Shown here: one piece after another, positions 1 to 64,000 of the stretch
Layout of the letters: each line of letters begins with the position of its first letter
Position numbering within the stretch: position 1 is the stretch's first letter
NCBI RefSeq assembly: GCF_014211915.1
Contig: NZ_CP060039.1
Coordinates: 310,001 to 374,000, forward strand
Source: Burkholderia cenocepacia
GTDB taxonomy: Bacteria; Pseudomonadota; Gammaproteobacteria; Burkholderiales; Burkholderiaceae
DNA length: 64,000 nt
Reading direction: 5' to 3'
Position numbers and translations under genes: made by a program
The notes under the pieces: model-generated
What the model saw: only the letters and a program-made list of their open reading frames with translations
Told to the model about the DNA's origin: nothing
Databases searched by the model: none

Positions 1-556
1 GCGCCAGCCCGGCCGACCGGTTGCCCATCACGCGCTCGATGTACGCATCGGTGTGCGCGCCCACCAGCGTCTCGGGCAGCGGCTCGGGCTGGATCAGGAA
101 GAACCAGTGGAAATACGCGGTCGCGAACGCGCGATCGGTTTTCTCGTACATCGCGAGTGTCGGCGCGATATCGAGCAGCATCATCCTCTCGACGGCGTCC
201 GCGTGATCGAGCGCGAGCCGGTGCGCGACCCGCGCGCCGCGATCGTGCGCGCACACGTGGAACTGCTCGAAGCCGAAATGCCGCATCACGGCGACCTGGT
301 CCGCCGCCATCGCCCGTTTCGAATACGGCGTGTGCCGCGCGTCGCTCGGCGGCCGGCCCGATGCGCCGTAGCCGCGCAGGTCGGTGGCGATCACCGTGAA
401 GTGATTCGCGAGCGTCGCCGCAACGCGATGCCAGATCATGTGGGTCTGCGGATGGCCGTGCAGCAACAGCAACGGCGGACCCGTGCCTCCTTTGACACCG
501 AAAATGTCGGTGTCCTGCACCGTCACGCGAAACGGTGCAAACGCCTCAAACGACAT
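1..556 (-). CDS. Fluoroacetate/haloacid dehalogenase-like alpha/beta hydrolase (3' part outside window)
   Basis: The first 185 residues of an alpha/beta hydrolase read from an ATG at 556 to the window edge, so the C-terminus with the catalytic His is missing. Visible are HGHPQTH (oxyanion region, from residue 33), DLRGYG (59-64) and a nucleophile elbow HDRGAR with Asp105, Arg106 and Arg109. H150-W151 falls where fluoroacetate dehalogenases place their fluoride-binding His-Trp pair. In that family the Asp attacks the carbon-halogen bond and the two arginines hold the carboxylate. An epoxide hydrolase would also use Asp, but the Arg pair and the HW motif favour a haloacetate dehalogenase. The natural substrate is inferred only. 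It is divergent from the nitronate monooxygenase gene. Confidence 0.75.
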   Translation of the reverse strand, partial: MSFEAFAPFRVTVQDTDIFGVKGGTGPPLLLLHGHPQTHMIWHRVAATLANHFTVIATDLRGYGASGRPPSDARHTPYSKRAMAADQVAVMRHFGFEQFHVCAHDRGARVAHRLALDHADAVERMMLLDIAPTLAMYEKTDRAFATAYFHWFFLIQPEPLPETLVGAHTDAYIERVMGNRSAGLA

Positions 557-708
557 GGTTTGTTTCTCGTTGGTTTGTTATGGCGGCTATTTTAGGAGCG
601 ACGACGCGTCTTCACAGCGGCGCAAGCACGCGAAACCGTAGAAAGAGAACACTCACTCGATTGCCGGCACACCGCGCAGTTTGTTAAGCTCGCGTAGAAT
701 CGCACGAC

Positions 709-728
709 CGTTCGTATTAATATGAACG
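709..728. promoter_or_regulatory. Near-perfect 20-bp palindrome, candidate operator
   Basis: CGTTCGTATTAATATGAACG pairs at 9 of 10 positions around an AT-rich centre. It lies between the divergent hydrolase and nitronate monooxygenase genes and just downstream of a TAGAAT (695-700) that could be a plus-strand -10 element. A bound repressor here would block the monooxygenase transcript. The regulator is not identified; the LysR gene at 1889-2851 is nearby, but nothing links it directly. Confidence 0.4.
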
Positions 729-805
729 AACGCGTTGCGCAGCTACACTCAATACACTCGAATCACCGTCCGACCGCAACGCCCCCCGGAGACTGGAGAC
801 ATCAC

Positions 806-1765
806 ATGGCATTGCCCACCGTCCTGCAGAACCTGACGCTGCCCGTCATCGCGTCGCCGATGTTCATCGTCAGCTACCCCGAACTCGTGCTCGCGCAATG
901 CAAGGCGGGCATCGTCGGTTCGTTCCCCGCGCTCAACGCGCGCCCGGCCGAACTGCTCGACGCGTGGCTCACGCAGATCCAGTCGGAACTCGCCGACCAC
1001 AAGGCAAAACATCCCGAGGCGGTGATCGGCCCGATCGCGGTCAACCAGATCGTCCACCAGTCGAACGCGCGGCTCGAGCACGACGTGCGCGTGTGCGTCG
1101 AGCACAAGGTGCCGATCTTCATCACGAGCCTGCGCGCACCGGCGCGCGAGATCGTCGACGCGGTGCACAGCTACGGCGGCATCGTGCTGCACGACGTGAT
1201 CAACCTGCGGCACGCGCAGAAGGCGCTCGAAGCGGGCGTCGACGGGCTGATCCTCGTCGCGGCCGGCGCCGGCGGCCACGCGGGCACGACGTCGCCGTTC
1301 GCGCTGGTCGGCGAAGTCCGCAAGATCTTCGACGGCCCGATCGTGCTGTCCGGCTCGATCGCGAACGGCGGCTCGATCCTCGCCGCGCAGGCGATGGGCG
1401 CCGACTTCGCGTACATGGGCACGCGCTTCATCGCGACGCAGGAAGCGCATGCGATCGACGACTACAAGCACGCGATCCTGAACGCGAAATCGTCGGACAT
1501 CATCTACACGAACCTCTTCACGGGCGTGCACGGCAACTACATCCGCGAGAGCATCGAGAAGGCCGGCCTCGATCCGGACGCGCTGCCGGAATCCGACAAG
1601 ACCAAGATGAATTTCGGCAGCGACAAGACCAAGGCATGGAAGGACATCTGGGGCGCCGGCCAGGGCGTCGGCCTGATGGACGACCTGCCGAGCGTGGGTA
1701 CGCTCGTCGAGCGGCTCAAGCGCGAGTACGACGACGCGAAGGCGCGGCTCGGCATCCCGCGCTGA
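806..1765 (+). CDS. Nitronate monooxygenase (2-nitropropane dioxygenase family)
   Basis: A 319-residue FMN-dependent TIM-barrel enzyme. Members oxidise alkyl nitronates, including the natural toxin propionate-3-nitronate, to carbonyl compounds and nitrite. Family marks are the N-terminal PVIASPMF strand, the GGHAG phosphate/FMN loop (in AAGAGGHAGTTSPF) and LSGSIANG followed by GADFAYMGTRFIAT in the last barrel strands. The ATG at 806 is chosen because GGAGAC sits just before it and the family starts here; the upstream in-frame ATG at 722 would add a non-conserved leader and start inside the palindrome. A bidirectional-looking terminator follows. The precise substrate is not determinable from sequence; some relatives are NAD(P)H:quinone reductases. 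Confidence 0.85.
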   Translation: MALPTVLQNLTLPVIASPMFIVSYPELVLAQCKAGIVGSFPALNARPAELLDAWLTQIQSELADHKAKHPEAVIGPIAVNQIVHQSNARLEHDVRVCVEHKVPIFITSLRAPAREIVDAVHSYGGIVLHDVINLRHAQKALEAGVDGLILVAAGAGGHAGTTSPFALVGEVRKIFDGPIVLSGSIANGGSILAAQAMGADFAYMGTRFIATQEAHAIDDYKHAILNAKSSDIIYTNLFTGVHGNYIRESIEKAGLDPDALPESDKTKMNFGSDKTKAWKDIWGAGQGVGLMDDLPSVGTLVERLKREYDDAKARLGIPR

Positions 1766-1820
1766 CGGAAGCGGCGGCCGGCGCGGCCGCCATCGATGCG
1801 AGATCGTCGAACCAAACGAA

Positions 1821-1853
1821 AAAGCGCGAACCGTTGCGGTTCGCGCTTTTTTA
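1821..1853. terminator. Intrinsic terminator after the nitronate monooxygenase gene
   Basis: A stem of AAAGCGCGAACCG and CGGTTCGCGCTTT with a 3-nt loop, followed by a T run on the plus strand and preceded by an A run. It can therefore also end the convergent LysR transcript. Confidence 0.85.
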
Positions 1854-1888
1854 TTGCCCCGTCGCGGCGGACGGGCTGACGATCTGGC

Positions 1889-2851
1889 TCAGACCGCGCG
1901 CTTCATCCGCGTGATCGGCAGCACGCGCAGCCGCGATTCGATCGACGGGCACAGCGACTGCCCTTCGAAACGCGCGGCCAGGAAATCGACGAACGAGCGC
2001 ACCTTCGCGGACACGTGGCGGCGGCTCGCGTAGACCGCATAGATCGGCGCCTCGTGCGGCGGCACGGAATCGAGCAGCACCGGCACGAGCCGGCCCGATT
2101 CGATGTCGTCGCCGACCACTTCGGTGCCGAGCAGCGCAATGCCTGCGCCGGCGAGCACGGCCGCGCGCAGCCCTTCGAGATGGTTCACGATCAGGTTGCC
2201 GTTCAGGCTCACGCGCGACGCGGCGGCCGCGTCGATCACGAGCGAATCGAGCATCGTCGAATTCGAATCGCGCCGCAGGTAGTTGTGGTTCGCGAGATCG
2301 ACGATCGTCTGCGGCGTGCCGTGCTTCTCGAGATACTCGGGCGACGCGACCAGCAGGATGTGCGCGGTCGCGATCTGGCGCGCGACCAGCGACGACGATT
2401 TCAATCCGTTCGGCGCCGCGCGCACCGCGACGTCGTAGCCTTCCTCGATCAGGTCGACCACGCGATCGGACAGCGTCATGTCGACGGTCACGTCCGGGAA
2501 CCGGCCCGCGTAATCGGTGACAGCCTGCATCACGTGCCGCAGCCCGAACGCGGACAGCGACGTCACGCGCAACCGGCCCTGCGGCACCACGCTCGCGGCG
2601 CCGACGGCCTGGCCGGCTTCGTCGAGTTCGGACAGCGCCTGCACGAGGCGCTCATAGTATTCGCGTCCCGCCTCGGTCGGCGCGACGCGTCGTGTCGTGC
2701 GATGCAGCAGCCGCGCGCCGAGCTGCTGCTCGAGGTGCATCACGTGCTTGCTCGCCATCGCCGCCGACATCTGCATGCGCTCCGCCGCGCCGACGAAGCT
2801 GCCCACTTCGACGACGTAGCGAAACACATTCATGCTGACGAGGGTATCCAT
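1889..2851 (-). CDS. LysR-family transcriptional regulator
   Basis: A 320-residue LysR-type regulator. The N-terminal winged helix-turn-helix (about residues 1-60) has the typical FRYVVEVGSFVGAAERM and ASKHVMHLEQQLGARLLHR stretches. A LysR effector-binding domain follows to the C-terminus. The start at 2851 (MDTLVSMNVF) matches the usual distance to the HTH; an in-frame ATG at 2884 would add 11 residues. It lies convergent to the nitronate monooxygenase gene and upstream of nothing obvious, so its target is unknown. The effector domain resembles the large group that controls aromatic or redox enzymes, but no ligand can be named. Confidence 0.9.
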   Translation of the reverse strand: MDTLVSMNVFRYVVEVGSFVGAAERMQMSAAMASKHVMHLEQQLGARLLHRTTRRVAPTEAGREYYERLVQALSELDEAGQAVGAASVVPQGRLRVTSLSAFGLRHVMQAVTDYAGRFPDVTVDMTLSDRVVDLIEEGYDVAVRAAPNGLKSSSLVARQIATAHILLVASPEYLEKHGTPQTIVDLANHNYLRRDSNSTMLDSLVIDAAAASRVSLNGNLIVNHLEGLRAAVLAGAGIALLGTEVVGDDIESGRLVPVLLDSVPPHEAPIYAVYASRRHVSAKVRSFVDFLAARFEGQSLCPSIESRLRVLPITRMKRAV

Positions 2852-2933
2852 CGAACTAGCTCGCAATCCCGGGGAATCAACCAATTACGAGATAGGGTAA
2901 CAAAGGCGAGGAAACAGAAAGGTCAAGAAAGGC

Positions 2934-2964
2934 AAAACGGCGCCGCGGGTGACGGCGCCGTTTT
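2934..2964 (-). terminator. Intrinsic terminator downstream of porin gene
   Basis: The stem AAAACGGCGCCG / CGGCGCCGTTTT with a 7-nt loop is symmetrical. On the minus strand it follows the porin stop codon at 3046 by about 80 bp and ends in a T run. Confidence 0.8.
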
Positions 2965-3045
2965 GGGTAGCAATGACGGACGGAAAACATGCAGCCAAAA
3001 CGCGCGATTGACGCACGCGTCCGGCGCACCGATCGCGCGTGCGCG

Positions 3046-4122
3046 TCAGAACTTCGCGCGGATGCCTGCGCCGAACGTGTTGCCGGTCGACAGGCCGCTG
3101 ATGTGGTCGTTCATGTAGGCCGCGTAGACGTCGGTGCGCTTGGACAGCGGATAGTCGTAGCCGACGGCCCAGGTCTGGCGCGTCTGGTCGAGGCCGCCCG
3201 CGTCGCGCGAATACGCATACGACGCCATCGCGTTGCCCACGCCGATCGGCACCGACACGCCGCCCTGCGCGGTGTTGACGTGCCAGCTGCCCGCGACCTG
3301 GTCGTTCTTCGTATACATGTACTGGCCGAACAGCTTCACGAGCTTCAGGTCGTAGGTCGCGCCGACCAGCGCGATGCCCTGGCTCTTCATGCCGGTCACG
3401 AGCGCGCTCAGATCCTGCGGGCCGTTGTTGAAGTTCACGTACTGATACACCGCGGTCGCCGCGAACGGGCCGTTCGCGTAGTTGAACTGCGCGCTCCACT
3501 TCTTCGAACGGTTGTCGCCGGCCTGGTTGCCGAGGGCGTACATCGCGCCGAAATTCAGGCCCCCGAACGAAGGCGACGTGTAACCCACCGCGTTGTTCCA
3601 GCCCGAATCGCCGACCGCGCCCTGGTCGCTCGGATAGGTCGGGAACGTGCCGAGGCCGAGGAACACGTGATACACCATCGGCGAGAAGGTGTACGAGTCG
3701 TAGAACGGGTTGAACAGGATCGTCGACAGGAACAGGTGCGTCGTCAGGCGGCCCGCCGTCACCGTGCCGTACGGCGAGCTGATGCCGACGTACGCGTTGC
3801 GCGCGAAGAACGTGTCGCCCTGGAAGCGGCCGTACTGGCCGTTCTGCGCACGGAAGAAGCTCTCCAGCGTGAAGATCGCCTTGTAGCCGTCGCCGAGATC
3901 CTCTGCGCCGTGCAGGCCCCAGTACGACGTCGACATGCCGCCGCCCGACACGTTCCACGCACGATCGCCGCCGGGGAACTTGGTGGCGCCGACCCATTCG
4001 TCAACCTGCCCGTAGAGCGAGACGCTCGATTGCGCATGGACGGGTGCGGCGGCCGCCACGCAGGCGGCCGCGGCGATCAGCTTGACGGACGTGCGCGACG
4101 CACGGCGAGCGAATGCTTTCAT
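3046..4122 (-). CDS. Gram-negative porin (Burkholderia general porin family)
   Basis: A 358-residue outer-membrane porin that forms trimeric 16-strand beta-barrels for passive diffusion of small hydrophilic solutes. The first 30 or so residues are a signal peptide with a basic start, an alanine-rich core and a probable cleavage at VHA-QSS. The mature protein opens with SSVSLYGQVDEW, typical of this family, and ends in the C-terminal Phe (AGIRAKF) recognised by the BAM machinery. The start at 4122 has GGAGATC at correct spacing. It stands alone between two terminator or non-coding stretches. Substrate selectivity cannot be read from the sequence. Confidence 0.92.
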   Translation of the reverse strand: MKAFARRASRTSVKLIAAAACVAAAAPVHAQSSVSLYGQVDEWVGATKFPGGDRAWNVSGGGMSTSYWGLHGAEDLGDGYKAIFTLESFFRAQNGQYGRFQGDTFFARNAYVGISSPYGTVTAGRLTTHLFLSTILFNPFYDSYTFSPMVYHVFLGLGTFPTYPSDQGAVGDSGWNNAVGYTSPSFGGLNFGAMYALGNQAGDNRSKKWSAQFNYANGPFAATAVYQYVNFNNGPQDLSALVTGMKSQGIALVGATYDLKLVKLFGQYMYTKNDQVAGSWHVNTAQGGVSVPIGVGNAMASYAYSRDAGGLDQTRQTWAVGYDYPLSKRTDVYAAYMNDHISGLSTGNTFGAGIRAKF

Positions 4123-4466
4123 GGGATCTCCAGGTTTTGTCGGATAGTCGATAAGTGGCGCGAGCGTTGTTGTTTGGAGCCGAGTGCTTGCGTCGTATGG
4201 GGCGCAGCCATCTTTACGGATCATTCGTCCGGTCAAAATTGCGCACACTTATTGCGGGTATAGCGCCGGCATTAACTTCGCGGAATGTATCCATGGCCGG
4301 ATGCACCGCGGCGACCCGGCGCGAGCGCGGTCGCACGGGCGGGCGGCGGCGTGGCATACGCGTGCCGGGCGCGAAAGATAGCGCAATGCGGGGGAAAATC
4401 AGCGGAAATCTGCGCGCGACTGTGGCGAATTCGCATCAGCCGGCCAGGGGACGAGCGCCGAGGCGC
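4123..4466. other. Non-coding stretch upstream of the porin gene
   Basis: About 344 bp between the porin start and the end of the next minus-strand gene. It must carry the porin promoter. I see an AT-richer patch near 4190-4280 but no clean -35/-10 pair, repeat or hairpin that I would commit to. Open frames through it are compositional. Confidence 0.4.
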
Positions 4467-4958
4467 TCAGTTTCGGTAGAACGGGGAGAAAGAAGGCGAG
4501 TGCGCGGGCTCTTCCTGCGAGCGGGGTGGCGGCATCGGGCGACCGCCGCGCTCCTCGTTGTAGCGGGCGACGTCGGCGCGGATCGAACCGGCCCGCAGCG
4601 GGACGTTGCCGCCGCCCGGCGGGCGCGGCATCTGGCGGACTTCGGCGCTGATCGGCCGATACGGGCTTTGCGCGGCGTAATGGCCGTACGACGGCGTGGG
4701 GCGCAGCCCCCAACGGGAGCCCGAGCCGCTCACGCCGCCGGGACGCACGCCGGCGGGCGGCGCAGCGCGGCGCCAGATGGGGCCCGCGCCGGGGCCGCCG
4801 GCCGGCTGGCCGTACGCGCGCATGTCGCCGCCGCCGAAGCCGTGGCCGCCGAACCCGTGACCGCCATGGGGCGGCTGGGCGAGCGCGAGCGGCATCAGCA
4901 GCGCGCCGAGCACGCCTGCCACCCATCGTCCGATCTTCCGTTTCACCCGTTCCGTCAT
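4467..4958 (-). CDS. Small exported Gly/Pro-rich protein of unknown function
   Basis: A 163-residue protein I do not recognise by function. A signal peptide (MTERVKRKIGRWVAGVLGALL..., cleavage near LALAQ) is followed by a glycine/histidine-rich stretch with repeated GGHGFGG, then a low-complexity Pro/Arg/Gly region and the tail FSPFYRN. It has no Cys, no obvious domain and looks disordered, probably periplasmic. The His-Gly repeats could bind metal, but this is speculation. It is divergent from the symporter gene, with palindromic TAACAC elements between them. Confidence 0.65.
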   Translation of the reverse strand: MTERVKRKIGRWVAGVLGALLMPLALAQPPHGGHGFGGHGFGGGDMRAYGQPAGGPGAGPIWRRAAPPAGVRPGGVSGSGSRWGLRPTPSYGHYAAQSPYRPISAEVRQMPRPPGGGNVPLRAGSIRADVARYNEERGGRPMPPPRSQEEPAHSPSFSPFYRN

Positions 4959-5304
4959 CGTTCCGTGCCCATCGACGCCCGCCGTCGGTTCCTTTCGGCC
5001 GACCCAAGGCTTTCAGCAGTAATTTATGGGCCGGTGGAAAGTGTGTCGAGCCAAAAAGTGTTATGTCGCCGGCATCGGTGTAACACCATGTTACTGCTAG
5101 GTTTTTTCGCTTCGACGGGCGGTCGCGACAGAACATTCTTCTGCGGTTTTGGGCGCGGCCGGGCAACTGTGGTGGCCGCCACCTCATGCGATCGGTTCAT
5201 CAATCGATTCGCACAATGAATTTGTGTAGTGAATCGCCAACCGGGACAATAACGCCATCCGCGCGCGCGACGCGCGCCTTCGCCATTTCCGAATCGAGTT
5301 CCCG
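4959..5304. promoter_or_regulatory. Divergent intergenic region with TAACAC half-sites
   Basis: 346 bp between two divergent genes. At 5069-5093 there are three related half-sites: GTGTTA, then GGTGTAACACC (a TAA-centred palindrome), overlapping TAACA-CCA-TGTTA. The cluster lies in an AT-richer segment and looks like an operator. No gene is evident here. Confidence 0.4.
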
Positions 5305-6336
5305 ATGGCCCGTCCCCGTTTTCTGCCCGACAACTTCACGCTCGCGCTCGTCGGCACCGTCGTGCTCGCGAGCCTGCTGCCCTGCCGCGGCCCGGCCGCC
5401 CATGCGTTCAACTGGGCGACCAACGTCGCCGTCGGCCTGCTGTTTTTCCTGCACGGCGCGAAACTGTCGCGCGAAGCCGTCGTTGCCGGCGCGACGCACT
5501 GGCGGCTGCACGCGGTCGTGCTGCTCAGCACGTTCGCGCTGTTTCCGCTGCTCGGCCTCGCGCTGAAACCCGTGCTGCAGCCGCTCGTCACGCCGACGCT
5601 GTATGCGGGCGTGCTGTTCCTGTGCACGCTGCCGTCGACGGTCCAGTCATCGATCGCGTTCACGTCGATCGCCAAGGGCAACGTGCCGGCCGCCGTGTGC
5701 GCGGCCTCCGCGTCGAGCCTGCTCGGGATCTTCGTCACGCCGGCGCTCGTCGGGCTGATGATCACGTCGCAGTCGGCCGCCGCGGCGTCGCCGTGGAGCA
5801 CCGTCGGCAGCATCGTGATGCAGCTGCTCGTGCCGTTCATCGCCGGCCAGTTGCTGCGGCCCGTGATCGGCGGCTGGATCGACCGCAATCGCGGCGTGCT
5901 GCGCTTCGTCGACCAGGGCTCGATCCTGCTGGTCGTCTACGTCGCGTTCAGCGAGGCCGTCAACGAAGGGCTGTGGCACCAGATTCCGCCGCGCGCGCTC
6001 GCCGGCCTGCTGGTCGTCAACCTCGTGCTGCTGGCGATCGCGCTGCTGCTGACCGCGTTCGTCAGCAAGCGGCTCGGCTTCAACCGCGCGGACCAGATCA
6101 CGATCATCTTCTGCGGCTCGAAGAAGAGCCTCGCGGCCGGCGTGCCGATGGCGAAGGTGATCTTCTCGGCGAACGCGGTCGGCGCGATCGTGCTGCCGCT
6201 GATGCTGTTCCACCAGATCCAGCTGATGGCGTGCGCGGCGCTCGCGCAGCGCTGGGGCGCACGCGACACGAGCGGCGAGCACGACGAGGGCGACACGGCA
6301 GGCGCGTCGGGTGCGCTGAGCACGGGCAAGCGCTGA
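5305..6336 (+). CDS. Bile acid:sodium symporter-family transporter (SBF-like, YfeH type)
   Basis: A 343-residue inner-membrane carrier with about ten hydrophobic segments. It fits the SBF-like branch (E. coli YfeH type): an N-terminal FLPDNFTLALVGTVVLASLLP, LLFFLHGAKLSREA and, in the second half, FCGSKKSLAAGVPMAKVIF, the conserved signature of this branch. Known SBF relatives are sodium-coupled carriers of organic anions; the substrate of this branch is not established. The C-terminus is a short hydrophilic tail. The gene stands alone, divergent from the small exported protein. Confidence 0.85.
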   Translation: MARPRFLPDNFTLALVGTVVLASLLPCRGPAAHAFNWATNVAVGLLFFLHGAKLSREAVVAGATHWRLHAVVLLSTFALFPLLGLALKPVLQPLVTPTLYAGVLFLCTLPSTVQSSIAFTSIAKGNVPAAVCAASASSLLGIFVTPALVGLMITSQSAAAASPWSTVGSIVMQLLVPFIAGQLLRPVIGGWIDRNRGVLRFVDQGSILLVVYVAFSEAVNEGLWHQIPPRALAGLLVVNLVLLAIALLLTAFVSKRLGFNRADQITIIFCGSKKSLAAGVPMAKVIFSANAVGAIVLPLMLFHQIQLMACAALAQRWGARDTSGEHDEGDTAGASGALSTGKR

Positions 6337-6497
6337 CGCGTCGGGGGCGGGAGGGCCGCCGGTGGTGGCCTTTCGCTTTCCGCACCCGGCCCTCCGCCTT
6401 TCACACGCAGCCTCCCGTCCGCCCCCTTCGCACCACGCGCCCGCGCGGGCCCGGCGCGATGCACCGGCAACGCCCCCTCGTGTCACGAAATCTTCAT

Positions 6498-6524
6498 TCA
6501 ACTCTCCGCGAGCGGTGCCGTTAA
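6498..6524 (+). promoter_or_regulatory. Candidate sigma-28 (FliA) promoter for the EAL-CBS-GGDEF gene
   Basis: TCAACTCT (6498-6505), exactly 11 bp, then GCCGTTAA (6517-6524), against the consensus TAAAGTTT-N11-GCCGATAA. The -10 matches 7 of 8 and the -35 matches 5 of 8. The -35 begins TCAA like the flgK site in this window. The start codon lies 34 bp downstream. Confidence 0.55.
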
Positions 6525-6558
6525 GCCGGGCGTCCCGTCGATTCGGCTGCCCTCGCCC

Positions 6559-8400
6559 ATGCCCGCGCTCCCCTCCGATTCCGCTGTCGCCCGCACTACG
6601 CGCCTGATCGCGGAGCGCGCGCTCGCCGCCGTGTTCCAGCCGATCGTCGACCTCGGATCGGGGACGGTCATCGGTTACGAAGGGCTGATCCGCGGCCCGC
6701 GCGGCACCGAGCTCGAGCCGCCCGCCGCGCTGTTCGCGCAGGCCGCGCGCGACGGCGAAACCATCGCGCTCGAACGGGCCGCCGCGCTCACCTGCCTCGA
6801 CGCGTTCGCGGCGCTCGGCTGCGACGGCAAGCTGTTCCTCAACTTCAGCGCGGGCACCATCCTCACGCTCGCCAGCGAACGCGAGCGCGCGCGTCAATTC
6901 CTCGGCCGCGCGCGGATCGGCGCCGAGCGCATCGTGATCGAGCTCACCGAGCAGAACGCGATTCCCGATCTCGCGGACATCGGGCCGGCGGTCGCATCGT
7001 TGCGCGACGCCGGCATCCAGTTCGCGCTCGACGACTACGGCACCGCGAACGCCAGCATGAACCTGTGGCTGCGCCTGCATCCGGACGTCGTGAAGATCGA
7101 CCGCTTCTTCATCCACGACATCGCGCGCGATCCGCTCAAGTTCGAAGCCGTGAAGGCGATGCAGCACTTCGCGCAGGCGAGCGGCGCGAAGCTGATCGCG
7201 GAAGGCATCGAGAACGAATGCGACCTGATCGTCGTGCGCGACATGGGCATCTGCTGCGTGCAGGGCTTCCTGCTCGGCCGGCCGAACGCGCAGCCGTCGC
7301 GGGTGGTCGCGCCGGCCGCGCGCGACGCGATCCGCGCGCCGCACATCGCGGTGTTTCCCGGCGTGACGCGCGCGGTGCGGCCGGCCGGCACGATCGCCGG
7401 GAAGATGCTCGTGCCCGCCCCGGCGCTGCCGCGCGACGCGACCAGCAACGACGTGCTCGAGCTGTTCAACCGGATGCCCGACCTGCACGCGGTCGCGCTC
7501 GTCGAGCGCGGGCGGCCGGTCGCGCTCGTGAATCGGCGCGGCTTCATCGACCGCTTCGCGCTGCCGTATCACCGCGAGGTGTTCGGCAAGAAACCGTGCC
7601 TGCAGTTCGCGAACGACGCGCCGCTGATGATCGACAACGCGACCACCTTCGAGCAACTCGCGATGCTGCTCGCGAGCCACGACCAGCGCTATCTCGCCGA
7701 CGGCTTCGTGATCACCGAGCACGGCCGCTATGTCGGGCTCGGCACCGGCGAGAGCCTGGTGCGCGCGGTGACCGAGATGCGCATCGAGGCCGCGCGCTAC
7801 GCGAATCCGCTGACCTTCCTGCCCGGCAACATCCCGATCAGCGCGCACATCGACCGCCTGCTCCAGCGCGACGCCGGCTTTCACGCGTGCTACGTCGACC
7901 TGAACCAGTTCAAGCCGTTCAACGACCAGTACGGCTACTGGCAGGGCGACGAAGTGCTGAAGTTCGCCGCGACGGTGCTGGCCGGCGTGTGCGATCCGCA
8001 ACGCGACTTTCTCGGCCACGTCGGCGGCGACGATTTCCTCGTGCTGTTCCAGCGCGACGACTGGCGCGCGCGCGCCGCCGACGCGATCGCGCGCTTCAAC
8101 GACGGCGCGCAACTCTTCTACACGCAGGTCGACCGGCAGGCGGGCGGGCTGCGCGGAGAGGACCGCCACGGCAATCCGGCGTTCTTCGGCTTCGTGACGA
8201 TGGCGATCGGCGCGGTCGGCGTGCCGGCCGGCGCGCACGGCGCGAAACGCTACGGCAGCGACGAGATCGCGTCGGTCGCGGCGCTCGCGAAGCGGCGGGC
8301 AAAGCAGCAGCCGGACGGGCTCGCGGTGGTCGATCTCGATGCCGGCCGCGCCGCGCTGCGCGATCGCGGCGAACCGCCGGCCGTGGCGGTGGCGGGCTGA
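6559..8400 (+). CDS. EAL-CBS-CBS-GGDEF c-di-GMP signalling protein
   Basis: A 613-residue cytoplasmic protein in the uncommon order EAL (about 12-245), two CBS repeats (about 275-405), GGDEF (about 420-580). The EAL part has E41 in EGL, N95, E129, DD158-159, K179, E215 and Q235, the full metal and catalytic set, so c-di-GMP phosphodiesterase activity is plausible. The GGDEF signature is GGDDF (489-493), a conservative variant that may or may not cyclise GTP. CBS pairs usually sense adenine nucleotides or SAM. There is no signal peptide or membrane span. A sigma-28-like promoter upstream suggests co-expression with flagella. Confidence 0.93.
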   Translation: MPALPSDSAVARTTRLIAERALAAVFQPIVDLGSGTVIGYEGLIRGPRGTELEPPAALFAQAARDGETIALERAAALTCLDAFAALGCDGKLFLNFSAGTILTLASERERARQFLGRARIGAERIVIELTEQNAIPDLADIGPAVASLRDAGIQFALDDYGTANASMNLWLRLHPDVVKIDRFFIHDIARDPLKFEAVKAMQHFAQASGAKLIAEGIENECDLIVVRDMGICCVQGFLLGRPNAQPSRVVAPAARDAIRAPHIAVFPGVTRAVRPAGTIAGKMLVPAPALPRDATSNDVLELFNRMPDLHAVALVERGRPVALVNRRGFIDRFALPYHREVFGKKPCLQFANDAPLMIDNATTFEQLAMLLASHDQRYLADGFVITEHGRYVGLGTGESLVRAVTEMRIEAARYANPLTFLPGNIPISAHIDRLLQRDAGFHACYVDLNQFKPFNDQYGYWQGDEVLKFAATVLAGVCDPQRDFLGHVGGDDFLVLFQRDDWRARAADAIARFNDGAQLFYTQVDRQAGGLRGEDRHGNPAFFGFVTMAIGAVGVPAGAHGAKRYGSDEIASVAALAKRRAKQQPDGLAVVDLDAGRAALRDRGEPPAVAVAG

Positions 8401-8788
8401 ACGGCGCGCTAGTCGCCGGGGATGCACGGAACACGGAAGCACCTGCGCATCGTGCGACGGGCCGATGCGCGGGCGGCGCAAGGTTCGGCCGTTGCGCAAC
8501 GGCACGTCGTCGTCACGCGCGCAGGCCAAGGGCGCCGCGCCCTCATGCTCGCCCCTGCCCCGCAGCCGAGCTGTTGCCCTTTCCGGCGGGCGCCATCCGC
8601 CCCGCCAGACACCCGCACGCCCACCTTGCCTTTTTCGCGTTTTGTTTAGTATTTTTAGTAACGGCGTTTTCGCAGATTAGCGCTTAAAAACCCGTTATTC
8701 TCGGGTATTCCCCGGTTATCCGGCCCGAATTCCGCCATGCGTTTTACTATACAATCGCTTTCAACCTAAACAAACCGGACCCCGAACG
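8401..8788. other. Non-coding region upstream of the LacI operon
   Basis: 388 bp with no convincing gene. GC content drops after about 8635, where TTTAGTATTTTTAGTAACG and the later TTTTACTATACAAT (about 8741-8754, a possible -10) suggest the operon promoter. I found no clean operator palindrome. Short open frames here lack ribosome sites. Confidence 0.45.
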
Positions 8789-9808
8789 ATGGGTACGACC
8801 ATTCGCGATGTGGCGCGGGCGGCAGAGGTCTCGATCGGCACCGTCTCCCGCGCGCTGAAAAACCAGCCCGGCCTGTCCGAAGCCACGCGTGCGCGCATCG
8901 TCGGGATCGCCCAGCAGCTCGGCTACGATCCCGCCCAGTTGCGGCCGCGCATCCGCCGGCTCACCTTCCTGCTGCACCGCCAGCACAACCGCTTTCCCGC
9001 GAGCCCGTTCTTTTCGCACGTGCTGCACGGCGTGGAGGACGCGTGCCGCGAACGCGGCATCGTGCCGACGCTGCTCACGGTCGGCCCGAACGACGACGTG
9101 CTGCGCCAGATGCGCCCGCACGCGCCCGACGCGATCGCGGTCGCCGGCTTCATCGAGCCCGAGACGATCGAGGCGCTCGCCGCCACCGGCCGGCCGCTCG
9201 TGCTGATCGACCTGTGGGCGCCCGGGCTGCGCTCGGTCAACATCGACAACGCGACGGGCGCGGCGCTCGCGATGCGCCACCTGCTCGCCACCGGCCGCTC
9301 GCGGATCGCCTTCATCGGCGGCTCGGCCGCGCACTACAGCATCGCGCAGCGCGCGATCGGCTACCGGCGCGCGTTCTTCGAAGCCGGGCGGCTGTTCGAT
9401 CCCGCGTACGAAGTGACGATCGATGCGGGGCTCGACCCGGACACGGGCGCCGCGCGTGCGATGGAGCAACTGCTCGACGCGCCCGGCCCGCGGCCCGAAG
9501 CCGTGTTCGCATACAACGACGCGGCCGCGCTGGCCGCGCAGCGCGTGTGCATCGCGCGCGGCCTGCGGATTCCGGACGACATCGCGATCGTCGGCTTCGA
9601 CGACATCCCGGCCGCCGCGCACGCGAACCCGCCGCTCACGACGCTCGCCGTCGACAAGGAAGCGCTCGGCCGCCGCGGCGTCGAGCTGCTGCTCGCCGAC
9701 GCGCCCGAGCGCACCGAGATTTCCCTGCCCGTCGAGCTGATCGTGCGGGCCAGCAGCCAGCCCGCCGGCTCCCCGGCACTCGATACCGTAACGGCCACCG
9801 AATCATGA
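8789..9808 (+). CDS. LacI-family transcriptional regulator of sugar catabolism
   Basis: A 339-residue repressor with the LacI HTH at the start (TIRDVARAAEVSIGTVSRALKN, including the YxPxx-like hinge region near residues 45-55) and a periplasmic-binding-protein-like effector domain (about 60-325) with VFAYNDAAALAA and DIAIVGFDDIPAA, both family hallmarks. It is the first gene of a three-gene operon. Its TGA overlaps the ATG of the sugar epimerase gene by ATGA, so it is probably autoregulated and induced by the operon's sugar substrate. Confidence 0.94.
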   Translation: MGTTIRDVARAAEVSIGTVSRALKNQPGLSEATRARIVGIAQQLGYDPAQLRPRIRRLTFLLHRQHNRFPASPFFSHVLHGVEDACRERGIVPTLLTVGPNDDVLRQMRPHAPDAIAVAGFIEPETIEALAATGRPLVLIDLWAPGLRSVNIDNATGAALAMRHLLATGRSRIAFIGGSAAHYSIAQRAIGYRRAFFEAGRLFDPAYEVTIDAGLDPDTGAARAMEQLLDAPGPRPEAVFAYNDAAALAAQRVCIARGLRIPDDIAIVGFDDIPAAAHANPPLTTLAVDKEALGRRGVELLLADAPERTEISLPVELIVRASSQPAGSPALDTVTATES

Positions 9809-11085
9809 ACATGCCCCCGGTCCAACCCTGCACGGCCGCGCCGGCCGCCCACACGCCCGCCGTACCGTTCGTCGCGAGCTTCCGCGATCCGTCGTTCCTG
9901 CTGTCGCACATCGAAGACACGCTGCGCTTCTACGCGACCAACGCATTCGACCCGACCGGCGGCTTCTACCATTACTTCCGCGACGACGGCAGCATCTACA
10001 ACCGCACGTCGCGCCACCTCGTCAGCACCTGCCGGTTCGTCTTCAACTACGCGATGGCGTACCGCCATTTCGGCGATCCGCGTCACCTGGACTACGCGCG
10101 CCACGGGCTGCGCTTCCTGCGCGACGCGCACTGGGACGACGCGCTGCAGGGCTACGACTGGGAACTCGACTGGCGCGACGGCGGCAAGCGCGCGACGCTC
10201 GACGGTACGCGCCACTGCTACGGGCTCGCGTTCGTGCTGCTCGCGGCCGCGCACGCGACGATGGCCGGCATCGACGAAGCGCGCCCGCTGATCGCGGCCA
10301 CCTACGAGCTCGCCGAGCATCGCTTCTGGGATGCGGCCGCGGGCCTGTATGCGGACGACGCGACGCCGAACTGGATCGTGTCGTCGTATCGCGGCCAGAA
10401 CGCGAACATGCACATGACGGAAGCGCTGCTCGCCGCCTACGAGGCGACCGGCCACCTCACGTACCTCGACCGCGCGGAAAAGCTCGCCTCGCACATCACG
10501 CAGCGCCAGGCCGCGCTGTCGGGCGGCCTCGTGTGGGAGCACTACCATGCGGACTGGTCGGTCGACTGGGACTACAACAAGGAAGACAGCTCGAACATCT
10601 TCCGGCCGTGGGGCTTCCAGCCCGGGCACCAGACCGAATGGGCGAAGCTGCTGCTGATCCTCGAGCGGCACCGCCCGCTCGACTGGCTCGCGCCGCGCGC
10701 GGCCGAGCTGTTCGACGCGGCGCTCACGCACGCGTGGGACGCCGATCACGGCGGCCTCTGCTACGGCTTCGGCCCCGACTTCACGATCTGCGACCACAAC
10801 AAGTATTTCTGGGTGCAGGCGGAAACCTTCGCGGCGGCCGCGATGCTCGGCGCGCGCACCGGCAGCGAACGCTTCTGGGACTGGTACGACGAGATCTGGC
10901 GCTACAGCTGGGCGCATTTCGTCGATCACCGCTACGGTGCGTGGTACCGGATCCTCACCTGCGACAACCGCAAGTACAGCGACGAGAAGAGCCCGGCCGG
11001 CAAGACCGACTATCACACGATGGGCGCCTGCTACGACGTGCTCGCGACCCTCGCTCGCATGCAACGCAGCGAGCCGACGCAATGA
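9805..11085 (+). CDS. AGE-family sugar isomerase/epimerase (mannose isomerase-like)
   Basis: A 426-residue (alpha/alpha)6-barrel enzyme of the N-acylglucosamine 2-epimerase superfamily. Family features are RHCYGLAFVLLAAAHA, NANMHMTEALLAAYEATG and GHQTEWAKLLL. Relatives interconvert mannose and fructose (D-mannose isomerase) or epimerise glucose/mannose or cellobiose. Sitting between a LacI regulator and a PfkB kinase, aldose-to-ketose conversion before phosphorylation is the most economical role. It overlaps both neighbours by 4 nt (ATGA), so translation is coupled. There is no signal peptide, so it is cytoplasmic. The exact sugar is inferred, not shown. Confidence 0.85.
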   Translation: MNMPPVQPCTAAPAAHTPAVPFVASFRDPSFLLSHIEDTLRFYATNAFDPTGGFYHYFRDDGSIYNRTSRHLVSTCRFVFNYAMAYRHFGDPRHLDYARHGLRFLRDAHWDDALQGYDWELDWRDGGKRATLDGTRHCYGLAFVLLAAAHATMAGIDEARPLIAATYELAEHRFWDAAAGLYADDATPNWIVSSYRGQNANMHMTEALLAAYEATGHLTYLDRAEKLASHITQRQAALSGGLVWEHYHADWSVDWDYNKEDSSNIFRPWGFQPGHQTEWAKLLLILERHRPLDWLAPRAAELFDAALTHAWDADHGGLCYGFGPDFTICDHNKYFWVQAETFAAAAMLGARTGSERFWDWYDEIWRYSWAHFVDHRYGAWYRILTCDNRKYSDEKSPAGKTDYHTMGACYDVLATLARMQRSEPTQ

Positions 11086-11990
11086 GCGGCGGCACGTTTC
11101 CGGCTTTCGTGTCGGCGGGCGACATCCTGACCGACATGGTGCGCGCGGGCGACGCGCAGTGGACGTCGGTGCCGGGCGGCGCCGGCTGGAACGTCGCGCG
11201 CGCGGTCGCCCGGCTCGGCGTGCCGAGCGCGCTCGCCGGCTCGATCGGCGAAGACTGTTTCTCCGACGTGCTGTGGCACACGAGCGAAGCGGCCGGCCTC
11301 GACCTGCGCTTCCTGCAGCGCGTCGCGCGGCCGCCGCTGCTCGCGATCGTCCACGAGACGCGCCCGCCCGCGTACTTCTTCATCGGCGAAGCGAGCGCCG
11401 ATCTCGCGTTCGATCCGGCGCGGCTGCCGGCCGGCTGGACCGAGCACGTGCAATGGGCGCATTTCGGCTGCATCAGCCTCGTGCGCGAACCGCTCGCGGG
11501 CACGCTGGCCGCGCTCGCGGCCGACCTGCACGCGCGCAGCGTGAAGATCAGCTTCGATCCGAACGTGCGGAACCTGATGACGGCCGCGTACCGGCCGACG
11601 CTGGAGAAGATGGCCGCCCTCGCCGACCTGATCAAGGTGTCCGACGAAGACCTGCGGCACCTGTTCGGCGACGACGGCCCCGACGCGATCGCGGCGGTGC
11701 GCGCGCTGAACCCGCGGGCGGCCGTGTTCGTCACGCGCGGCGCGCAAGCCGCCACGCTCTACGCCGACGGCGACGTGCACGAAGCCAGCCCGCCGCGCGT
11801 GGAGGTGGCCGACACCGTCGGCGCGGGCGACGCGTCGATCGGCGGCCTGCTGTTCAGCCTGATGGCCGCGCCGCAGCGCGGCTGGCGCGAGCATCTCGCG
11901 TTCGCGCTGGCGGCCGGCGCCGCCGCGTGCCGGCACACGGGCGCGCACGCGCCGACGCTCGACGAGGTCGTCGCGCTGCTCGAAGGATGA
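11082..11990 (+). CDS. PfkB-family carbohydrate kinase (fructokinase-like)
   Basis: A 302-residue ribokinase/PfkB-fold kinase. It has the N-terminal GGAGWNVARAVARLG signature (32-46) and the C-terminal DTVGAGDAS anion hole, with D250 as catalytic base. It starts at an ATG overlapping the isomerase stop (ATGA). After isomerisation of mannose to fructose, phosphorylation to fructose-6-phosphate would feed glycolysis; this is inferred from the neighbours. A 2-keto-3-deoxygluconate or other sugar kinase activity is also possible in this family. A double hairpin follows at 12021-12075. Confidence 0.88.
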   Translation: MSGGTFPAFVSAGDILTDMVRAGDAQWTSVPGGAGWNVARAVARLGVPSALAGSIGEDCFSDVLWHTSEAAGLDLRFLQRVARPPLLAIVHETRPPAYFFIGEASADLAFDPARLPAGWTEHVQWAHFGCISLVREPLAGTLAALAADLHARSVKISFDPNVRNLMTAAYRPTLEKMAALADLIKVSDEDLRHLFGDDGPDAIAAVRALNPRAAVFVTRGAQAATLYADGDVHEASPPRVEVADTVGAGDASIGGLLFSLMAAPQRGWREHLAFALAAGAAACRHTGAHAPTLDEVVALLEG

Positions 11991-12020
11991 AGGGGCGTTG
12001 AAGGAACGACGCCGGTAGTA

Positions 12021-12075
12021 CGGTGGCCGATCGCCGATCGGTCACCGATAAGCGGCGCTGTACATGTTGCGCCGC
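12021..12075 (+). terminator. Tandem hairpins after the LacI operon
   Basis: The first stem (12021-12047) is CGGTGGCCGATC / GATCGGTCACCG with a GCC loop and one G-T wobble. The second (12052-12075) is GCGGCGC / GCGCCGC with a 10-nt loop. Neither has a U run, so they could be a Rho-assisted or 3'-stabilising element. Confidence 0.45.
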
Positions 12076-12113
12076 AGTGCTACGATGAAGTGTCCTTTTC
12101 GCGGGAGAGCACG

Positions 12114-12335
12114 ATGGACACGAACACGTTCACCAAAGGCATCTATACGGCCAAGGCGCATACGCACCGCGCGGACAACGGCGAGTTTCAGGGCTACGTG
12201 ATCCTCGCGCGGGACGACGGCGACGAGACGGAGAACATGCGCTACGACGTTCACACGACGAGTTCGAGCGAGGAAGAAGCGTTCGAGGAGGCGAAGGCGC
12301 TTGCGCACCGGATCCTCGGCGAAATCGAGCTGTAA
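12114..12335 (+). CDS. Small conserved acidic protein, unknown function
   Basis: A 73-residue protein starting MDTNTFTKGIY, with a good ribosome site (GGGAGAG). It is acidic, with a beta-rich first half (FQGYVILARDD) and an acidic helix (SSEEEAFEEAKALAHRILGEIEL). I do not recognise a function. Its layout, a short beta section and then a helix preceded by T/S-E-E-D/E-A, is loosely like the 72-residue protein at 20744-20962. It lies alone between the sugar operon and a convergent DUF2905 gene. Confidence 0.7.
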   Translation: MDTNTFTKGIYTAKAHTHRADNGEFQGYVILARDDGDETENMRYDVHTTSSSEEEAFEEAKALAHRILGEIEL

Positions 12336-12384
12336 CGCGCGAACTGTCATGCGCGCGCCGCGGCCCGGCCGCGCCGTCTTCGGC

Positions 12385-12579
12385 TCAGAGCAGCCGCGCC
12401 ACCATCGAGACCAGCATCGTCAGCACCAGCGTCGACATGAACGGGAACGGGTAGCGCCGCCCGCCCAGCGTCAGCGTGACGTCGCCCGGCATCCGCCCGA
12501 TGCCGAGCTTGCCGAGCCACGGCCAGCAGCGCGTCAGGATCATCACCGCGATGAACGTCGTCAATAGCCAGCGGAGCAT
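12385..12579 (-). CDS. DUF2905 family membrane protein
   Basis: A 64-residue protein with two hydrophobic segments (LLTTFIAVMILTRCWPWL and FMSTLVLTMLVSMVARLL) separated by LGIGRMPGDVTLTLGGRRYPFPF, the diagnostic middle of the DUF2905 family (GRLPGDI-type loop). Function is unknown; the protein is inner-membrane. It lies 32 bp downstream of the MidA-like methyltransferase gene on the same strand and probably shares its transcript. Confidence 0.85.
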   Translation of the reverse strand: MLRWLLTTFIAVMILTRCWPWLGKLGIGRMPGDVTLTLGGRRYPFPFMSTLVLTMLVSMVARLL

Positions 12580-12611
12580 GTGCGTTCCATATGGATACAG
12601 GCCCTGGCCCG

Positions 12612-13802
12612 TCACAGCGCGTGCGAGCGGTCGCCGCGCGCGAACGCATCGAGCGTGCCGTCGATCCCGCGCGAAAACGCGATCACCTTGAACAATTCGC
12701 CCATCTCGGCTTCCGAGATCAGCTTCTGCACCGCGTTCGCGGCCGGCAGGAACGCGCGGACGTCGGACGGATCGATCGCGGCCAGCGCGTCGGTGATGCC
12801 CGCGTTCAACAGGAAGCGCGCCTGCGACGTGTAGCCGAGCAAGTCGACGCCGGTGGCGATCGCCGCCTCGTAGATGCCGGTGAATTCGACGTGCGCGGTG
12901 AGGTCCTGCAGGCCCGGGTAGACGAACGGATCGTCGTGCGCGTGGTGACGGTAGTGGCACATCAGCGTGCCGCGGTCGCGCTGCGGATGGTAGTACTCGT
13001 GCGCGGGAAACCCGTAGTCGATGAGCAGCACCGCGCCGCGGCCGAGCATCGTGCAGACGGTGCGCGTGAACGCGAGCGCGGCCTCGTGCGTTTCGGTCAC
13101 GTAGCCGTCGCCGACGTCCAGCGCCGCGAGCACCGCCGGCAGGCCGGCCGCGCCGACCGGTCGGTCGTCGAACACGAACGCGTGCCGCGCGTCGAGCGCG
13201 ACGCCGCGCTCGCGCCATGCGCCATCCGCCTTCGCGAAGAGGCGCACCGGCATCGCATCGAGCACTTCGTTGCCGACCACGACGCCGTCGAACCGCTCGG
13301 GCAGCGCGTCGAGCCAGCGCACCTTCGCGGCCAGCGCCGGCACCGCGGCTTCGATCGTGTCGCGCTGCCGTTCGCGCAACTCGCCGGACAGGTCGACGAT
13401 CAGGTATTCGTCGAGTTCGGCGCCGAGCGCGTCGAGCGCCGCGAGCAGCCCGGCCGCGAGCTTGCCGGTGCCGGCGCCGAATTCCATCGCGCGGCGCGTG
13501 CCGCTCGCAGCGAGCGCCTCGGTCACCGGTTGCGCGAGCGTCTGCGCGAACAGCGGCGACAGCTCGGGCGCGGTGACGAAGTCGCTGCCGTCGTCGGCGC
13601 GGCGGCCGAACTTGCGCGCGCCGCCGCTGTAATAGCCAAGGCCCGGCGCATACAGCGCGCGTTCCATGAAGCGGTCGAACGACAGCCAGCCGCCGGCCGC
13701 CGCGATCTCGTCGCGCAGTTGCGCGGCGAGGGTTTCGGACTGCGCGAGCGCGTCAGGGCCGGGAGCAGGTAAACTAGCGGGTTCGTGAGCTTTCGGGTTC
13801 AT
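12612..13802 (-). CDS. MidA/NDUFAF7-like SAM-dependent methyltransferase (DUF185)
   Basis: A 396-residue class I methyltransferase of the MidA/NDUFAF7 family. The N-terminal LSFDRFMERALYAPGLGYYSGG and the SAM site MEFGAGTGKLAAGLL are clear, followed by VVGNEVLDAMPVRLF and LLIDYGFPAHEYYHPQRDRGTLMCHYRHH, all family blocks. The mitochondrial relative methylates an arginine in a complex I subunit; the bacterial target is not known. The ATG at 13802 lies only 13 bp from the divergent SDR start, and there is no strong Shine-Dalgarno sequence. Confidence 0.93.
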   Translation of the reverse strand: MNPKAHEPASLPAPGPDALAQSETLAAQLRDEIAAAGGWLSFDRFMERALYAPGLGYYSGGARKFGRRADDGSDFVTAPELSPLFAQTLAQPVTEALAASGTRRAMEFGAGTGKLAAGLLAALDALGAELDEYLIVDLSGELRERQRDTIEAAVPALAAKVRWLDALPERFDGVVVGNEVLDAMPVRLFAKADGAWRERGVALDARHAFVFDDRPVGAAGLPAVLAALDVGDGYVTETHEAALAFTRTVCTMLGRGAVLLIDYGFPAHEYYHPQRDRGTLMCHYRHHAHDDPFVYPGLQDLTAHVEFTGIYEAAIATGVDLLGYTSQARFLLNAGITDALAAIDPSDVRAFLPAANAVQKLISEAEMGELFKVIAFSRGIDGTLDAFARGDRSHAL

Positions 13803-13815
13803 CCCGGCATTGTAA

Positions 13816-14559
13816 ATGACCGTTTCAGCCGATACGTCGACCCCACGCGTGGTGCTCGTCACGGGCGCCCTGGGCAGCGCGGCCGACGCCGCGTCGATCG
13901 GCCGTGCGCTCGCGACGGGCTTCGCCCGCCGCGGCTGGGACGTCGCGCTGCAGCGCAGCCACGGCGCGCCGCGCGCGGCCGCCGACGCGCTGGTCGCCGA
14001 AGTCGCGGCGCTGGGCCGCCGCGCGGCCGTGCTCGACGCCGATCCGGCCCTGGAAGCCGATGCGGCGGCCCTCGTCGCCGCGTGCGGCGAAGCGCTCGGC
14101 CGACCCGCGTGCGCGGTGTTCGTCAGCGCCAGCGCCGGCGCCGACGACGCGCACACGGTGGACGGCGCGTCGCTCGCCGCCGCGCTCGCCCGCAACGTGA
14201 CGGCGCCGCTCACGCTGGCCCGCGCGCTCGCCGATGCGACGCCTGACGCCGCGCGCGACGACGAAACGCTGCGCGCGTGCGCGATCCACGTGCTGGATCA
14301 GGCCCTGTTTCACCCGGCACCGGCGCAGCTGTCGCACGCGCTGATGCAGGCCGCGTTGAACCGCGCGACGTCGGCGCTCGCGCTGGCGCTCGCGCCGAAG
14401 GTGCGGGTCGCGGCGCTCGTGCGCGGCCACGCGCCGCACGCGGACGACATCGCGGCGGCCGCCTGCTATCTCGCGAGCGCGCCCGGCGTGACGGGCGCGA
14501 CGCTGACCGTCGACGGCGGCGAGCACCTGGTGCCGCCCGCCGCCGGCCCGAATGAATGA
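13816..14559 (+). CDS. SDR-fold protein next to folB, catalytic residues missing
   Basis: A 247-residue short-chain dehydrogenase/reductase fold. Rossmann start VVLVTGALG, then a lengthened loop before SIGRALATGFARRG, and the C-terminal VTGATLTVDGGEHLVP are typical. Position beside folB and overall pattern resemble FolM/PTR1-type dihydropterin reductases. The active site is not intact: the Ser position reads D161, the YxxxK motif reads H174-A-L-M-Q178, and the usual NAG is SASAG; the Asn in ARNVTAP is kept. It may have lost reductase chemistry or become a binding or regulatory protein. There is no clear ribosome site in front of ATG 13816. Confidence 0.8.
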   Translation: MTVSADTSTPRVVLVTGALGSAADAASIGRALATGFARRGWDVALQRSHGAPRAAADALVAEVAALGRRAAVLDADPALEADAAALVAACGEALGRPACAVFVSASAGADDAHTVDGASLAAALARNVTAPLTLARALADATPDAARDDETLRACAIHVLDQALFHPAPAQLSHALMQAALNRATSALALALAPKVRVAALVRGHAPHADDIAAAACYLASAPGVTGATLTVDGGEHLVPPAAGPNE

Positions 14560-14634
14560 ACCGCGCGGGTGCGGCCTGAGCGCCGCCGCCCGCGCCGCTT
14601 TGCGTGCGCGCACGCCAATTTGACTGGGACGACC

Positions 14635-15039
14635 ATGTTTTCCGCTCTCCTGCACCCCCGCCTCGCGGATTGCCGCAGGCTCTACCTGCGCGACTACGAG
14701 GTGCACATCAACATCGGGGCCTTCGAACACGAGAAGCGCGGCGAGCAACGCGTCGTCATCAACATCGACCTGTTCGTGCCGCTTGCGCTGTCCACCCCGG
14801 TCGACGACCGGCTGCATGAAGTCGTCGACTACGACCTGATGAAGCAGAGCGTCGCGCAGAGCCTGGCGCGCGGCCACATCCACCTGCAGGAAACGCTGTG
14901 CGATTCGATCGCCGCGCACCTGCTGGCGCACGACACCGTGCGCGCGGTACGTGTCCGTACCGAGAAACCGGACGCCTATCCGGACTGCGACGCCGTCGGC
15001 GTCGAAGTCTTTCGCATCAAGGACGAGGAGCGCGCATGA
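14635..15039 (+). CDS. folB: Dihydroneopterin aldolase
   Basis: A 134-residue FolB/FolX-family enzyme of folate synthesis that cleaves 7,8-dihydroneopterin to 6-hydroxymethyl-dihydropterin and glycolaldehyde. Family features are [41 protein letters not shown] and the C-terminal [23 protein letters not shown] with the catalytic lysine region. The start at 14635 gives the usual length. Its TGA overlaps the ATG of ttcA (ATGA), so the two are co-translated. The SDR-fold protein upstream ends 75 bp before it. Confidence 0.93.
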
Positions 15040-16031
15040 ACGCCCCCCACATGAACGACACTGCGGCCGACGCCGCCACGCTGGACGACGCCGCCGCGCC
15101 GGCCGGCCGCCCCGCGCTGACGCGCCGCGAGCAGAAGGAAGCGTACGAGAACAACAAGCTGTTCAAGCGGATCGTGCGCCAGGTCGGCCAGGCGATCGGC
15201 GACTACAACATGATCGAGCAGGGCGACAAGGTGATGGTGTGCCTGTCGGGCGGCAAGGACAGTTACGCGATGCTCGACGTGCTGCTGCGCCTGCGCGAGC
15301 GCGCGCCGATCGACTTCGACATCGTCGCGGTGAACCTCGACCAGAAGCAGCCGGGCTTCCCCGAGCACGTGCTGCCCGAATACCTGAAGCAGGTCGGCGT
15401 GCCGTTCCACATCGAGAACCAGGACACCTACAGCATCGTCAAGCGGCTCGTGCCGGAAGGCAAGACGACCTGCTCGCTGTGCTCGCGGCTGCGCCGCGGC
15501 ATCCTGTACCGCGTGGCCGGCGAGCTCGGCGCGACCAAGATCGCGCTCGGCCATCACCGCGACGACATCGTGCAGACGCTGCTGCTGAACATGTTCTACG
15601 GCGGCAAGCTGAAGGGAATGCCGCCGAAGCTGCAGTCGGACGACGGCAAGAACATCGTGATCCGCCCGCTCGCGTACGTGAAGGAAACCGATCTCGAGAA
15701 ATACGCGGAGCTGCGCGAATTCCCGATCATCCCGTGCAACCTGTGCGGCAGCCAGCCGAACCTGAAGCGAGCGGAAATGAAGGCGCTGATCCGCGAATGG
15801 GACAAACGCTTCCCGGGCCGCGTCGACAACATGTTCAACGCGCTCGCGAAGGTCGTGCCGTCGCACCTGATGGACACGACGCTGTACCCGTTCCAGTCGC
15901 TGCGCGCGACGGGTGAAGCCGATCCGCAAGGCGACATCGCGTTCGACGAGGAACCGTGCGCATCGGGTGACGACTCGGCGGCGCCGGGCGCCGCCCGACC
16001 GATCTCGATCGTCCAGTTCGACGACCTGTAA
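15036..16031 (+). CDS. ttcA: tRNA 2-thiocytidine(32) synthetase TtcA
   Basis: A 331-residue ATP- and iron-sulfur-dependent enzyme that thiolates cytidine 32 of several tRNAs. The PP-loop SGGKDS is at 71-76. The cluster-binding cysteines are CSLC (C146, C149) and the later CNLC (C234, C237). [27 protein letters not shown] is the TtcA family block. The C-terminal 30 residues are a variable acidic tail. It starts at 15036, overlapping folB by 4 nt, and is followed by a 134-bp gap before glmU. Confidence 0.96.
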
Positions 16032-16165
16032 GCAGGAACGGAACACCCGCCGAAACCGGGGCCGGCGGCCTCGTTCCGGCGTTGTCGCCCCGCCGCGACA
16101 GGCCTGGAGCGACAAGGGCCGCATGCTAAAATGGACGGCTTCGAACTCTGACCCACGCGCGCGCC

Positions 16166-17527
16166 ATGAATATCGTGATTTTGGCGGCAGGCACCGGCAA
16201 GCGCATGCGTTCCGCGCTGCCGAAAGTGCTTCACCCGCTGGCCGGCAGGCCGCTCCTCTCCCACGTCATCGACACCGCGCGCACGCTGCAGCCGTCCCGG
16301 CTCGTCGTCGTCGTCGGCCACGGCGCCGAGCAGGTCCAGGCTGCGGTCGCCGCCCCCGACGTCCAGTTCGCGGTGCAGGCCGAGCAGCTCGGCACCGGCC
16401 ACGCGGTGCGCCAGGCGCTGCCGCTCCTCGATCCCGCGCAACCGACGCTCGTGCTGTACGGCGACGTGCCGCTCACCCGTGCGTCGACGCTGCAGCGTCT
16501 CGTCGATGCCGCGCGCGACGGCCGCTACGGCATCCTCACCGTCACGCTCGACGACCCGACCGGCTACGGCCGCATCGTGCGCGACGCGTCCGGCTTCGTC
16601 ACACGCATCGTCGAGCAGAAGGATGCGTCGCCGGAAGAGCTGAAGATCGCCGAGATCAACACCGGCATCATCGTCACGCCCACGGCGCAGCTGTCGATGT
16701 GGCTCGGCGCGCTGAAGAACGAAAACGCGCAGGGCGAGTACTACCTGACCGACGTCGTCGAACTCGCGATCGAGGCCGGCTTCGAGGTCGTCACGTCGCA
16801 GCCCGACGACGAATGGGAAACGCTCGGCGTGAACAGCAAGGCGCAGCTCGCGGAGCTCGAACGCATTCACCAGCGCAACGTCGCCGACGCGCTGCTCGTC
16901 GACGGCGTCACGCTCGCCGATCCGGCGCGCGTCGACGTGCGCGGCACGCTGCGCTGCGGCCGCGACGTGTCGATCGACGTGAACTGCGTGTTCGAAGGCA
17001 ACGTGACGCTCGCCGACAACGTGACGATCGGCGCGAACTGCGTGATCCGCAACGCGTCGGTCGGCGCCGGCACGCGCATCGACGCGTTCACGCACATCGA
17101 CGGCGCCGAACTCGGCGCGCACACCGTGATCGGCCCGTACGCGCGGCTGCGCCCCGGCGCGCAGCTCGCGGACGAAGCGCACGTCGGCAACTTCGTCGAG
17201 GTGAAGAACGCGGTGATCGGCCACGGCTCGAAGGCGAACCACCTCACGTACATCGGCGACGCCGACATCGGCGCGCGCGTGAACATCGGCGCGGGCACGA
17301 TCACCTGCAACTACGACGGCGCGAACAAGTTCCGCACCGTGATCGAGGACGACGTGTTCGTCGGCTCCGACACGCAGCTCGTCGCGCCCGTGCGCGTCGG
17401 CCGCGGCGTGACGATCGCCGCCGGCACGACGATCTGGAAGGACGTGGCCGAGGGCGTCCTCGCGTTGAACGAGAAGACGCAGACCGCGAAGAGCGGCTAC
17501 GTCCGCCCGGTCAAGAAGAAGAGCTGA
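16166..17527 (+). CDS. glmU: Bifunctional GlmU: GlcN-1-P acetyltransferase / GlcNAc-1-P uridyltransferase
   Basis: A 453-residue bifunctional enzyme making UDP-GlcNAc for peptidoglycan and LPS. The N-terminal pyrophosphorylase domain (1-230) has [24 protein letters not shown] and YGDVPL. The C-terminal left-handed beta-helix (250-453) has hexapeptide repeats and the acetyltransferase block [23 protein letters not shown]. Length is standard. glmS follows 54 bp downstream, placing consecutive steps of the pathway together. A TAAAAT at 16127-16132 could be its -10, but I see no good -35. Confidence 0.97.
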
Positions 17528-17581
17528 ACCTTTTGCGGGCGCCCACGCGGTGCCCGCTTCGACTGACAGGATTGACCATTC

Positions 17582-19399
17582 ATGTGCGGCATTGTCGGCG
17601 CAGTTGCGCAACGTAATATCGTTCCGGTGCTGATCGAAGGATTGCGGCGCCTCGAATACCGTGGCTACGACTCGTGCGGCGTCGCCGTGCTCGAGCCGGG
17701 CGCCCCGAAGCGCGCGCGCAGCGTCGCGCGCGTCGCCGATCTCGACACGCAGGTGCGCGACACGCACCTCGAAGGCACGACGGGCGTCGCGCACACGCGC
17801 TGGGCCACCCACGGCGCGCCCGTCACGCACAACGCGCACCCGATCTTCTCGTCGAACGCGCTCGCGCTCGTGCACAACGGCATCATCGAGAACTTCGAGC
17901 CGCTGCGTGAATCGCTGCGCGCGAAGGGCTACGAATTCGTGTCGCAGACCGACACCGAAGTGATCGCGCACCTCGTGCACAGCCTGTACCGCGGCAACCT
18001 GTTCGACGCGGTGCGCGAAGCCGTGCAGCAGCTGCACGGCGCGTATGCGATCGCCGTGATCCACAAGGACCAGCCGCACACCGTCGTCGGCGCGCGCCAG
18101 GGTTCGCCGCTCGTCGTCGGTCACGGCGACGGCGAGAACTTCCTCGCATCCGATGCGCTCGCGCTCGCGGGCAGCACCGACCGCTTCACGTTCCTCGAGG
18201 AAGGCGACGTGTGCGAGCTGTCGCTCGACGGCGTGACGATCGTCGATCGCCACGGCGCCACCGCGCAGCGCGAAATCCGCGTGGTCAGCGCATACGGCGG
18301 CGCGGTCGAGCTCGGCCCCTATCGCCACTTCATGCAGAAGGAAATCTTCGAGCAGCCGCGCGCGATCGGCGACACGGTGCCGCAGACGGAAGCCTTCGAC
18401 GCGACGCTGTTCGGCGACGCCGCGCCCGCCGCGTTCACGGACATCGACAGCCTGCTGATCCTCGCGTGCGGCACGAGCTACTACTCGGGCCTCACCGCGA
18501 AGTACTGGCTCGAATCGATCGCGAAGATCCCGACCCAGGTCGAGATCGCCAGCGAATACCGCTATCGCGAGTCGGTGCCGAACCCGCGCCAGCTCGTGCT
18601 GGTGATCTCGCAGTCGGGCGAGACGGCCGATACGCTGGCCGCGCTCAAGCATGCGCAGTCGCTCGGCCACACGCACACGCTCGCCGTCTGCAACGTCGCG
18701 ACGAGCGCGATGGTGCGCCTGACCGAAATGCAGTTCCTGACGCACGCGGGCACCGAGATCGGCGTCGCATCGACGAAGGCGTTCACGACCCAGCTCGTCG
18801 CGCTGTTCGTGCTGGCCGCGACGCTCGGCAAGCTGCGCGGGCACGTCGATGCCGCGCAGGAAGCGCAGTTCCTGAAGGAGCTGCGCCACCTGCCGGCCGC
18901 GCTGAACAGCGTGCTCGCGCTCGAACCGCAGATCATCGCGTGGTCGGAGGAATTCGCGCGCAAGGAAAACGCGCTGTTCCTCGGCCGCGGGCTGCATTAC
19001 CCGATCGCGCTCGAAGGCGCGTTGAAGCTGAAGGAAATCTCGTACATCCACGCCGAGGCCTATCCGGCCGGCGAACTGAAGCACGGGCCGCTCGCGCTCG
19101 TCACGGAAGCGATGCCGGTCGTCACGGTCGCGCCGAACGACACGCTGCTCGAGAAGCTGAAGTCGAACATGCAGGAAGTGCGTGCGCGCGGCGGCGAGTT
19201 GTACGTGTTCGCCGATGCCGACACGCAGATCGTCAACGACGACGGCCTGCACGTGATCCGGATGCCGGAGCACTACGGGCAACTGTCGCCGATCCTGCAC
19301 GTCGTGCCGCTGCAACTGCTCGCGTATCACACCGCGTGTGCGCGCGGCACCGACGTCGACAAGCCGCGCAACCTCGCGAAATCGGTGACGGTGGAGTAA
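17582..19399 (+). CDS. glmS: Glutamine--fructose-6-phosphate aminotransferase (isomerizing)
   Basis: A 605-residue enzyme that converts fructose-6-phosphate and glutamine to glucosamine-6-phosphate, the first step toward UDP-GlcNAc. The N-terminal Ntn amidotransferase domain starts MCGIVGA with Cys as the processed nucleophile. Two SIS isomerase domains follow ([10 protein letters not shown] and [27 protein letters not shown]). The C-terminus [15 protein letters not shown] is universal in the family. There is no glmS ribozyme-like leader in the 54 bp after glmU, as expected outside Gram-positives. A hairpin follows at 19410-19437. Confidence 0.97.
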
Positions 19400-19409
19400 T
19401 ACGCGGCGA

Positions 19410-19437
19410 CGGGAGGGCCCCTCGCCAGGCTCTCCCG
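19410..19437 (+). terminator. Hairpin after glmS, possible terminator
   Basis: CGGGAG / CTCCCG arms close a 16-nt GC-rich loop 11 bp after the glmS stop. There is no U run, so termination strength is uncertain. Confidence 0.4.
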
Positions 19438-19483
19438 ACCGCTTGCGGGTGTGAGGCAGGCCGTTTGGCCAAGTCGAAATATG

Positions 19484-19504
19484 TACCACGTAGTGGTATA
19501 TAAT
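19484..19504 (+). promoter_or_regulatory. Toxin-antitoxin promoter/operator
   Basis: An inverted repeat TACCAC-GTA-GTGGTA (19484-19498) abuts and overlaps a perfect -10 TATAAT (19499-19504), 26 bp before the toxin start. The geometry fits autorepression by the HTH antitoxin. A -35 is not obvious. Confidence 0.65.
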
Positions 19505-19529
19505 CCTGTGCTAACTCGACCGGCTCGAC

Positions 19530-19895
19530 ATGTCTGCTTCCGTACGACGCGTCTTCAAGACGAAGTGGTTTCACAAGGCAGCCGGGAAAGCGGGAATCGC
19601 CGATGGCGAACTCTGCCGCGCGGTGCGGGAACTGGCCCGCGGCCAGGGCGTCGATCTCGGCGGCAACGTGTGGAAAAAGCGCCTCGACGGCAATCGGCAG
19701 CGCGGGATCGTGCTGGCCAAGGTCGGGCACACGTGGGTGTTCGTGTTCCTGTTCGCGAAATGCGACCGCGACAACATCGACGCATGCGAACTGCGCGTGT
19801 TCAGAAAGCTCGCCGCGGACGTGGGTCGACACACCGACAGCGACATCGCGACGCTGGTCGCACTGAAAGAGCTTGTGGAGATTTGCAATGGCTAA
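19530..19895 (+). CDS. RelE/HigB-like type II toxin
   Basis: A 121-residue protein similar to the RelE-superfamily toxins that precede an XRE-type antitoxin. Family pattern: VFKTKWFHKAAGKAGI at the start, a basic core with GNVWKKRLDGNRQRGIVLAKVGHTWVFVFLFAK and the closing ALKELVEICNG. RelE/HigB toxins cut mRNA on the ribosome; activity here is inferred. It overlaps the antitoxin gene by 8 nt, the toxin-first order of HigBA-type systems. A palindromic operator lies upstream. Confidence 0.82.
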   Translation: MSASVRRVFKTKWFHKAAGKAGIADGELCRAVRELARGQGVDLGGNVWKKRLDGNRQRGIVLAKVGHTWVFVFLFAKCDRDNIDACELRVFRKLAADVGRHTDSDIATLVALKELVEICNG

Positions 19896-20208
19896 GAGTC
19901 GATTCAAGAGCGATGCGACGGAGGCGATCCACAGCGCCGCGTCCGGCCTGTATCGTGCGCAACTGATCGACAAGAAGACGATGCGGGAATACGACGATCT
20001 CTGCATCGAAGCCGCGCCGCAGTTCGATCCGGAAGCGATCGCCCGCATCCGCAAGTCGGTCAACGTCAGCCAGAGCGTGTTCGCACTCTACCTGAACACG
20101 ACGACGTCGACGATCCGCCAATGGGAACAGGGCGACAAGCGGCCGAGCGGCATCGCCGCGCGCATGCTCCAGATCGTCGAGAAACACGGGCTCGAGGTGT
20201 TCTCCTGA
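19888..20208 (+). CDS. XRE-family antitoxin (HigA/NadS-like)
   Basis: A 106-residue helix-turn-helix protein. The C-terminal HTH reads EAIARIRKSVNVSQSVFALYLN followed by STIRQWEQGDKRPSGIAARML, typical of NadS/HigA-type antitoxins. The N-terminal half probably contacts the toxin. The start at 19888 (MAKSRFK) lies inside the end of the toxin gene. It is expected to neutralise the upstream toxin and repress the operon through the TACCAC palindrome; both are inferred. Confidence 0.85.
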   Translation: MAKSRFKSDATEAIHSAASGLYRAQLIDKKTMREYDDLCIEAAPQFDPEAIARIRKSVNVSQSVFALYLNTTTSTIRQWEQGDKRPSGIAARMLQIVEKHGLEVFS

Positions 20209-20276
20209 GCCGGCTTCCCCGAATGCCCCTGCACGGCCCCGACCGGACGCGCCGCAACGAATATGACGGAGAGACA

Positions 20277-20744
20277 ATGGTAAGACTGTTTGGATGCGGA
20301 TTGCTGGCGCTGACGTTCGCGTCGACGGGCTGGGCCGCCGAGCACTATGTCGAGGTCTGGAACCCGCCCGAGGCGCGGCAGCCGGCAGCCCGTACGCCGG
20401 ATGCCCGTATGCCGACCGCACGCCCCGCCGACGCGCGCACCGGCAAGAGCGCGGAGAAGCACGCGAGCGCCACGCCGAAAGCCGCCGCGAAACAACCGCC
20501 CAAGCGCCGCGTCGCGCAGGCCGTGAAAGCGGGCTCGCACCGCCCGGCCGCCACCGCGACCGAAACCCGTGCCGCCCCGCGCCCCGTCGCGCAACCCGCG
20601 CCCGGGCGTCTCACGGTGATGCAGCCGGCCGCACCGGACGCGACGCACGCGCTCACCTTCTCCGACATCCCGCGTCAATACACGCCGGACGGCAACGTGC
20701 TGCAGGTCGGCACGCACGGCCGCTCCGCGGAGGTGACTCGATAA
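20277..20744 (+). CDS. Exported basic low-complexity protein, unknown function
   Basis: A 155-residue protein with a clear signal peptide (MVRLFGCGLLALTFASTGWAAE, cleavage near WAA). The mature part is rich in Ala, Pro, Arg and Lys, looks disordered, and contains approximate repeats such as ARTPDARMPTARPADART. The last 40 residues (ALTFSDIPRQYTPDGNVLQVG) look more ordered. I do not recognise it. It has GGAGAG before the ATG and its stop overlaps the next start by one base (TAATG). Confidence 0.65.
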   Translation: MVRLFGCGLLALTFASTGWAAEHYVEVWNPPEARQPAARTPDARMPTARPADARTGKSAEKHASATPKAAAKQPPKRRVAQAVKAGSHRPAATATETRAAPRPVAQPAPGRLTVMQPAAPDATHALTFSDIPRQYTPDGNVLQVGTHGRSAEVTR

Positions 20745-20962
20745 TGGAAGCGCAGACCTACCACGGCTACCAGATCTGGGGCCACGCGATCCTGCAGCAG
20801 GACGAGATCATGCAGCCCGAGCGCTTCGCGGCGAGCGGCACGATCACGCAGAACAACCGGCTCGTCGAGGCGTCGGGCGTGCTCGGCGTGTTCGACACCG
20901 AAGACGACGCGCGCGATGCCGGGCTCGAATGGGCGCGCGCGTGGATCGACAACCACAGCTGA
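20744..20962 (+). CDS. Small conserved protein, unknown function
   Basis: A 72-residue protein (MEAQTYHGYQIWGHA...) translationally coupled to the exported protein by a TAATG junction. It is probably cytoplasmic. The end FDTEDDARDAGLEWARAWIDNH is a regular amphipathic helix, preceded by a beta-rich part; the arrangement is seen in many small Burkholderiaceae proteins, but I know no function. A strong terminator follows. Confidence 0.7.
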   Translation: MEAQTYHGYQIWGHAILQQDEIMQPERFAASGTITQNNRLVEASGVLGVFDTEDDARDAGLEWARAWIDNHS

Positions 20963-20989
20963 CCGAGCGCAGGCGCGTCACGCACCGCA

Positions 20990-21029
20990 AATGAAAGAAG
21001 GGGCGTCCATGACGCCCCTTCTTTCATTC
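20990..21029. terminator. Strong bidirectional terminator
   Basis: An 18-bp perfect stem (AATGAAAGAAGGGGCGTC and complement) with a 3-nt loop. It separates the small-protein operon from the convergent FTR1 gene. Confidence 0.85.
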
Positions 21030-21051
21030 GAACCCGGAAACCCGGCAACAC

Positions 21052-21888
21052 TCACGCAGCGGCGTGCGGCGGCCTCACCGTCTGCTGCGGCCGGCCGACG
21101 AGCCGTGTCAGCACGACGATCGCGACCAGCGTCACGACGTACGCGGCGATCTGGATGCCCGCCGGCCGCGCGGTATAGCCGATCAGCGTATGCAGCGCCT
21201 TGCCGACGATGCTCGATTCCTTGAGCAGCCACGACGTGTCCCAGACCGCATCGCCCCACGACGGCACGAGGCCGGCCGCCAGCAGGAAGCCGACGCACTG
21301 GCTCGCCATGCCCGCGGCGAGCAGCACGATCAGCCCGTTGGTGACGGAGAACAGGCGCTTCAACGGAATCTGCAGCAGGCCCGCGTACATCGCGTAGCCG
21401 AGCCCCGCACCGCCGAGCACGCCGAGCAGCCCGCCGACGATCATCTGCGGCGTCTGGCCCGGATCGCCCGCCGCGATCCCGTACAGGAACAGCACGGCCT
21501 CGGAGCCCTCGCGCAATACCGCGACGCCGACCACGATCGCGAGCCCGGTCAGCGGCCGGCTGCCGGCGGCGACCGCCCGGCCGACCTCGCCCATGTGCAG
21601 TGCCATTTCGCGGCCGTGCCGGCTCATCCAGATGCAATGCCACGCGAGCATCAGCGTCGCGACGAACATCACGCCCGCGTTGAAGACTTCCTGGCCCATG
21701 CCCGAAGCCCATTGCGAGATCACGTCGGCGAACGCCGCGATCAGGCCGGCGCCGACCACGCCGCCGACCAGCCCGCCGCCCACCCACCAGCCGCGCCGCG
21801 GCACGCCCTTCGTGGCGGCCATCACGATCGAGACCACCAGCGCGGCCTCGAGCACTTCACGAAAGACGATCAGGGCGGTAGACAGCAT
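21052..21888 (-). CDS. FTR1-family iron permease
   Basis: A 278-residue inner-membrane protein with about seven hydrophobic spans. Two REGxE-type iron-binding motifs are present: REVLEA (10-15) and REGSEA (126-131). FTR1 permeases import iron, in bacteria as EfeU of EfeUOB or FtrC of FtrABCD. The gene lies 11 bp downstream of the cupredoxin gene on the same strand, which would supply the periplasmic part. The P19-like and ferredoxin-like partners of FtrABCD are not in the neighbourhood. Confidence 0.93.
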   Translation of the reverse strand: MLSTALIVFREVLEAALVVSIVMAATKGVPRRGWWVGGGLVGGVVGAGLIAAFADVISQWASGMGQEVFNAGVMFVATLMLAWHCIWMSRHGREMALHMGEVGRAVAAGSRPLTGLAIVVGVAVLREGSEAVLFLYGIAAGDPGQTPQMIVGGLLGVLGGAGLGYAMYAGLLQIPLKRLFSVTNGLIVLLAAGMASQCVGFLLAAGLVPSWGDAVWDTSWLLKESSIVGKALHTLIGYTARPAGIQIAAYVVTLVAIVVLTRLVGRPQQTVRPPHAAA

Positions 21889-21899
21889 GTCGGTATCGC

Positions 21900-22232
21900 T
21901 TACTTGACGGTCAGGTGCGTCTTCGACTGCGCTTCGTGATACTCGTCGTGGAACTCGTAGGTCCCGGCCTTCAGCGGCCCGACCAGGATCTCGACCGACT
22001 TGCCGGCCGGCACGACCTTCTCGGCCTTGAAGTCGTCGCTTTCGAATTCCGCGGGCGTCGCGTCGAGGTTCTTCACGACGAATTTCACCTTCTTGCCGGC
22101 GGGAATCGTCACGCCATCGGGCGAAAACTTGTGGTCCTTCAACGTCAGGTTGACGACGTCGTCGGCAGCGAAGGCGGACGTTGCCGAGGCGCCCAGCAGG
22201 GCCAGTGCGAAACCGAGAGCGAAACGGGTCAT
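21900..22232 (-). CDS. Periplasmic cupredoxin-domain protein of the iron uptake pair
   Basis: A 110-residue exported protein. The signal peptide ends near TSAFA-ADD. The rest is a single cupredoxin fold (VTIPAGKKVKFVVKNLDATPAEFESDDF and GTYEFHDEYHEAQ), resembling FtrB and the EfeO cupredoxin domain. It has no cysteine, so it is not a classic type 1 blue-copper protein. The acidic FESDDF and HDEYHE stretches may bind metal. The start at 22232 (MTRFALG) gives a proper signal peptide; an upstream ATG at 22301 would not. Confidence 0.85.
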   Translation of the reverse strand: MTRFALGFALALLGASATSAFAADDVVNLTLKDHKFSPDGVTIPAGKKVKFVVKNLDATPAEFESDDFKAEKVVPAGKSVEILVGPLKAGTYEFHDEYHEAQSKTHLTVK

Positions 22233-22572
22233 GTGCGTAATGGTTTGAAATGGTTTGAAATATCGAAGGGAATCGATACTAAGATCGATTCGCATTTTCA
22301 CCTCGGAGTACCCTTACTCGGCCCAGGGAGATCGTGGGCACTCGATCCCGCACGCCCGTTGCCGCGCAAGGCTCCGCCGGATTTCGCCGATAATGGGCGG
22401 TCGTCAATCGGGAAAAATTCGGACTGACGCGCGCACGCGAATGACGATTCGTCAGACCTCAGCATTACAAATGGCTGATGCGATGCACGTCGCCGCATGC
22501 GGCGCTTGACCTTCCCACCATGGCAAGCTTCATGCTGAACCCACTCGTCAACCATCAACCCGGGAGAACACG
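22233..22572. promoter_or_regulatory. Divergent regulatory region between the FTR1 operon and the HMA gene
   Basis: 340 bp without a gene. It holds an exact tandem 10-mer TGGTTTGAAA x2 (22241-22260), an inverted repeat GAATCGAT-6 nt-ATCGATTC (22270-22291) close to the cupredoxin start, and TGACG-ATT-CGTCA (22442-22454) nearer the HMA gene. The two palindromes differ, suggesting two regulators. A Fur site is not convincing. Confidence 0.5.
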
Positions 22573-22773
22573 ATGGAATTCGAAGTCCAGGACATGACCT
22601 GCGGCGGCTGCGCCAACGCCATCACGCGCGCGGTGACGGCCGCGGACCCCGCCGCGAAGCTCGACATCGACGTCGCGGCGAAGATCGTCAAGGTCGACTC
22701 GGCGCAAGGCGCCGAGCGCGTGCAGTCGATCATCGAGGCCGCCGGCTTCCATCCCGCGCTGCGCACCGCGTAA
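22573..22773 (+). CDS. Heavy-metal-associated (HMA) domain protein, CopZ-like
   Basis: A 66-residue ferredoxin-like HMA domain: MEFEVQDMTCGGCANAI has the metal-binding CxxC at C10 and C13, and VQSIIEAAGFHPAL closes the fold. Such proteins chaperone Cu(I) or other soft metals in the cytoplasm. The gene is monocistronic with a good ribosome site (GGGAGA), divergent from the FTR1 pair, with no P-type ATPase in the window. Metal specificity is inferred. Confidence 0.9.
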   Translation: MEFEVQDMTCGGCANAITRAVTAADPAAKLDIDVAAKIVKVDSAQGAERVQSIIEAAGFHPALRTA

Positions 22774-22842
22774 CGCGCGCCGAAGGCCGCGGGCGCAGCG
22801 CCGCCCGCACGGCGACGCGCCCGCCCCCGCCCCGGTAGCGCG

Positions 22843-24333
22843 TCAGCGCAGCCGGATCAGCGTCGACTTCAGTTCGGTGTACTTCTCGAGCGCATGCAGC
22901 GACTTGTCGCGGCCGTTGCCCGACTGCTTGTAGCCGCCGAACGGGAAGTTCATGTCGCCGCCCTCGTCATAGCAGTTCACCCACACGGTGCCCGCACGCA
23001 GCCGGCGCGACACGTCGTGCGCGGTCGTCAGGTTCGACGTCCACACGGCCGCGGCCAGCCCGTATTCGGTGTCGTTCGCGATCCGCACGGCCTCGTCGAC
23101 GTCGTCGAACACGATCACCGACAGCACGGGTCCGAAGATTTCCTCGCGCGCGATCTTCGCATCGGGCTTCACCTCGAACACCGTCGGCTCCACGTAGAAG
23201 CCGCCCGTTTCCGCGTTCACGCGCGCACCGCCCGTGACGAGCCGGCCTTCGTCGCGCCCCGCTTCGATGTAACCCAGCACGCGCTCGAGCTGGATGCCGT
23301 CGACGATCGCGCCCATCGATACCGACGGATCGAGCGGATTGCCCGGCACGTACGCGCGGGCGGCCGCGACGAGCCTCTCGATGAACGCGTCCTTGATGTC
23401 GCGATGCACGAGCAGCCGCGAGCCGGCCGTGCACATCTCGCCCATGTTGTAGAAGATCGCGCCGGCCGCCGTCTGCGCCGCGCGGTCGAGATCGGGGCAA
23501 TCGGGCAGCACGATGTTCGGCGACTTGCCGCCGAGCTCGAGCCACGCGCGCTTCAGGTTCGACTGCGCCGCATACTGCATGATCAGCTTGCCGACCGCCG
23601 TCGAGCCCGTGAACGCGATGCAGTCGACGTCGCGATGCAGCGCGAGCAGCTTGCCCGGTTCGCCCGCGCCCGGCACGACGTTGAATACGCCGGCCGGGAT
23701 GCCGGCTTCGAACGCGAGCTGCGCGACGCGGATCGCGGTCAGCGGCGATTTCTCCGACGGCTTCAGCACGACGCTGTTGCCCGCCGCGAGCGCGGGGCCG
23801 AATTTCCATGCGGCCATCAGGATCGGGAAGTTCCACGGCACGACGGCGGCCACCACGCCGACCGGCTCGCGCGTGACGAGACCGACGAGATGGTGATCGG
23901 CCGGCGCGACCTCGCCGCCGACCTTGTCGATCGCTTCCGCAAACCATTCGACGCAGTACGCGGCACCCGGCACGTCGACCGTCGTCGTGTCGCCGATCGG
24001 TTTGCCCGCGTCGAGCGTCTCGAGCAGCGACAGTTCGTCGAGATGCGCGCGCATCAGCGCGGCCCAGCGCAGCAGCACGGCCTTTCGCTCGCGCGGATTC
24101 AAGCCGGCCCACACACCCGAATCGAATGCGCGGCGGGCCGCCGCGACGGCCGCGTTCACGTCCGCTTCGCCGCAGTCGGCGACCTTCGCCAGCACGCGGC
24201 CGTCGATCGGGCTCACGCAGTCGAACGTCCTGCCGCCGTGCGCGTCGCGCGACGCGCCGTCGATGAATGCGCGCCCTTCGATCTCGAGCGACGCCGCCTT
24301 GTGTTGCCAGTCAGCCAAAGTCAACTTGTTCAT
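22843..24333 (-). CDS. puuC: Gamma-glutamyl-gamma-aminobutyraldehyde dehydrogenase
   Basis: A 496-residue NAD(P)-dependent aldehyde dehydrogenase. It has the PWNFP motif (167-171), the catalytic Glu in LELGGK (E266) and the catalytic Cys in MGEMCTAGS (C301). Best fit is PuuC, which oxidises gamma-glutamyl-gamma-aminobutyraldehyde in putrescine degradation; assignment is supported by the adjacent puuR, puuD, puuA and puuB. It is transcribed with puuR (88 bp gap) and divergent from the rest. Relatives are broad in substrate. Confidence 0.9.
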   Translation of the reverse strand: MNKLTLADWQHKAASLEIEGRAFIDGASRDAHGGRTFDCVSPIDGRVLAKVADCGEADVNAAVAAARRAFDSGVWAGLNPRERKAVLLRWAALMRAHLDELSLLETLDAGKPIGDTTTVDVPGAAYCVEWFAEAIDKVGGEVAPADHHLVGLVTREPVGVVAAVVPWNFPILMAAWKFGPALAAGNSVVLKPSEKSPLTAIRVAQLAFEAGIPAGVFNVVPGAGEPGKLLALHRDVDCIAFTGSTAVGKLIMQYAAQSNLKRAWLELGGKSPNIVLPDCPDLDRAAQTAAGAIFYNMGEMCTAGSRLLVHRDIKDAFIERLVAAARAYVPGNPLDPSVSMGAIVDGIQLERVLGYIEAGRDEGRLVTGGARVNAETGGFYVEPTVFEVKPDAKIAREEIFGPVLSVIVFDDVDEAVRIANDTEYGLAAAVWTSNLTTAHDVSRRLRAGTVWVNCYDEGGDMNFPFGGYKQSGNGRDKSLHALEKYTELKSTLIRLR

Positions 24334-24421
24334 CAGGATGCCTCAATGTTGTGGCATTCGCGATGCGGCACGCCGTGCGCGTGGCACGCTGCCGGCCTGC
24401 AGCGAATGCGGTGACGCGCGG

Positions 24422-24991
24422 TCAGAAGGTCGCCGGCGAATTGGCCGAGACGACCTCGCAGATCAGTTCCGCGCTGGGATTGCGAAAACGATGCGGCAAA
24501 CGGCTCTCGAAGTAGTAGCCGTCTCCGGGGTCGAGCAGCCACGTCGCACTATCGACGGTCAGCTCGAGCCGGCCCGACACGACGACGCCGCCCTCGTGCC
24601 CCGCGTGCACCAGCATCTCGGGCCCCGTGTCGGCCAGCGGCTGGTAGATCTCGCGCAGGATGCACATGTTGCGATCCTTCACGTTCGCACCGACCAGATG
24701 AAACGCGAGCGACTCGTTGCCGAGGTTCGGCATCTCGTCGCGACGCGACACGACCGCGCGCGATTCGACGAGCTCGAACGTGAAGAATTCCGCGAGACTC
24801 ATCGGGATGCATTCGAGCAGCTTCTTCAGCGAGCCGACCGACGGGCTCACGCGGCCCTGTTCGATCAGCGAGATCGTGCCGTTGGTGACGCCGGCGCGCT
24901 TCGCGAGTTCGCGCTGCGACAGGCCATGCTTGTTGCGCACGAAACGCAGGCGCTCGGCGACTTCGGTGGACATCGATTCGGTTTCGGACAC
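24422..24991 (-). CDS. puuR: PuuR-like HTH-cupin transcriptional repressor
   Basis: A 189-residue regulator with an N-terminal HTH of the XRE type (RLRFVRNKHGLSQRELAKRAGVTNGTISLIEQG, about 14-47) and a C-terminal cupin_2 domain (about 110-180, HAGHEGGVVVSGRLELTV and LDPGDGYYFESRLPHRF). E. coli PuuR represses the puu genes until putrescine binds. It is the first gene of the puuR-puuC unit and faces a long intergenic region before puuD, where its operators are expected. Confidence 0.9.
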   Translation of the reverse strand: MSETESMSTEVAERLRFVRNKHGLSQRELAKRAGVTNGTISLIEQGRVSPSVGSLKKLLECIPMSLAEFFTFELVESRAVVSRRDEMPNLGNESLAFHLVGANVKDRNMCILREIYQPLADTGPEMLVHAGHEGGVVVSGRLELTVDSATWLLDPGDGYYFESRLPHRFRNPSAELICEVVSANSPATF

Positions 24992-25892
24992 GATAAGTGC
25001 GATGACAAGTGAAACGACGCGGTGGACTGCCGTTGAATATTCTAATCACTTTATGCCGCACATCAGCGGGGAAAACCCTGAAAGGCGTTCGAAATAATGG
25101 ACGCCGTGTCGATTATTCCTTTTATGAATCTTTTGTTTTCGCGCTCGGGAAAGCCCTGATGCAGGACCTTAAAAAAACATTTGACGCCGTTATTGGCTCG
25201 TATATGCTGGCTCTCAGGTCAGCGTCATCAGGCTTTCACAGGCATCGAAAAGCGTTATCGCAACGCAACAATTCGATGCCCGCGAATGTAAATGATGCGG
25301 GGCCGGCACCTTGATTATTTTAAACGCCCAGCGCGTCGAAACGATCGGGTGTTCAATACTTTCAACAAACCAGTCGAGTGTAATCGTGAGAGTCCGTGGC
25401 CCTCTGGTGAGGTGGGATCGAGGCGATGTGCGAAGTTTGCGCAGCGCCGTTCCCGCTTCCGACGGCAGTTGCGGCTGGCATAGTCCTCGCCTGCTTCACC
25501 TGTCGATCTACACCATCCTGTCCCGTCGTTCCGTTCGGCGCCACAACGCCGTTTCCGCACGCGCATTCGTCGCCGTCGATACCGACGAAGTGGCGTCGCT
25601 GCTGCCGTAGCGCCTCTCCTTTCTTCACGTCGTTCGTTTTTTCTGTCGATTCGCCAACCGCATCGTCCATGCGGTGACGGCACGCGTTCGCGCATGCGTT
25701 GCCGCGTCGCGTATCGCAATGAAACGAACGACGGCCTGACCGTCGCGCGCAGCGCGGATCGCCACGCCATCCCGTTGCGCCCATTCACCAGCGGCCGTGC
25801 GCCTTGCGCCCGGCTGCGGGGTCGTGTCGCGCCCGCGTTTTGCCGCATCCGGCTCGGTGCACGTCACGTCCCTACGGATTACTGAAGACGTC
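24992..25892. promoter_or_regulatory. Long (901-bp) divergent regulatory region of the putrescine locus
   Basis: No convincing gene. The half nearest puuR (25019-25380) is much AT-richer than its surroundings. It contains GAATATTC (25033-25040), AATAAT / ATTATT arms around 25094-25118, and a plausible plus-strand promoter TTGACG (25181-25186), 16 bp, TATGCT (25203-25208). From there puuD starts almost 690 bp on, so the transcript would have a long leader. Open frames in it have neither ribosome site nor family resemblance. Confidence 0.5.
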
Positions 25893-26678
25893 ATGGAAAG
25901 GAAACCTCTCGTCGGCATCACCGCCGACCTCACCCAGATCGGCGCGCACGCGTCGCATACGGTCGGCGACAAGTACGTCGCCGCGATCGTCGACGGCGCG
26001 CAGGCGCTCGCGATGGTGCTGCCGGCCCTCGGCGAGCGCCAGTCGAGCGCTGACGTGCTCGACGCGGTCGACGGGCTGCTGTTTACCGGCAGCTACTCGA
26101 ACGTCGAGCCGCATCTCTATGGCGGCGAACCGAGCGCACCGGGCACGAAGCACGACCCGGCGCGCGACGCGACGACGCTGCCGCTGCTGCGCGCGGCCAT
26201 CGTCGCCGGCGTGCCCGTGCTCGCCGTGTGCCGCGGCTTCCAGGAGTTGAACGTCGTCTGCGGCGGCACGCTGCACCAGCGCGTGCATGAAGTGTCCGGC
26301 TTCGCCGATCACCGCGAGGACGACGACGCGCCGATGGACACGCAATACGGCCCCGCGCACGTCGTGCGCCTGACGCCCGGCGGCAAGCTGCATGCGCTCG
26401 CCGGCGGCCGCGACGAAGTGCACGTGAACTCGCTGCACAAGCAGGGCATCGCGCAGCTCGGCTCAGGCCTCGCCGTCGAGGCCGTCGCGCCGGATGGCCT
26501 GATCGAGGCCGTGAGCGTCGTCGACGCACCGGCTTTCGCGTTGGCCGTGCAGTGGCATCCGGAATGGCGGCATGCGCAGGACCCGCTGTCGAGCGCGATC
26601 TTCCGCGCGTTCGGCGATGCCTGCCGCGCCCGCCGCGCCGCCCGCACGCGCGCCATGGCCGCCGTCGCGCTCGCCTGA
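25893..26678 (+). CDS. puuD: Gamma-glutamyl-gamma-aminobutyrate hydrolase
   Basis: A 261-residue class I glutamine-amidotransferase-fold peptidase. The nucleophile elbow VCRGFQELN carries C113, and WHPEW gives H222 and E224. PuuD releases glutamate and GABA from gamma-glutamyl-GABA, the last step of the Puu pathway. The ATG at 25893 is chosen because MERKPLVGIT aligns with the family; the longer frame has no ribosome site. It begins the plus-strand putrescine operon, with puuA 28 bp downstream. The C-terminal 25 residues are Ala/Arg-rich and variable. Confidence 0.92.
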   Translation: MERKPLVGITADLTQIGAHASHTVGDKYVAAIVDGAQALAMVLPALGERQSSADVLDAVDGLLFTGSYSNVEPHLYGGEPSAPGTKHDPARDATTLPLLRAAIVAGVPVLAVCRGFQELNVVCGGTLHQRVHEVSGFADHREDDDAPMDTQYGPAHVVRLTPGGKLHALAGGRDEVHVNSLHKQGIAQLGSGLAVEAVAPDGLIEAVSVVDAPAFALAVQWHPEWRHAQDPLSSAIFRAFGDACRARRAARTRAMAAVALA

Positions 26679-26706
26679 GCGCGCCCACCAGACAACGAGA
26701 ACAGAC

Positions 26707-28044
26707 ATGCAAGACATCGAAGGCTTTCTGAAGCAGCACCGGATCACCGAGATCGAAGCGATCATTCCCGACATGGCCGGCATCGCGCGCGGCAAGATCA
26801 CGCCGCGCAACAAGTTCACGTCCGGCGAATCGATGCGCCTGCCGCAGGCCGTGATGGTGCAGACCGTCACCGGCGACTATCCGGAAGACGGCTCGCTCAC
26901 CGGCGTGACCGACCCCGACATGGTGTGCGTGCCCGACACGTCGACGATCCGCCTGATCCCGTGGGCCGTGGACCCGACCGCGCAGGTGATCCACGATTGC
27001 GTGCATTTCGACGGCTCGCCGGTCGAGATCTCGCCGCGCTACGTGCTGCGCCGCGTGCTCGACCTGTACAAGGCGAAGGGCTGGAAACCGGTCGTGGCGC
27101 CGGAGCTCGAGTTCTACCTGGTCGACATGAACAAGGACCCCGACCTGCCGCTGCGCCCGCCGGTCGGCCGCACGGGCCGCCCCGAAACGGGCCGCCAGTC
27201 GTATTCGATCGAGGCCGTCAACGAATTCGATCCGCTGTTCGAGGACATCTACGAGTACTGCGAAGCGCAGAACCTCGACATCGACACGCTGATCCACGAA
27301 GTCGGCGCCGCGCAGATGGAGATCAACTTCATGCACGGCGACGCGCTGTCGCTGGCCGACCAGGTGTTCCTGTTCAAGCGCACGGTGCGCGAGGCCGCGC
27401 TGCGTCACAACATGTACGCGACGTTCATGGCCAAGCCGATGGAAGATGAACCGGGCTCGGCGATGCACGTGCACCAGAGCATCGTCGACGAGGAAACGGG
27501 CCAGAACCTGTTCACGTCGCCGGAGACCGGCGGCGCGACCTCGATGTTCTACAACTACCTCGCGGGGCTGCAGAAGTACACGCCGGCGCTGATGCCGATC
27601 TTCGCGCCGTACATCAATTCGTACCGCCGCCTGTCGCGCTTCATGGCCGCGCCGATCAACGTGCAGTGGGGCTACGACAACCGCACGGTGGGGTTCCGCA
27701 TTCCGCATTCGGGCCCAGCCGCGCGCCGTATCGAAAACCGCATCCCGGGTGTCGACTGCAACCCGTACCTCGCGCTCGCGGCGACGCTCGCGGCCGGCTA
27801 TCTCGGCATGACGCAGCGCCTGGAGCCGACCGAGCCGCTGGTGAGCGACGGCTACAGCCTGCCGTACCAGCTGCCGCGCAACCTCGAGGAAGGGCTGACG
27901 CTGATGGCCGCGTGCGAGCCGCTCGGCGAGATCCTCGGGCCCAAGTTCCTCAAGGCGTATTTCGCGCTGAAGGAAACCGAATACGAAGCGTTCTTCCGCG
28001 TGATCAGCTCGTGGGAACGCCGCCATCTGCTGCTGCACGTGTAA
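26707..28044 (+). CDS. puuA: Gamma-glutamylputrescine synthetase (glutamine synthetase family)
   Basis: A 445-residue glutamine-synthetase-fold ligase. Family blocks are APELEFYLVD, EVGAAQMEINF, GSAMHVHQSI, RTVGFRIPHSGPAARRIENRIPG and NPYLALAATLAAGYLG. It lacks the long adenylylation-loop features of GlnA. In this setting it glutamylates putrescine with ATP, the first step of the Puu pathway. It lies between puuD and an aminotransferase gene, 34 bp apart. Several GS-like paralogues exist in this genus, so activity on other polyamines is possible. Confidence 0.9.
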   Translation: MQDIEGFLKQHRITEIEAIIPDMAGIARGKITPRNKFTSGESMRLPQAVMVQTVTGDYPEDGSLTGVTDPDMVCVPDTSTIRLIPWAVDPTAQVIHDCVHFDGSPVEISPRYVLRRVLDLYKAKGWKPVVAPELEFYLVDMNKDPDLPLRPPVGRTGRPETGRQSYSIEAVNEFDPLFEDIYEYCEAQNLDIDTLIHEVGAAQMEINFMHGDALSLADQVFLFKRTVREAALRHNMYATFMAKPMEDEPGSAMHVHQSIVDEETGQNLFTSPETGGATSMFYNYLAGLQKYTPALMPIFAPYINSYRRLSRFMAAPINVQWGYDNRTVGFRIPHSGPAARRIENRIPGVDCNPYLALAATLAAGYLGMTQRLEPTEPLVSDGYSLPYQLPRNLEEGLTLMAACEPLGEILGPKFLKAYFALKETEYEAFFRVISSWERRHLLLHV

Positions 28045-28078
28045 GCGTGCCAACCGCATACGGAATCACGGAGGAAAC

Positions 28079-29521
28079 ATGACTTACCGCAACGAATCTG
28101 CCTGGGTCCAGCCGGCCGCGCCGAGCGCCGCGGCGGCCGCGCCGCGCGCGACGCAGGCGCGCACGACCGCCGAATACCGCGCGCTCGACGCCGCGCACCA
28201 CATTCACCCGTTCTCCGACATGGGCGCGCTCAACCGCGCCGGCAGCCGCGTGATCGTGAAGGCCGACGGCGTCTACCTGTGGGACTCGGACGGCAACAAG
28301 GTGATCGACGGGATGGCTGGCCTGTGGTGCGTGAACGTCGGCTACGGCCGCAAGGAGCTCGCCGACGCCGCGTATCGCCAGATCCAGGAGCTGCCGTTCT
28401 ACAACACGTTCTTCAAGACCACGCATCCGCCGGTGATCGAGCTTTCCGCGATGCTCGCGGAAGTGACGCCCGCCGGCTTCAACCACTTCTTCTATTGCAA
28501 CAGCGGCTCGGAAGGCAACGACACCGTGCTGCGACTCGTGCATCAATACTGGCGCGTGCAGGGCAAGCCGCAGAAGAAGTACGTGATCTCGCGCAAGAAC
28601 GGTTACCACGGCTCGACGATCGCGGGCGGCACGCTCGGCGGGATGGGCTACATGCACGAGCAGATGCCGTCGAAGGTCGAGCACATCGTGCACATCGACC
28701 AGCCGTATTTCTTCGGCGAAGCGGCAGCCGGCGAGACGCCCGAAGCATTCGGCCTCGCCCGCGCGCAGCAGCTCGAAGCGAAGATTCTCGAACTCGGCGC
28801 GGAGAACGTCGCGGCGTTCATCGGCGAACCGTTCCAGGGCGCGGGCGGCGTGATCTTCCCGCCGTCGACGTACTGGCCGGAAATCCAGCGGATCTGCCGC
28901 AAGTACGACATCCTGCTGGTCGCCGACGAAGTGATCGGCGGCTTCGGGCGCACCGGCGAATGGTTCGCGCACCAGCACTTCGGCTTCGAGCCGGACCTGA
29001 TCACGATGGCGAAGGGCCTCACGTCGGGCTACGTGCCGATGGGCGCCGTGGGCATTCACGAGCGCATCGCGCGCCCGATCATCGACAACGGCGAATTCAA
29101 TCACGGCCTCACGTACTCGGGTCACCCGGTGGCGGCGGCCGTCGCGGTCGCGAACCTGAAGCTGCTGCGCGACGAGGGGATCGTCGAGCGGGTGAAGACC
29201 GACACCGGCCCGTACTTCCAGGCGCTGATGCGCGAAACCTTCGCGCGTCATCCGATCGTCGGCGAAGTGCACGGCCACGGGATGGTCGCGAGCCTGCAAC
29301 TCGCCGAAGCGCCGGCCGAACGCCGCCGCTTCGCGAACGGCGGCGACGTCGGCACGATCTGCCGCGACTTCTGCTTCAACGGCAACCTGATCATGCGCGC
29401 GACCGGCGACCGGATGCTGCTGTCGCCGCCGCTCGTGATCTCGCGCCAGGAAATCGATGAACTCGTGTCGAAGGCGAAGAAGGCCGTCGATGCCACCGCC
29501 CGGCAACTGGGCGTTTCGTAA
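28079..29521 (+). CDS. Class III PLP aminotransferase (putrescine/polyamine:pyruvate, SpuC-like)
   Basis: A 480-residue fold-type I transaminase. The signature LLVADEVIGGFGRTGEWFAHQHFGFEPDLITMAKGLTSGY contains the PLP-binding Lys in MAKG. Similarity is to SpuC-type putrescine--pyruvate and omega-amino acid aminotransferases. Ribosome site GGAGGAAAC is optimal. It follows puuA by 34 bp. It could transaminate putrescine directly, or GABA or a later intermediate; which one cannot be told. The N-terminal 30 residues are Ala-rich and variable. Confidence 0.88.
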   Translation: MTYRNESAWVQPAAPSAAAAAPRATQARTTAEYRALDAAHHIHPFSDMGALNRAGSRVIVKADGVYLWDSDGNKVIDGMAGLWCVNVGYGRKELADAAYRQIQELPFYNTFFKTTHPPVIELSAMLAEVTPAGFNHFFYCNSGSEGNDTVLRLVHQYWRVQGKPQKKYVISRKNGYHGSTIAGGTLGGMGYMHEQMPSKVEHIVHIDQPYFFGEAAAGETPEAFGLARAQQLEAKILELGAENVAAFIGEPFQGAGGVIFPPSTYWPEIQRICRKYDILLVADEVIGGFGRTGEWFAHQHFGFEPDLITMAKGLTSGYVPMGAVGIHERIARPIIDNGEFNHGLTYSGHPVAAAVAVANLKLLRDEGIVERVKTDTGPYFQALMRETFARHPIVGEVHGHGMVASLQLAEAPAERRRFANGGDVGTICRDFCFNGNLIMRATGDRMLLSPPLVISRQEIDELVSKAKKAVDATARQLGVS

Positions 29522-29583
29522 CGGTTTTGCCTACAGGCGTGCGGCGGGCGCCGCACGCCGCCATCACTCAAGGGAATTCCACC

Positions 29584-30699
29584 ATGCGTGCCTGCATTCT
29601 TCGCCAAGCCTGTTCCGTCGCCGCCCTCGCCGTCGCGGCCGCGCTCACGTCGGTCGCCAGCCCGTCGGCGCATGCCGACGAGCTGAACGTCTACAACTGG
29701 TCCGACTACATCGCGCCGGACACGATCCCGAACTTCCAGAAGCAGACGGGTATTCACGTCAAGTACGACAACTACGACAGCGACGACACGCTCCAGGCGA
29801 AGCTGCTCGCCGGCAGTTCGGGCTACGACATCGTCGTGCCGACCTCGAACTACATGGCCAAGCAGATCCAGGCCGGCGTGTACCAGAAGCTCGACAAGTC
29901 GAAGATTCCGAACCTCGCGAACCTCGACCCGCTGCTGATGAAGATGATCTCGGACGCCGACCCGGGCAACCAGTACGGCGTGCCCTGGGCCTACGGCACC
30001 GACGGCATCGGCTACAACGCACAGGCGGTGAAGAAGGCACTCGGCGACAAGGCGCCGGTCGACAGCTGGGCGCTGGTGTTCGACCCTGCCAACATGGAGA
30101 AGCTGAAGAGCTGCGGCGTGTCGTTCCTCGACCAGGCCGTCGACGTGTTCGCCGCCACGCTGCAATACATGGGCAAGGACCCGAACAGCAAGAACCCCGG
30201 CGACTACCAGGCCGCATTCGAAGTCCTGAAGAAAGTCCGCCCGTACATTACCCAGTTCAACTCGTCCGGCTACATCAACGACCTCGCGAACAACGACGTG
30301 TGCGTCGTGCTCGGCTGGTCGGGCGACGTCGGCATCGCGCACCGTCGCTCGGCGGAAGCGAAGCGTTCGTACGACATCAAGTTCTCGAATCCGAAGGAAG
30401 GCGGCCTGCTGTGGTTCGACGTGATGGTGATCCCGAAGGATGCGCCGCATCCCGAGAGCGCGCTGAAGTGGATCAACTACATTTCCGATCCGAAGGTCAA
30501 CGCGGCGATCACCAACACGGTGTTCTACCCGACCGCGAACAAGGCCGCGCACCCGTTCGTCACGCCGGCCGTCGCGCAGGACCCGACCGTCTATCCGCCC
30601 GAAGACGTGCTGAAGAAGATGGTGCTGATGAAGCCGATGCCGGCCGACATCCTGCGCCTCGAGAACCGTCTGTGGGCCCAGTTGAAGACGGGCCACTGA
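29584..30699 (+). CDS. potF: Putrescine-binding periplasmic protein (PotF/SpuD-like)
   Basis: A 371-residue ABC-transporter binding protein. The signal peptide ends near SAHA-DEL. The mature N-terminus LNVYNWSDYIAP is diagnostic for PotF/SpuD-type polyamine receptors, as are LLAGSSGYDIVVPTSNYMAKQI and PWAYGTDGIGYN. It delivers putrescine to PotGHI encoded downstream. The start at 29584 gives a proper signal sequence. It follows the aminotransferase by 62 bp and is separated from potG by 176 bp containing a small hairpin, a common way to keep binding-protein mRNA in excess. Confidence 0.93.
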   Translation: MRACILRQACSVAALAVAAALTSVASPSAHADELNVYNWSDYIAPDTIPNFQKQTGIHVKYDNYDSDDTLQAKLLAGSSGYDIVVPTSNYMAKQIQAGVYQKLDKSKIPNLANLDPLLMKMISDADPGNQYGVPWAYGTDGIGYNAQAVKKALGDKAPVDSWALVFDPANMEKLKSCGVSFLDQAVDVFAATLQYMGKDPNSKNPGDYQAAFEVLKKVRPYITQFNSSGYINDLANNDVCVVLGWSGDVGIAHRRSAEAKRSYDIKFSNPKEGGLLWFDVMVIPKDAPHPESALKWINYISDPKVNAAITNTVFYPTANKAAHPFVTPAVAQDPTVYPPEDVLKKMVLMKPMPADILRLENRLWAQLKTGH

Positions 30700-30719
30700 T
30701 CGCCATGCATCACGGCGGC

Positions 30720-30741
30720 GCAGGCATCGCGGTACGCCTGC
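30720..30741 (+). other. Small hairpin between potF and potG
   Basis: GCAGGC (30720-30725) pairs with GCCTGC (30736-30741) just after the potF stop. It may stabilise the potF message or partly attenuate potG. The remaining spacer up to potG is GC-rich with no gene. Confidence 0.3.
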
Positions 30742-30875
30742 CCGCCTGAAATTCGCGGACCTGCGTCCGCTCGCGCGCACCGCGCGCCCTGTTCCATCCG
30801 GCACGAGCCGTTGCTCGCGAGTCGCGTTGCGCGCCTCGCGCGGGGACGCTCACGCCTGCAATCCGTGAAGAACGA

Positions 30876-32042
30876 ATGGTGACTCCCATGCAATCGATAC
30901 CCTCTTCCGCTGCTGCACGCCAGACCCAACCGGCCGCCGCGCCGCGTACGCAAAACGACGCATTCGTGCGCATCGAAAACGTCGTGAAGAAATTCGGCGA
31001 CAGCACGGCCGTCGACAACGTGAACCTGACGATCGCGAAGAACGAGCTGTTCGCGCTGCTCGGCAGCTCGGGCTGCGGCAAGTCCACGCTGCTGCGCATG
31101 CTCGCCGGGCTGGAAACGGCCACCTCCGGCAAGATCTTCGTCGACGGCGAGGACCTCGCGTCGCTGCCGCCGTACCGCCGCCCGGTCAACATGATGTTCC
31201 AGTCGTACGCGCTGTTCCCGCACATGACGGTCGAATCGAACGTCGCGTTCGGCCTGAAGCAGGAAGGCACGCCGAAAAACGAGATCAAGGAACGCGTGGC
31301 CGACGCGCTCGCGCTCGTGCAGATGAGCAAGTATGCGAAGCGCAAGCCGCACCAGCTCTCCGGCGGCCAGCAGCAGCGCGTCGCGCTGGCCCGCTCGCTG
31401 GTGAAGCGCCCGAAGCTGCTGCTGCTCGACGAGCCGATGTCCGCGCTCGACAAGAAGATCCGCCAGAAGACCCAGCTCGAACTCGTGAACATCATCGAGA
31501 AGGTCGACGTGACCTGCGTGATGGTCACCCACGACCAGGAAGAGGCGATGACGATGGCGAGTCGCCTCGCGGTGATGAGCGAGGGCAAGATCGTACAGAT
31601 CGGCTCGCCCGGCGAAGTCTACGAATATCCGAACAGCCGCTTCTCCGCCGAATTCATCGGCTCGACCAACCTGTTCGAGGGGCGCGTGGTCGAGGACGAG
31701 CCCGATCACATCTTCGTCGAAAGCGACGACCTCGAAACGCGCATGTACGTGAGCCACGGCGTGACCGGCCCGCTCGGGATGCCGGTCGGCATCTCGGTGC
31801 GCCCGGAGCGTATCCACGTATCGCGCGAGAAGCCGGGCTCGAAGCACAACTGGGCGCGCGGCGTCGTCACCGACATCGCGTACATGGGCAGCTATTCGCT
31901 GTACCACGTGCGTCTGCCGAGCGGCAAGACGGTGGTGTCGAACCTGTCGAGCTCGCACCTGATGAACGACGGCGCACCGGCGTGGAACGACGACGTGTTC
32001 GTGTCGTGGTCGCCGGCCAGCGGCGTCGTGCTGACGCAGTGA
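30876..32042 (+). CDS. potG: Putrescine ABC transporter ATPase
   Basis: A 388-residue ABC ATPase. Walker A is GSSGCGKST, the signature is LSGGQQQRVALARSL, Walker B is LLLLDEPMSALD, and the switch His is in VMVTHDQEEAM. The C-terminal third (about 270-388) is a TOBE domain typical of PotA/PotG. It energises putrescine import with PotH and PotI. The start at 30876 follows GAAGAACGA; a second ATG at 30888 would shorten the variable N-terminus by 4 residues. Confidence 0.95.
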   Translation: MVTPMQSIPSSAAARQTQPAAAPRTQNDAFVRIENVVKKFGDSTAVDNVNLTIAKNELFALLGSSGCGKSTLLRMLAGLETATSGKIFVDGEDLASLPPYRRPVNMMFQSYALFPHMTVESNVAFGLKQEGTPKNEIKERVADALALVQMSKYAKRKPHQLSGGQQQRVALARSLVKRPKLLLLDEPMSALDKKIRQKTQLELVNIIEKVDVTCVMVTHDQEEAMTMASRLAVMSEGKIVQIGSPGEVYEYPNSRFSAEFIGSTNLFEGRVVEDEPDHIFVESDDLETRMYVSHGVTGPLGMPVGISVRPERIHVSREKPGSKHNWARGVVTDIAYMGSYSLYHVRLPSGKTVVSNLSSSHLMNDGAPAWNDDVFVSWSPASGVVLTQ

Positions 32043-32052
32043 GGACGCCACG

Positions 32053-33039
32053 ATGAGAACCTCCGCTTCCACCCCTTCCGCGCCGGTGTCGACCGGCGCC
32101 GCGCGCACCGGCGCGGGTCATGCCCGCCGCGGCCACTTCGCCGCACTGTCGCGCTTCCTGCCGTCGGGCCGCAGCGTCGCGATCGGCGTGCCGTTCCTGT
32201 GGCTGGCCGTGTTCTTCGCGCTGCCGTTCGTGCTGGTGCTGAAGATCAGCTTCGCCGACCAGGTGATGGGCATCCCGCCGTACACGTCGCTCGTCGAGAT
32301 CAAGGACGGCGTCGTGCACTTCGCGCTGCAGATGTCGCACTACGCGTTCCTGCTGCAGGACGACCTGTACATCGCCACCTATCTCAGCTCGCTGAAGATG
32401 GCCGCCGTGTCGACGGTGCTGTGTTTGCTGATCGGTTATCCGATGGCGTACTACATCGCGCGCTCGGAGCCGAACCGCCGCAACGTGCTGATGATGGCCG
32501 TGATGCTGCCGTTCTGGACGTCGTTCCTGATCCGCGTGTACGCATGGATCGGCATCCTGAAGGACGACGGCCTGCTGAACCACACGCTGATCGCGCTCGG
32601 CATCATCCACACGCCGCTGCGGCTCTATCACAGCGATGCGGGCGTCTATATCGGCATGGTCTATTCGTACCTGCCGTTCATGGTGATGCCGCTCTATGCG
32701 CACCTCGTGAAGATGGACCTGACGCTGCTCGAAGCCGCGTACGACCTCGGCGCGAAACCGTGGGTCGCGTTCACGCGCATCACGCTGCCGCTGTCGAAGA
32801 ACGGGATCATCGCCGGCAGCCTGCTGGTGTTCATCCCGGCGGTGGGCGAGTACGTGATCCCGGAGCTGCTCGGCGGCGCCGACACGCTGATGATCGGCCG
32901 CGTGATGTGGGATGAATTCTTCAACAACATGGACTGGCCGATGGCGTCCGCGGTGACGGTCGCGATGGTGCTGCTGTTGCTGGTGCCGATGGCGCTGTTC
33001 CAGTACTACCAGGTCAAGGAACTGGGAGACGCGAAATGA
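32053..33039 (+). CDS. potH: Putrescine ABC transporter permease
   Basis: A 328-residue inner-membrane permease with six or so spans after a 45-residue hydrophilic N-terminus. The coupling-helix EAA motif reads EAAYDLGAKPWVAFTRITLPL. It is the PotH-type subunit, paired with PotI, which overlaps it by 4 nt (ATGA). Confidence 0.93.
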   Translation: MRTSASTPSAPVSTGAARTGAGHARRGHFAALSRFLPSGRSVAIGVPFLWLAVFFALPFVLVLKISFADQVMGIPPYTSLVEIKDGVVHFALQMSHYAFLLQDDLYIATYLSSLKMAAVSTVLCLLIGYPMAYYIARSEPNRRNVLMMAVMLPFWTSFLIRVYAWIGILKDDGLLNHTLIALGIIHTPLRLYHSDAGVYIGMVYSYLPFMVMPLYAHLVKMDLTLLEAAYDLGAKPWVAFTRITLPLSKNGIIAGSLLVFIPAVGEYVIPELLGGADTLMIGRVMWDEFFNNMDWPMASAVTVAMVLLLLVPMALFQYYQVKELGDAK

Positions 33040-33875
33040 TCAAGCCGAGCAAACCGCTGTCGACGGGCGTTCTCGCCTTCGGCTTCCTGTTCCTGTACAT
33101 CCCGATCATCAGCCTCGTCGTGTACTCGTTCAACGAGTCGAAGCTGGTCACGGTGTGGTCGGGCTTCTCGCTGAAGTGGTACGCGGCGCTGCTGGACGAC
33201 GACGAGCTGCTGACGGCCGCGTGGCTGTCGCTGAAGATCGGCCTGCTGACGGCCACCGCGTCGGTCGTGATCGGCACGTGGGCCGGCTTCGTGCTCGCGC
33301 GCTTCGGCCGCTTCAGGGGCTTCACGCTGTACACGGGGATGATCAACGCGCCGCTGGTGATTCCGGAGGTGATCCAGGGGATCTCGCTGCTGTTGCTGTT
33401 CGTCGCGCTCGAGCAGATGTTCGGCTGGCCGAAGGGCCGCGGGATGCTGACGATCTGGATCGGCCACGTGATGCTGTGCGTGTCGTACGTGGCGATCATC
33501 GTGCAGTCGCGCGTGAAGGAGATGAACAAGTCGCTCGAGGAAGCCGCGCTCGACCTCGGCGCCACGCCGCTGAAGGTGTTCTTCGTGGTGACGCTGCCGC
33601 TGATCTCGCAGGCGCTGCTGTCGGGATGGCTGCTGTCGTTCACGCTGTCGATCGACGATCTGGTGCTGTCGGCGTTCCTGTCCGGGCCGGGGTCGACGAC
33701 GCTGCCGCTGGTGGTGTTCTCGCGCGTGCGGCTGGGGCTGAACCCGGAGATGAATGCGCTGGCGACGCTGTTCATCACCGCCGTGACGATCGGCGTGATC
33801 GTCGTGAACCGGATGATGATCGCGCGCGAGCGTCGCCGGATGGCCGACTTGAAGGCCGCGTTCGCGGCGGCTTGA
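33036..33875 (+). CDS. potI: Putrescine ABC transporter permease
   Basis: A 279-residue permease with six predicted spans. Features are VVYSFNESKLVTVWSGFSLKWYAAL, typical of PotI/PotC, and the EAA motif EEAALDLGATPLKVFFVVTLPLI. It forms the membrane channel with PotH. A GC-rich hairpin (33927-33947, CGCCCC / GGGGCG) lies in the 115 bp before the DUF3138 gene and may reduce read-through into it. Confidence 0.93.
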   Translation: MIKPSKPLSTGVLAFGFLFLYIPIISLVVYSFNESKLVTVWSGFSLKWYAALLDDDELLTAAWLSLKIGLLTATASVVIGTWAGFVLARFGRFRGFTLYTGMINAPLVIPEVIQGISLLLLFVALEQMFGWPKGRGMLTIWIGHVMLCVSYVAIIVQSRVKEMNKSLEEAALDLGATPLKVFFVVTLPLISQALLSGWLLSFTLSIDDLVLSAFLSGPGSTTLPLVVFSRVRLGLNPEMNALATLFITAVTIGVIVVNRMMIARERRRMADLKAAFAAA

Positions 33876-33990
33876 CCGCTCGCCACCCGCTCCGAGGATA
33901 ACAAGCACTGCAGACAAGCAACACGCGTCGCCCCAGGGGGGCGCGCGATTCGATCCCGATTTGACAGGCGCACGACTAGGAGAATCCGCA

Positions 33991-35583
33991 ATGAAGAAGA
34001 AACTGATCTGCCTGCTGGTGGCCGGCGCGTTGCCGGGCATCGCGCTGGCCGGTTCGACATCCGCCGAAATCAAGGCGCTGCAGGCGCAGGTCGCGGCGCT
34101 GCAGAAACAGATGAAGGCGATGCAGGCGCAGCTCGCCGCGAAGCCGGGCGGCGCGGGTGTCGTCGCGACGTCCGGCGCGAGCGGCGGTGCGGCCGGCGGC
34201 GGCAACGCCGTCGCGGTCTCCGCCGACCCGGGTTCGCCGGATTACGGCCGCGCACGCGCGACGCTGACCAACGACGAGGTCAGCGAGATGAAGCAGCAGA
34301 TCGCGAACCAGCAGCTGAAGGTCGATTCGCTGACCGACGCGGCCAACACCGGCCCGCTCGCCGGCCTGTCGGTCACCGGCTACATCGATCCGACCTACAT
34401 CTACAACCGCGCGGCCGGCACGTCGTCGTTCCTGTTCGCGAACCACGAGAACGCGTACAACTACTTCAACAGCACGTTCGGCGATCTCTACCTCGACATC
34501 AAGAAGACCTTCGGCGTCGGCCCGATGGCGCCGTCGGCCGAGATCACGTTGATGCCGAACCGCGGCAACGGCATCACGCTGCTGCAGAACTCGCGCGGCT
34601 CGATCACCGACAACCTGCTGAACACGGCGGTCATCAACGTGCCGATCACCGCCGAGACGACGCTGGTCGCCGGCCTGATCCCGAGCTTCGGCGGCTACGA
34701 AGTGCAGCAGTCGAACCAGATGCTCACGCTCACGCACAACCTGCTGTACGATTTCTCCGATCCGGGCAGCTACGTCGGTATCGGCGCGAACTACACGAAG
34801 GGCGCATGGGCGTGGAAGTTCTTCCTCGGCAACGAGCAGTACCGCACCTACGGTTCGGTCACGCAGACGGGCACCAATGCGCTCGGCGACCCGATCACCA
34901 CCAGCAACAAGGTGCCGACCTTCACCGCGCGCGCCGACTACACGTGGTCGAGCGCACTCGATCTCGGCGGGTCGTTCAACATCGGGCGCCAGACGCTGGC
35001 GAGCGCGATCGACCCGACCACTGGCGCCGTCAGCTACGGTCCGGGCGGCGCGGCGCCGAGCGCGTACGGTTCGTTCTTCTTCGGCGAACTCGACGCGACC
35101 TACACGCTCGCCGACATTCAGTACAACGCCGAAGTCGACTACGGCCGGCAGCAGCATGCGGCGTTCAACGGCGGCCTCGCGCAGTGGTACGGGCTGTCGC
35201 TGCTCGCGCACCGCAAGTTCAACGCGCCGGTGGTCGGCCGCATGGGCGTGACGCTGCGCTACGACCTGCTCGCGAACTCGAAGAACGGCGGCGGCGGCGG
35301 CGGCATCGCGCTGAACGGCAACGGGATGGACCCGAGCAACGGTTTCGGCGTCGACGCGGACTGCCTCGCGCAGTCGAAGGCCGGCGGCGGCCTGGGCTTC
35401 GAGTGCAAGGGCGCGGTGCGCCAGGACGTCGCGCTCGACCTGCTGTTCTATCCGACCCAGCAGATCACCGTGAAGGTCGAATACCGGCACGACTGGGCGA
35501 ACAACAAGGTGTTCCTGCGCAACGACGGGTCGTACGGCAAGTCCAACGACCTGCTCGCGACGCAGTTCATCTATTCGTTCTGA
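33991..35583 (+). CDS. DUF3138 family outer-membrane porin-like protein
   Basis: A 530-residue exported protein. Signal peptide MKKKLICLLVAGALPGIALA is followed by a short coiled coil (SAEIKALQAQVAALQKQMKAMQAQLA), a low-complexity linker (about 45-80), then a beta-rich barrel-like region with alternating aromatic strands, ending ATQFIYSF with a terminal Phe. This matches the DUF3138 pattern and the general design of coiled-coil-anchored porins. Located inside the putrescine operon with its own good ribosome site (AGGAG), it is a candidate outer-membrane channel for polyamines, an inference from context. Confidence 0.8.
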   Translation: MKKKLICLLVAGALPGIALAGSTSAEIKALQAQVAALQKQMKAMQAQLAAKPGGAGVVATSGASGGAAGGGNAVAVSADPGSPDYGRARATLTNDEVSEMKQQIANQQLKVDSLTDAANTGPLAGLSVTGYIDPTYIYNRAAGTSSFLFANHENAYNYFNSTFGDLYLDIKKTFGVGPMAPSAEITLMPNRGNGITLLQNSRGSITDNLLNTAVINVPITAETTLVAGLIPSFGGYEVQQSNQMLTLTHNLLYDFSDPGSYVGIGANYTKGAWAWKFFLGNEQYRTYGSVTQTGTNALGDPITTSNKVPTFTARADYTWSSALDLGGSFNIGRQTLASAIDPTTGAVSYGPGGAAPSAYGSFFFGELDATYTLADIQYNAEVDYGRQQHAAFNGGLAQWYGLSLLAHRKFNAPVVGRMGVTLRYDLLANSKNGGGGGGIALNGNGMDPSNGFGVDADCLAQSKAGGGLGFECKGAVRQDVALDLLFYPTQQITVKVEYRHDWANNKVFLRNDGSYGKSNDLLATQFIYSF

Positions 35584-35681
35584 TGCGGCACGCGCGGGGC
35601 GCCGTGCCGCACGCACGGCGTCCCGCGCCGTTTTCAGGGTGGCTGCGCGCAGGGTGCAGCCTTGTCGAGGGAGTCGGTTTC

Positions 35682-36986
35682 ATGACGCAGTCTTTCACCC
35701 GCCGCGCCGATGCGCTCGCGCGCGACTCGTACTACGAAGCAACGGCCACGCGGCCGTTGGCCGACGATCCGGTCCTCGAGGAGGCGATCGACGTCGACGT
35801 CTGCGTGATCGGCGCCGGGTTCGCGGGCCTGTCGACGGCGCTCGACTGCCGCGCGCGCGGACTGTCCGTCGCCGTGATCGATGCGCAGCGGCCCGGCTGG
35901 GGCGCGTCGGGCCGCAACGGCGGCCAGGCGATCACCGGTTTCGCGAAAGACGAGGTGATCGAGCAGCAACTCGGCGCCGACGGCGCGCGCGCCGCGTGGT
36001 CGCTGTCGCTCGACGGCGTCGCGCTGATCGCCGAGCGCATCGCGCGCTACGGGATCGACTGCGACTTCACGCGCGGCTACCTGACGGTCGCGACGAAGCC
36101 GCGCCGCATCGACGACCTGCGCGCGTGGATGAACGCCGCGACGTCGCGCTGGGGCCATCCGTCGCTCGCGTGGCTCGATACCGGCGAGATCCACGCGCGC
36201 ATTGCATCGACGCGCTATCTGGCCGGCGTGCACGATCCGCTGTCGGGCCATCTGCATCCGCTCAAGTACTGCCTCGGCCTTGCCGATGCCGCACGCCGCG
36301 AAGGCGTCGCGCTGTACGCACACACGCCGGCGCTCGACGTCGTGCGCGGTGCGCGGCCCCTCGTGCGCACGCCGTCGGGCCAGGTGCGCTGCCGCTTCGT
36401 CGTGTCGTGCTGCAACGCGGGCCCCGGCGGCGTGCTGCCAGCCGCGACCGCCGCCCGCATCGCGCCGATCGCGTCCTACATCATCGCGACCGAGCCGCTC
36501 GGCCGGGCGCGCGCCGACGCGCTGATCGCCCGACGCGAAGCCGTGTGCGACAACAACTTCTTCCTCGACTACTTCCGGCTGTCGGCCGACCACCGGATGC
36601 TGTTCGGCGGCCGCGCGAATTCGGCCGGCGCGTCGCCCGCGGCGCTCGCCGAAGCGATCCGGCAGCGCATGGTCGGCGTGTTCCCGCAGCTCGGCGACGT
36701 GCGCGTCGACCACGCGTGGGGCGGCTTCGTCGACGTCACGCGCAACCGCGCGCCGGATTTCGGCGCGATCGATCCGAACTTCTTCTACGTCCAGGGCTTC
36801 AGCGGCCACGGCGTCGCGCTCACCGGCATCGCCGGACGCGCGATCGCCGGCGCGATCGCGGGCGACACGCGCACGTTCGACCTGTTCGCCCGCCTGCGTC
36901 ACCGGCGCTTTCCCGGCGGCGATGCATGGCGGCAACCCGCGCTCGAACTCGGGATGCTGTACCACCGCGTGCGCGAGCTGTTCTGA
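35682..36986 (+). CDS. puuB: FAD-dependent gamma-glutamylputrescine oxidase, copy 1
   Basis: A 434-residue DAO-family flavoprotein. The dinucleotide motif is VIGAGFAGLSTALD, followed by GWGASGRNGGQ, and the C-terminal FFYVQGFSGHGVALTGIAGRAIAGAI is the FAD-closing block. PuuB oxidises gamma-glutamylputrescine to the aldehyde with release of ammonia and H2O2. Ribosome site GAGGGAG precedes the ATG. A second, similar gene follows after 25 bp. The copies may differ in polyamine preference. Confidence 0.88.
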   Translation: MTQSFTRRADALARDSYYEATATRPLADDPVLEEAIDVDVCVIGAGFAGLSTALDCRARGLSVAVIDAQRPGWGASGRNGGQAITGFAKDEVIEQQLGADGARAAWSLSLDGVALIAERIARYGIDCDFTRGYLTVATKPRRIDDLRAWMNAATSRWGHPSLAWLDTGEIHARIASTRYLAGVHDPLSGHLHPLKYCLGLADAARREGVALYAHTPALDVVRGARPLVRTPSGQVRCRFVVSCCNAGPGGVLPAATAARIAPIASYIIATEPLGRARADALIARREAVCDNNFFLDYFRLSADHRMLFGGRANSAGASPAALAEAIRQRMVGVFPQLGDVRVDHAWGGFVDVTRNRAPDFGAIDPNFFYVQGFSGHGVALTGIAGRAIAGAIAGDTRTFDLFARLRHRRFPGGDAWRQPALELGMLYHRVRELF

Positions 36987-37011
36987 GCCCTTTCACTCCG
37001 CTTTCCTGATC

Positions 37012-38313
37012 ATGCAGACATTCGCCAACCAGCCGCACGTCGCGTCGTACTACGCGGCGACCGCCAACGACACGACCCGCCACGCGCCGCTTGCCGGCAC
37101 GACCGACGCCGACGTGTGCGTGATCGGCGCGGGCCTCACGGGCCTGTCCGCCGCGCTCAACCTCGCCGAGCGCGGCCATTCGGTGACCGTGCTCGAAGCG
37201 TCGCGGGTCGGATGGGCGGCGAGCGGCCGCAACGGCGGCCAGTTGATCGGCGGCTTCGCGTGCGACATCGACACGTTCGCGCAGTTCATGCCGGAAGGCG
37301 ACGTGAAGCGGATCTGGGACATGGGGCTCGAAACGCTGTCGCTCGTGAAGTCGCGCATCGCTCGACACGACATCGACTGCGCGCTGGTGCCCGGCTACCT
37401 GACCGCGGCCAACACCGAGCGCGACGCCGATGCGCTGAAACGCTGGCGCGACGAAGCCGCGAAGCGCTTCGGCTACGACCGCTTCCACTTCGTCGAAGCC
37501 GACGAACTCGGCGACTACGTGCAGTCGGCCCGCTATTGCGGCGGCCTGTACGACCCCGACAGCGGACACCTTCATCCGCTCAATTACACACTCGGCCTCG
37601 CGCGGGCGGCCACCGACGCGGGCGTGCGCATCCACGAGGACAGCTGCGTGACGCGCGTGCGCGACGTGGCGGGCGGCCACGTCGTCGAGACGGGCGGCGG
37701 CAACGTGCGTGCGCGCTTCGTCGTGCTCGCCTGCAACACCTACGTCGGCACGCTCGCGCCCGCGCTGTCGAGGAAGATCATGCCGGTCGGCACCTACGTG
37801 ATCGCGACCGAGCCGCTCGGCGAAGCGCGCGCCGCCGCGCTGATGCCCGCCCGCGCGGCGATCTGCGACAGCCGCTTCGTGCTCGACTATTTCCGGCCGG
37901 CGCCCGACACGCGGCTCGTGTGGGGCGGCAAGGTCAGCTATTCGACGCGCGAGCCGCGCGATCTCGCCGCGGCGATGCGCGCGGACATGCTGAAGACGTT
38001 CCCGCAGCTCGCGGACGTGAAGGTCGACTATGCGTGGGGCGGTTTCGTCGACATCACGATGAACCGCGCGCCGCACTTCGGCCGCATCACGCCGACCACG
38101 TACTTCGCGCAAGGGTTCTCGGGGCACGGCGTGAACACGACCGCGCTCGCGGGCAAGCTGATCGCCGAGGCGATCGACGGGCAGGCGAGCCGCTTCGACC
38201 TGTTCGACAAGATCCGGCATCGCGACTTCCCCGGCGGCGAGGCGCTGCGCACGCCGGCGCTGGTGCTCGCGATGAGCTGGTACCGGCTGCTGGATGCGTT
38301 CGGCGTGCATTGA
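37012..38313 (+). CDS. puuB: FAD-dependent gamma-glutamylputrescine oxidase, copy 2
   Basis: A 433-residue paralogue of the gene just upstream, aligned over its whole length: CVIGAGLTGLSAALNLAERG, GWAASGRNGGQLIGGFA, and TYFAQGFSGHGVNTTALAGKLIAEAI. It has the full FAD-binding motifs and looks functional. It ends the putrescine operon. The ribosome site before ATG 37012 is weak, suggesting translation may depend on the upstream gene. Two hairpins follow, at 38342-38369 and 38495-38539. Confidence 0.88.
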   Translation: MQTFANQPHVASYYAATANDTTRHAPLAGTTDADVCVIGAGLTGLSAALNLAERGHSVTVLEASRVGWAASGRNGGQLIGGFACDIDTFAQFMPEGDVKRIWDMGLETLSLVKSRIARHDIDCALVPGYLTAANTERDADALKRWRDEAAKRFGYDRFHFVEADELGDYVQSARYCGGLYDPDSGHLHPLNYTLGLARAATDAGVRIHEDSCVTRVRDVAGGHVVETGGGNVRARFVVLACNTYVGTLAPALSRKIMPVGTYVIATEPLGEARAAALMPARAAICDSRFVLDYFRPAPDTRLVWGGKVSYSTREPRDLAAAMRADMLKTFPQLADVKVDYAWGGFVDITMNRAPHFGRITPTTYFAQGFSGHGVNTTALAGKLIAEAIDGQASRFDLFDKIRHRDFPGGEALRTPALVLAMSWYRLLDAFGVH

Positions 38314-38341
38314 GCGCGCGCAGCGTCACCGCGCAAAAGCA

Positions 38342-38369
38342 GAACGGCCGCTCGTTCGAGCGGACGTTC
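38342..38369 (+). terminator. Hairpin after the putrescine operon
   Basis: CCGCTCG-TT-CGAGCGG with flanking GAACG / CGTTC pairing interrupted by one mismatch, 28 bp after the last puuB stop. There is no U run, so it may be a weak terminator or 3'-end stabiliser. Confidence 0.45.
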
Positions 38370-38494
38370 GGTCCGGCGGCAGGATCGCGAGGTCCGGCGC
38401 CTTTCACGCTTACTTTTAATCGGCGACTCATTCGCGCCTAAAGCCCTGCAGGCACGGGCTCGCGCGACATGCGCTCGATACTCGCCAGCCTTCC

Positions 38495-38539
38495 GTGTCG
38501 ATATCGGCGGATTAGCGGTCAATCCGCCGATATCGACAC
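38495..38539. repeat. Perfect 19-bp inverted repeat
   Basis: GTGTCGATATCGGCGGATT pairs perfectly with its complement after a 7-nt loop (AGCGGTC). It sits between convergent genes, is not followed by a T run, and is far longer than a typical operator. It may be a bidirectional transcription barrier, a protein-binding site or a member of a dispersed repeat family. Confidence 0.8.
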
Positions 38540-38646
38540 ACGTTAATCCCTGTCTTCGATCCGAACGATCGATATCTCCAAAATACGCCGTTCGGCTTTC
38601 CGGTCGCACACGCGCGTGCATCGATGCAAACGCGCGTGTCATTCCG

Positions 38647-40002
38647 CTAGTCGGCCACCTTCTGCCGCATCGTCACGAATTCCTCGGCCGCGGTCGGATG
38701 AATGCCGATCGTGTCGTCGAACTGCGCCTTCGTCGCGCCCGCGCGAATCGCGATCGCGATGCCCTGGATGATCTCGCCCGCCTCGCGGCCGACCATGTGC
38801 GCGCCGACCACGCGCTGGCTGTCGCGCGCGACGACGAGCTTCATCAGCGTGCGCTCGTCGCGGCCCGACAGCGTGTGGCGCAGCGCCTTGAACGACGTGC
38901 GGTAGATGACGACGTCGCCCAGCGTACGACGCGCATCGGCTTCGGTCAGGCCGACCGTCGCGACCTCCGGCTGGCTGAACACGGCCGATGGCACGTACGC
39001 GTGGTCGACCGCCACGCGCGACCCGCCGAACAGCGTGCGCGCGAGCAACCCGGCGTCGCGCGTCGCGACCGGCGTGAGCTGCGGCCGCGACGTGACGTCG
39101 CCGATCGCGTGAATCGACGGCACCGACGTCGCCGAATACGCATCGACGGCAATCGCGCCGCGCGCATCGAGGAGGATGCCCGCCTGCTCGAGCCCGATCC
39201 CGTCGACGTTCGGCACGCGGCCGGTCGCATAGAGCACCTGATCGTACGGCCCGTGCCGCGCGTCGCCGACCTGCACGAACAGCGTGCCGTCATCTGCGCG
39301 CTCGATCGATTCGATCACCGCGCGTGCATGAATCGTGACGCCCTGCTTCGTCATCTCGTCGGTCAGGAATTGACGCACGTCGTCGTCGAAGCCGCGCAGG
39401 ATTTGTTCGCCGCGATAGAACAGCTCGACGTGGCTGCCGAAACCGTTGAAGATGCCCGCGAACTCGACCGCGATATAGCCGCCGCCGACCACCGCGATAC
39501 GTTTGGGCAGCGCCGCGAGCGACAGCGCCTCGCGCGACGTGATCGCATGCTCGATGCCGGGCCGCGGCGGCAGCGACGGCCGCGAGCCGGTCGCGATCGC
39601 GATGTGGCGCGCGCGGATCGTGCGCTCGCCGATCGCGACGGTATGCGCATCGACGAGCGTCGCGCGGCCGGCGTGCATGTCGACGCCCGATTGCCGCAGC
39701 AGGTTGATGTAGATGTCGCTCAGCCGGTTGATCTCGCGATCCTTCGCGGCGATCAGCGCGGGCCAGTCGAGCGTGCCGGCGCCGAAGGTCCAGCCGAAGC
39801 CCTTCGCGTCGTCGACTTCGTGCGGGTAGTGCGACGCGTAGACCAGCAGTTTCTTCGGGATGCAGCCGCGCAGCACGCAGGTGCCGCCGATCTGCTCCTC
39901 TTCCGCTATGCCGACGCGTGCGCCGTATGACGCGGACATGCGCGCGAGCCGCACGCCGCCCGAGCCGGCGCCGATGACGAACAGGTCGTAGTCGAAATCC
40001 AT
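38647..40002 (-). CDS. gor: Glutathione-disulfide reductase
   Basis: A 451-residue FAD- and NADPH-dependent oxidoreductase that regenerates glutathione. The FAD motif GAGSGG, the redox disulfide GGTCVLRGCIPKK (C42, C47), the NADPH region VVGGGYIAVEFAGIF and the C-terminal catalytic HPTAAEE are all present, and length is normal. The start at 40002 has GAGGG upstream. It is preceded by a terminator from the small gene at 40243. Confidence 0.96.
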   Translation of the reverse strand: MDFDYDLFVIGAGSGGVRLARMSASYGARVGIAEEEQIGGTCVLRGCIPKKLLVYASHYPHEVDDAKGFGWTFGAGTLDWPALIAAKDREINRLSDIYINLLRQSGVDMHAGRATLVDAHTVAIGERTIRARHIAIATGSRPSLPPRPGIEHAITSREALSLAALPKRIAVVGGGYIAVEFAGIFNGFGSHVELFYRGEQILRGFDDDVRQFLTDEMTKQGVTIHARAVIESIERADDGTLFVQVGDARHGPYDQVLYATGRVPNVDGIGLEQAGILLDARGAIAVDAYSATSVPSIHAIGDVTSRPQLTPVATRDAGLLARTLFGGSRVAVDHAYVPSAVFSQPEVATVGLTEADARRTLGDVVIYRTSFKALRHTLSGRDERTLMKLVVARDSQRVVGAHMVGREAGEIIQGIAIAIRAGATKAQFDDTIGIHPTAAEEFVTMRQKVAD

Positions 40003-40085
40003 CGCATTCCCTCATCGCAGTTCGGATGGAGGGACGATAGCAAGATTCGGGGATTCGTGCGACGCGTGGTGCGTGCCGCGCGCCC

Positions 40086-40120
40086 AATAAAAAACGGCGA
40101 GAGACGAGGCCTCTCGCCGG
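40086..40120 (-). terminator. Intrinsic terminator of the small gene upstream of gor
   Basis: On the minus strand CCGGCGAGAG...CTCTCGCCG is followed by a run of six T. It isolates the small gene at 40243 from gor. Confidence 0.85.
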
Positions 40121-40242
40121 TCAAACCGGCTGGCGGTTGTGCCATGCGTCACCGATCGACCGCATGCCCGACCTGCCGATTGCGCGGCACCGGCCGGCCC
40201 GGCGCGCGAAGGGCGCGCCCGCGGCCCGACCGGCCGCCATGC

Positions 40243-40467
40243 TCATGCCTGCGACGTGTCGCTGCCGTCCGTCGCCTGCGTATCGTCCGCCTGCTGCGGC
40301 TGCTCGTCCTTCTTCTCGAGCATGTCTTCGATCGCCTCGGCGCCCTTGAAGCCGGCGACAGCCGCGGCCGCCTTGGTCAGGAGGCCCGCATCCGGATCCA
40401 GCTTTTCCGCGCCTTCGACGGCGGCGACTGCGCCGGCGATTTCACCCACGACGTTCAGGATACCCAT
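40243..40467 (-). CDS. Small conserved protein with acidic tail, unknown function
   Basis: A 74-residue protein. The N-terminal 45 residues (MGILNVVGEIAGAVAAVEGAEKL...LLTKAAAAVAGFKGAEAIEDMLEKK) form an Ala/Gly-rich amphipathic or membrane-associating segment, followed by a disordered acidic tail. An ATG 6 nt further upstream (40473) would leave no spacing from AAAGGGG; the start at 40467 has correct spacing. Function unknown. A strong terminator follows. Confidence 0.65.
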   Translation of the reverse strand: MGILNVVGEIAGAVAAVEGAEKLDPDAGLLTKAAAAVAGFKGAEAIEDMLEKKDEQPQQADDTQATDGSDTSQA

Positions 40468-40473
40468 CGTCAT

Positions 40474-40852
40474 CCCCTTTCAAGAAAATCGTGAGCGCAT
40501 CGTCCCACGAAAGAAACCGGCGGACCGTGTTTGTCATCGCCGGATACACAAGTTACGCACCAGGCCGGCCGCGCTCGCGAAGCGCCACCGGAACGACGCA
40601 CGCGCACGCCGGGCGGCATGCCACGCGCGATGCACGCAGCGTAGCGGAAAGCCCTCGCGCGGACTGTAAAAGTATGTTCTGGATTGCCGACGGATCGCTT
40701 ACGGCGCGGGACTTCCGCAATGGAGCGCCCGCCGAATAGTCGTGCGTGCGTATGAAGCTCGCATTGAAGCTCGCGTGACAAAAAAAAGAGGCCCCTCGCG
40801 GAGCCTCTTCGGTGCGTGCCGGACGAAGCCGGCGCGTGCGTTCCGACGTTCG
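40474..40852. other. Intergenic region with porin terminator
   Basis: 379 bp. It holds the promoter side of the small minus-strand gene, a direct repeat TGAAGCTCGC x2 (40753-40762 and 40765-40774), and the porin terminator. No gene is apparent. Confidence 0.45.
40779..40809 (-). terminator. Intrinsic terminator of the second porin gene
   Basis: On the minus strand GAGGC...GCCTC around a GC-rich loop is followed by eight T, about 45 bp after the porin stop. Confidence 0.85.
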
Positions 40853-41974
40853 TCAGAAGATATTGCGCAGGCCGATCGCGATGCCCGTCTGGTTGCTGCG
40901 GCCGGGCAGCTCGACGTTCGCCGCGCCGTTCGTCTTGTTGAAGTCGACGGTGCCGTAGATTTCGGTGCGCTTGCTCAGCGCGTACTCGGCGATGCCGACG
41001 ATCGCGTAGCGGTTGCCGCTCGCGAGCGTGCCGTTCGTGGTCATCGCATTGCGCATGTGGTCGTAGTAGAACGCGCCCGTCAGCGTCAACGGCGCGCTGA
41101 CCTGCCAGCTCACGCCCGCGAACGGACCGTCGTCGATGCGGCCCGTGCCCTTCGCGACCGGAATCGACTGCTGCGCGAGCAGGCTGTCGACGAAGCCCGT
41201 GTCGTCCTTCGAGCGCAGGTAGCCCGCGTAGATCTTCGCCTTGCTGAACGCGTACACGACGTTCGCGTGGTAGATCGTCTGCTTGCGCGCCGAGTTGTCG
41301 CTGTTCTGCTGCGCACCGGCCGCGATGCTGAGCGGGCCCATCACGTACGACAGCGACACGCCCCACGCATTGCCCTTGCCGAGCGAGCCCGGAATCTGGC
41401 CCGAGAAGCCGCCGGCGCCGGTCGATTCGTAGTTGGTGCCGGTCGAGTACATCGCCTTCGCCGTCAGGCCCTCGAACTTGCCCGTGTACTTGATCTGGTT
41501 GTCCGCATACAGGCCGCCGCCGAGTGCGACCGGCAGCCACGCGTTTTCGAGGTAGTTGCCGACCGTCAGAGGATCGTAGGTGTCCGACAGCAGGTCGAAC
41601 AGCGGCGTCTTCTGGCGGCCGAGGGTCACCGTGCCGTACGGACTCTGCAGGCCGACGTACGCCGCGCGGTTGAACAGGCGGCCGCTGTCGGCGAACGCGC
41701 CGTTCTGCAGGTTCACGCCGCTCTCGAGGTTGAACACGGCCTTCAGGCCGCCGCCCAGGTCTTCCGTGCCGTAGATGCCGAAGCGGCTGTTCGTGATCGC
41801 GCCGTTGGTCATCGACAGCAGACCGTCGTTCTTGGCGTTGGCGTTGGTCAGGTAACGAATGCTGGCGTCGGCGACGCCCCAGAGCGTGACCGAGCTTTGT
41901 GCTGCTGCGTACTGGCTGGCGAAGGCCAGCGCCGCGCCCCCTGCGATGACTGCGAGTCGGGTGGTCTGCTTCAT
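40853..41974 (-). CDS. Gram-negative porin (second copy)
   Basis: A 373-residue outer-membrane porin. Signal peptide MKQTTRLAVIAGGAALAFASQYAAA-QSS, then SSVTLWGVADASIRYLTN and GRLFNRAAYVGLQSPYGTVTLGRQ with the porin loop-3 region after it, and a C-terminal Phe (GLRNIF). It is clearly related to the porin at 3046 but from a different subgroup. The start at 41974 has AAGGGAAAG. Monocistronic, with a terminator downstream and a 14-bp palindrome upstream. Confidence 0.93.
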   Translation of the reverse strand: MKQTTRLAVIAGGAALAFASQYAAAQSSVTLWGVADASIRYLTNANAKNDGLLSMTNGAITNSRFGIYGTEDLGGGLKAVFNLESGVNLQNGAFADSGRLFNRAAYVGLQSPYGTVTLGRQKTPLFDLLSDTYDPLTVGNYLENAWLPVALGGGLYADNQIKYTGKFEGLTAKAMYSTGTNYESTGAGGFSGQIPGSLGKGNAWGVSLSYVMGPLSIAAGAQQNSDNSARKQTIYHANVVYAFSKAKIYAGYLRSKDDTGFVDSLLAQQSIPVAKGTGRIDDGPFAGVSWQVSAPLTLTGAFYYDHMRNAMTTNGTLASGNRYAIVGIAEYALSKRTEIYGTVDFNKTNGAANVELPGRSNQTGIAIGLRNIF

Positions 41975-42335
41975 GAGCTTTCCCTTTTGTAGGTGTCTCC
42001 ATTCATGGCCGGCCGCGTGCGCAGCCGGGTGGCGATCGCACACGTTCATGGCGTGCGCGATGTGGGCTGAATCATAAGACCAGTGCGAACGCTGAAAGAA
42101 ATTGAAATACGCGGCAATCGCGCGATTGTCGTCCGGGAACAACGTTTCCCGTGCCGGGCCTGTCTCGCGCGAGGGCGGGAGGGTGCGCGACGGCGCTGGC
42201 GGGCACGTGCGGCGCTGTAAGGTTCGGTGATGGTGCAGTGCGGCGCGGCGCGGCGCGGCGCAGTGAAATGGTCGGTGCGATCGTTGCGATCGGCTTGCCG
42301 CTTGCGACTTGGGGTTGTCCGATTGCCGCCTGCCG
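41975..42335. promoter_or_regulatory. Porin upstream region with palindrome and short repeats
   Basis: 361 bp between the porin start and the DUF1275 stop. It contains a perfect 14-bp palindrome CAATCGCGCGATTG (42115-42128) about 140 bp upstream of the porin, in an AT-richer patch, and a (CGGCG)x4 repeat at 42241-42260. No gene. Confidence 0.45.
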
Positions 42336-43082
42336 TCAGGCCGTCTGTGCCGCCCCGTCGCTGCCGGCGCCCGCGTCGCCGTTACCGCCCGCGCCGTCCG
42401 CACCGCCGTTCCCGGCGCGACGCCACGCCCGCCGCACGATCTCCGCGAACGCGCCGACGAGCAGCAGCACGGCGCCCCACAGCGCGATGCCCGGCACGAG
42501 CCGGGTCACGAGGCCGCCGACCACCGCGCCGGCCAGGAAACAGAAACTGATCGTCGCGAGCAGCGCCGAGTCGTGCAGCGCCCCCGCGTCGTAGCGCGGG
42601 ATCAGCCCGACGAACAGCTTCTGCGCGGCACGCCGCAGGTTGCCGGTCGTCATCACCGACGTGTACGACAGTTCCTCGAGATGGGTGAACGACAGCGTCT
42701 GCAGCGTCGCGACGAACGAGATGCCCGGAATCAGCCATGCGCTCGACGCGCCGACGAGACCGCTCGCGGCGACGCCGAGAAACGCGATTTCGACGATCAG
42801 GCTCACGAACGCCGTATGCCGCATCCAGCCGCGCCCCGCGGCGAGACCGAGCAGGTGCGCGACGAACACCGCGAGCACGAAGCCGCCGAGCGGCGGTACG
42901 TGATGCAGCGCCGCGGCCCATTCGCCGGCCGACAGGTTGATGCCGAGCAGCGCGACGTTGCCGGTCATCGTGTTCGCGAACACGTGGCCGTGGCCGACGT
43001 ACGTGTACGCGTCGAGATAGCCGCCGGACAGCGTCAGCAACGCGGCGACAGTGAGATTGCGGCTGGCGCCGTCGAGATCCAT
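42336..43082 (-). CDS. DUF1275 (YoaK-type) membrane protein
   Basis: A 248-residue inner-membrane protein with about six hydrophobic spans. Diagnostic stretches are LTLSGGYLDAYTYVGHGHVFANTMTGN and TLSFTHLEELSYTSVMTTGNLR, which mark the DUF1275 family. The function is not established. The C-terminal 25 residues are Gly/Ala/Asp-rich. It is the last of a minus-strand group that follows the chromate transporter genes at a 58-bp gap. Confidence 0.9.
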   Translation of the reverse strand: MDLDGASRNLTVAALLTLSGGYLDAYTYVGHGHVFANTMTGNVALLGINLSAGEWAAALHHVPPLGGFVLAVFVAHLLGLAAGRGWMRHTAFVSLIVEIAFLGVAASGLVGASSAWLIPGISFVATLQTLSFTHLEELSYTSVMTTGNLRRAAQKLFVGLIPRYDAGALHDSALLATISFCFLAGAVVGGLVTRLVPGIALWGAVLLLVGAFAEIVRRAWRRAGNGGADGAGGNGDAGAGSDGAAQTA

Positions 43083-43140
43083 CGATCCTCCCGTGAAAAG
43101 TCGCGCCAGTATCGCGCACGGGAGAGCGGTTGTGCGCAGC

Positions 43141-43668
43141 TCACTGCCCGATGCCCGTGAGCCCGATCAGCGCGCCGCCCGCGAGCAGCCACAGCGGATG
43201 GATGCGCGTGCGCCACGCCAGCACCGCGCACGCGGCCGTGATGCCCCACTGGATCGCGGTGCGGTTCGACGCCTCGGAAATCAGCACCGCGCTTGCCGCG
43301 ACGAGCCCGGCCGTCACCGGCATCATTCCCTGCTGCACGTAGCGGCGCCACGGCCGGTCGCGAAAGCGCTCCCACGCATGCAGCGCGAGCACGGTGACGA
43401 TCGACGACGGCCCGAACTTCGCGAGCGACGCGACCAGCAGCCCGGCCCAGCCGGCCACGTGCCAGCCGACCAGCGACACGATCATCATGTTCGGCCCCGG
43501 CGCCGCCTGGGCCAGCGCGAACAGCGCGGTGAACTCGTGCGCGCTCATCCAGTGGTGCACGTCGACGACCTGCCGCTGCATCTCCGGCAGGATCGTGTTG
43601 CCGCCGCCGAACGCGAGCAGCGACAACTGACTGAAGATCGTCGCGATGGCGATCAGCGTGTCGCTCAT
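43141..43668 (-). CDS. Chromate transporter, half-length subunit (second)
   Basis: A 175-residue inner-membrane protein covering one ChrA repeat: FSQLSLLAFGGGNTILPEMQRQVVD and APGPNMMIVSLVGWHVAG are family motifs. Short-chain ChrA proteins act as pairs; the partner gene overlaps it by 4 nt upstream. The pair would export chromate, or in many genomes an unknown anion. The C-terminus is a hydrophobic stretch near the end of the frame. Confidence 0.9.
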   Translation of the reverse strand: MSDTLIAIATIFSQLSLLAFGGGNTILPEMQRQVVDVHHWMSAHEFTALFALAQAAPGPNMMIVSLVGWHVAGWAGLLVASLAKFGPSSIVTVLALHAWERFRDRPWRRYVQQGMMPVTAGLVAASAVLISEASNRTAIQWGITAACAVLAWRTRIHPLWLLAGGALIGLTGIGQ

Positions 43669-44336
43669 GGCCGGCCGTCCTGTTGCGTGTCGGACGTACC
43701 GTGCGCGCGATGCGCGGCGGCCGGCGCCGGCCGCGGCGTGCTCCCATCGCGACGGCGCGACGCGAGCCAGATGCTGACGGGCGTCAGCACGAGCATCGTG
43801 GTCAACAGCGGCATGCGCAGCACCGCGATCGCGACGAACGCGAGCGCCGCGATCGCCGCCGCCGTGCGCGGCGCCCGAAGCAGCGGCTTCGCGACCTTTA
43901 CGGCCATCGCGACGAGCAGGCCGGCCGCCGCCGCGGCAAGCCCCGCGAACAGGTGCTGCACGCGCGGATCGTTCTGCGTCTTCGCGTACAGCACGCCGAG
44001 CGCGACGACGACCAGCGTCGGGCCGGCGATCAACCCGAGAATGCCGGCGAACGCACCGGCGACGCCGCGAAAGCGCATGCCGACGGCGACCGACAGGTTG
44101 ATCACGTTGCCGCCCGGCAGGAACTGGCACAGGCCGAGCAGATCGGTGAATTCGTCGGCGGAGAGCCATTTGCGCTCGTCGACGATCGTGCGCCGCGCGA
44201 ACGGCAACGCGCCGCCGAACGACATCAGGCCGAGCGACAGGAAACCGGTGAACAGCTCGGCGAGACCGACGCTGCGAGGGGACGCGCCAGGCGGCGGGGA
44301 GGCGGGCGGCGAGTCAGGCTGAAAAGCGGATTGCAT
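43665..44336 (-). CDS. Chromate transporter, half-length subunit (first)
   Basis: A 223-residue ChrA-family protein: LFTGFLSLGLMSFGGALPFARRTIVDERKW and DLLGLCQFLPGGNVINLSV are the N-terminal ChrA motifs. Start at 44336 (MQSAF) is chosen because GAGGAG lies at the proper distance; an ATG at 44351 has none. It overlaps the second subunit (ATGA) and diverges from a LysR regulator, with a palindrome between. Confidence 0.9.
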   Translation of the reverse strand: MQSAFQPDSPPASPPPGASPRSVGLAELFTGFLSLGLMSFGGALPFARRTIVDERKWLSADEFTDLLGLCQFLPGGNVINLSVAVGMRFRGVAGAFAGILGLIAGPTLVVVALGVLYAKTQNDPRVQHLFAGLAAAAAGLLVAMAVKVAKPLLRAPRTAAAIAALAFVAIAVLRMPLLTTMLVLTPVSIWLASRRRDGSTPRPAPAAAHRAHGTSDTQQDGRP

Positions 44337-44410
44337 GGGGCTCCTCATCAAACGGTGAACCGAGGTTACCGCCGTTCAGGATTCCGGCAAAACGATTTTA
44401 TCGGCGCGCC

Positions 44411-44431
44411 CTTGTGATCTAGAATCACAAG
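44411..44431. promoter_or_regulatory. Palindrome before the LysR gene, candidate operator
   Basis: CTTGTGAT-CTAGA-ATCACAAG: 8-bp arms, 5-bp spacer, ending one base before the LysR ATG. This is a T-N11-A-type LysR site and fits autoregulation plus control of the divergent chromate transporter. Confidence 0.65.
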
Positions 44432-44432
44432 C

Positions 44433-45317
44433 ATGGCACGCGATCTCCCACCCTTTTCCGCGCTTCGGGCCTTTGAAGCCGCGGCACGACATGAAAGCTT
44501 CAGCGCCGCCGGCGACGAGCTGCATGTGACTCACGGTGCCATCAGCCGGCAGATCGCCGGGTTCGAGGCGTGGCTCGGCAAGCCGGTGTTTCACCGCTAC
44601 GGCAAGCGCGTGAAGCTCACCGACGAAGGCCGCCGCTACCTGGACACCGTGCGCGCGGCCTTCGACAGCATCGCGCACGCCACCGAGCAGTTGCGCAACA
44701 CCGGCGCGGCGCGCGTGCTGCGCATCAACGCGCTGCCGACCTTCGCGATGAAATGGCTGCTGCCGCGGCTGTCGCGGTTCCAGCGCGACGTGCCGAACGT
44801 CGAGCTGAAGCTGTCGACGTCGAACGCGCCGCTCGACACGCTGAACGGCTTCGACGTCGCGATCCGCCGCGGCCCCGGCCACTGGCCGAACTGCACGAGC
44901 GGTCACTTCCTCGACGAAAGCGTGATTCCGGTGTGCAGCCCGGCGCTGCTCAAGCGGGCGCCGATCACGCGCGCGGACGATCTCGCGCGGCACGTGCTGC
45001 TGCATTCGGATACGCGGCCGGAAGGCTGGCGCGACTGGTTCGCGGCGGCCGGCGTGACGATGAAGGGGCGCAAGCGGCAGTCGTTCGATCACTTCTACCT
45101 GGCGCTGCAGGCGGCCGTCGACGGGCTCGGCGTCGCGCTCGGCCCGCTGCCGCTGATCGACGACGAGCTCGCGAGCGGGCGCCTGGTGATGCCGCTCGAC
45201 GGGCCGCGCATCGCGACGCGCAGCTACTGGTGGATCGCGCCGGGCGCGCCGGGCGACGATCCGCTCGTCGCGCAGTTCTGCGCGTGGCTGCAGGGGCAGT
45301 CGAATACCGGCGCATGA
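44433..45317 (+). CDS. LysR-family regulator (GcvA-like) divergent from the chromate transporter
   Basis: A 294-residue LysR protein. The HTH (SALRAFEAAARHESFSAAGDELHVTHGAISRQI) and the linker are of the GcvA type, with a LysR substrate-binding domain after residue 90. There is no Shine-Dalgarno before ATG 44433 because a palindrome fills that place, so the transcript may be leaderless. Divergence from the ChrA pair suggests it controls them. Confidence 0.92.
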   Translation: MARDLPPFSALRAFEAAARHESFSAAGDELHVTHGAISRQIAGFEAWLGKPVFHRYGKRVKLTDEGRRYLDTVRAAFDSIAHATEQLRNTGAARVLRINALPTFAMKWLLPRLSRFQRDVPNVELKLSTSNAPLDTLNGFDVAIRRGPGHWPNCTSGHFLDESVIPVCSPALLKRAPITRADDLARHVLLHSDTRPEGWRDWFAAAGVTMKGRKRQSFDHFYLALQAAVDGLGVALGPLPLIDDELASGRLVMPLDGPRIATRSYWWIAPGAPGDDPLVAQFCAWLQGQSNTGA

Positions 45318-45357
45318 AGGCGCGCCCGCAGGCGGCATTGCACCGCCCGCTCCCGAA

Positions 45358-46665
45358 TCAGACCACCGGCCCCGGTTCCTTCTCCTTGCGCAGGATCGCG
45401 TACAGGATGATCGCGCCGAACGTCGCGGTGCCGATCCCACCGAGCCCGAAGCCGCCGATCTTCAGCGAGAAGTCGCCGGCGCCGAGCACCAGCGTGACGG
45501 CCGCGACGATCAGGTTGCGGTTGTCGGAGAAGTCGACCTTGTTGACGACCCAGATCCGCGCGCCCGTCACCGCGATCAGCCCGAACACCACGATCGACAC
45601 GCCGCCGAGCACCGGGCCCGGAATCGTCTGGATCACCGCGCCGAACTTCGGCGAGAAGCCCAGCCCGATCGCGATCAGCGCAGCGACCGCAAACACCAGC
45701 GTCGAATAGATCCGCGTGACGGCCATCACGCCGATGTTCTCCGCGTAGGTGGTCACGCCCGTGCCGCCGACGCTGCCCGAGACGATCGTCGCGAGCCCGT
45801 CGCCGATGAACGCGCGACCGACGTAGCGGTCGAGGTTGCTGCCCGTCATCGCGCTGACGGCCTTGATGTGGCCGAGGTTCTCCGCGACCAGGATCACCGC
45901 GATCGGCGCGAGCATCAGCATCGCGTGCGGATCGAACACCGGCGCGCGGAAGCTCGGCACGCCGAACCACGCGGCCTGCGCGACGATCGCGAAATCGATC
46001 GGCTTGCCGAGGCCCATCCCGTTGGTCGCGATCGCGTAGATCACGTACGCGATCACGAGCCCGACGAGGATCAAGAGGCGCTGCATCATCCCGCGCGCGA
46101 ACACCGCGACGCCGCCGACGCACAGCACCGTGACGAGCGCCATCACCGATTCGAAGGTCGAGCCCGACACGCCCTTGACCGCGATCGGCGCGAGGTTCAG
46201 CCCGATCACCGCGACCACCGCGCCGGTCACGACGGGCGGCATCAGCGTCTCGATCCAGCGCGTGCCGATCGCCTGCACCAGCGCGCCGAGCGCGACGTAC
46301 ACGACGCCGCACGCGACGATCCCGCCGAGCGCGACCGGAATGTTCGGGTTCGGGCCGCTGCCGCCATAGCCCGTCACAGCGATCACCAGGCCGATGAACG
46401 CGAAGCTGGAGCCGAGGTAGCTCGGCACGCGGCCGCCGACCAGCACGAAGAACAGCAGCGTGCCGATACCCGACATGAAAATGCACAGGTTCGGGTCGAA
46501 GCCCATCAGCAGCGGCGCGAGCACGGTCGAACCGAACATCGCGACGACGTGCTGCACGCCCATCGCGATCATCTGCGGCCACGCGAGGCGCTCGTCGGGG
46601 CCGACGACGCGCGAGGCCGCGCCGGTCGGCTGGACCCGCCAGCGCGGGAAGTAGGAATCGGACAT
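45358..46665 (-). CDS. Uracil-xanthine permease family transporter (UraA/RutG-like)
   Basis: A 435-residue nucleobase permease (NCS2) with about 12-14 spans. Motifs include QHVVAMFGSTVLAPLLMGFDP at the N-terminus and VAENLGHIKAVSAMTG with ENIGVMAVTRIYST, carrying the conserved Glu residues that bind the base. Uracil is the best-supported substrate for this branch, but xanthine cannot be excluded. Monocistronic, convergent with the LysR gene. Confidence 0.92.
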   Translation of the reverse strand: MSDSYFPRWRVQPTGAASRVVGPDERLAWPQMIAMGVQHVVAMFGSTVLAPLLMGFDPNLCIFMSGIGTLLFFVLVGGRVPSYLGSSFAFIGLVIAVTGYGGSGPNPNIPVALGGIVACGVVYVALGALVQAIGTRWIETLMPPVVTGAVVAVIGLNLAPIAVKGVSGSTFESVMALVTVLCVGGVAVFARGMMQRLLILVGLVIAYVIYAIATNGMGLGKPIDFAIVAQAAWFGVPSFRAPVFDPHAMLMLAPIAVILVAENLGHIKAVSAMTGSNLDRYVGRAFIGDGLATIVSGSVGGTGVTTYAENIGVMAVTRIYSTLVFAVAALIAIGLGFSPKFGAVIQTIPGPVLGGVSIVVFGLIAVTGARIWVVNKVDFSDNRNLIVAAVTLVLGAGDFSLKIGGFGLGGIGTATFGAIILYAILRKEKEPGPVV

Positions 46666-46930
46666 GGGGAAAGCGCTCCTGTCGGTCGTCGGTCGCCGGC
46701 TGCCAGGGATGCGCCGGTCTGGAATCTGGCGCGAGTTTACGGAGCGGAATGGGGGCTGGCAAGCGAGCCGGTATGCGCGGCCGGCCAAACGAGGACGCGG
46801 CAGCCCGCATGAGAGAACCGGTGCGCGACCGCGCGGCCCGGTGAAGCCCGTCCGCACGCGATGCACGGGCGGCGGCGGGCGCCGACAGCGAAGTAAGCGT
46901 GCGCTCACCTCGCCGCCGGCGCGTCGTGCA

Positions 46931-48166
46931 TCACGGATTGATGTACTGGAACAGCGAAAGGTTCTGCAACTGCGCGTAAGCCTTCTGCGACCCCGTCAGC
47001 GCGTTCTGCATCTGCAGGAACTGGCTGATCGTCGCGACCATGTTGGTGCTCGTCAGGTCGGCCAGGTTGCTGCTGACCTGCAGCGTGTTGGTCTGGTTCA
47101 CGGCCTGCATCGCCTTGATTTCCTGCTCGCGGCCGCCGACCGACGCCTGCACCGTGAGGACGTTCGTCATCATGTTGTTCAGCTTGGTCGTGCCGGTGGT
47201 CATCGCGTTCGCGAGCGCGGTCGCGGCGCTCGTGTTGCTGCTGATCGGCACCTTCAGCGCGGCGATCATCGTGTCGAGCGCCGCGAACACGTCGGTGCCG
47301 GCCTGCGGCGCGGGCGTGACCGTGAACGTGTCGCCCGGCGCCGGCTTGCCCGACACGGGCACCGACAGGCCGTTGCCGAGCGCGATCCCGGCGCCGTCCG
47401 AATACGGTTGCGCGGTCGTCGTGGTCGGCGGCACGACGGTGTTGTCGGTCACCGTGTAGGTCGGCGCGGCGGCCGTGCCGCCGAACGCGATCGTGAACTG
47501 GTGCGCGTTGGACGCGGCCGACGGGCTCGTGATCGTCACGCCGCCGATCGTGCCCGTGCCGGTGTTGGCCGCGCCGGCGAGCGGCACCGGCTGGCTGCCG
47601 AGCATCGGCACCGACAGGAACACGTTCGCGCCGTTGTCGCCCTGCGCGATCGAGCGCGTGTCGGCGATCTGCACCTGGCGCGAGCCGGTGTCGCCGCTGT
47701 AGGTCACGCCGCCGCCCGGCGCGTTCGAGAACGGCGCGGTGGCCGACTGGAAGCCCGCGAACAGGTAGTTGCCCGAGCCGTCCGTCGAATTCGCGAGCGT
47801 CAGCAACTGGTCGCGATAACCCTGCAGCTGCGTCGACAGTGCCGAGCGATCGCTGTCCGACAGCGAACCGTCGCCGGCCTGGATCACGACCGTGTGAATG
47901 CTGTTGAGCAGGTTGTTGACGCTGATGAGCGTCTGGTCTTCCTTCTGCAGCGACGACAGCGCGGCGTTCTGGTTCGACGCGTACTGCGACAGCGTCGCCG
48001 ACGTCATCGACAGCTGCACGGCCTGCGCCGCGCCGAGCGGGTTGTCGGCCGGCGTCGCGAGGCTCACGCCGCTCGAGATCTGCTGGTACAGCTGCGAGAG
48101 CTGCGCCTGCTGGTCGCTCATCTGGGCGACGTTCATCTGGTAGAACTGCGCAGTGGAAATCCGCAT
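46931..48166 (-). CDS. flgL: Flagellar hook-associated protein 3
   Basis: A 411-residue hook-filament junction protein. The flagellin-like N-terminus MRISTAQFYQMNVAQM...SSGVSLATPADNPLGA and C-terminus LTGSQKAYAQLQNLSLFQYINP polymerise at the hook tip; the middle is a variable exposed domain. Residues about 199-285 form an insert that closely resembles one in the adjacent FlgK. It follows flgK with a 17-bp gap. Confidence 0.95.
   Translation of the reverse strand: MRISTAQFYQMNVAQMSDQQAQLSQLYQQISSGVSLATPADNPLGAAQAVQLSMTSATLSQYASNQNAALSSLQKEDQTLISVNNLLNSIHTVVIQAGDGSLSDSDRSALSTQLQGYRDQLLTLANSTDGSGNYLFAGFQSATAPFSNAPGGGVTYSGDTGSRQVQIADTRSIAQGDNGANVFLSVPMLGSQPVPLAGAANTGTGTIGGVTITSPSAASNAHQFTIAFGGTAAAPTYTVTDNTVVPPTTTTAQPYSDGAGIALGNGLSVPVSGKPAPGDTFTVTPAPQAGTDVFAALDTMIAALKVPISSNTSAATALANAMTTGTTKLNNMMTNVLTVQASVGGREQEIKAMQAVNQTNTLQVSSNLADLTSTNMVATISQFLQMQNALTGSQKAYAQLQNLSLFQYINP
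47310..47570 (-). repeat. Shared insert domain, FlgL copy
   Basis: Encodes FlgL residues about 199-285. About two thirds of residues match the FlgK copy at 48507-48782, with the 15-residue block GGTAAAPTYTVTDNT identical in both, and DNA similarity is also visible by eye. Confidence 0.8.
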
Positions 48167-48183
48167 CGCTTCGATCCCCGAAA

Positions 48184-50115
48184 TCAGTTGAACAGGCCGA
48201 GCACGGTCTGGAACAGCGTCGACGCGGTCTGGATCACCTTCGCGTTCGCCTGGTAGAGCTGCTGGTACTGCATCAGGTTGGCCGCTTCCTCGTTCTGGTT
48301 CACGCCCGACACCGACTGCTGCGCCTGCGTGATCTGGCCGACCAGCGCGGTCTGCGCGGCGCTCGACGACTTCAGCTGGCTCGCCGTGTTGCCGATGCCG
48401 TTCACGTAGTTCGCGTACGCGCCCGTCAGCGTGGCCGAGCCGTTGCCGAACGATTTCGCGTTGACGAGCTTCGACAGCGCGAGCGCGTTGCTGCCGTCGT
48501 TCGTGCCGCCCGTGTTCGGCGCGACCTTGAACGTGTCGCCCACCGCCGGCGTGCCCGACACCGTCACCGTGACGCCCGCCGTCAGCGTGATCGGCGAGCC
48601 GGACTGGTACGGCTGCGCGGCGCTGGTCGTCGGCGGCACGGCCGTGTTGTCGGTGACCGTGTAGGTCGGCGCAGCCGCCGTGCCGCCCATCGTGATCGTG
48701 TAGTTGTGCGGGTTGGCCGCGGCCGTCGCGCTCGTGACCGACAGCCCGCCGATCGTGCCGTTGCCGGTGTTGGTCGTCGTGGCCGACGGCACGTACGGCG
48801 CGGCCGCCGCGATCGCGGAGCCGTTCGACGTCGTGAGGCCGAAGCCGTTCAGCGCGCCGCGCGTCGGCTGCACGGTGAACTTGTCGCCGGCGCTCATCGA
48901 GCCGGACGAGAACGAGAAGTTCAGCCCGCCGATCGAGGCCGGCATCGACGTCGACGTACCGACCACCGTGCCGGTCGCACGATCGGTCAGCGTGTAGTTC
49001 GTGCCGTCGTACGCGAGCGTGTAGTCGCTGGTGGTCGGCTGCGCCGCGTTCGCGAACGACACGGACAGCGCCGCATTGCCGGTATTGCCCTGGTTCGCGT
49101 AGGTGATCGGCGTGCCGGTCGAAAACAGGTTGCCGCCGACCTTGCCCGACAGGTCGATGCCGAGCGCGTTCTGCGCGTTGACCTGCGCGGCGAAGCTGGT
49201 CGCGATCGCGCCGAGCTGCGCTTCGGCCGGGTCGAGCGTCTGGCTGCGGAACGCGAGCAGGCCGCCCAGCGTGCCGCCCGACAGCGACGCGTCGGACAGG
49301 AACTGGTTCGGCCCCTGCGGGGTCGCGCCGGCGATGCCCTGCGACACGACGGTCAGCTCGCTCGGATCGGACGGCGACGTGACGGTCGCGAGCTGGTAGC
49401 TCTTGTCCGCGACGACGAGCGGCGTGCCGCCCGACATGAACACGCTGTAGCCGTCGCTGTTGCGCACCACCTGCACGCCCGCGAGATTCGACAGGTTCGA
49501 CACCGCGAGGTCGCGCTGGTCCATCAGCTGGTTCGGCGGCTGGCCCTGGCTGCTCGCCGCCGCGATCTGCTGGTTCAGTTGCGCGATCTGCGCGGTGTAC
49601 GCGTTGATCTGCGTGACGGTGCTGGTGAGCTGCGTGTTCACGCTCTGGCGCAGCGCGTCGTACTGCTGGCCGGCCGCCGTGATCTGGTTCGCGAGCGTCT
49701 GCGCATTGCTCATCGCGGTCTGCCGCACCGACGAGTCGGACGCGCTGTTCGCGACGTTCTGCATCCCGGTGAAGTAGCTCGTGATCGCGGTCGAGATGCC
49801 GGCCGTCGGGCTGCCGATGTAGTTGTTCAGCTGCGTGACGAGCGAGTACCACGTCGACAGCGCGCCGCCCTGCGTCTGCGCGCCGTTCAGCTGGTCGCTC
49901 AGGTACTGGCTGTACTGCCGCTGCACGGTGACGGTGTTCACGCCCTGCGGCATGTAGCCGCTGCTGGTGTACTGCCCGCTTGCCTCGGCATAGACGGGGC
50001 GTTCGACCGAATAGCCGGGCGTCGCGGCGTTGCTGATGTTCTGGCCGGTCGTCGTGAGGCCCCAGAGCGCGGCATTCAGGCCGCTGACACCGAGGTTCAT
50101 GAGTGAGTTGGACAT
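48184..50115 (-). CDS. flgK: Flagellar hook-associated protein 1
   Basis: A 643-residue hook-filament junction protein. The N-terminus MSNSLMNLGVSGLNAALWGLTTTGQNISNAATPGYS is the rod/hook-family motif, and the C-terminus VSGVNQNEEAANLMQYQQLYQANAKVIQTASTLFQTVLGLFN is equally typical. The central domain contains an insert (about 445-536) shared with FlgL. A sigma-28 promoter precedes it at 50171-50197, so flgKL are late flagellar genes. Confidence 0.96.
   Translation of the reverse strand: MSNSLMNLGVSGLNAALWGLTTTGQNISNAATPGYSVERPVYAEASGQYTSSGYMPQGVNTVTVQRQYSQYLSDQLNGAQTQGGALSTWYSLVTQLNNYIGSPTAGISTAITSYFTGMQNVANSASDSSVRQTAMSNAQTLANQITAAGQQYDALRQSVNTQLTSTVTQINAYTAQIAQLNQQIAAASSQGQPPNQLMDQRDLAVSNLSNLAGVQVVRNSDGYSVFMSGGTPLVVADKSYQLATVTSPSDPSELTVVSQGIAGATPQGPNQFLSDASLSGGTLGGLLAFRSQTLDPAEAQLGAIATSFAAQVNAQNALGIDLSGKVGGNLFSTGTPITYANQGNTGNAALSVSFANAAQPTTSDYTLAYDGTNYTLTDRATGTVVGTSTSMPASIGGLNFSFSSGSMSAGDKFTVQPTRGALNGFGLTTSNGSAIAAAAPYVPSATTTNTGNGTIGGLSVTSATAAANPHNYTITMGGTAAAPTYTVTDNTAVPPTTSAAQPYQSGSPITLTAGVTVTVSGTPAVGDTFKVAPNTGGTNDGSNALALSKLVNAKSFGNGSATLTGAYANYVNGIGNTASQLKSSSAAQTALVGQITQAQQSVSGVNQNEEAANLMQYQQLYQANAKVIQTASTLFQTVLGLFN
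48507..48782 (-). repeat. Shared insert domain, FlgK copy
   Basis: Encodes FlgK residues about 445-536. It is the partner of the FlgL insert at 47310-47570 (NTGNGTIGG start, then GGTAAAPTYTVTDNT, then SGTPAVGDTF). Confidence 0.8.
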
Positions 50116-50170
50116 GCGCGATCCTGATGAGCCGGCCGCGCTGCGGCCGCCGGGTTGCGTGACTCCCGGT

Positions 50171-50197
50171 ATAACGGCCGCGGATCGAAAAAATTGA
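50171..50197 (-). promoter_or_regulatory. Sigma-28 (FliA) promoter of flgKL
   Basis: On the minus strand TCAATTTT, 11 bp, GCCGTTAT, 56 bp before the flgK start. The -10 is identical to that of flgM in this window. Confidence 0.7.
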
Positions 50198-50308
50198 GGA
50201 AAAAATGCACGCGCGGCGCACGGGTGTGCGTCGCCGTTCGAAGCGGCCGGCGAGGAACGCCGGCGGCGCTGCGCGGGCGGCCCGGACGGGGCCCGCGCCG
50301 GGTGCGCG

Positions 50309-51064
50309 TCAGGCCCGCGCGAGCGAGCGGCGCTTCATTTCGAGTTGGGTGATCAGCCGCTGCAGCGTGTTCTCCGCGCTGCCCGGCAGCGACATGTAGC
50401 GGAAGCCGAGCTGGTAGCGGCGCGACCCGTTCGGCATCTGCGTCGAACGTTGCGACACCAGTTGCAGGTCGAGCGACAGCTTGCCGTGGCCGGTCAGCTC
50501 GAGCTCGACGTCCGGCAACAGCGTGCCGACCTCGAGCGCCTCGACACGCTCGTCGGCCGTGCGCAGCCCCACGCCGCCGAGCGACAGGTTGTGCACCTCG
50601 AACAGGAAGCTTTCGCCGTCCGGCAGCTTGCCGCGGCACAGGAACGGATCGACGATCGGCGCGTCCACGCGGAAATATTCGCGGCGCTGGATGCAGACCA
50701 GCACGTCGGGGAAATCGGCGACGAACGCGGGCAGCCCCTCGTAGCGCGTCTCGCGCGGCGTGCCCGTGGTGAATTCGACGCGCACGCCCTCCGGCGAGGC
50801 CGCGAACGTGCAGTGCGACGCGCCGAGGATGCCGGCGTTCTGCTCGGACAGCGCGCCCCAGTCGAACGTGAACGTCCGCGCGCCGACGTCGACCTCGAGC
50901 AGACGCGTGACGAGCTGGCCGCCCGGGTACTGCACGGTCAGGAAATCGCCGCGATTCACCAGGTTGCGCAACTGCACGCCGATTTCCAGCGGATTGCGGC
51001 GGGCATAGTCGGGCCCGGAGTGGCCTGCATCCAGGCTGGGGTCCGTCGACGTTTCGATATTCAT
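50309..51064 (-). CDS. ycgR: Flagellar brake protein YcgR (YcgR-PilZ)
   Basis: A 251-residue c-di-GMP effector. Residues 20-115 are the YcgR N-terminal domain and 120-245 the PilZ domain, with the c-di-GMP motif RREYFR (127-132) and NLSLGG (159-164). With bound c-di-GMP, YcgR slows the flagellar motor. It is located between flgJ and flgK on the same strand and has its own sigma-28-type promoter. Length and motifs are standard. Confidence 0.94.
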   Translation of the reverse strand: MNIETSTDPSLDAGHSGPDYARRNPLEIGVQLRNLVNRGDFLTVQYPGGQLVTRLLEVDVGARTFTFDWGALSEQNAGILGASHCTFAASPEGVRVEFTTGTPRETRYEGLPAFVADFPDVLVCIQRREYFRVDAPIVDPFLCRGKLPDGESFLFEVHNLSLGGVGLRTADERVEALEVGTLLPDVELELTGHGKLSLDLQLVSQRSTQMPNGSRRYQLGFRYMSLPGSAENTLQRLITQLEMKRRSLARA

Positions 51065-51111
51065 GGCTAGCCGGTCTTTCTTGTCATGGGCGCCCGGGGC
51101 AACCGGTGCGC

Positions 51112-51141
51112 AATAAAACCGGGCCAGAACGGGGGCCCGGT
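51112..51141 (-). terminator. Terminator between flgJ and ycgR
   Basis: ACCGGGCC / GGCCCGGT with an 8-nt loop, followed on the minus strand by a T run. The ycgR promoter overlaps its upstream side, so flgB-J and ycgR are separated. Confidence 0.7.
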
Positions 51142-51157
51142 CGCAGGTCTCTCACAC

Positions 51158-51184
51158 TTAGCGGCAGTGCTGACCGAAAGTTTA
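51158..51184 (-). promoter_or_regulatory. Sigma-28 (FliA) promoter of ycgR
   Basis: On the minus strand TAAACTTT, exactly 11 bp, GCCGCTAA, matching TAAAGTTT-N11-GCCGATAA at 7 of 8 positions in each box. The start codon is 94 bp downstream of the -10. Confidence 0.8.
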
Positions 51185-51284
51185 GATCGAAACGGCGATT
51201 TATTTCGCGCAAACGTTGAAACCGCGCGCGGCAAGGTGCCGGGCGCGGTCCGAAAGGGGGACGAACCGATGACGGGCGGGCCCG

Positions 51285-52268
51285 TCAGCCGATCTGCTGC
51301 ATGATCGAGATCAGCTTCTTCGCGTAATTCGGGTCGGTTGCGTAACCGGCCTTCTGCATGCCGTGCGCGAAGCCCTCGACGCTGCGGCTCGCGCTCAGCA
51401 CGCCCGCGTAGCGCGGGTTGTTCTTCAGCAGGTTCGCGTAATCGGTCATCGCGTGCTCGTACGAGTCGTACGCGCGGAACTTCGCGACCACGCGGCGCGG
51501 CGTGCCGTTCACGTATTCGGTGGTCAGCGCCGACACGGTGCGGCCGGTCCAGCCCTTGTTCGCCTTGATGCCGAACACGTTGTAGCTGGTCGAGCCGTCC
51601 GCCGCGCGGATCTCGCGCTTGCCCCAGCCCGACTCGAGCGCGGCCTGGCCGACGATGAAGCGCGCCGGGATGCCGGTCGTCGCGCTGGCCGCCTGCGCGG
51701 GGGCCGCGAGCCGGTCGACGAACGCGTCCGCGTCCTGCACGCCGCTCGCGCCCTTGACCGGCGGCGTCAGCGCGCTGCCGGCCGAATAGCCGCGCGCGCC
51801 GGCGAGCCCGCCGTTGTTCGCCGCGTTCGCATAGGCCTTCGCCATCGCGTTCATCGCGGCGAGGCTGCCTTCGTTGCCGGCCGTGCCGAGGCCGCCGGCA
51901 CCCATGCCGCCCGCGCCCACATCCGCTGCCGTATCGCTGCCCGCGCCGGCGCCCGCATTGCGCAGCAACTGCTTCATCAGCGCGTCGGCGACGCCGATCC
52001 CGCGCGTCGACATCTGCTGCGCGAGCTGCTGGTCGAGCATCGACGTGTACATCTTCGACGTATGCGAATCGAACAGCCCGCCGTCGGGCGACGCGTCGCG
52101 CATGCTCTTGAGCATCATCTGCGTGAACATCGCGTCGAACTGGCCGGCCACCGCCTTCGCGCCGGCCTGCGGCGACTGCTTCGCCTGCGCGCGCAGCGCG
52201 TCGAAACCCTGCACGTCGAGCGCGAAGCGCTGCGTGAGGTCGTTTGCGTTCGGAAGGTTCGCCGCCAT
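51285..52268 (-). CDS. flgJ: Flagellar rod-assembly protein / peptidoglycan hydrolase
   Basis: A 327-residue protein with an N-terminal rod-cap domain (1-100, AKAVAGQFDAMFTQMMLKSMRDASP), a Gly/Ala linker (about 105-170), and a C-terminal glucosaminidase domain. The catalytic Glu is E212 in GQAALESGWGKREI. FlgJ opens a hole in the murein for the rod. It directly follows flgI with no gap. The linker is longer and lower in complexity than in enterics. Confidence 0.95.
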   Translation of the reverse strand: MAANLPNANDLTQRFALDVQGFDALRAQAKQSPQAGAKAVAGQFDAMFTQMMLKSMRDASPDGGLFDSHTSKMYTSMLDQQLAQQMSTRGIGVADALMKQLLRNAGAGAGSDTAADVGAGGMGAGGLGTAGNEGSLAAMNAMAKAYANAANNGGLAGARGYSAGSALTPPVKGASGVQDADAFVDRLAAPAQAASATTGIPARFIVGQAALESGWGKREIRAADGSTSYNVFGIKANKGWTGRTVSALTTEYVNGTPRRVVAKFRAYDSYEHAMTDYANLLKNNPRYAGVLSASRSVEGFAHGMQKAGYATDPNYAKKLISIMQQIG

Positions 52269-53459
52269 TTAGATCACCTCCAGGTCGGCGCGCAGCGCGC
52301 CGGCCGCCTTCATCGCCTGCAGGATCGACATCAGGTCCGCGGGCGTCGCGCCGAGCGTGTTCAGCGCTTTCACGACGTCGGCGAGATTCGCGCCGGCCGT
52401 CACCATCTTCAGCGCGCCGTTGTCCTGCTTCAACTGGATCTGCGACTGCTGCGCGACCACCGTCTGCCCGTTCGAGAACGGCCCCGGCTGCGACACCACC
52501 GGCTGCGTGTTGACGACGACCGACAGGTTGCCGTGCGCGACCGCGCAGCTCTGCAGCGTGACCATCTGGTTCATCACGATCGAGCCGGTGCGCGCGTTCA
52601 GGATCACCTTCGCGGCGGCCTTGTCCGGGCTCACGTCGAGGTTCTGCAGCCGCGCCATGAACGCGACCTGCTGCGCCGAATCGGCCGGCGCCGCGAGCTG
52701 GATCGTGCGGCCGTCGAGCGCCGTCGCGGTGCCCGGGCCGAAGCTCGAGTTGACCGCGGACACGATGCGCTGCGCGGTGCCGTAGTCCATGTCGTTCAGT
52801 TGCAGTTGCAGCACGCCGTTCATCTGCGCGATCGCGTTCGGCACCGCGCGCTCGACGATCGCGCCGCCGACGATCCGGCCGGCCGCGAGCTGGTTCACCT
52901 GCACGCGGCTGCCGTTCGCGCTGGCGCCCGCGCCGCCGACCGCCATGTTGCCCTGCGCGAGCGCGTACACCTGCCCGTCCGCGCCCTTCAGCGGCGTGAG
53001 CAGCAGCGTGCCGCCGCGCAGGCTCTTCGCGTTGCCGAGCGACGACACGGTCACATCGAGCGCCTCGCCGGGCCGGGCGAACGGCGGCAGCGTGGCCGTC
53101 ACCATCACGGCCGCGACGTTCTTCAGCTGCATGTTGTTCAGCGACGACGGGCCGCCGTTGGCCGAACCGTTGTTGATCGAGATGCCGAGGTTCGCGAGCA
53201 TGTTCGCGAGCGTCTGCGTCGTGAACGGCGTCTGCATCGTCTGGTCGCCCGTGCCGTCGAGGCCGACGACGAGGCCATAGCCGATCAGCGGGTTGTCGCG
53301 CACGCCCTGGATCTGCGCGAGATCCTTCAGGCGTTCGGCGTGTGCCGGCGCGGCGCCGAGCACGCAGGCGGCGGCCACCGCCGCGAACGCGACGGCGAGC
53401 CGCGCGGCCGCATGCGCGCGGGCCGACAGGCGGTGGAACAGGGTCGTCTGCATCGTCAT
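52269..53459 (-). CDS. flgI: Flagellar P-ring protein
   Basis: A 396-residue P-ring subunit with a signal peptide ending near PAHA-ERL, then [30 protein letters not shown], the family N-terminus. It ends [26 protein letters not shown]. It polymerises around the rod in the periplasm. The start at 53459 shares a base with the flgH stop (TGATG); an in-frame ATG 6 nt downstream (53453) is equally possible. Confidence 0.95.
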
Positions 53460-54148
53460 CACCACGGCGCGATGTTGAGGAAGAAGCGCTGCAGCCAGCC
53501 CATCGTCTCGGCTTCGTTGATGTAGCCCTTCGACGAGTATTCGATCTTCGCGTCGGCGACCTGCGTCGAGTAGACCGAGTTCGCACCCGAGATCGTGTTC
53601 GGGTTGACGACCCCCGAGAAGCGCACGAATTCGTTGCCCTGGTTGATCAGCATCTGCTTCTCGCCGCTGACCACGAGGTTGCCGTTCGGCAGCACGTTGG
53701 TGACGGTCACCGTGATCGTGCCGTTGAACGTGTTCGCCGCGCTCGCGCCGCCGGTGGCCGCGAACTTGTTCGCGCCGGTCGCCGACAGGTTCGCCTTCGC
53801 GAACAGCCCGCCGAGGAAGCCGGCGGTCGGCACGTTGAAGTCGGTGTTGCCCTGCCGGTTGGTGTTCGCGCCGGACGACTTGGTCGCGTTGATGTTCTCC
53901 GCGATCATGATCGTCAGGATGTCGCCGATGTTGCGCGGCCGCTGATCCTCGAACAGCGGCCGCCCCGCGAAGCCGGGGTTGTAGATCGAGCCGGGCGCCT
54001 GCATCGACATCGGCATCGGCGGCTGCGCCGTCATCGGCTGCTGGATGATCGGATCGCGCGGGATCTGCGCGCAACCGGCGAGCGCCGCCACCGCGACCGC
54101 GCACGCGGCGCGGACGGTGGCTGACGAGGGGAGGCGAACCTGCTTCAT
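53459..54148 (-). CDS. flgH: Flagellar L-ring lipoprotein
   Basis: A 229-residue outer-membrane lipoprotein. The lipobox is LAGC near residue 26, followed by [36 protein letters not shown] and the C-terminal [33 protein letters not shown]. It forms the L-ring bushing. It overlaps flgI by one base and follows flgG by 20 bp. Confidence 0.96.
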
Positions 54149-54168
54149 GGCTGCGACGGGACTTCCGG

Positions 54169-54957
54169 TTAGCTCTTCATCTGCGTGACGGTCTGCAGCA
54201 TCTGGTCGGACGTCGTCACGGCCTTGCTGTTGATCTCGTAGGCACGCTGCGTCTGGATCATATTGACGAGTTCCTGCACGACGTTCACGTTCGACGCCTC
54301 GACGTAGCCCTGGTTGAGCACGCCCGCGCCGTTCAGCCCCGGCTGCGACACGTTCGGCGCGCCCGACGACGTCGTTTCCGCGAACAGGTTCTCGCCCTTC
54401 GCCTCGAGGCCGGTCGGGTTGATGAAGGTCGCGATCTGCAGCGAGCCGATCTGCACCGCGTTGCTCGAGCCCGGCTGCGTGACCGACACGACGCCATCCT
54501 TGCCGATCGTCAGCGACTGCGCGTTCTGCGGCACGGTGATCGCCGGCAGCACCTGGTAGCCGCTCGACGTGACGAGCTGGCCCTGCGCGTTGGTCTGGAA
54601 CGAGCCGTCGCGGGTGTACGCGTTGGTGCCGTCCGGCATCAGCACCTGGAAGAAGCCCGCGCCGTTGATCGCGACGTCCTTCGAGTTGCCGGTCTGCGTG
54701 AGGCCGCCCTGCGTGTACAGACGCTCGGTCGCGACCTGCTGCACGCCGGTGCCGAGCTGCAGGCCCGACGGCAGCTCGGTCTGCTGCGTCGAGTTCGCGC
54801 CGGGCTGGCGGATGGTCTGGTACAGCAGATCCTCGAACACCGCGCGCGACGCCTTGAAGCCGTTCGTGCTGGTGTTCGCGAGGTTGTTCGAAATCACGTC
54901 CATCTGCGCCTGCTGCGCATTCATGCCGGTGGCGGCGATGTAGAGCGAACGATTCAT
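54169..54957 (-). CDS. flgG: Flagellar distal rod protein
   Basis: A 262-residue rod protein. The N-terminal [28 protein letters not shown] and the C-terminal [37 protein letters not shown] coiled ends are the axial-protein motifs. It makes the distal rod through P- and L-rings. Part of the flgBCDEFGHIJ operon, with flgF 34 bp upstream. Confidence 0.97.
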
Positions 54958-54991
54958 TTGTCGATTCTCCTGCGTAAGCTGGCGCGGGCGC

Positions 54992-55750
54992 TCAGCTGAA
55001 ATTGAGCAACTGGTTCGCCGTCTGCTCGTTCTGGTCGGCCGTCTGGATCAGCTTCGACTGCAGCTGGAATGCGCGCGCGTTGTCGATCATCGCGACCATC
55101 GCGGTCACCGGGTTCACGTTGCTGCCTTCGAGCGAATTCGGCGTGACGACCACGTTCGGGTCGACGTCGGCCGGATTGCCGTCGGCGGTGCGGAACAACC
55201 CGTCGTTGCCGCGCGTGAGCGTGGCCGCATCGGGATTGACGAGCTTCATCTGGTCGACGATCGCGACCGCGGTCGGCGGGTCGCCCGGCATCAGCGCGGA
55301 CACCGTGCCGTCCTTGCCGATCGTCACTTCCGCGTTCGGCGGCACCGAGATCGGGCCGCCGTTGCCGATCACCGGCAGGTTGCTCGCGTTGACGAGCTGA
55401 CCGTTCTCGTCGACGTGCAGGTTGCCGGCGCGCGTGTACGCCTCGCTGCCGTCGGCCGTCTGCACCGACAGCCAGCCCGGGCCCTGCACGGCGACGTCCA
55501 GCGGATTGCCGGTGCGCGTGATCGGACCCGGCGCGTAATCGGCGCCGGGCGTCGACGCGAGCACGTAGGTACGCGTCGTCGTCGGGTCGATGTTGCTGCC
55601 GTCGCCGAAATTCATCGGCACCGCGCGATACGTCGCGAGCTGCGCGCGAAAGCCGGTCGTCGACGCATTCGCGAGGTTGTTCGCGACGATCGCCTGCTGG
55701 TCGAGCGACTGCGACGCGCCCGTCATCGCCGTATAGATCAGTCGGTCCAT
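54992..55750 (-). CDS. flgF: Flagellar proximal rod protein
   Basis: A 252-residue rod protein: [37 protein letters not shown] and the C-terminal [40 protein letters not shown]. It is a close paralogue of FlgG, with an intact fold, in normal operon position. Confidence 0.96.
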
Positions 55751-55769
55751 GGCTGCCGGTTATCCGCGC

Positions 55770-57011
55770 TTACAGGTTGATGAGCGTCTGGTCGACGGTC
55801 TGCTGCGTCTTGATCGTCTGCGCGTTCGCCTGGTAGTTGCGCTGCGCGGTGATCAGGTTGACGAGCTGCGACGTCAGGTCGACGTTCGAGTTCTCGAGCG
55901 CGCTGCCCTGCAGCGTGCCGTGGTTCGTGCTGCCCGGCGCCGACACCTGCGGCACGCCCGACGCGGCCGATTCCGCGTACTGGTTGCCGCCGAGGTTCAC
56001 CAGCCCGTTCGGGTTGTTGAAGTTCGCGAGCGCGATCTGGCCGAGCACGGCGGTCTGGCCGTTCGAGTAGTTGCCGGTCAGCTTGCCGTCGGTGCCGATC
56101 GAATAGGTGGTGAGCGTGCCGCTCGCGTAGCCGTCCTGCGCGAGGTTGTTCACGCCGTCCTTGCCGCCGTACTGCGTCGTGCCGGTCAGGTCGAGCGTGA
56201 GATTCTGCGGCGTCGCCGAGCCGTCGGTGTTCGGCACGGTGAACTGGAACTGGCCGAGCGACGCGGTCGGCGTGGCCGGCGTGCCGGTCGTCGTGCTCTT
56301 GATCGCGCCCGACGTATCGAACGTGATCGTGCCGAGATCGCTCGTCGCGCCGCCCTGCACGCCCGCGTACGCTTCCCACGTGCCGGCCGACGACTTCACG
56401 AAGTACATGTTGACCGCCTGCGAACCGCCGAGCGAGTCGTACACCTGGATCGACGTCGAGTAGTTGTACGTCGTGGTGTCGGTCGCGTTGAACGGCGTCT
56501 TGGTCGGCACCGTGTCCTGCGAGTTCAGGTTGAACTGGCCGGTGATCTTGGTCGTCGCGGTCGGCGCGATGTTGGTGGTCGGCGCCTGCAGCGGCACGGT
56601 CTGCGCGGTGTTGATCACGCCGTTCTTGTCGGCCATGTAACCCATCAGGTTCATGCCCTGCGCGTTGACGATGTAGCCGTTCTTGTCGCGCTGGAACGTG
56701 CCGTCGCGCGAGTACGTCGTCACGCCGTTGTTCGACATCTGGAAGAAGCCGTTGCCGTTGATCGCGACGTCGAGCGACGAGTTCGTCGTGTTGATCGTGC
56801 CCTGGCCGAACTGCTGCTGTACCGAGTTCAGCGTCGTGCCGATGCCGATCTGCGTGTTGACCGACGTCGCGACCGAGTTCGCGTACATGTCGGCGAACTG
56901 CGCGGTGCTCGACTTGAAGCCGACCGTGTTCGCGTTCGCGATGTTGTTGCCGATCACGTCGAGCGCGTTCGATGCGCCCGAGAGGCCGCTCAGACCCTGT
57001 TGATAACCCAT
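55770..57011 (-). CDS. flgE: Flagellar hook protein
   Basis: A 413-residue hook subunit: MGYQQGLSGLSGASNALDVIGNNIANANTVGFKSS at the start and ENSNVDLTSQLVNLITAQRNYQANAQTIKTQQTVDQTLINL at the end are the conserved axial parts; the middle is the variable exposed domain. Length is normal for a short hook protein. It lies between flgD and flgF. Confidence 0.97.
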   Translation of the reverse strand: MGYQQGLSGLSGASNALDVIGNNIANANTVGFKSSTAQFADMYANSVATSVNTQIGIGTTLNSVQQQFGQGTINTTNSSLDVAINGNGFFQMSNNGVTTYSRDGTFQRDKNGYIVNAQGMNLMGYMADKNGVINTAQTVPLQAPTTNIAPTATTKITGQFNLNSQDTVPTKTPFNATDTTTYNYSTSIQVYDSLGGSQAVNMYFVKSSAGTWEAYAGVQGGATSDLGTITFDTSGAIKSTTTGTPATPTASLGQFQFTVPNTDGSATPQNLTLDLTGTTQYGGKDGVNNLAQDGYASGTLTTYSIGTDGKLTGNYSNGQTAVLGQIALANFNNPNGLVNLGGNQYAESAASGVPQVSAPGSTNHGTLQGSALENSNVDLTSQLVNLITAQRNYQANAQTIKTQQTVDQTLINL

Positions 57012-57038
57012 TTCGTTCTCCGTTACGGGAAAGCTCGA

Positions 57039-57785
57039 TCAGTTGGTGGTGGTGTCGCCGGACGAGGACGACTTCGTGTTCGGGAAGATCGACGCAACCT
57101 GGGTGAGCCCCACCGTCGTGCCGTTCGACAGCACGAGCCCCGCGGTGCCGTCCGCCTGCTTGACCACGCTCTGCACCTGCGCGGCCGCGAGCGTCGTGGC
57201 CGCCTGCGGCGTGCCGGCGCTGTTGGTGTACGACGCGCTGACCGTATACGTGCCGTCCGGCAGCGCGTTGCCGGCCGCGTCGGTCGGGGTCCAGTTGAAC
57301 GGCACGGTGCCGGCCGACTGCGCGCCCGCGTTGATCGTGTTCACGACGGCGCCCGCCGAGTTCTTCACGGTGATCGTCAGGTTCGACACCGAGCTCGCGA
57401 GCGACACGCCGAACGGCGACGCCGCGCCGCTCTTCACCGCGACCGAGTTGCCCGGCGCGAGCACGTTCGTGCCGATCAGCAGCGCGGCCTGCGTCTGCTG
57501 GCCGGCCGCGAGCTGCGTCGACAGCGACGTGAGCGACGTGTTCAGTTGCGCGATGCCGCTCACCGTGTTGATCTGCGCGAGCTGCGACGTCATCTGCGAG
57601 CTGTCGACCGGGCTGGTCGGGTCCTGGTTCTGCAGCTGCGTGACGAGCAGCTTCAGGAACGTCGCCTGCAGGTCGCTCGCCGACGTGCCGTTGGTCGACG
57701 ACACGTTGTTGGTGTTCATCGTGTCGGTCGGCAGCGTCGACACGCTGGTGCCGTTGCTGCCGATCGTCGTGTTGGAGGAAGTCAT
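57039..57785 (-). CDS. flgD: Flagellar hook-capping protein
   Basis: A 248-residue hook cap. The N-terminal FLKLLVTQLQNQDPTSPVDSSQMTSQLAQINTVSGIAQLN motif is diagnostic, and the rest has FlgD Ig-like and tudor-like domains with NWTPTDAAGNALPDGTYTVSASY. It caps the growing hook and is later replaced by FlgK. Standard size. Confidence 0.96.
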   Translation of the reverse strand: MTSSNTTIGSNGTSVSTLPTDTMNTNNVSSTNGTSASDLQATFLKLLVTQLQNQDPTSPVDSSQMTSQLAQINTVSGIAQLNTSLTSLSTQLAAGQQTQAALLIGTNVLAPGNSVAVKSGAASPFGVSLASSVSNLTITVKNSAGAVVNTINAGAQSAGTVPFNWTPTDAAGNALPDGTYTVSASYTNSAGTPQAATTLAAAQVQSVVKQADGTAGLVLSNGTTVGLTQVASIFPNTKSSSSGDTTTN

Positions 57786-57844
57786 CCTGTTGGCCTTCTG
57801 TCGGAACTGTCGGTGTCGGGTCGGTCAGGTCGGCGGCGCGCGGC

Positions 57845-58270
57845 TTACGAGCCGATCGTCAGCGTCTTGAGCATCAGCGTCTTCGCGGTGTTCAGCGTCT
57901 CGACGTTGGCCTGGTACGAGCGCGATGCCGAGATCATGTTCACCATCTCCTGCACCGGATCGACGTTCGGCATCTGCACGTAGCCGTTCGCGTCGGCGGC
58001 CGGGTTCGCCGGGTCGTAGGTCGATTTCATCGGCGACGGGTCGTCCATCACCTTGGTCACGCGCACGCCGCCCACGCCCTGGCCGGACGCGGTGCGCGCG
58101 CCGCCCATCGGGTCGGTCGCGAACACGACCTGCTTGGCCTTGTACGGCTTGCCGTCGGGACCGGTCGCGCTGTCGGCGTTCGCGAGATTCGACGCGGTGA
58201 CGTTCAGGCGCTGCGATTGCGCGGACAGCGCCGAACCGGCGACGCCGAAGATGTTCATCAACGAAGGCAT
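57845..58270 (-). CDS. flgC: Flagellar proximal rod protein
   Basis: A 141-residue proximal rod protein: [50 protein letters not shown] and the C-terminal [39 protein letters not shown]. In operon between flgB and flgD. Confidence 0.97.
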
Positions 58271-58321
58271 GAGGGCTCCTTGTGTTCGAGTCCGGATTCG
58301 GAAGCGGCGCTTACGAGTTCG

Positions 58322-58810
58322 TTACGAGTTCGTCGTGATCGCGGCGATCATCGCCTTGATCTGCTGGGTCATCACGGTCATCCCGGTTTCGTAGTGCAGC
58401 GCGTTGTTCGCGAACTGCACGCGCTCGACGTCGAGATCGACCGTGTTGCCGTCGAGCGACGGCTGCAGCGGCATCCGGTATTGCGCGCGGCCGTAGTCGT
58501 CCGCCGGGCCGCCGGTCGGGATCAGCTTCGCGGTGCCGGCCATGTGGCCCGGCGCCGTCGACACCATCGACATGCCGCTCGTCACGCCGGCCGGCTGCGT
58601 CATCGGCAGTTGCGCGGCGTTGTTCGGCGCCAGGCCGCCGCTCGTCTGCTTCAGCGAGCGCGCGAGCGTCGACGCGAAATCGACGTCGCGGGCCTGGTAG
58701 CCGGGCGTGTCGGCGTTCGCGATGTTCGACGACAGCAGTTCCTGCCGGTAGGCGCGCACGTCGAGCGCCTGTCGGCCGAACGCGAATTCCGCATCGAGTT
58801 TGTCCAGCAT
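58322..58810 (-). CDS. flgB: Flagellar basal-body rod protein
   Basis: A 162-residue rod protein: MLDKLDAEFAFGRQALDVRAYRQELLSSNIANADTPGYQARDVDF. It has GGAGAG at the proper distance from ATG 58810; the open frame upstream of this is not conserved. It begins the long flgB-J operon, divergent from flgA. Slightly longer than the enteric protein. Confidence 0.96.
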   Translation of the reverse strand: MLDKLDAEFAFGRQALDVRAYRQELLSSNIANADTPGYQARDVDFASTLARSLKQTSGGLAPNNAAQLPMTQPAGVTSGMSMVSTAPGHMAGTAKLIPTGGPADDYGRAQYRMPLQPSLDGNTVDLDVERVQFANNALHYETGMTVMTQQIKAMIAAITTNS

Positions 58811-59014
58811 GTGTGCGTCTCTCCGTATGAAGCGCTGCACGCCCCTCGCGCCGGATGGCGACCCGAGAGGCTTTTTTCCATGACAGCGATGGTAGGCGCG
58901 GGACGCAACCGGCAATCGGACGAATAACGCGGCAAAGGCCCCCTCTATTCATCGTTTGCGCGACGCCCCGGCTCCCTAGAATGCGAAGCGGATCAACGGA
59001 TCGAGGACACGGCG

Positions 59015-60253
59015 ATGACGGGCGACGCACTTCGCGACAGGAACGGGCGGCTCACGCACGTCCGGCGCGCGTTCGCGCTCGCCGCGGCGCTGTGGATCGC
59101 CGCGCCTGCCGCCCATGCGGACGACGGGATGATCGTGATTCCGGGGCGCGGCGAGACGGCCGAAACCGCGCTCGCGCACGCCAATGCGGCGAGCGGCGGG
59201 CAGTTCGGCGGGAATGCGGGCGTCGCTTCGGCTTCGGGCGCGCAACGCGCGGCCGGCGCAGCGAGCGCGGCGACCGGCAGCAACTACGCGGCGCAACCGG
59301 CCAGCCAGATGGTCGTGACGAGCGTTCCGCCGCCGGCCGCTGCGCCGGCTCCCGCAACGATCCCCGTCTACGCAGCCGCCCGCGCGAACGCCGGGTACGG
59401 CGCGACGCCGCGCGCGGCCGACCCGGCCGCGATCGCGATGGTCGTCGCCGGCACCGCCGAGCCTGCATCGAATCTCGCGCGGCCGGCGCCGCAAGCGGCC
59501 GCAGCCGCCCGCCTGGCGGCGGCTCGTGCCGCATCAGCCGCAACGGCGCCGCGCACGGCGGCCGCTTCGGCCCGCCCGGCTCCGGCTACCGTCGCGGCCC
59601 AGCCCACGGCCCAACCCGCGACGCCGCCCGGCCAGCAAGACCCCGAAACGATCCGGCGCGCGGCGCTCGCGTTCCTGCAGCAGCAGATCGCCGGCCTGCC
59701 CGGCAAGACCACCGCGACGGTCACGACCGCCTTTCCGCGCGGGCTCGCCGCGTGCACGACGCTCGAACCGTTCCTGCCGACCGGCGCGCGCCTGTGGGGC
59801 CGCACGACGGTCGGCGTGCGCTGCGCGGGCGAGCGGCCGTGGACCGTCTACCTGCAGGCGAAGGTCGCCGTGCAGGCCACCTATTACGTCGCCGCGCGCC
59901 AGATCGCGCCCGGCGAGCCGCTCTCCGCGGCCGACCTGGTCGCGCGCGACGGCGACCTGACGGTCATGCCGCTCGCGGTGATCACCGATCCGGCGCAGGC
60001 GATCGGCGCGACCGCGCTCGCGCGCATCTCGGCCGGGCTGCCGCTGCGGCAGGACATGCTGAAGAGCGCGGCGTCGGTGTCGGCCGGCCAGACGGTACGG
60101 GTCGTCGCGGCCGGCCCCGGCTTCACGATTTCGGCCGAAGGCAGCGTGCTCGCGAATGCGGCGCCGGGCCAGTCGGTGCGGGTGCGGATGGCGGCCGGGC
60201 AGATCGTCACAGCGATCGTCAAGGACGCCGGCACCGTGGAAATTCCGCTGTAG
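59015..60253 (+). CDS. flgA: P-ring assembly chaperone FlgA with long Ala-rich N-terminal region
   Basis: A 412-residue periplasmic protein, against roughly 220-250 in many species. A signal peptide ends near PAAHA-DDG. Residues about 45-205 are an Ala/Pro-rich low-complexity region. The C-terminal 200 residues are FlgA proper, with the SAF domain (YVAARQIAPGEPLSAADLVARDGDLTVMP and SVRVRMAAGQIVTAIVKDAGTVEIPL). FlgA helps FlgI assemble the P-ring. Divergent from flgB; a weak -10 TAGAAT is at 58977-58982. Confidence 0.94.
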   Translation: MTGDALRDRNGRLTHVRRAFALAAALWIAAPAAHADDGMIVIPGRGETAETALAHANAASGGQFGGNAGVASASGAQRAAGAASAATGSNYAAQPASQMVVTSVPPPAAAPAPATIPVYAAARANAGYGATPRAADPAAIAMVVAGTAEPASNLARPAPQAAAAARLAAARAASAATAPRTAAASARPAPATVAAQPTAQPATPPGQQDPETIRRAALAFLQQQIAGLPGKTTATVTTAFPRGLAACTTLEPFLPTGARLWGRTTVGVRCAGERPWTVYLQAKVAVQATYYVAARQIAPGEPLSAADLVARDGDLTVMPLAVITDPAQAIGATALARISAGLPLRQDMLKSAASVSAGQTVRVVAAGPGFTISAEGSVLANAAPGQSVRVRMAAGQIVTAIVKDAGTVEIPL

Positions 60254-60315
60254 GGACGGATCTGCCGCAAGAATGTAAAGAATTGTTTATTCGGAGCATT
60301 TCGGGCTCGCGATGC

Positions 60316-60342
60316 TAAAGTTCGGGCCGACCCGGCCGTTAT
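60316..60342 (+). promoter_or_regulatory. Sigma-28 (FliA) promoter of flgM
   Basis: TAAAGTTC (60316-60323), exactly 11 bp, GCCGTTAT (60335-60342): 7 of 8 and 6 of 8 matches to the FliA consensus, 28 bp upstream of the flgM start. Confidence 0.8.
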
Positions 60343-60370
60343 CTGGGTCAAACCGTACAGGAAACCAATC

Positions 60371-60700
60371 GTGAAGATCGATTCCACTCCGAAACCGAGC
60401 CCCCTCGCGCCGACCGGCAACGGCGCGGCCCGTGCGCCGTCCGGCACGGCCCAGTCGTCCGCGCAGGCAGCCGATGCAGGATCGAGCGGCGGCGACACGA
60501 CCGTGAACCTGTCGGGTCTGTCCGGCCAGCTGCGTTCGGTAGCCGCGTCGGGCGACGCCGATATCGACACGGGCCTGGTCCAGTCGATCAAGGACGCACT
60601 GAACAACGGCACGCTGACGGTCGACGCGAACAAGATTGCCGACGGCGTATTGAACACCGCCCGCGAACTGCTGCAGCAGCAGCGCCCGCAGGGCAGCTAA
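60371..60700 (+). CDS. flgM: Anti-sigma-28 factor
   Basis: A 109-residue inhibitor of FliA: MKIDSTPKPSPLAPTGN at the start and DTGLVQSIKDALNNGTLTVDANKIADGVLNTARELL at the end, the FliA-binding helices. It is secreted through the finished hook, releasing sigma-28. It has its own sigma-28 promoter and precedes flgN. Confidence 0.95.
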   Translation: MKIDSTPKPSPLAPTGNGAARAPSGTAQSSAQAADAGSSGGDTTVNLSGLSGQLRSVAASGDADIDTGLVQSIKDALNNGTLTVDANKIADGVLNTARELLQQQRPQGS

Positions 60701-60776
60701 TCCCGGCCTCGTGGCCGGTTCACCCGGTTTGCCGGCGTGCGGCCATCCCGCGCACCGGCGTGACGAGCATGACGCG

Positions 60777-61217
60777 ATGAGAGAAGAGCTGCTGGCCACG
60801 GTCAACGACGAACACGCGACGGTCGAAGCGTTCGCGTCCCTGCTCGTCTACGAGGAAAAGGCGCTGACGACGGCCGAGCCGCTCGAGATGCTGCCCGGGA
60901 TCGTCGAGAAGAAAAGCGCACTGATCGACCGGCTCGCGCAGCTCGAACGCACGCGCGACACGCAGCTTTCCGCGCTCGGCTTTCCGGCCGGCAAGAAAGG
61001 CATGGACCAGGCGGCCGAGCGCGACGCGCGCCTCGCGAGCCGCTGGCAACTGCTGCAACAGGCCGCCGAACGCGCGCGCCAGGCCAACGCGAACAACGGG
61101 ATGCTGATCCGGATCCGGATGGACTACAACGAGCGCGCGCTCGCGGTGCTGCGCTCGGCGCCCGCGCCGGCCGGCGTGTACGGCCCCGACGGACGCGTGT
61201 CGGCACTCACGCGCTGA
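60777..61217 (+). CDS. flgN: Flagellar export chaperone for FlgK and FlgL
   Basis: A 146-residue mostly helical chaperone (MREELLATVNDEHATVEAFASLLVYEEKAL and NGMLIRIRMDYNERALAVLRSA) of the FlgN family, which keeps the hook-associated proteins FlgK and FlgL export-competent. The start at 60777 gives the expected length. It follows flgM after 76 bp and shares its promoter. The helical repeats are interrupted only by short polar linkers. Confidence 0.93.
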   Translation: MREELLATVNDEHATVEAFASLLVYEEKALTTAEPLEMLPGIVEKKSALIDRLAQLERTRDTQLSALGFPAGKKGMDQAAERDARLASRWQLLQQAAERARQANANNGMLIRIRMDYNERALAVLRSAPAPAGVYGPDGRVSALTR

Positions 61218-61275
61218 CCGGCTGACGGCGCGCCGCGCGGCCGACCGGCGGCCGCGTCGCTGCTTCCCTCCTTCG

Positions 61276-63126
61276 TTACAACAGCGGACACGCGGTGACC
61301 TGCGTGCCGCGTTCCACGCACAGCCGCTCGTAGTCGCGCAGGTACGCGCGCTCGGCGTCGTCCAGCAGATCCAGATCGATCAGGTCCCAGTCGTAGCCCA
61401 CCGTCACGATGTTCTCGAACGTCACGGTGCCGGGCTGCGCGTCGTCCGCCCGCACGATCACGATGTTCTCGATCCGCACGCCGCCCTTGCCCGGCAGGTA
61501 GATGCCCGGCTCGACCGAAATCACCGCATTCGGCACCAGCCCGTACGTCGCGCCCGGCGCGAACCGCACGCCACCCTCGTGCACGTGAATCCCGACGCCG
61601 TGCCCGGTGCCGTGGCCGAAATCGTGGCCATGGTCGCGGCACACCTGCCGCACCAGCGCATCGACGTCGCCGCCCGTCGCGGTGGCCGGAAAACGCGTGA
61701 CGAGCCCCTTGATGCAGGCCTTCAGCGCGACCGTGTAGATCTCGCGCTGCCACGGCTGCGCGACCGTGTCCGGCCGCGTGCGGCGCAGCACGACGCGCGT
61801 GCAGTCCGTCGCGAAGCCGGCTTCGTAGTACGCGCCGCTGTCGAGCAGCACGAGTTCGCCTTCGGTCAGCTCGACGTCGGCGCTCGCCGCCGTGTAATGC
61901 GCGAACGCGCTGTTCGCGCCGTTCGCCGCGATCGACGGAAACGACAGCGCGACCGCCGAACGTGCGCCGTACGCGTCGTTGATCCTGCGCGCAAGGTCGT
62001 ACTCGGTGTGGCGTACGCCCGGCTCGCCGGTCTTCGCCCAGCGCATCGTCTCGGCGATCGCCGCGCAGCTGCGCGCGAACGCGTCGCGGAACTGGCCGAG
62101 CACCGCCGGCGTCTTGCTCGCCCGCATCGCCTCGACCGGGTTGAAATCGGCATGCCGCGCGTGCGGCCACACCCGCTTCACCGCGTCGACGAGCGCGCAG
62201 TTCACCGATTCGAAGCCGTAGCACACGTGCTCGACGGCGAACTGCGCGAGGAAGCGCTCGAGCGCCGCGACGTCGCGCCGGATCACCTGCAGCGCCGGAT
62301 ACGAATCGAGCGCGACCTCGCAGCGGTCGCAGCCTTCCGGGAGGAACAGCGCCACCCGCCCGCCGACCGCGAACAGGAAGCCGAGGTGCGACGACGCATT
62401 CGGGATGTGATAGCCGCGGCTGTTCAGCAGATACGCGAGATCGTCCGACGCGCAGGTGAAGAACGCGGTCTTGCCGTCGGCCGCGCCGGTATGCGCGGCG
62501 AGCCGGCGGTTCAGCGCGTCGAGGTTCTGCACGACGCTCAGGCCGGTCATCGCTGCCGGGATCTCGAAGATCGGCCGCTCGACGTTCCAGCCCGGCAGCG
62601 CGATCGCCCGGTCGATCTCGCGCTCGGCGAGGCTCGTCCAGTCGAGCGACGCGGCCTGCGTCTGCTCGAACAGCCGGTTGCGCTGCGCGACGCTGATCCG
62701 CCGCGCGTCGTAGCCGACCCGCGCGAGCCGGCTCGCGTGCGCGAGCAGCCAGTCGGCCATCGCCTGCCAGATCGTCACGTTCATGCCGAGCTTCTCGACG
62801 CGCACGCGCGCCGGATCGCACTGCTCGTCGGCCTGGAAGTGATAACGGCCGTCGACGAACAGCACGAACGGCGGCAGATCGAGCGCCTGCGCGGTCGCCG
62901 CGCTCAGGAAGATCCCGCAGCCGGCCGAGCCGTCGAAGCCGGACACCGCGTAGCGCGGGTTGTTGCCGCGCGGCAGGTACTCGGTCACGTATTCGTCCTG
63001 CGACGTGATCAGCACCGCGTCGAGTCGCGCGGCATCGAGCAGGCGCGACAGGCCGGCCTGCGTGTCGGCGACGGACGCGTCGTACGGGGGAAGGCCGGAG
63101 AAGCTGTATTTCAGTCGATCGATCAT
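61276..63126 (-). CDS. Xaa-Pro aminopeptidase (M24B, long form)
   Basis: A 616-residue metallopeptidase of the long APP/XPNPEP1 type, with two N-terminal creatinase-like domains (1-310) and a C-terminal M24 catalytic domain. Metal ligands are in LLDSGAYYEAGFATDCTR (two Asp), GHGTGHGVG (His), ISVEPGIY (Glu) and VRIENIVIV (Glu). It removes N-terminal residues before Pro. ATG 63126 (MIDRLK) is preferred; 63144 would add six residues. Monocistronic. Confidence 0.92.
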   Translation of the reverse strand: MIDRLKYSFSGLPPYDASVADTQAGLSRLLDAARLDAVLITSQDEYVTEYLPRGNNPRYAVSGFDGSAGCGIFLSAATAQALDLPPFVLFVDGRYHFQADEQCDPARVRVEKLGMNVTIWQAMADWLLAHASRLARVGYDARRISVAQRNRLFEQTQAASLDWTSLAEREIDRAIALPGWNVERPIFEIPAAMTGLSVVQNLDALNRRLAAHTGAADGKTAFFTCASDDLAYLLNSRGYHIPNASSHLGFLFAVGGRVALFLPEGCDRCEVALDSYPALQVIRRDVAALERFLAQFAVEHVCYGFESVNCALVDAVKRVWPHARHADFNPVEAMRASKTPAVLGQFRDAFARSCAAIAETMRWAKTGEPGVRHTEYDLARRINDAYGARSAVALSFPSIAANGANSAFAHYTAASADVELTEGELVLLDSGAYYEAGFATDCTRVVLRRTRPDTVAQPWQREIYTVALKACIKGLVTRFPATATGGDVDALVRQVCRDHGHDFGHGTGHGVGIHVHEGGVRFAPGATYGLVPNAVISVEPGIYLPGKGGVRIENIVIVRADDAQPGTVTFENIVTVGYDWDLIDLDLLDDAERAYLRDYERLCVERGTQVTACPLL

Positions 63127-63502
63127 CGGATGCCCGTTATTCATTGTTGTCGGCGGCCGGCGGCGTGCCGCGGCATCGCGCGCCGGGCACGGCACGTCGT
63201 TGCGGCGCAGGTCACGCGCGGCACGACGCGCGGCCGGGCCGCGCCGCCGGCCGAGAGGCAGGCCTTCGGTAAAATTTTTGTCTCACTTAACTTTGTTTGA
63301 TGCGCGACAGAATCTAGAGCACGTCGAAATCGAGGTCAAGCCAAGATTTTCGTAGGACTAAAATCGGCGTGCCGCCTGCGGATTCCGGCACAACGCCGAT
63401 TCGCCCCGCGACGCTGCGCGGTACAATGCGCCGGCCTCGCCGCCCCGGGCGGCCGCACGGCCCCTTTGCCCGCGCCCCGACTCGTTGCCACGAAAGAGAT
63501 TC
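63127..63502. promoter_or_regulatory. Divergent AT-rich regulatory region
   Basis: 376 bp between the aminopeptidase and an XRE-cupin gene. The segment 63265-63370 is conspicuously AT-rich. It contains GATTTT-9 nt-AAAATC (63345-63365), overlapping a TAAAAT that could be a -10. A good -35 is not evident. No gene. Confidence 0.4.
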
Positions 63503-64000
63503 ATGGATTCAGACCTCATGCGTATCGGCCAGCGCATTCGCCGCCTGCGCCGGGAAGCGAAGAAGACGCTGCTGGAAGTGGCGACCGAAGCGAACCTGTC
63601 GGTCGGGTTCCTGTCGCAGGTCGAGCGCCATCTGACGGGCATCTCGCTGTCGTCGCTCGTCAACGTCGCGAAGGCGCTGGGCGTGCCGCTCGGCACGCTG
63701 ATCGAGCAGCCGCGCCAGGCGCAGCCCGATTCGCACGAGGGCAGCCGCAAGCCGTACGCGCTCGACGCCGCGTCGCAGTGGTACGAGCGGCTGTCCACCA
63801 CGTTCGACGGCAGCCAGATCAACGCACTGAAGGTGCAGATGATGGAGGGCTACCGGTCGGAATGGGTCGCGCACGGCGGCGACGAATTCGTGTACGTGCT
63901 GGCGGGCCGCATCTGCTACACGGTCGGCAAGAAGAATTACCCGCTGACGCCCGGCGACTCGCTGCACTTCGACGCGCGCAAGCGGCATCGCGTGGCCAAT
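63503..64000 (+). CDS. XRE-cupin transcriptional regulator (3' part outside window)
   Basis: The first 166 residues of an XRE/cupin regulator, cut by the window end. The HTH (RIGQRIRRLRREAKKTLLEVATEANLSVGFLSQVERHLTGISLSSLVNVAKALGV) fills residues 7-61, and the cupin begins near residue 110 with YRSEWVAHGGDEFVYVLAGRICYTVG. It is of the same general type as PuuR in this window, but its target is unknown. Divergent from the aminopeptidase gene. Confidence 0.9.
   Translation, partial: MDSDLMRIGQRIRRLRREAKKTLLEVATEANLSVGFLSQVERHLTGISLSSLVNVAKALGVPLGTLIEQPRQAQPDSHEGSRKPYALDAASQWYERLSTTFDGSQINALKVQMMEGYRSEWVAHGGDEFVYVLAGRICYTVGKKNYPLTPGDSLHFDARKRHRVAN

What the first reader, a model, noticed from the sequence alone, without database searches (positions are those of the whole stretch)
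47310..48782. FlgK and FlgL carry a homologous ~90-residue insert
FlgL residues about 199-285 and FlgK residues about 445-536 align end to end: NTG-GTIGG, TS..AA.N.H, the identical block GGTAAAPTYTVTDNT, VPPTT, QPY, VSG.P..GDTF. About 56 of 86 aligned positions are the same by eye, and the DNA is visibly similar. The two proteins are otherwise related only at their ends, so this looks like a module copied between adjacent genes or homogenised by gene conversion. It lies in the surface-exposed domain of both hook-filament junction proteins. Partner copies could contact each other at the junction or the module could be an antigenic or sugar-binding element.
Basis: partly seen in the sequence, partly recalled or inferred. 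Interest (0 to 1): 0.72.

Follow-up and report, generated by a model that had tools for sequence, protein, structure and literature searches.

The report
FlgL domain copied into neighbouring FlgK
In a group of Burkholderia bacteria, one outer domain of the flagellar junction protein FlgK has been replaced by a copy of the outer domain of its neighbour FlgL, which suggests that these two stacked flagellar parts can trade domains.

Summary
In detail: FlgK residues 449-533 and FlgL residues 201-285 align without gaps at 56 of 85 residues and 200 of 255 bases, while 150 bases on either side fall to 58 of 150. It is a replacement, not an insert. Unconverted relatives have FlgK's own third domain (Pfam PF21159) there. 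In 24 of 65 genus genomes PF21159 is gone and a FlgL-type module stands in its place; the other 41 keep PF21159, without overlap. The FlgL type is FlgL's own across the family, and the new FlgK modules resemble the FlgLs of other genera in the same graded way as FlgL itself does, so the copy went FlgL to FlgK. There were probably at least two events: one genome's FlgK module groups with its own FlgL (100/98; 96/99). Whether the main donor was a FlgL inside the genus or its stem is unresolved. Continuing homogenisation is not shown. Six genomes of another Burkholderiales family show the reverse, a FlgK-like body in FlgL. The shared fold was published in 2018; my searches found no report of the exchange. 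Gene conversion and function are inferred.

The parts
48184..50115 (-). flgK, 643 aa
   Evidence: ORF; TIGR02492 314.3 bits, cut-off 170.75
46931..48166 (-). flgL, 411 aa
   Evidence: reading frame and start; TIGR02550 311.8 bits, cut-off 127.2
48517..48771 (-). FlgL-type module in FlgK (residues 449-533), recipient copy standing in place of D3/PF21159
   Evidence: 200 of 255 bases identical to the FlgL module, flanks 58 of 150; no PF21159 in this genome
47312..47566 (-). D2 module of FlgL (residues 201-285), donor type
   Evidence: FlgL-type module found in FlgL of the family genomes fetched; PF21158 24.3 bits as a piece
48865..49098 (-). FlgK D2 domain (residues 340-417), PF21158, not exchanged
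   Evidence: E 4.5e-11
48751..48771 (-). left border stretch coding NTGNGTI in FlgK, similar in FlgL and in unconverted FlgK
48523..48552 (-). right border stretch coding SGTPAVGDTF in FlgK, similar in FlgL and in unconverted FlgK
   Evidence: position from the module coordinates

Best explanation
In an ancestor of a Burkholderia cepacia complex lineage, the distal beta domain of FlgK (D3, PF21159) was overwritten by a copy of the D2 domain of FlgL, whose gene lies next to it. The event has the shape of ectopic gene conversion: a tract of about 255 bases, ending in short stretches (coding NTGTGTI and SGxPAxGDxF) that the two ancestral domain types already shared, went from flgL to flgK without changing gene order or frame. 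The copy was then inherited in FlgK and diverged from FlgL. A second such event probably happened in another Burkholderia genome (G043), and a FlgK-like body entered FlgL in another family. The likely job of the module is that of the domain it replaced: a surface-exposed beta-sandwich decorating the FlgK ring at the hook-filament junction, tolerant of replacement because the inner D0-D1 core does the assembly. Shown: the replacement, and its direction by distribution and similarity gradient. Well supported: a second origin; no strong continuing homogenisation. Inferred: gene conversion as the molecular mechanism, a donor in the same cell, and the function.
For: (1) PF21159 is in 41 of 65 genus genomes; a second FlgL-type match in flgKL is in the other 24; compared handle by handle, the two sets do not overlap. 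(2) Other genera carry the non-FlgL type in FlgK: the 44 such K modules put in a family tree (39 from other genera, 5 from the genus; L156 left out) form one side of a branch, converted K modules falling on the FlgL side (97); PF21159 is found in 72 of 135 other-genus family genomes. (3) The converted K module's scores over the FlgL modules of 141 genomes outside the main clade follow those of the clade's FlgL (Spearman 0.963; 0.942 for 97 outside the genus); unconverted K 0.701 and 0.568 (six genomes averaged for each profile). (4) With FlgLs of sister genera as outgroup, converted K and genus FlgL modules stand together (92/92). (5) L113: the FlgK and FlgL modules of one genome group at 100/98 and 96/99; one origin for all 17 converted K used is rejected (AU p 0.028) and occurs in 0 of 200 or 3% of 200 bootstrap trees. 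(6) Flank identity drops to near background (mean 90 of 255) at the borders.
Against: Nesting of the main converted K clade inside the genus FlgLs is not shown: a tree with 16 converted K modules outside all genus FlgLs is not rejected (AU p 0.432). At protein level, all K as one clade (p 0.46) and seven converted K as one clade (p 0.248) are not rejected, and with L113 set aside converted and unconverted K lie on one side of a branch (95/93), the converted ones between the two types (97 columns). The L113 test was run after the pattern had been seen. The template could have been flgL of another species. No structure shows the module in place; the FlgK model is poor (mean pLDDT 45.9).
Confidence: 0.85

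Rival explanations
1. Ancient retained similarity: the FlgL-like form is an old FlgK lineage that stayed close to FlgL, and PF21159 is the derived form in the other relatives.
For: In unrooted protein trees converted FlgK modules lie between PF21159-type and FlgL modules, and all K as one clade is not rejected (p 0.46).
Against: 78% DNA identity to the same genome's flgL; similarity that fades with distance as FlgL's does; patchy presence in 24 of 65 genus genomes; none in the 39 other-genus genomes.
Confidence: 0.05
2. Continuing concerted evolution: flgK and flgL modules keep converting each other, so similarity is maintained.
For: A slight excess of concerted over crossed site patterns (236 against 154); permutation p 0.063.
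Against: K and L of one genome are 77.3% alike and of different genomes 77.0%, while K-K is 90% and L-L 91%; 4594 site patterns separate the two genes.
Confidence: 0.04
3. Allelic spread: one conversion, then transfer of the converted flgK between species explains every converted genome.
For: L075 has a main-type module on a different flgK backbone; flgK and flgL backbones disagree for L081.
Against: L113's FlgK module groups with its own FlgL (100/98, 96/99) and one origin is rejected (p 0.028, named after the fact). True in part for L075 and perhaps L081, L084 and L086.
Confidence: 0.15
4. Convergent selection made the two outer domains alike so that like packs on like at the ring boundary.
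For: A D2-D2 contact between FlgK and FlgL has been proposed (PMC6155364, passages).
Against: Third codon positions are as alike as the rest (65 of 85) and borders are sharp; convergence would not do this.
Confidence: 0.01

Closest known systems
Structural likeness of FlgL D2 and FlgK D2 (Song et al. 2018, PMC6155364; abstract and passages seen)
   Same: FlgL D2 and FlgK D2 share a beta-sandwich fold (Xanthomonas FlgL against B. pseudomallei FlgK, rmsd 1.8-1.9 A over about 80 C-alpha), and a quasi-homotypic D2-D2 contact was proposed for B. pseudomallei.
   Different: That is ancient fold similarity of FlgL D2 to FlgK D2. Here the next FlgK domain, D3, is replaced, with DNA-level identity to FlgL.
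B. pseudomallei FlgK structure 4UT1 (entry; its paper not read)
   Same: Close relative of the window's FlgK, aligned over query residues 30-643.
   Different: At this place its sequence is of the ancestral type and longer (alignment; not scanned with PF21159 here).
Gene conversion between paralogous genes (general process, recalled)
   Same: Directional transfer of a short tract between related genes without change of gene order.
   Different: Here a whole domain moves between two proteins of different layers of one machine, across a divergence that leaves only short border similarity, and is seen in both directions in different families.

Membership tests
FlgK (TIGR02492) | whole-protein score over the curated cut-off | tested here: met
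   314.3 bits against 170.75
FlgL (TIGR02550) | whole-protein score over the curated cut-off | tested here: met
   311.8 bits against 127.2
FlgK D3 domain (PF21159) | match over 24.7 bits in FlgK | tested here: not met
   12.1 bits on the module as a piece; no match in G000, present in 41 of 65 genus genomes
FlgK D2-like domain (PF21158) | match over 24.2 bits | tested here: met
   FlgK module 24.7 and FlgL module 24.3 bits as pieces; both borderline, and whole FlgL gives 19.4
FlgL D2 beta-sandwich | fold match of the modules to solved FlgL D2 | tested here: inconclusive
Gene conversion tract | sharp borders and similarity to the donor gene only inside the tract | tested here: met
   flanks 58 of 150 bases on both sides, tract 200 of 255
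Gene conversion tract | recipient module nested among donor-gene modules | tested here: inconclusive
   L113 FlgK with its own FlgL 100/98 and 96/99; nesting of the other 16 not resolved (AU p 0.432)
Concerted evolution | paralogues of one genome more alike than between genomes | tested here: not met
   0.7726 against 0.7700, p 0.063

The most novel reading that the evidence does not exclude
FlgK and FlgL outer beta domains form one exchangeable pool: whole domains pass between the two junction proteins in both directions by gene conversion, so that the outer faces of the two stacked rings can be re-set quickly and together, either because like domains pack on each other across the ring boundary or because a changed surface is favoured.
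Probability: 0.3. Interest if true: 0.7.

Novelty: new variant of a known kind. Interest (0 to 1): 0.5.

Why it matters
Outer domains of flagellar axial proteins are known to vary, but how they come and go is rarely caught in the act. Here recipient, donor gene, direction and borders can be read from extant genomes, with a probable independent repeat and a reverse case in another family. It gives a natural experiment on whether the FlgK and FlgL outer domains must match each other, as proposed from structures in 2018, and it warns that the solved B. pseudomallei FlgK is not a safe model for the third domain of FlgK in many B. cepacia complex species.

Tried and rejected
Considered and rejected or demoted: 'insert'; continuing homogenisation; an ancient retained K lineage; further copies in this genome (two places only). 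In checking this report I withdrew an earlier claim that the DNA tree shows the main converted FlgK modules nested inside the genus FlgLs: the 100/100 branch there only holds L114-L116 together. I also withdrew 'faster amino-acid change after the copy': K-L pN/pS is 0.77, against 0.45 and 0.40 within the K and L modules, but FlgL against FlgL rises with distance too (from the pS and pN, about 0.54 to the nearest unconverted genomes and 0.81 to L114-L116).

Literature: five searches (FlgK and FlgL with gene conversion; B. pseudomallei FlgK structure and epitope; FlgK and FlgL with paralogue, recombination and domain, 15 of 69 listed; FlgK and FlgL with Burkholderia and D2 domain; flagellin with gene conversion, 12 of 13 listed) showed no title or abstract start that reports FlgK-FlgL domain exchange; the library holds open-licence PMC papers only. 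Seen as passages: PMC6155364, PMC5691160, PMC12221982, PMC4615220. The 4UT1 paper (10.1111/febs.13223) is not held and was not read.

Full report
What is in the window. The minus strand carries flgK (48184-50115, 643 aa) and flgL (46931-48166, 411 aa), 17 bases apart. Both exceed the curated cut-offs of their NCBI models. FlgK residues 449-533 and FlgL residues 201-285 align without a gap: 56 of 85 residues, 200 of 255 bases, 65 of 85 third codon positions; 150 bases on either side drop to 58 of 150. The next best in-frame placement of the FlgL module on flgK gives 112 of 255, and 300 shuffles top out at 133 against a score of 349. No other place in the genome matches.

What the module is. As cut-out pieces both modules match Pfam PF21158, the FlgK D2-like domain, just over its cut-off (24.7 and 24.3 bits against 24.2). 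FlgK has another PF21158 domain at residues 340-417. In the two unconverted FlgKs that were scanned whole, L167 (Burkholderia sp. Bp9143) and L171 (B. ubonensis), the place of the window's FlgK module is filled by PF21159, the FlgK D3 domain (E 1e-36 and 1.1e-38). The window's FlgK has no PF21159 (12.1 bits on the piece; no match in the whole genome). So this is a replacement, not an insertion.

Distribution. I fetched flgKL from 60 further genus genomes and 40 genomes of other genera in the family; both proteins were found in all 100. Scores between the FlgK and FlgL modules of one genome are split: 22 of 101 genomes score 245-346 (the window and 21 genus genomes), one multi-module genome (L156) 234, the remaining 78 score 151 or less. 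In the full held set of 65 genus genomes, 24 have a FlgL-type match in flgK as well as in flgL (G060's second match lies elsewhere, at C1:772217, and is not counted), and PF21159 is found in 41 of 65. Compared handle by handle, the 24 without PF21159 are the 24 with the FlgL-type module. Fifteen of the 16 Burkholderia loci with organism names could be tied to my set by identical flgK and flgL sequence. Twelve of those 15 are converted: B. cenocepacia NCTC13227, B. arboris, B. puraquae, B. lata, B. catarinensis, B. aenigmatica LMG 13014, B. paludis, B. ambifaria RZ2MS16, B. cepacia LK29 and strains BCC0506, BCC1289 and SRS-46. Three are not: Bp9143, lig30 and B. ubonensis. The sixteenth, D-99, was not classified. 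In the family sample PF21159 was found in 82 of 150 genomes, 72 of them among the 135 of other genera. Absence there is not conversion: G074 and G075 have a FlgK of the other type that is too divergent for the model.

Direction. The FlgL-type module is FlgL's own throughout the family genomes read, and FlgK has the other type outside the genus. In a joint protein tree of the genus the converted FlgK modules stand with the FlgL modules, apart from the 39 unconverted FlgK modules (support 100), and the same split holds with 39 genomes of other genera added (97). The sharpest test is a gradient: over the FlgL modules of 141 genomes outside the main converted clade, the converted FlgK module's scores follow those of the clade's own FlgL (Spearman 0.963; 0.942 for the 97 outside the genus), whereas unconverted FlgK modules agree less (0.701 and 0.568, six genomes averaged for each profile). 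Mean scores fall from 292 (clade 1) to 107 (class) for the converted FlgK against 103 to 79 for unconverted FlgK. A FlgK lineage retained since the old split of the two domain types would not fade with distance as FlgL does. Against this: the protein trees place most converted modules between the two types, and all K as one clade is not rejected (p 0.46).

Donor and number of events. With FlgLs of two sister genera as outgroup, converted FlgK and genus FlgL modules stand together (92/92); 16 converted FlgK modules form one group (94/93), but whether it sits inside or just outside the genus FlgLs is not resolved (AU p 0.432). On trees of the rest of flgK and of flgL the converted state needs four and five changes. 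Some of these may be spread of converted alleles between species: L075's module is of the main type, though not, and L081 shows a flgK and a flgL of different ancestry. So probably at least two copying events, with some lateral spread.

After the copy. In the main clade (17 genomes) K-K modules are 90% and L-L 91% identical in DNA, K-L 77.3% within and 77.0% between genomes (permutation p 0.063). Concerted site patterns slightly exceed crossed ones (236 against 154) beside 4594 that separate the genes. Continuing homogenisation is thus not shown, though rare later exchange is not excluded. Uncorrected synonymous distance between the modules (pS 0.273) lies between that of the clade's FlgL to eight near unconverted genomes (0.248) and to L114-L116 (0.330), which suggests a copy early in the radiation of the genus. 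K-L pN/pS is 0.77, but FlgL against FlgL also rises with distance (about 0.54 and 0.81 for those two comparisons), so a speed-up after the copy is not shown.

Borders. Both domain types begin with a stretch coding N-x-G-x-x-x-I and end with one coding S/A-G-x-P-x-x-G-D-x-F in the genomes shown (in two of the eight FlgLs shown the right pattern was not recovered). These are natural places for a short conversion tract to start and stop. That it was gene conversion, and that donor and recipient were in one cell, is inference.

The reverse case. Among the 57 order- and class-level genomes examined (those with the best FlgL scores), the FlgL modules of three genomes of one unnamed Burkholderiales family (f15: L179, L180, L188) group together (99) on the FlgK side of a 225-row tree (90). 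L179's FlgL module scores 275 to a FlgK module of another family but at most 172 to any FlgL outside f15; for L180 the figures are 229 and 182, for L188 219 and 191. Of 22 f15 genomes searched, 21 had a match. In six of genus g39 (G338, G210, G257, G535, G532, G537) the best outside match of the FlgL module is a FlgK; on mean scores three of them favour FlgK (G338, G210, G532) and three are near ties, so the call of six rests partly on reading the sequences. Their left arm stays FlgL-like, so the exchange looks partial. The other nine printed favour FlgL; of the last six, two favour FlgL and four have no such domain.

Structure and function. The FlgL model (mean pLDDT 63.3; 77-86 over residues 221-280 and 54-64 at the module's ends) matches solved two-domain FlgLs over most of its length, with high rmsd. 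The FlgK model is too poor to use, so a fold comparison of the two modules was not achieved; at 66% identity the same fold is expected. In the published Salmonella junction the D2 domains of FlgK and FlgL are exposed (PMC12221982, passages). The similarity of FlgL D2 and FlgK D2, and a possible D2-D2 contact in B. pseudomallei, were proposed in 2018 (PMC6155364, passages). The best-supported reading is an exposed structural decoration that tolerates replacement. Antigenic or sugar-binding roles have no evidence here.

Verdict. Its reading as copying is right and as homogenisation is not; 'insert' should be 'replacement of FlgK D3'. I found no report of such an exchange in the searches made. 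It is a clear and apparently recurrent case of a known kind of process in an unexpected place.

Noticed in passing
L156 (G076, another genus of the family): FlgL has three tandem D2-type modules (620 aa) and FlgK is enlarged too (753 aa).
   Followed up: partly
family f15 genomes, L179, L180, L196, L232-L249: FlgL outer region varies from absent to a FlgL-type module, a FlgK-like module, or a much longer region, within one family.
   Followed up: partly
L081 (G025): The flgK backbone groups with the main converted clade but the flgL backbone with the L084/L086 clade, as if the operon had recombined between species.
   Followed up: no
G060:C1:772217-772435: Weak match (E 3.5e-5) of the FlgK module to a 228-aa frame away from flgKL, the only such case listed in 65 genomes.
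   Followed up: no
window, FlgK residues about 330-428 (-): The FlgK D2 region has pN/pS 0.59 within the main converted clade, higher than either exchanged module.
   Followed up: no
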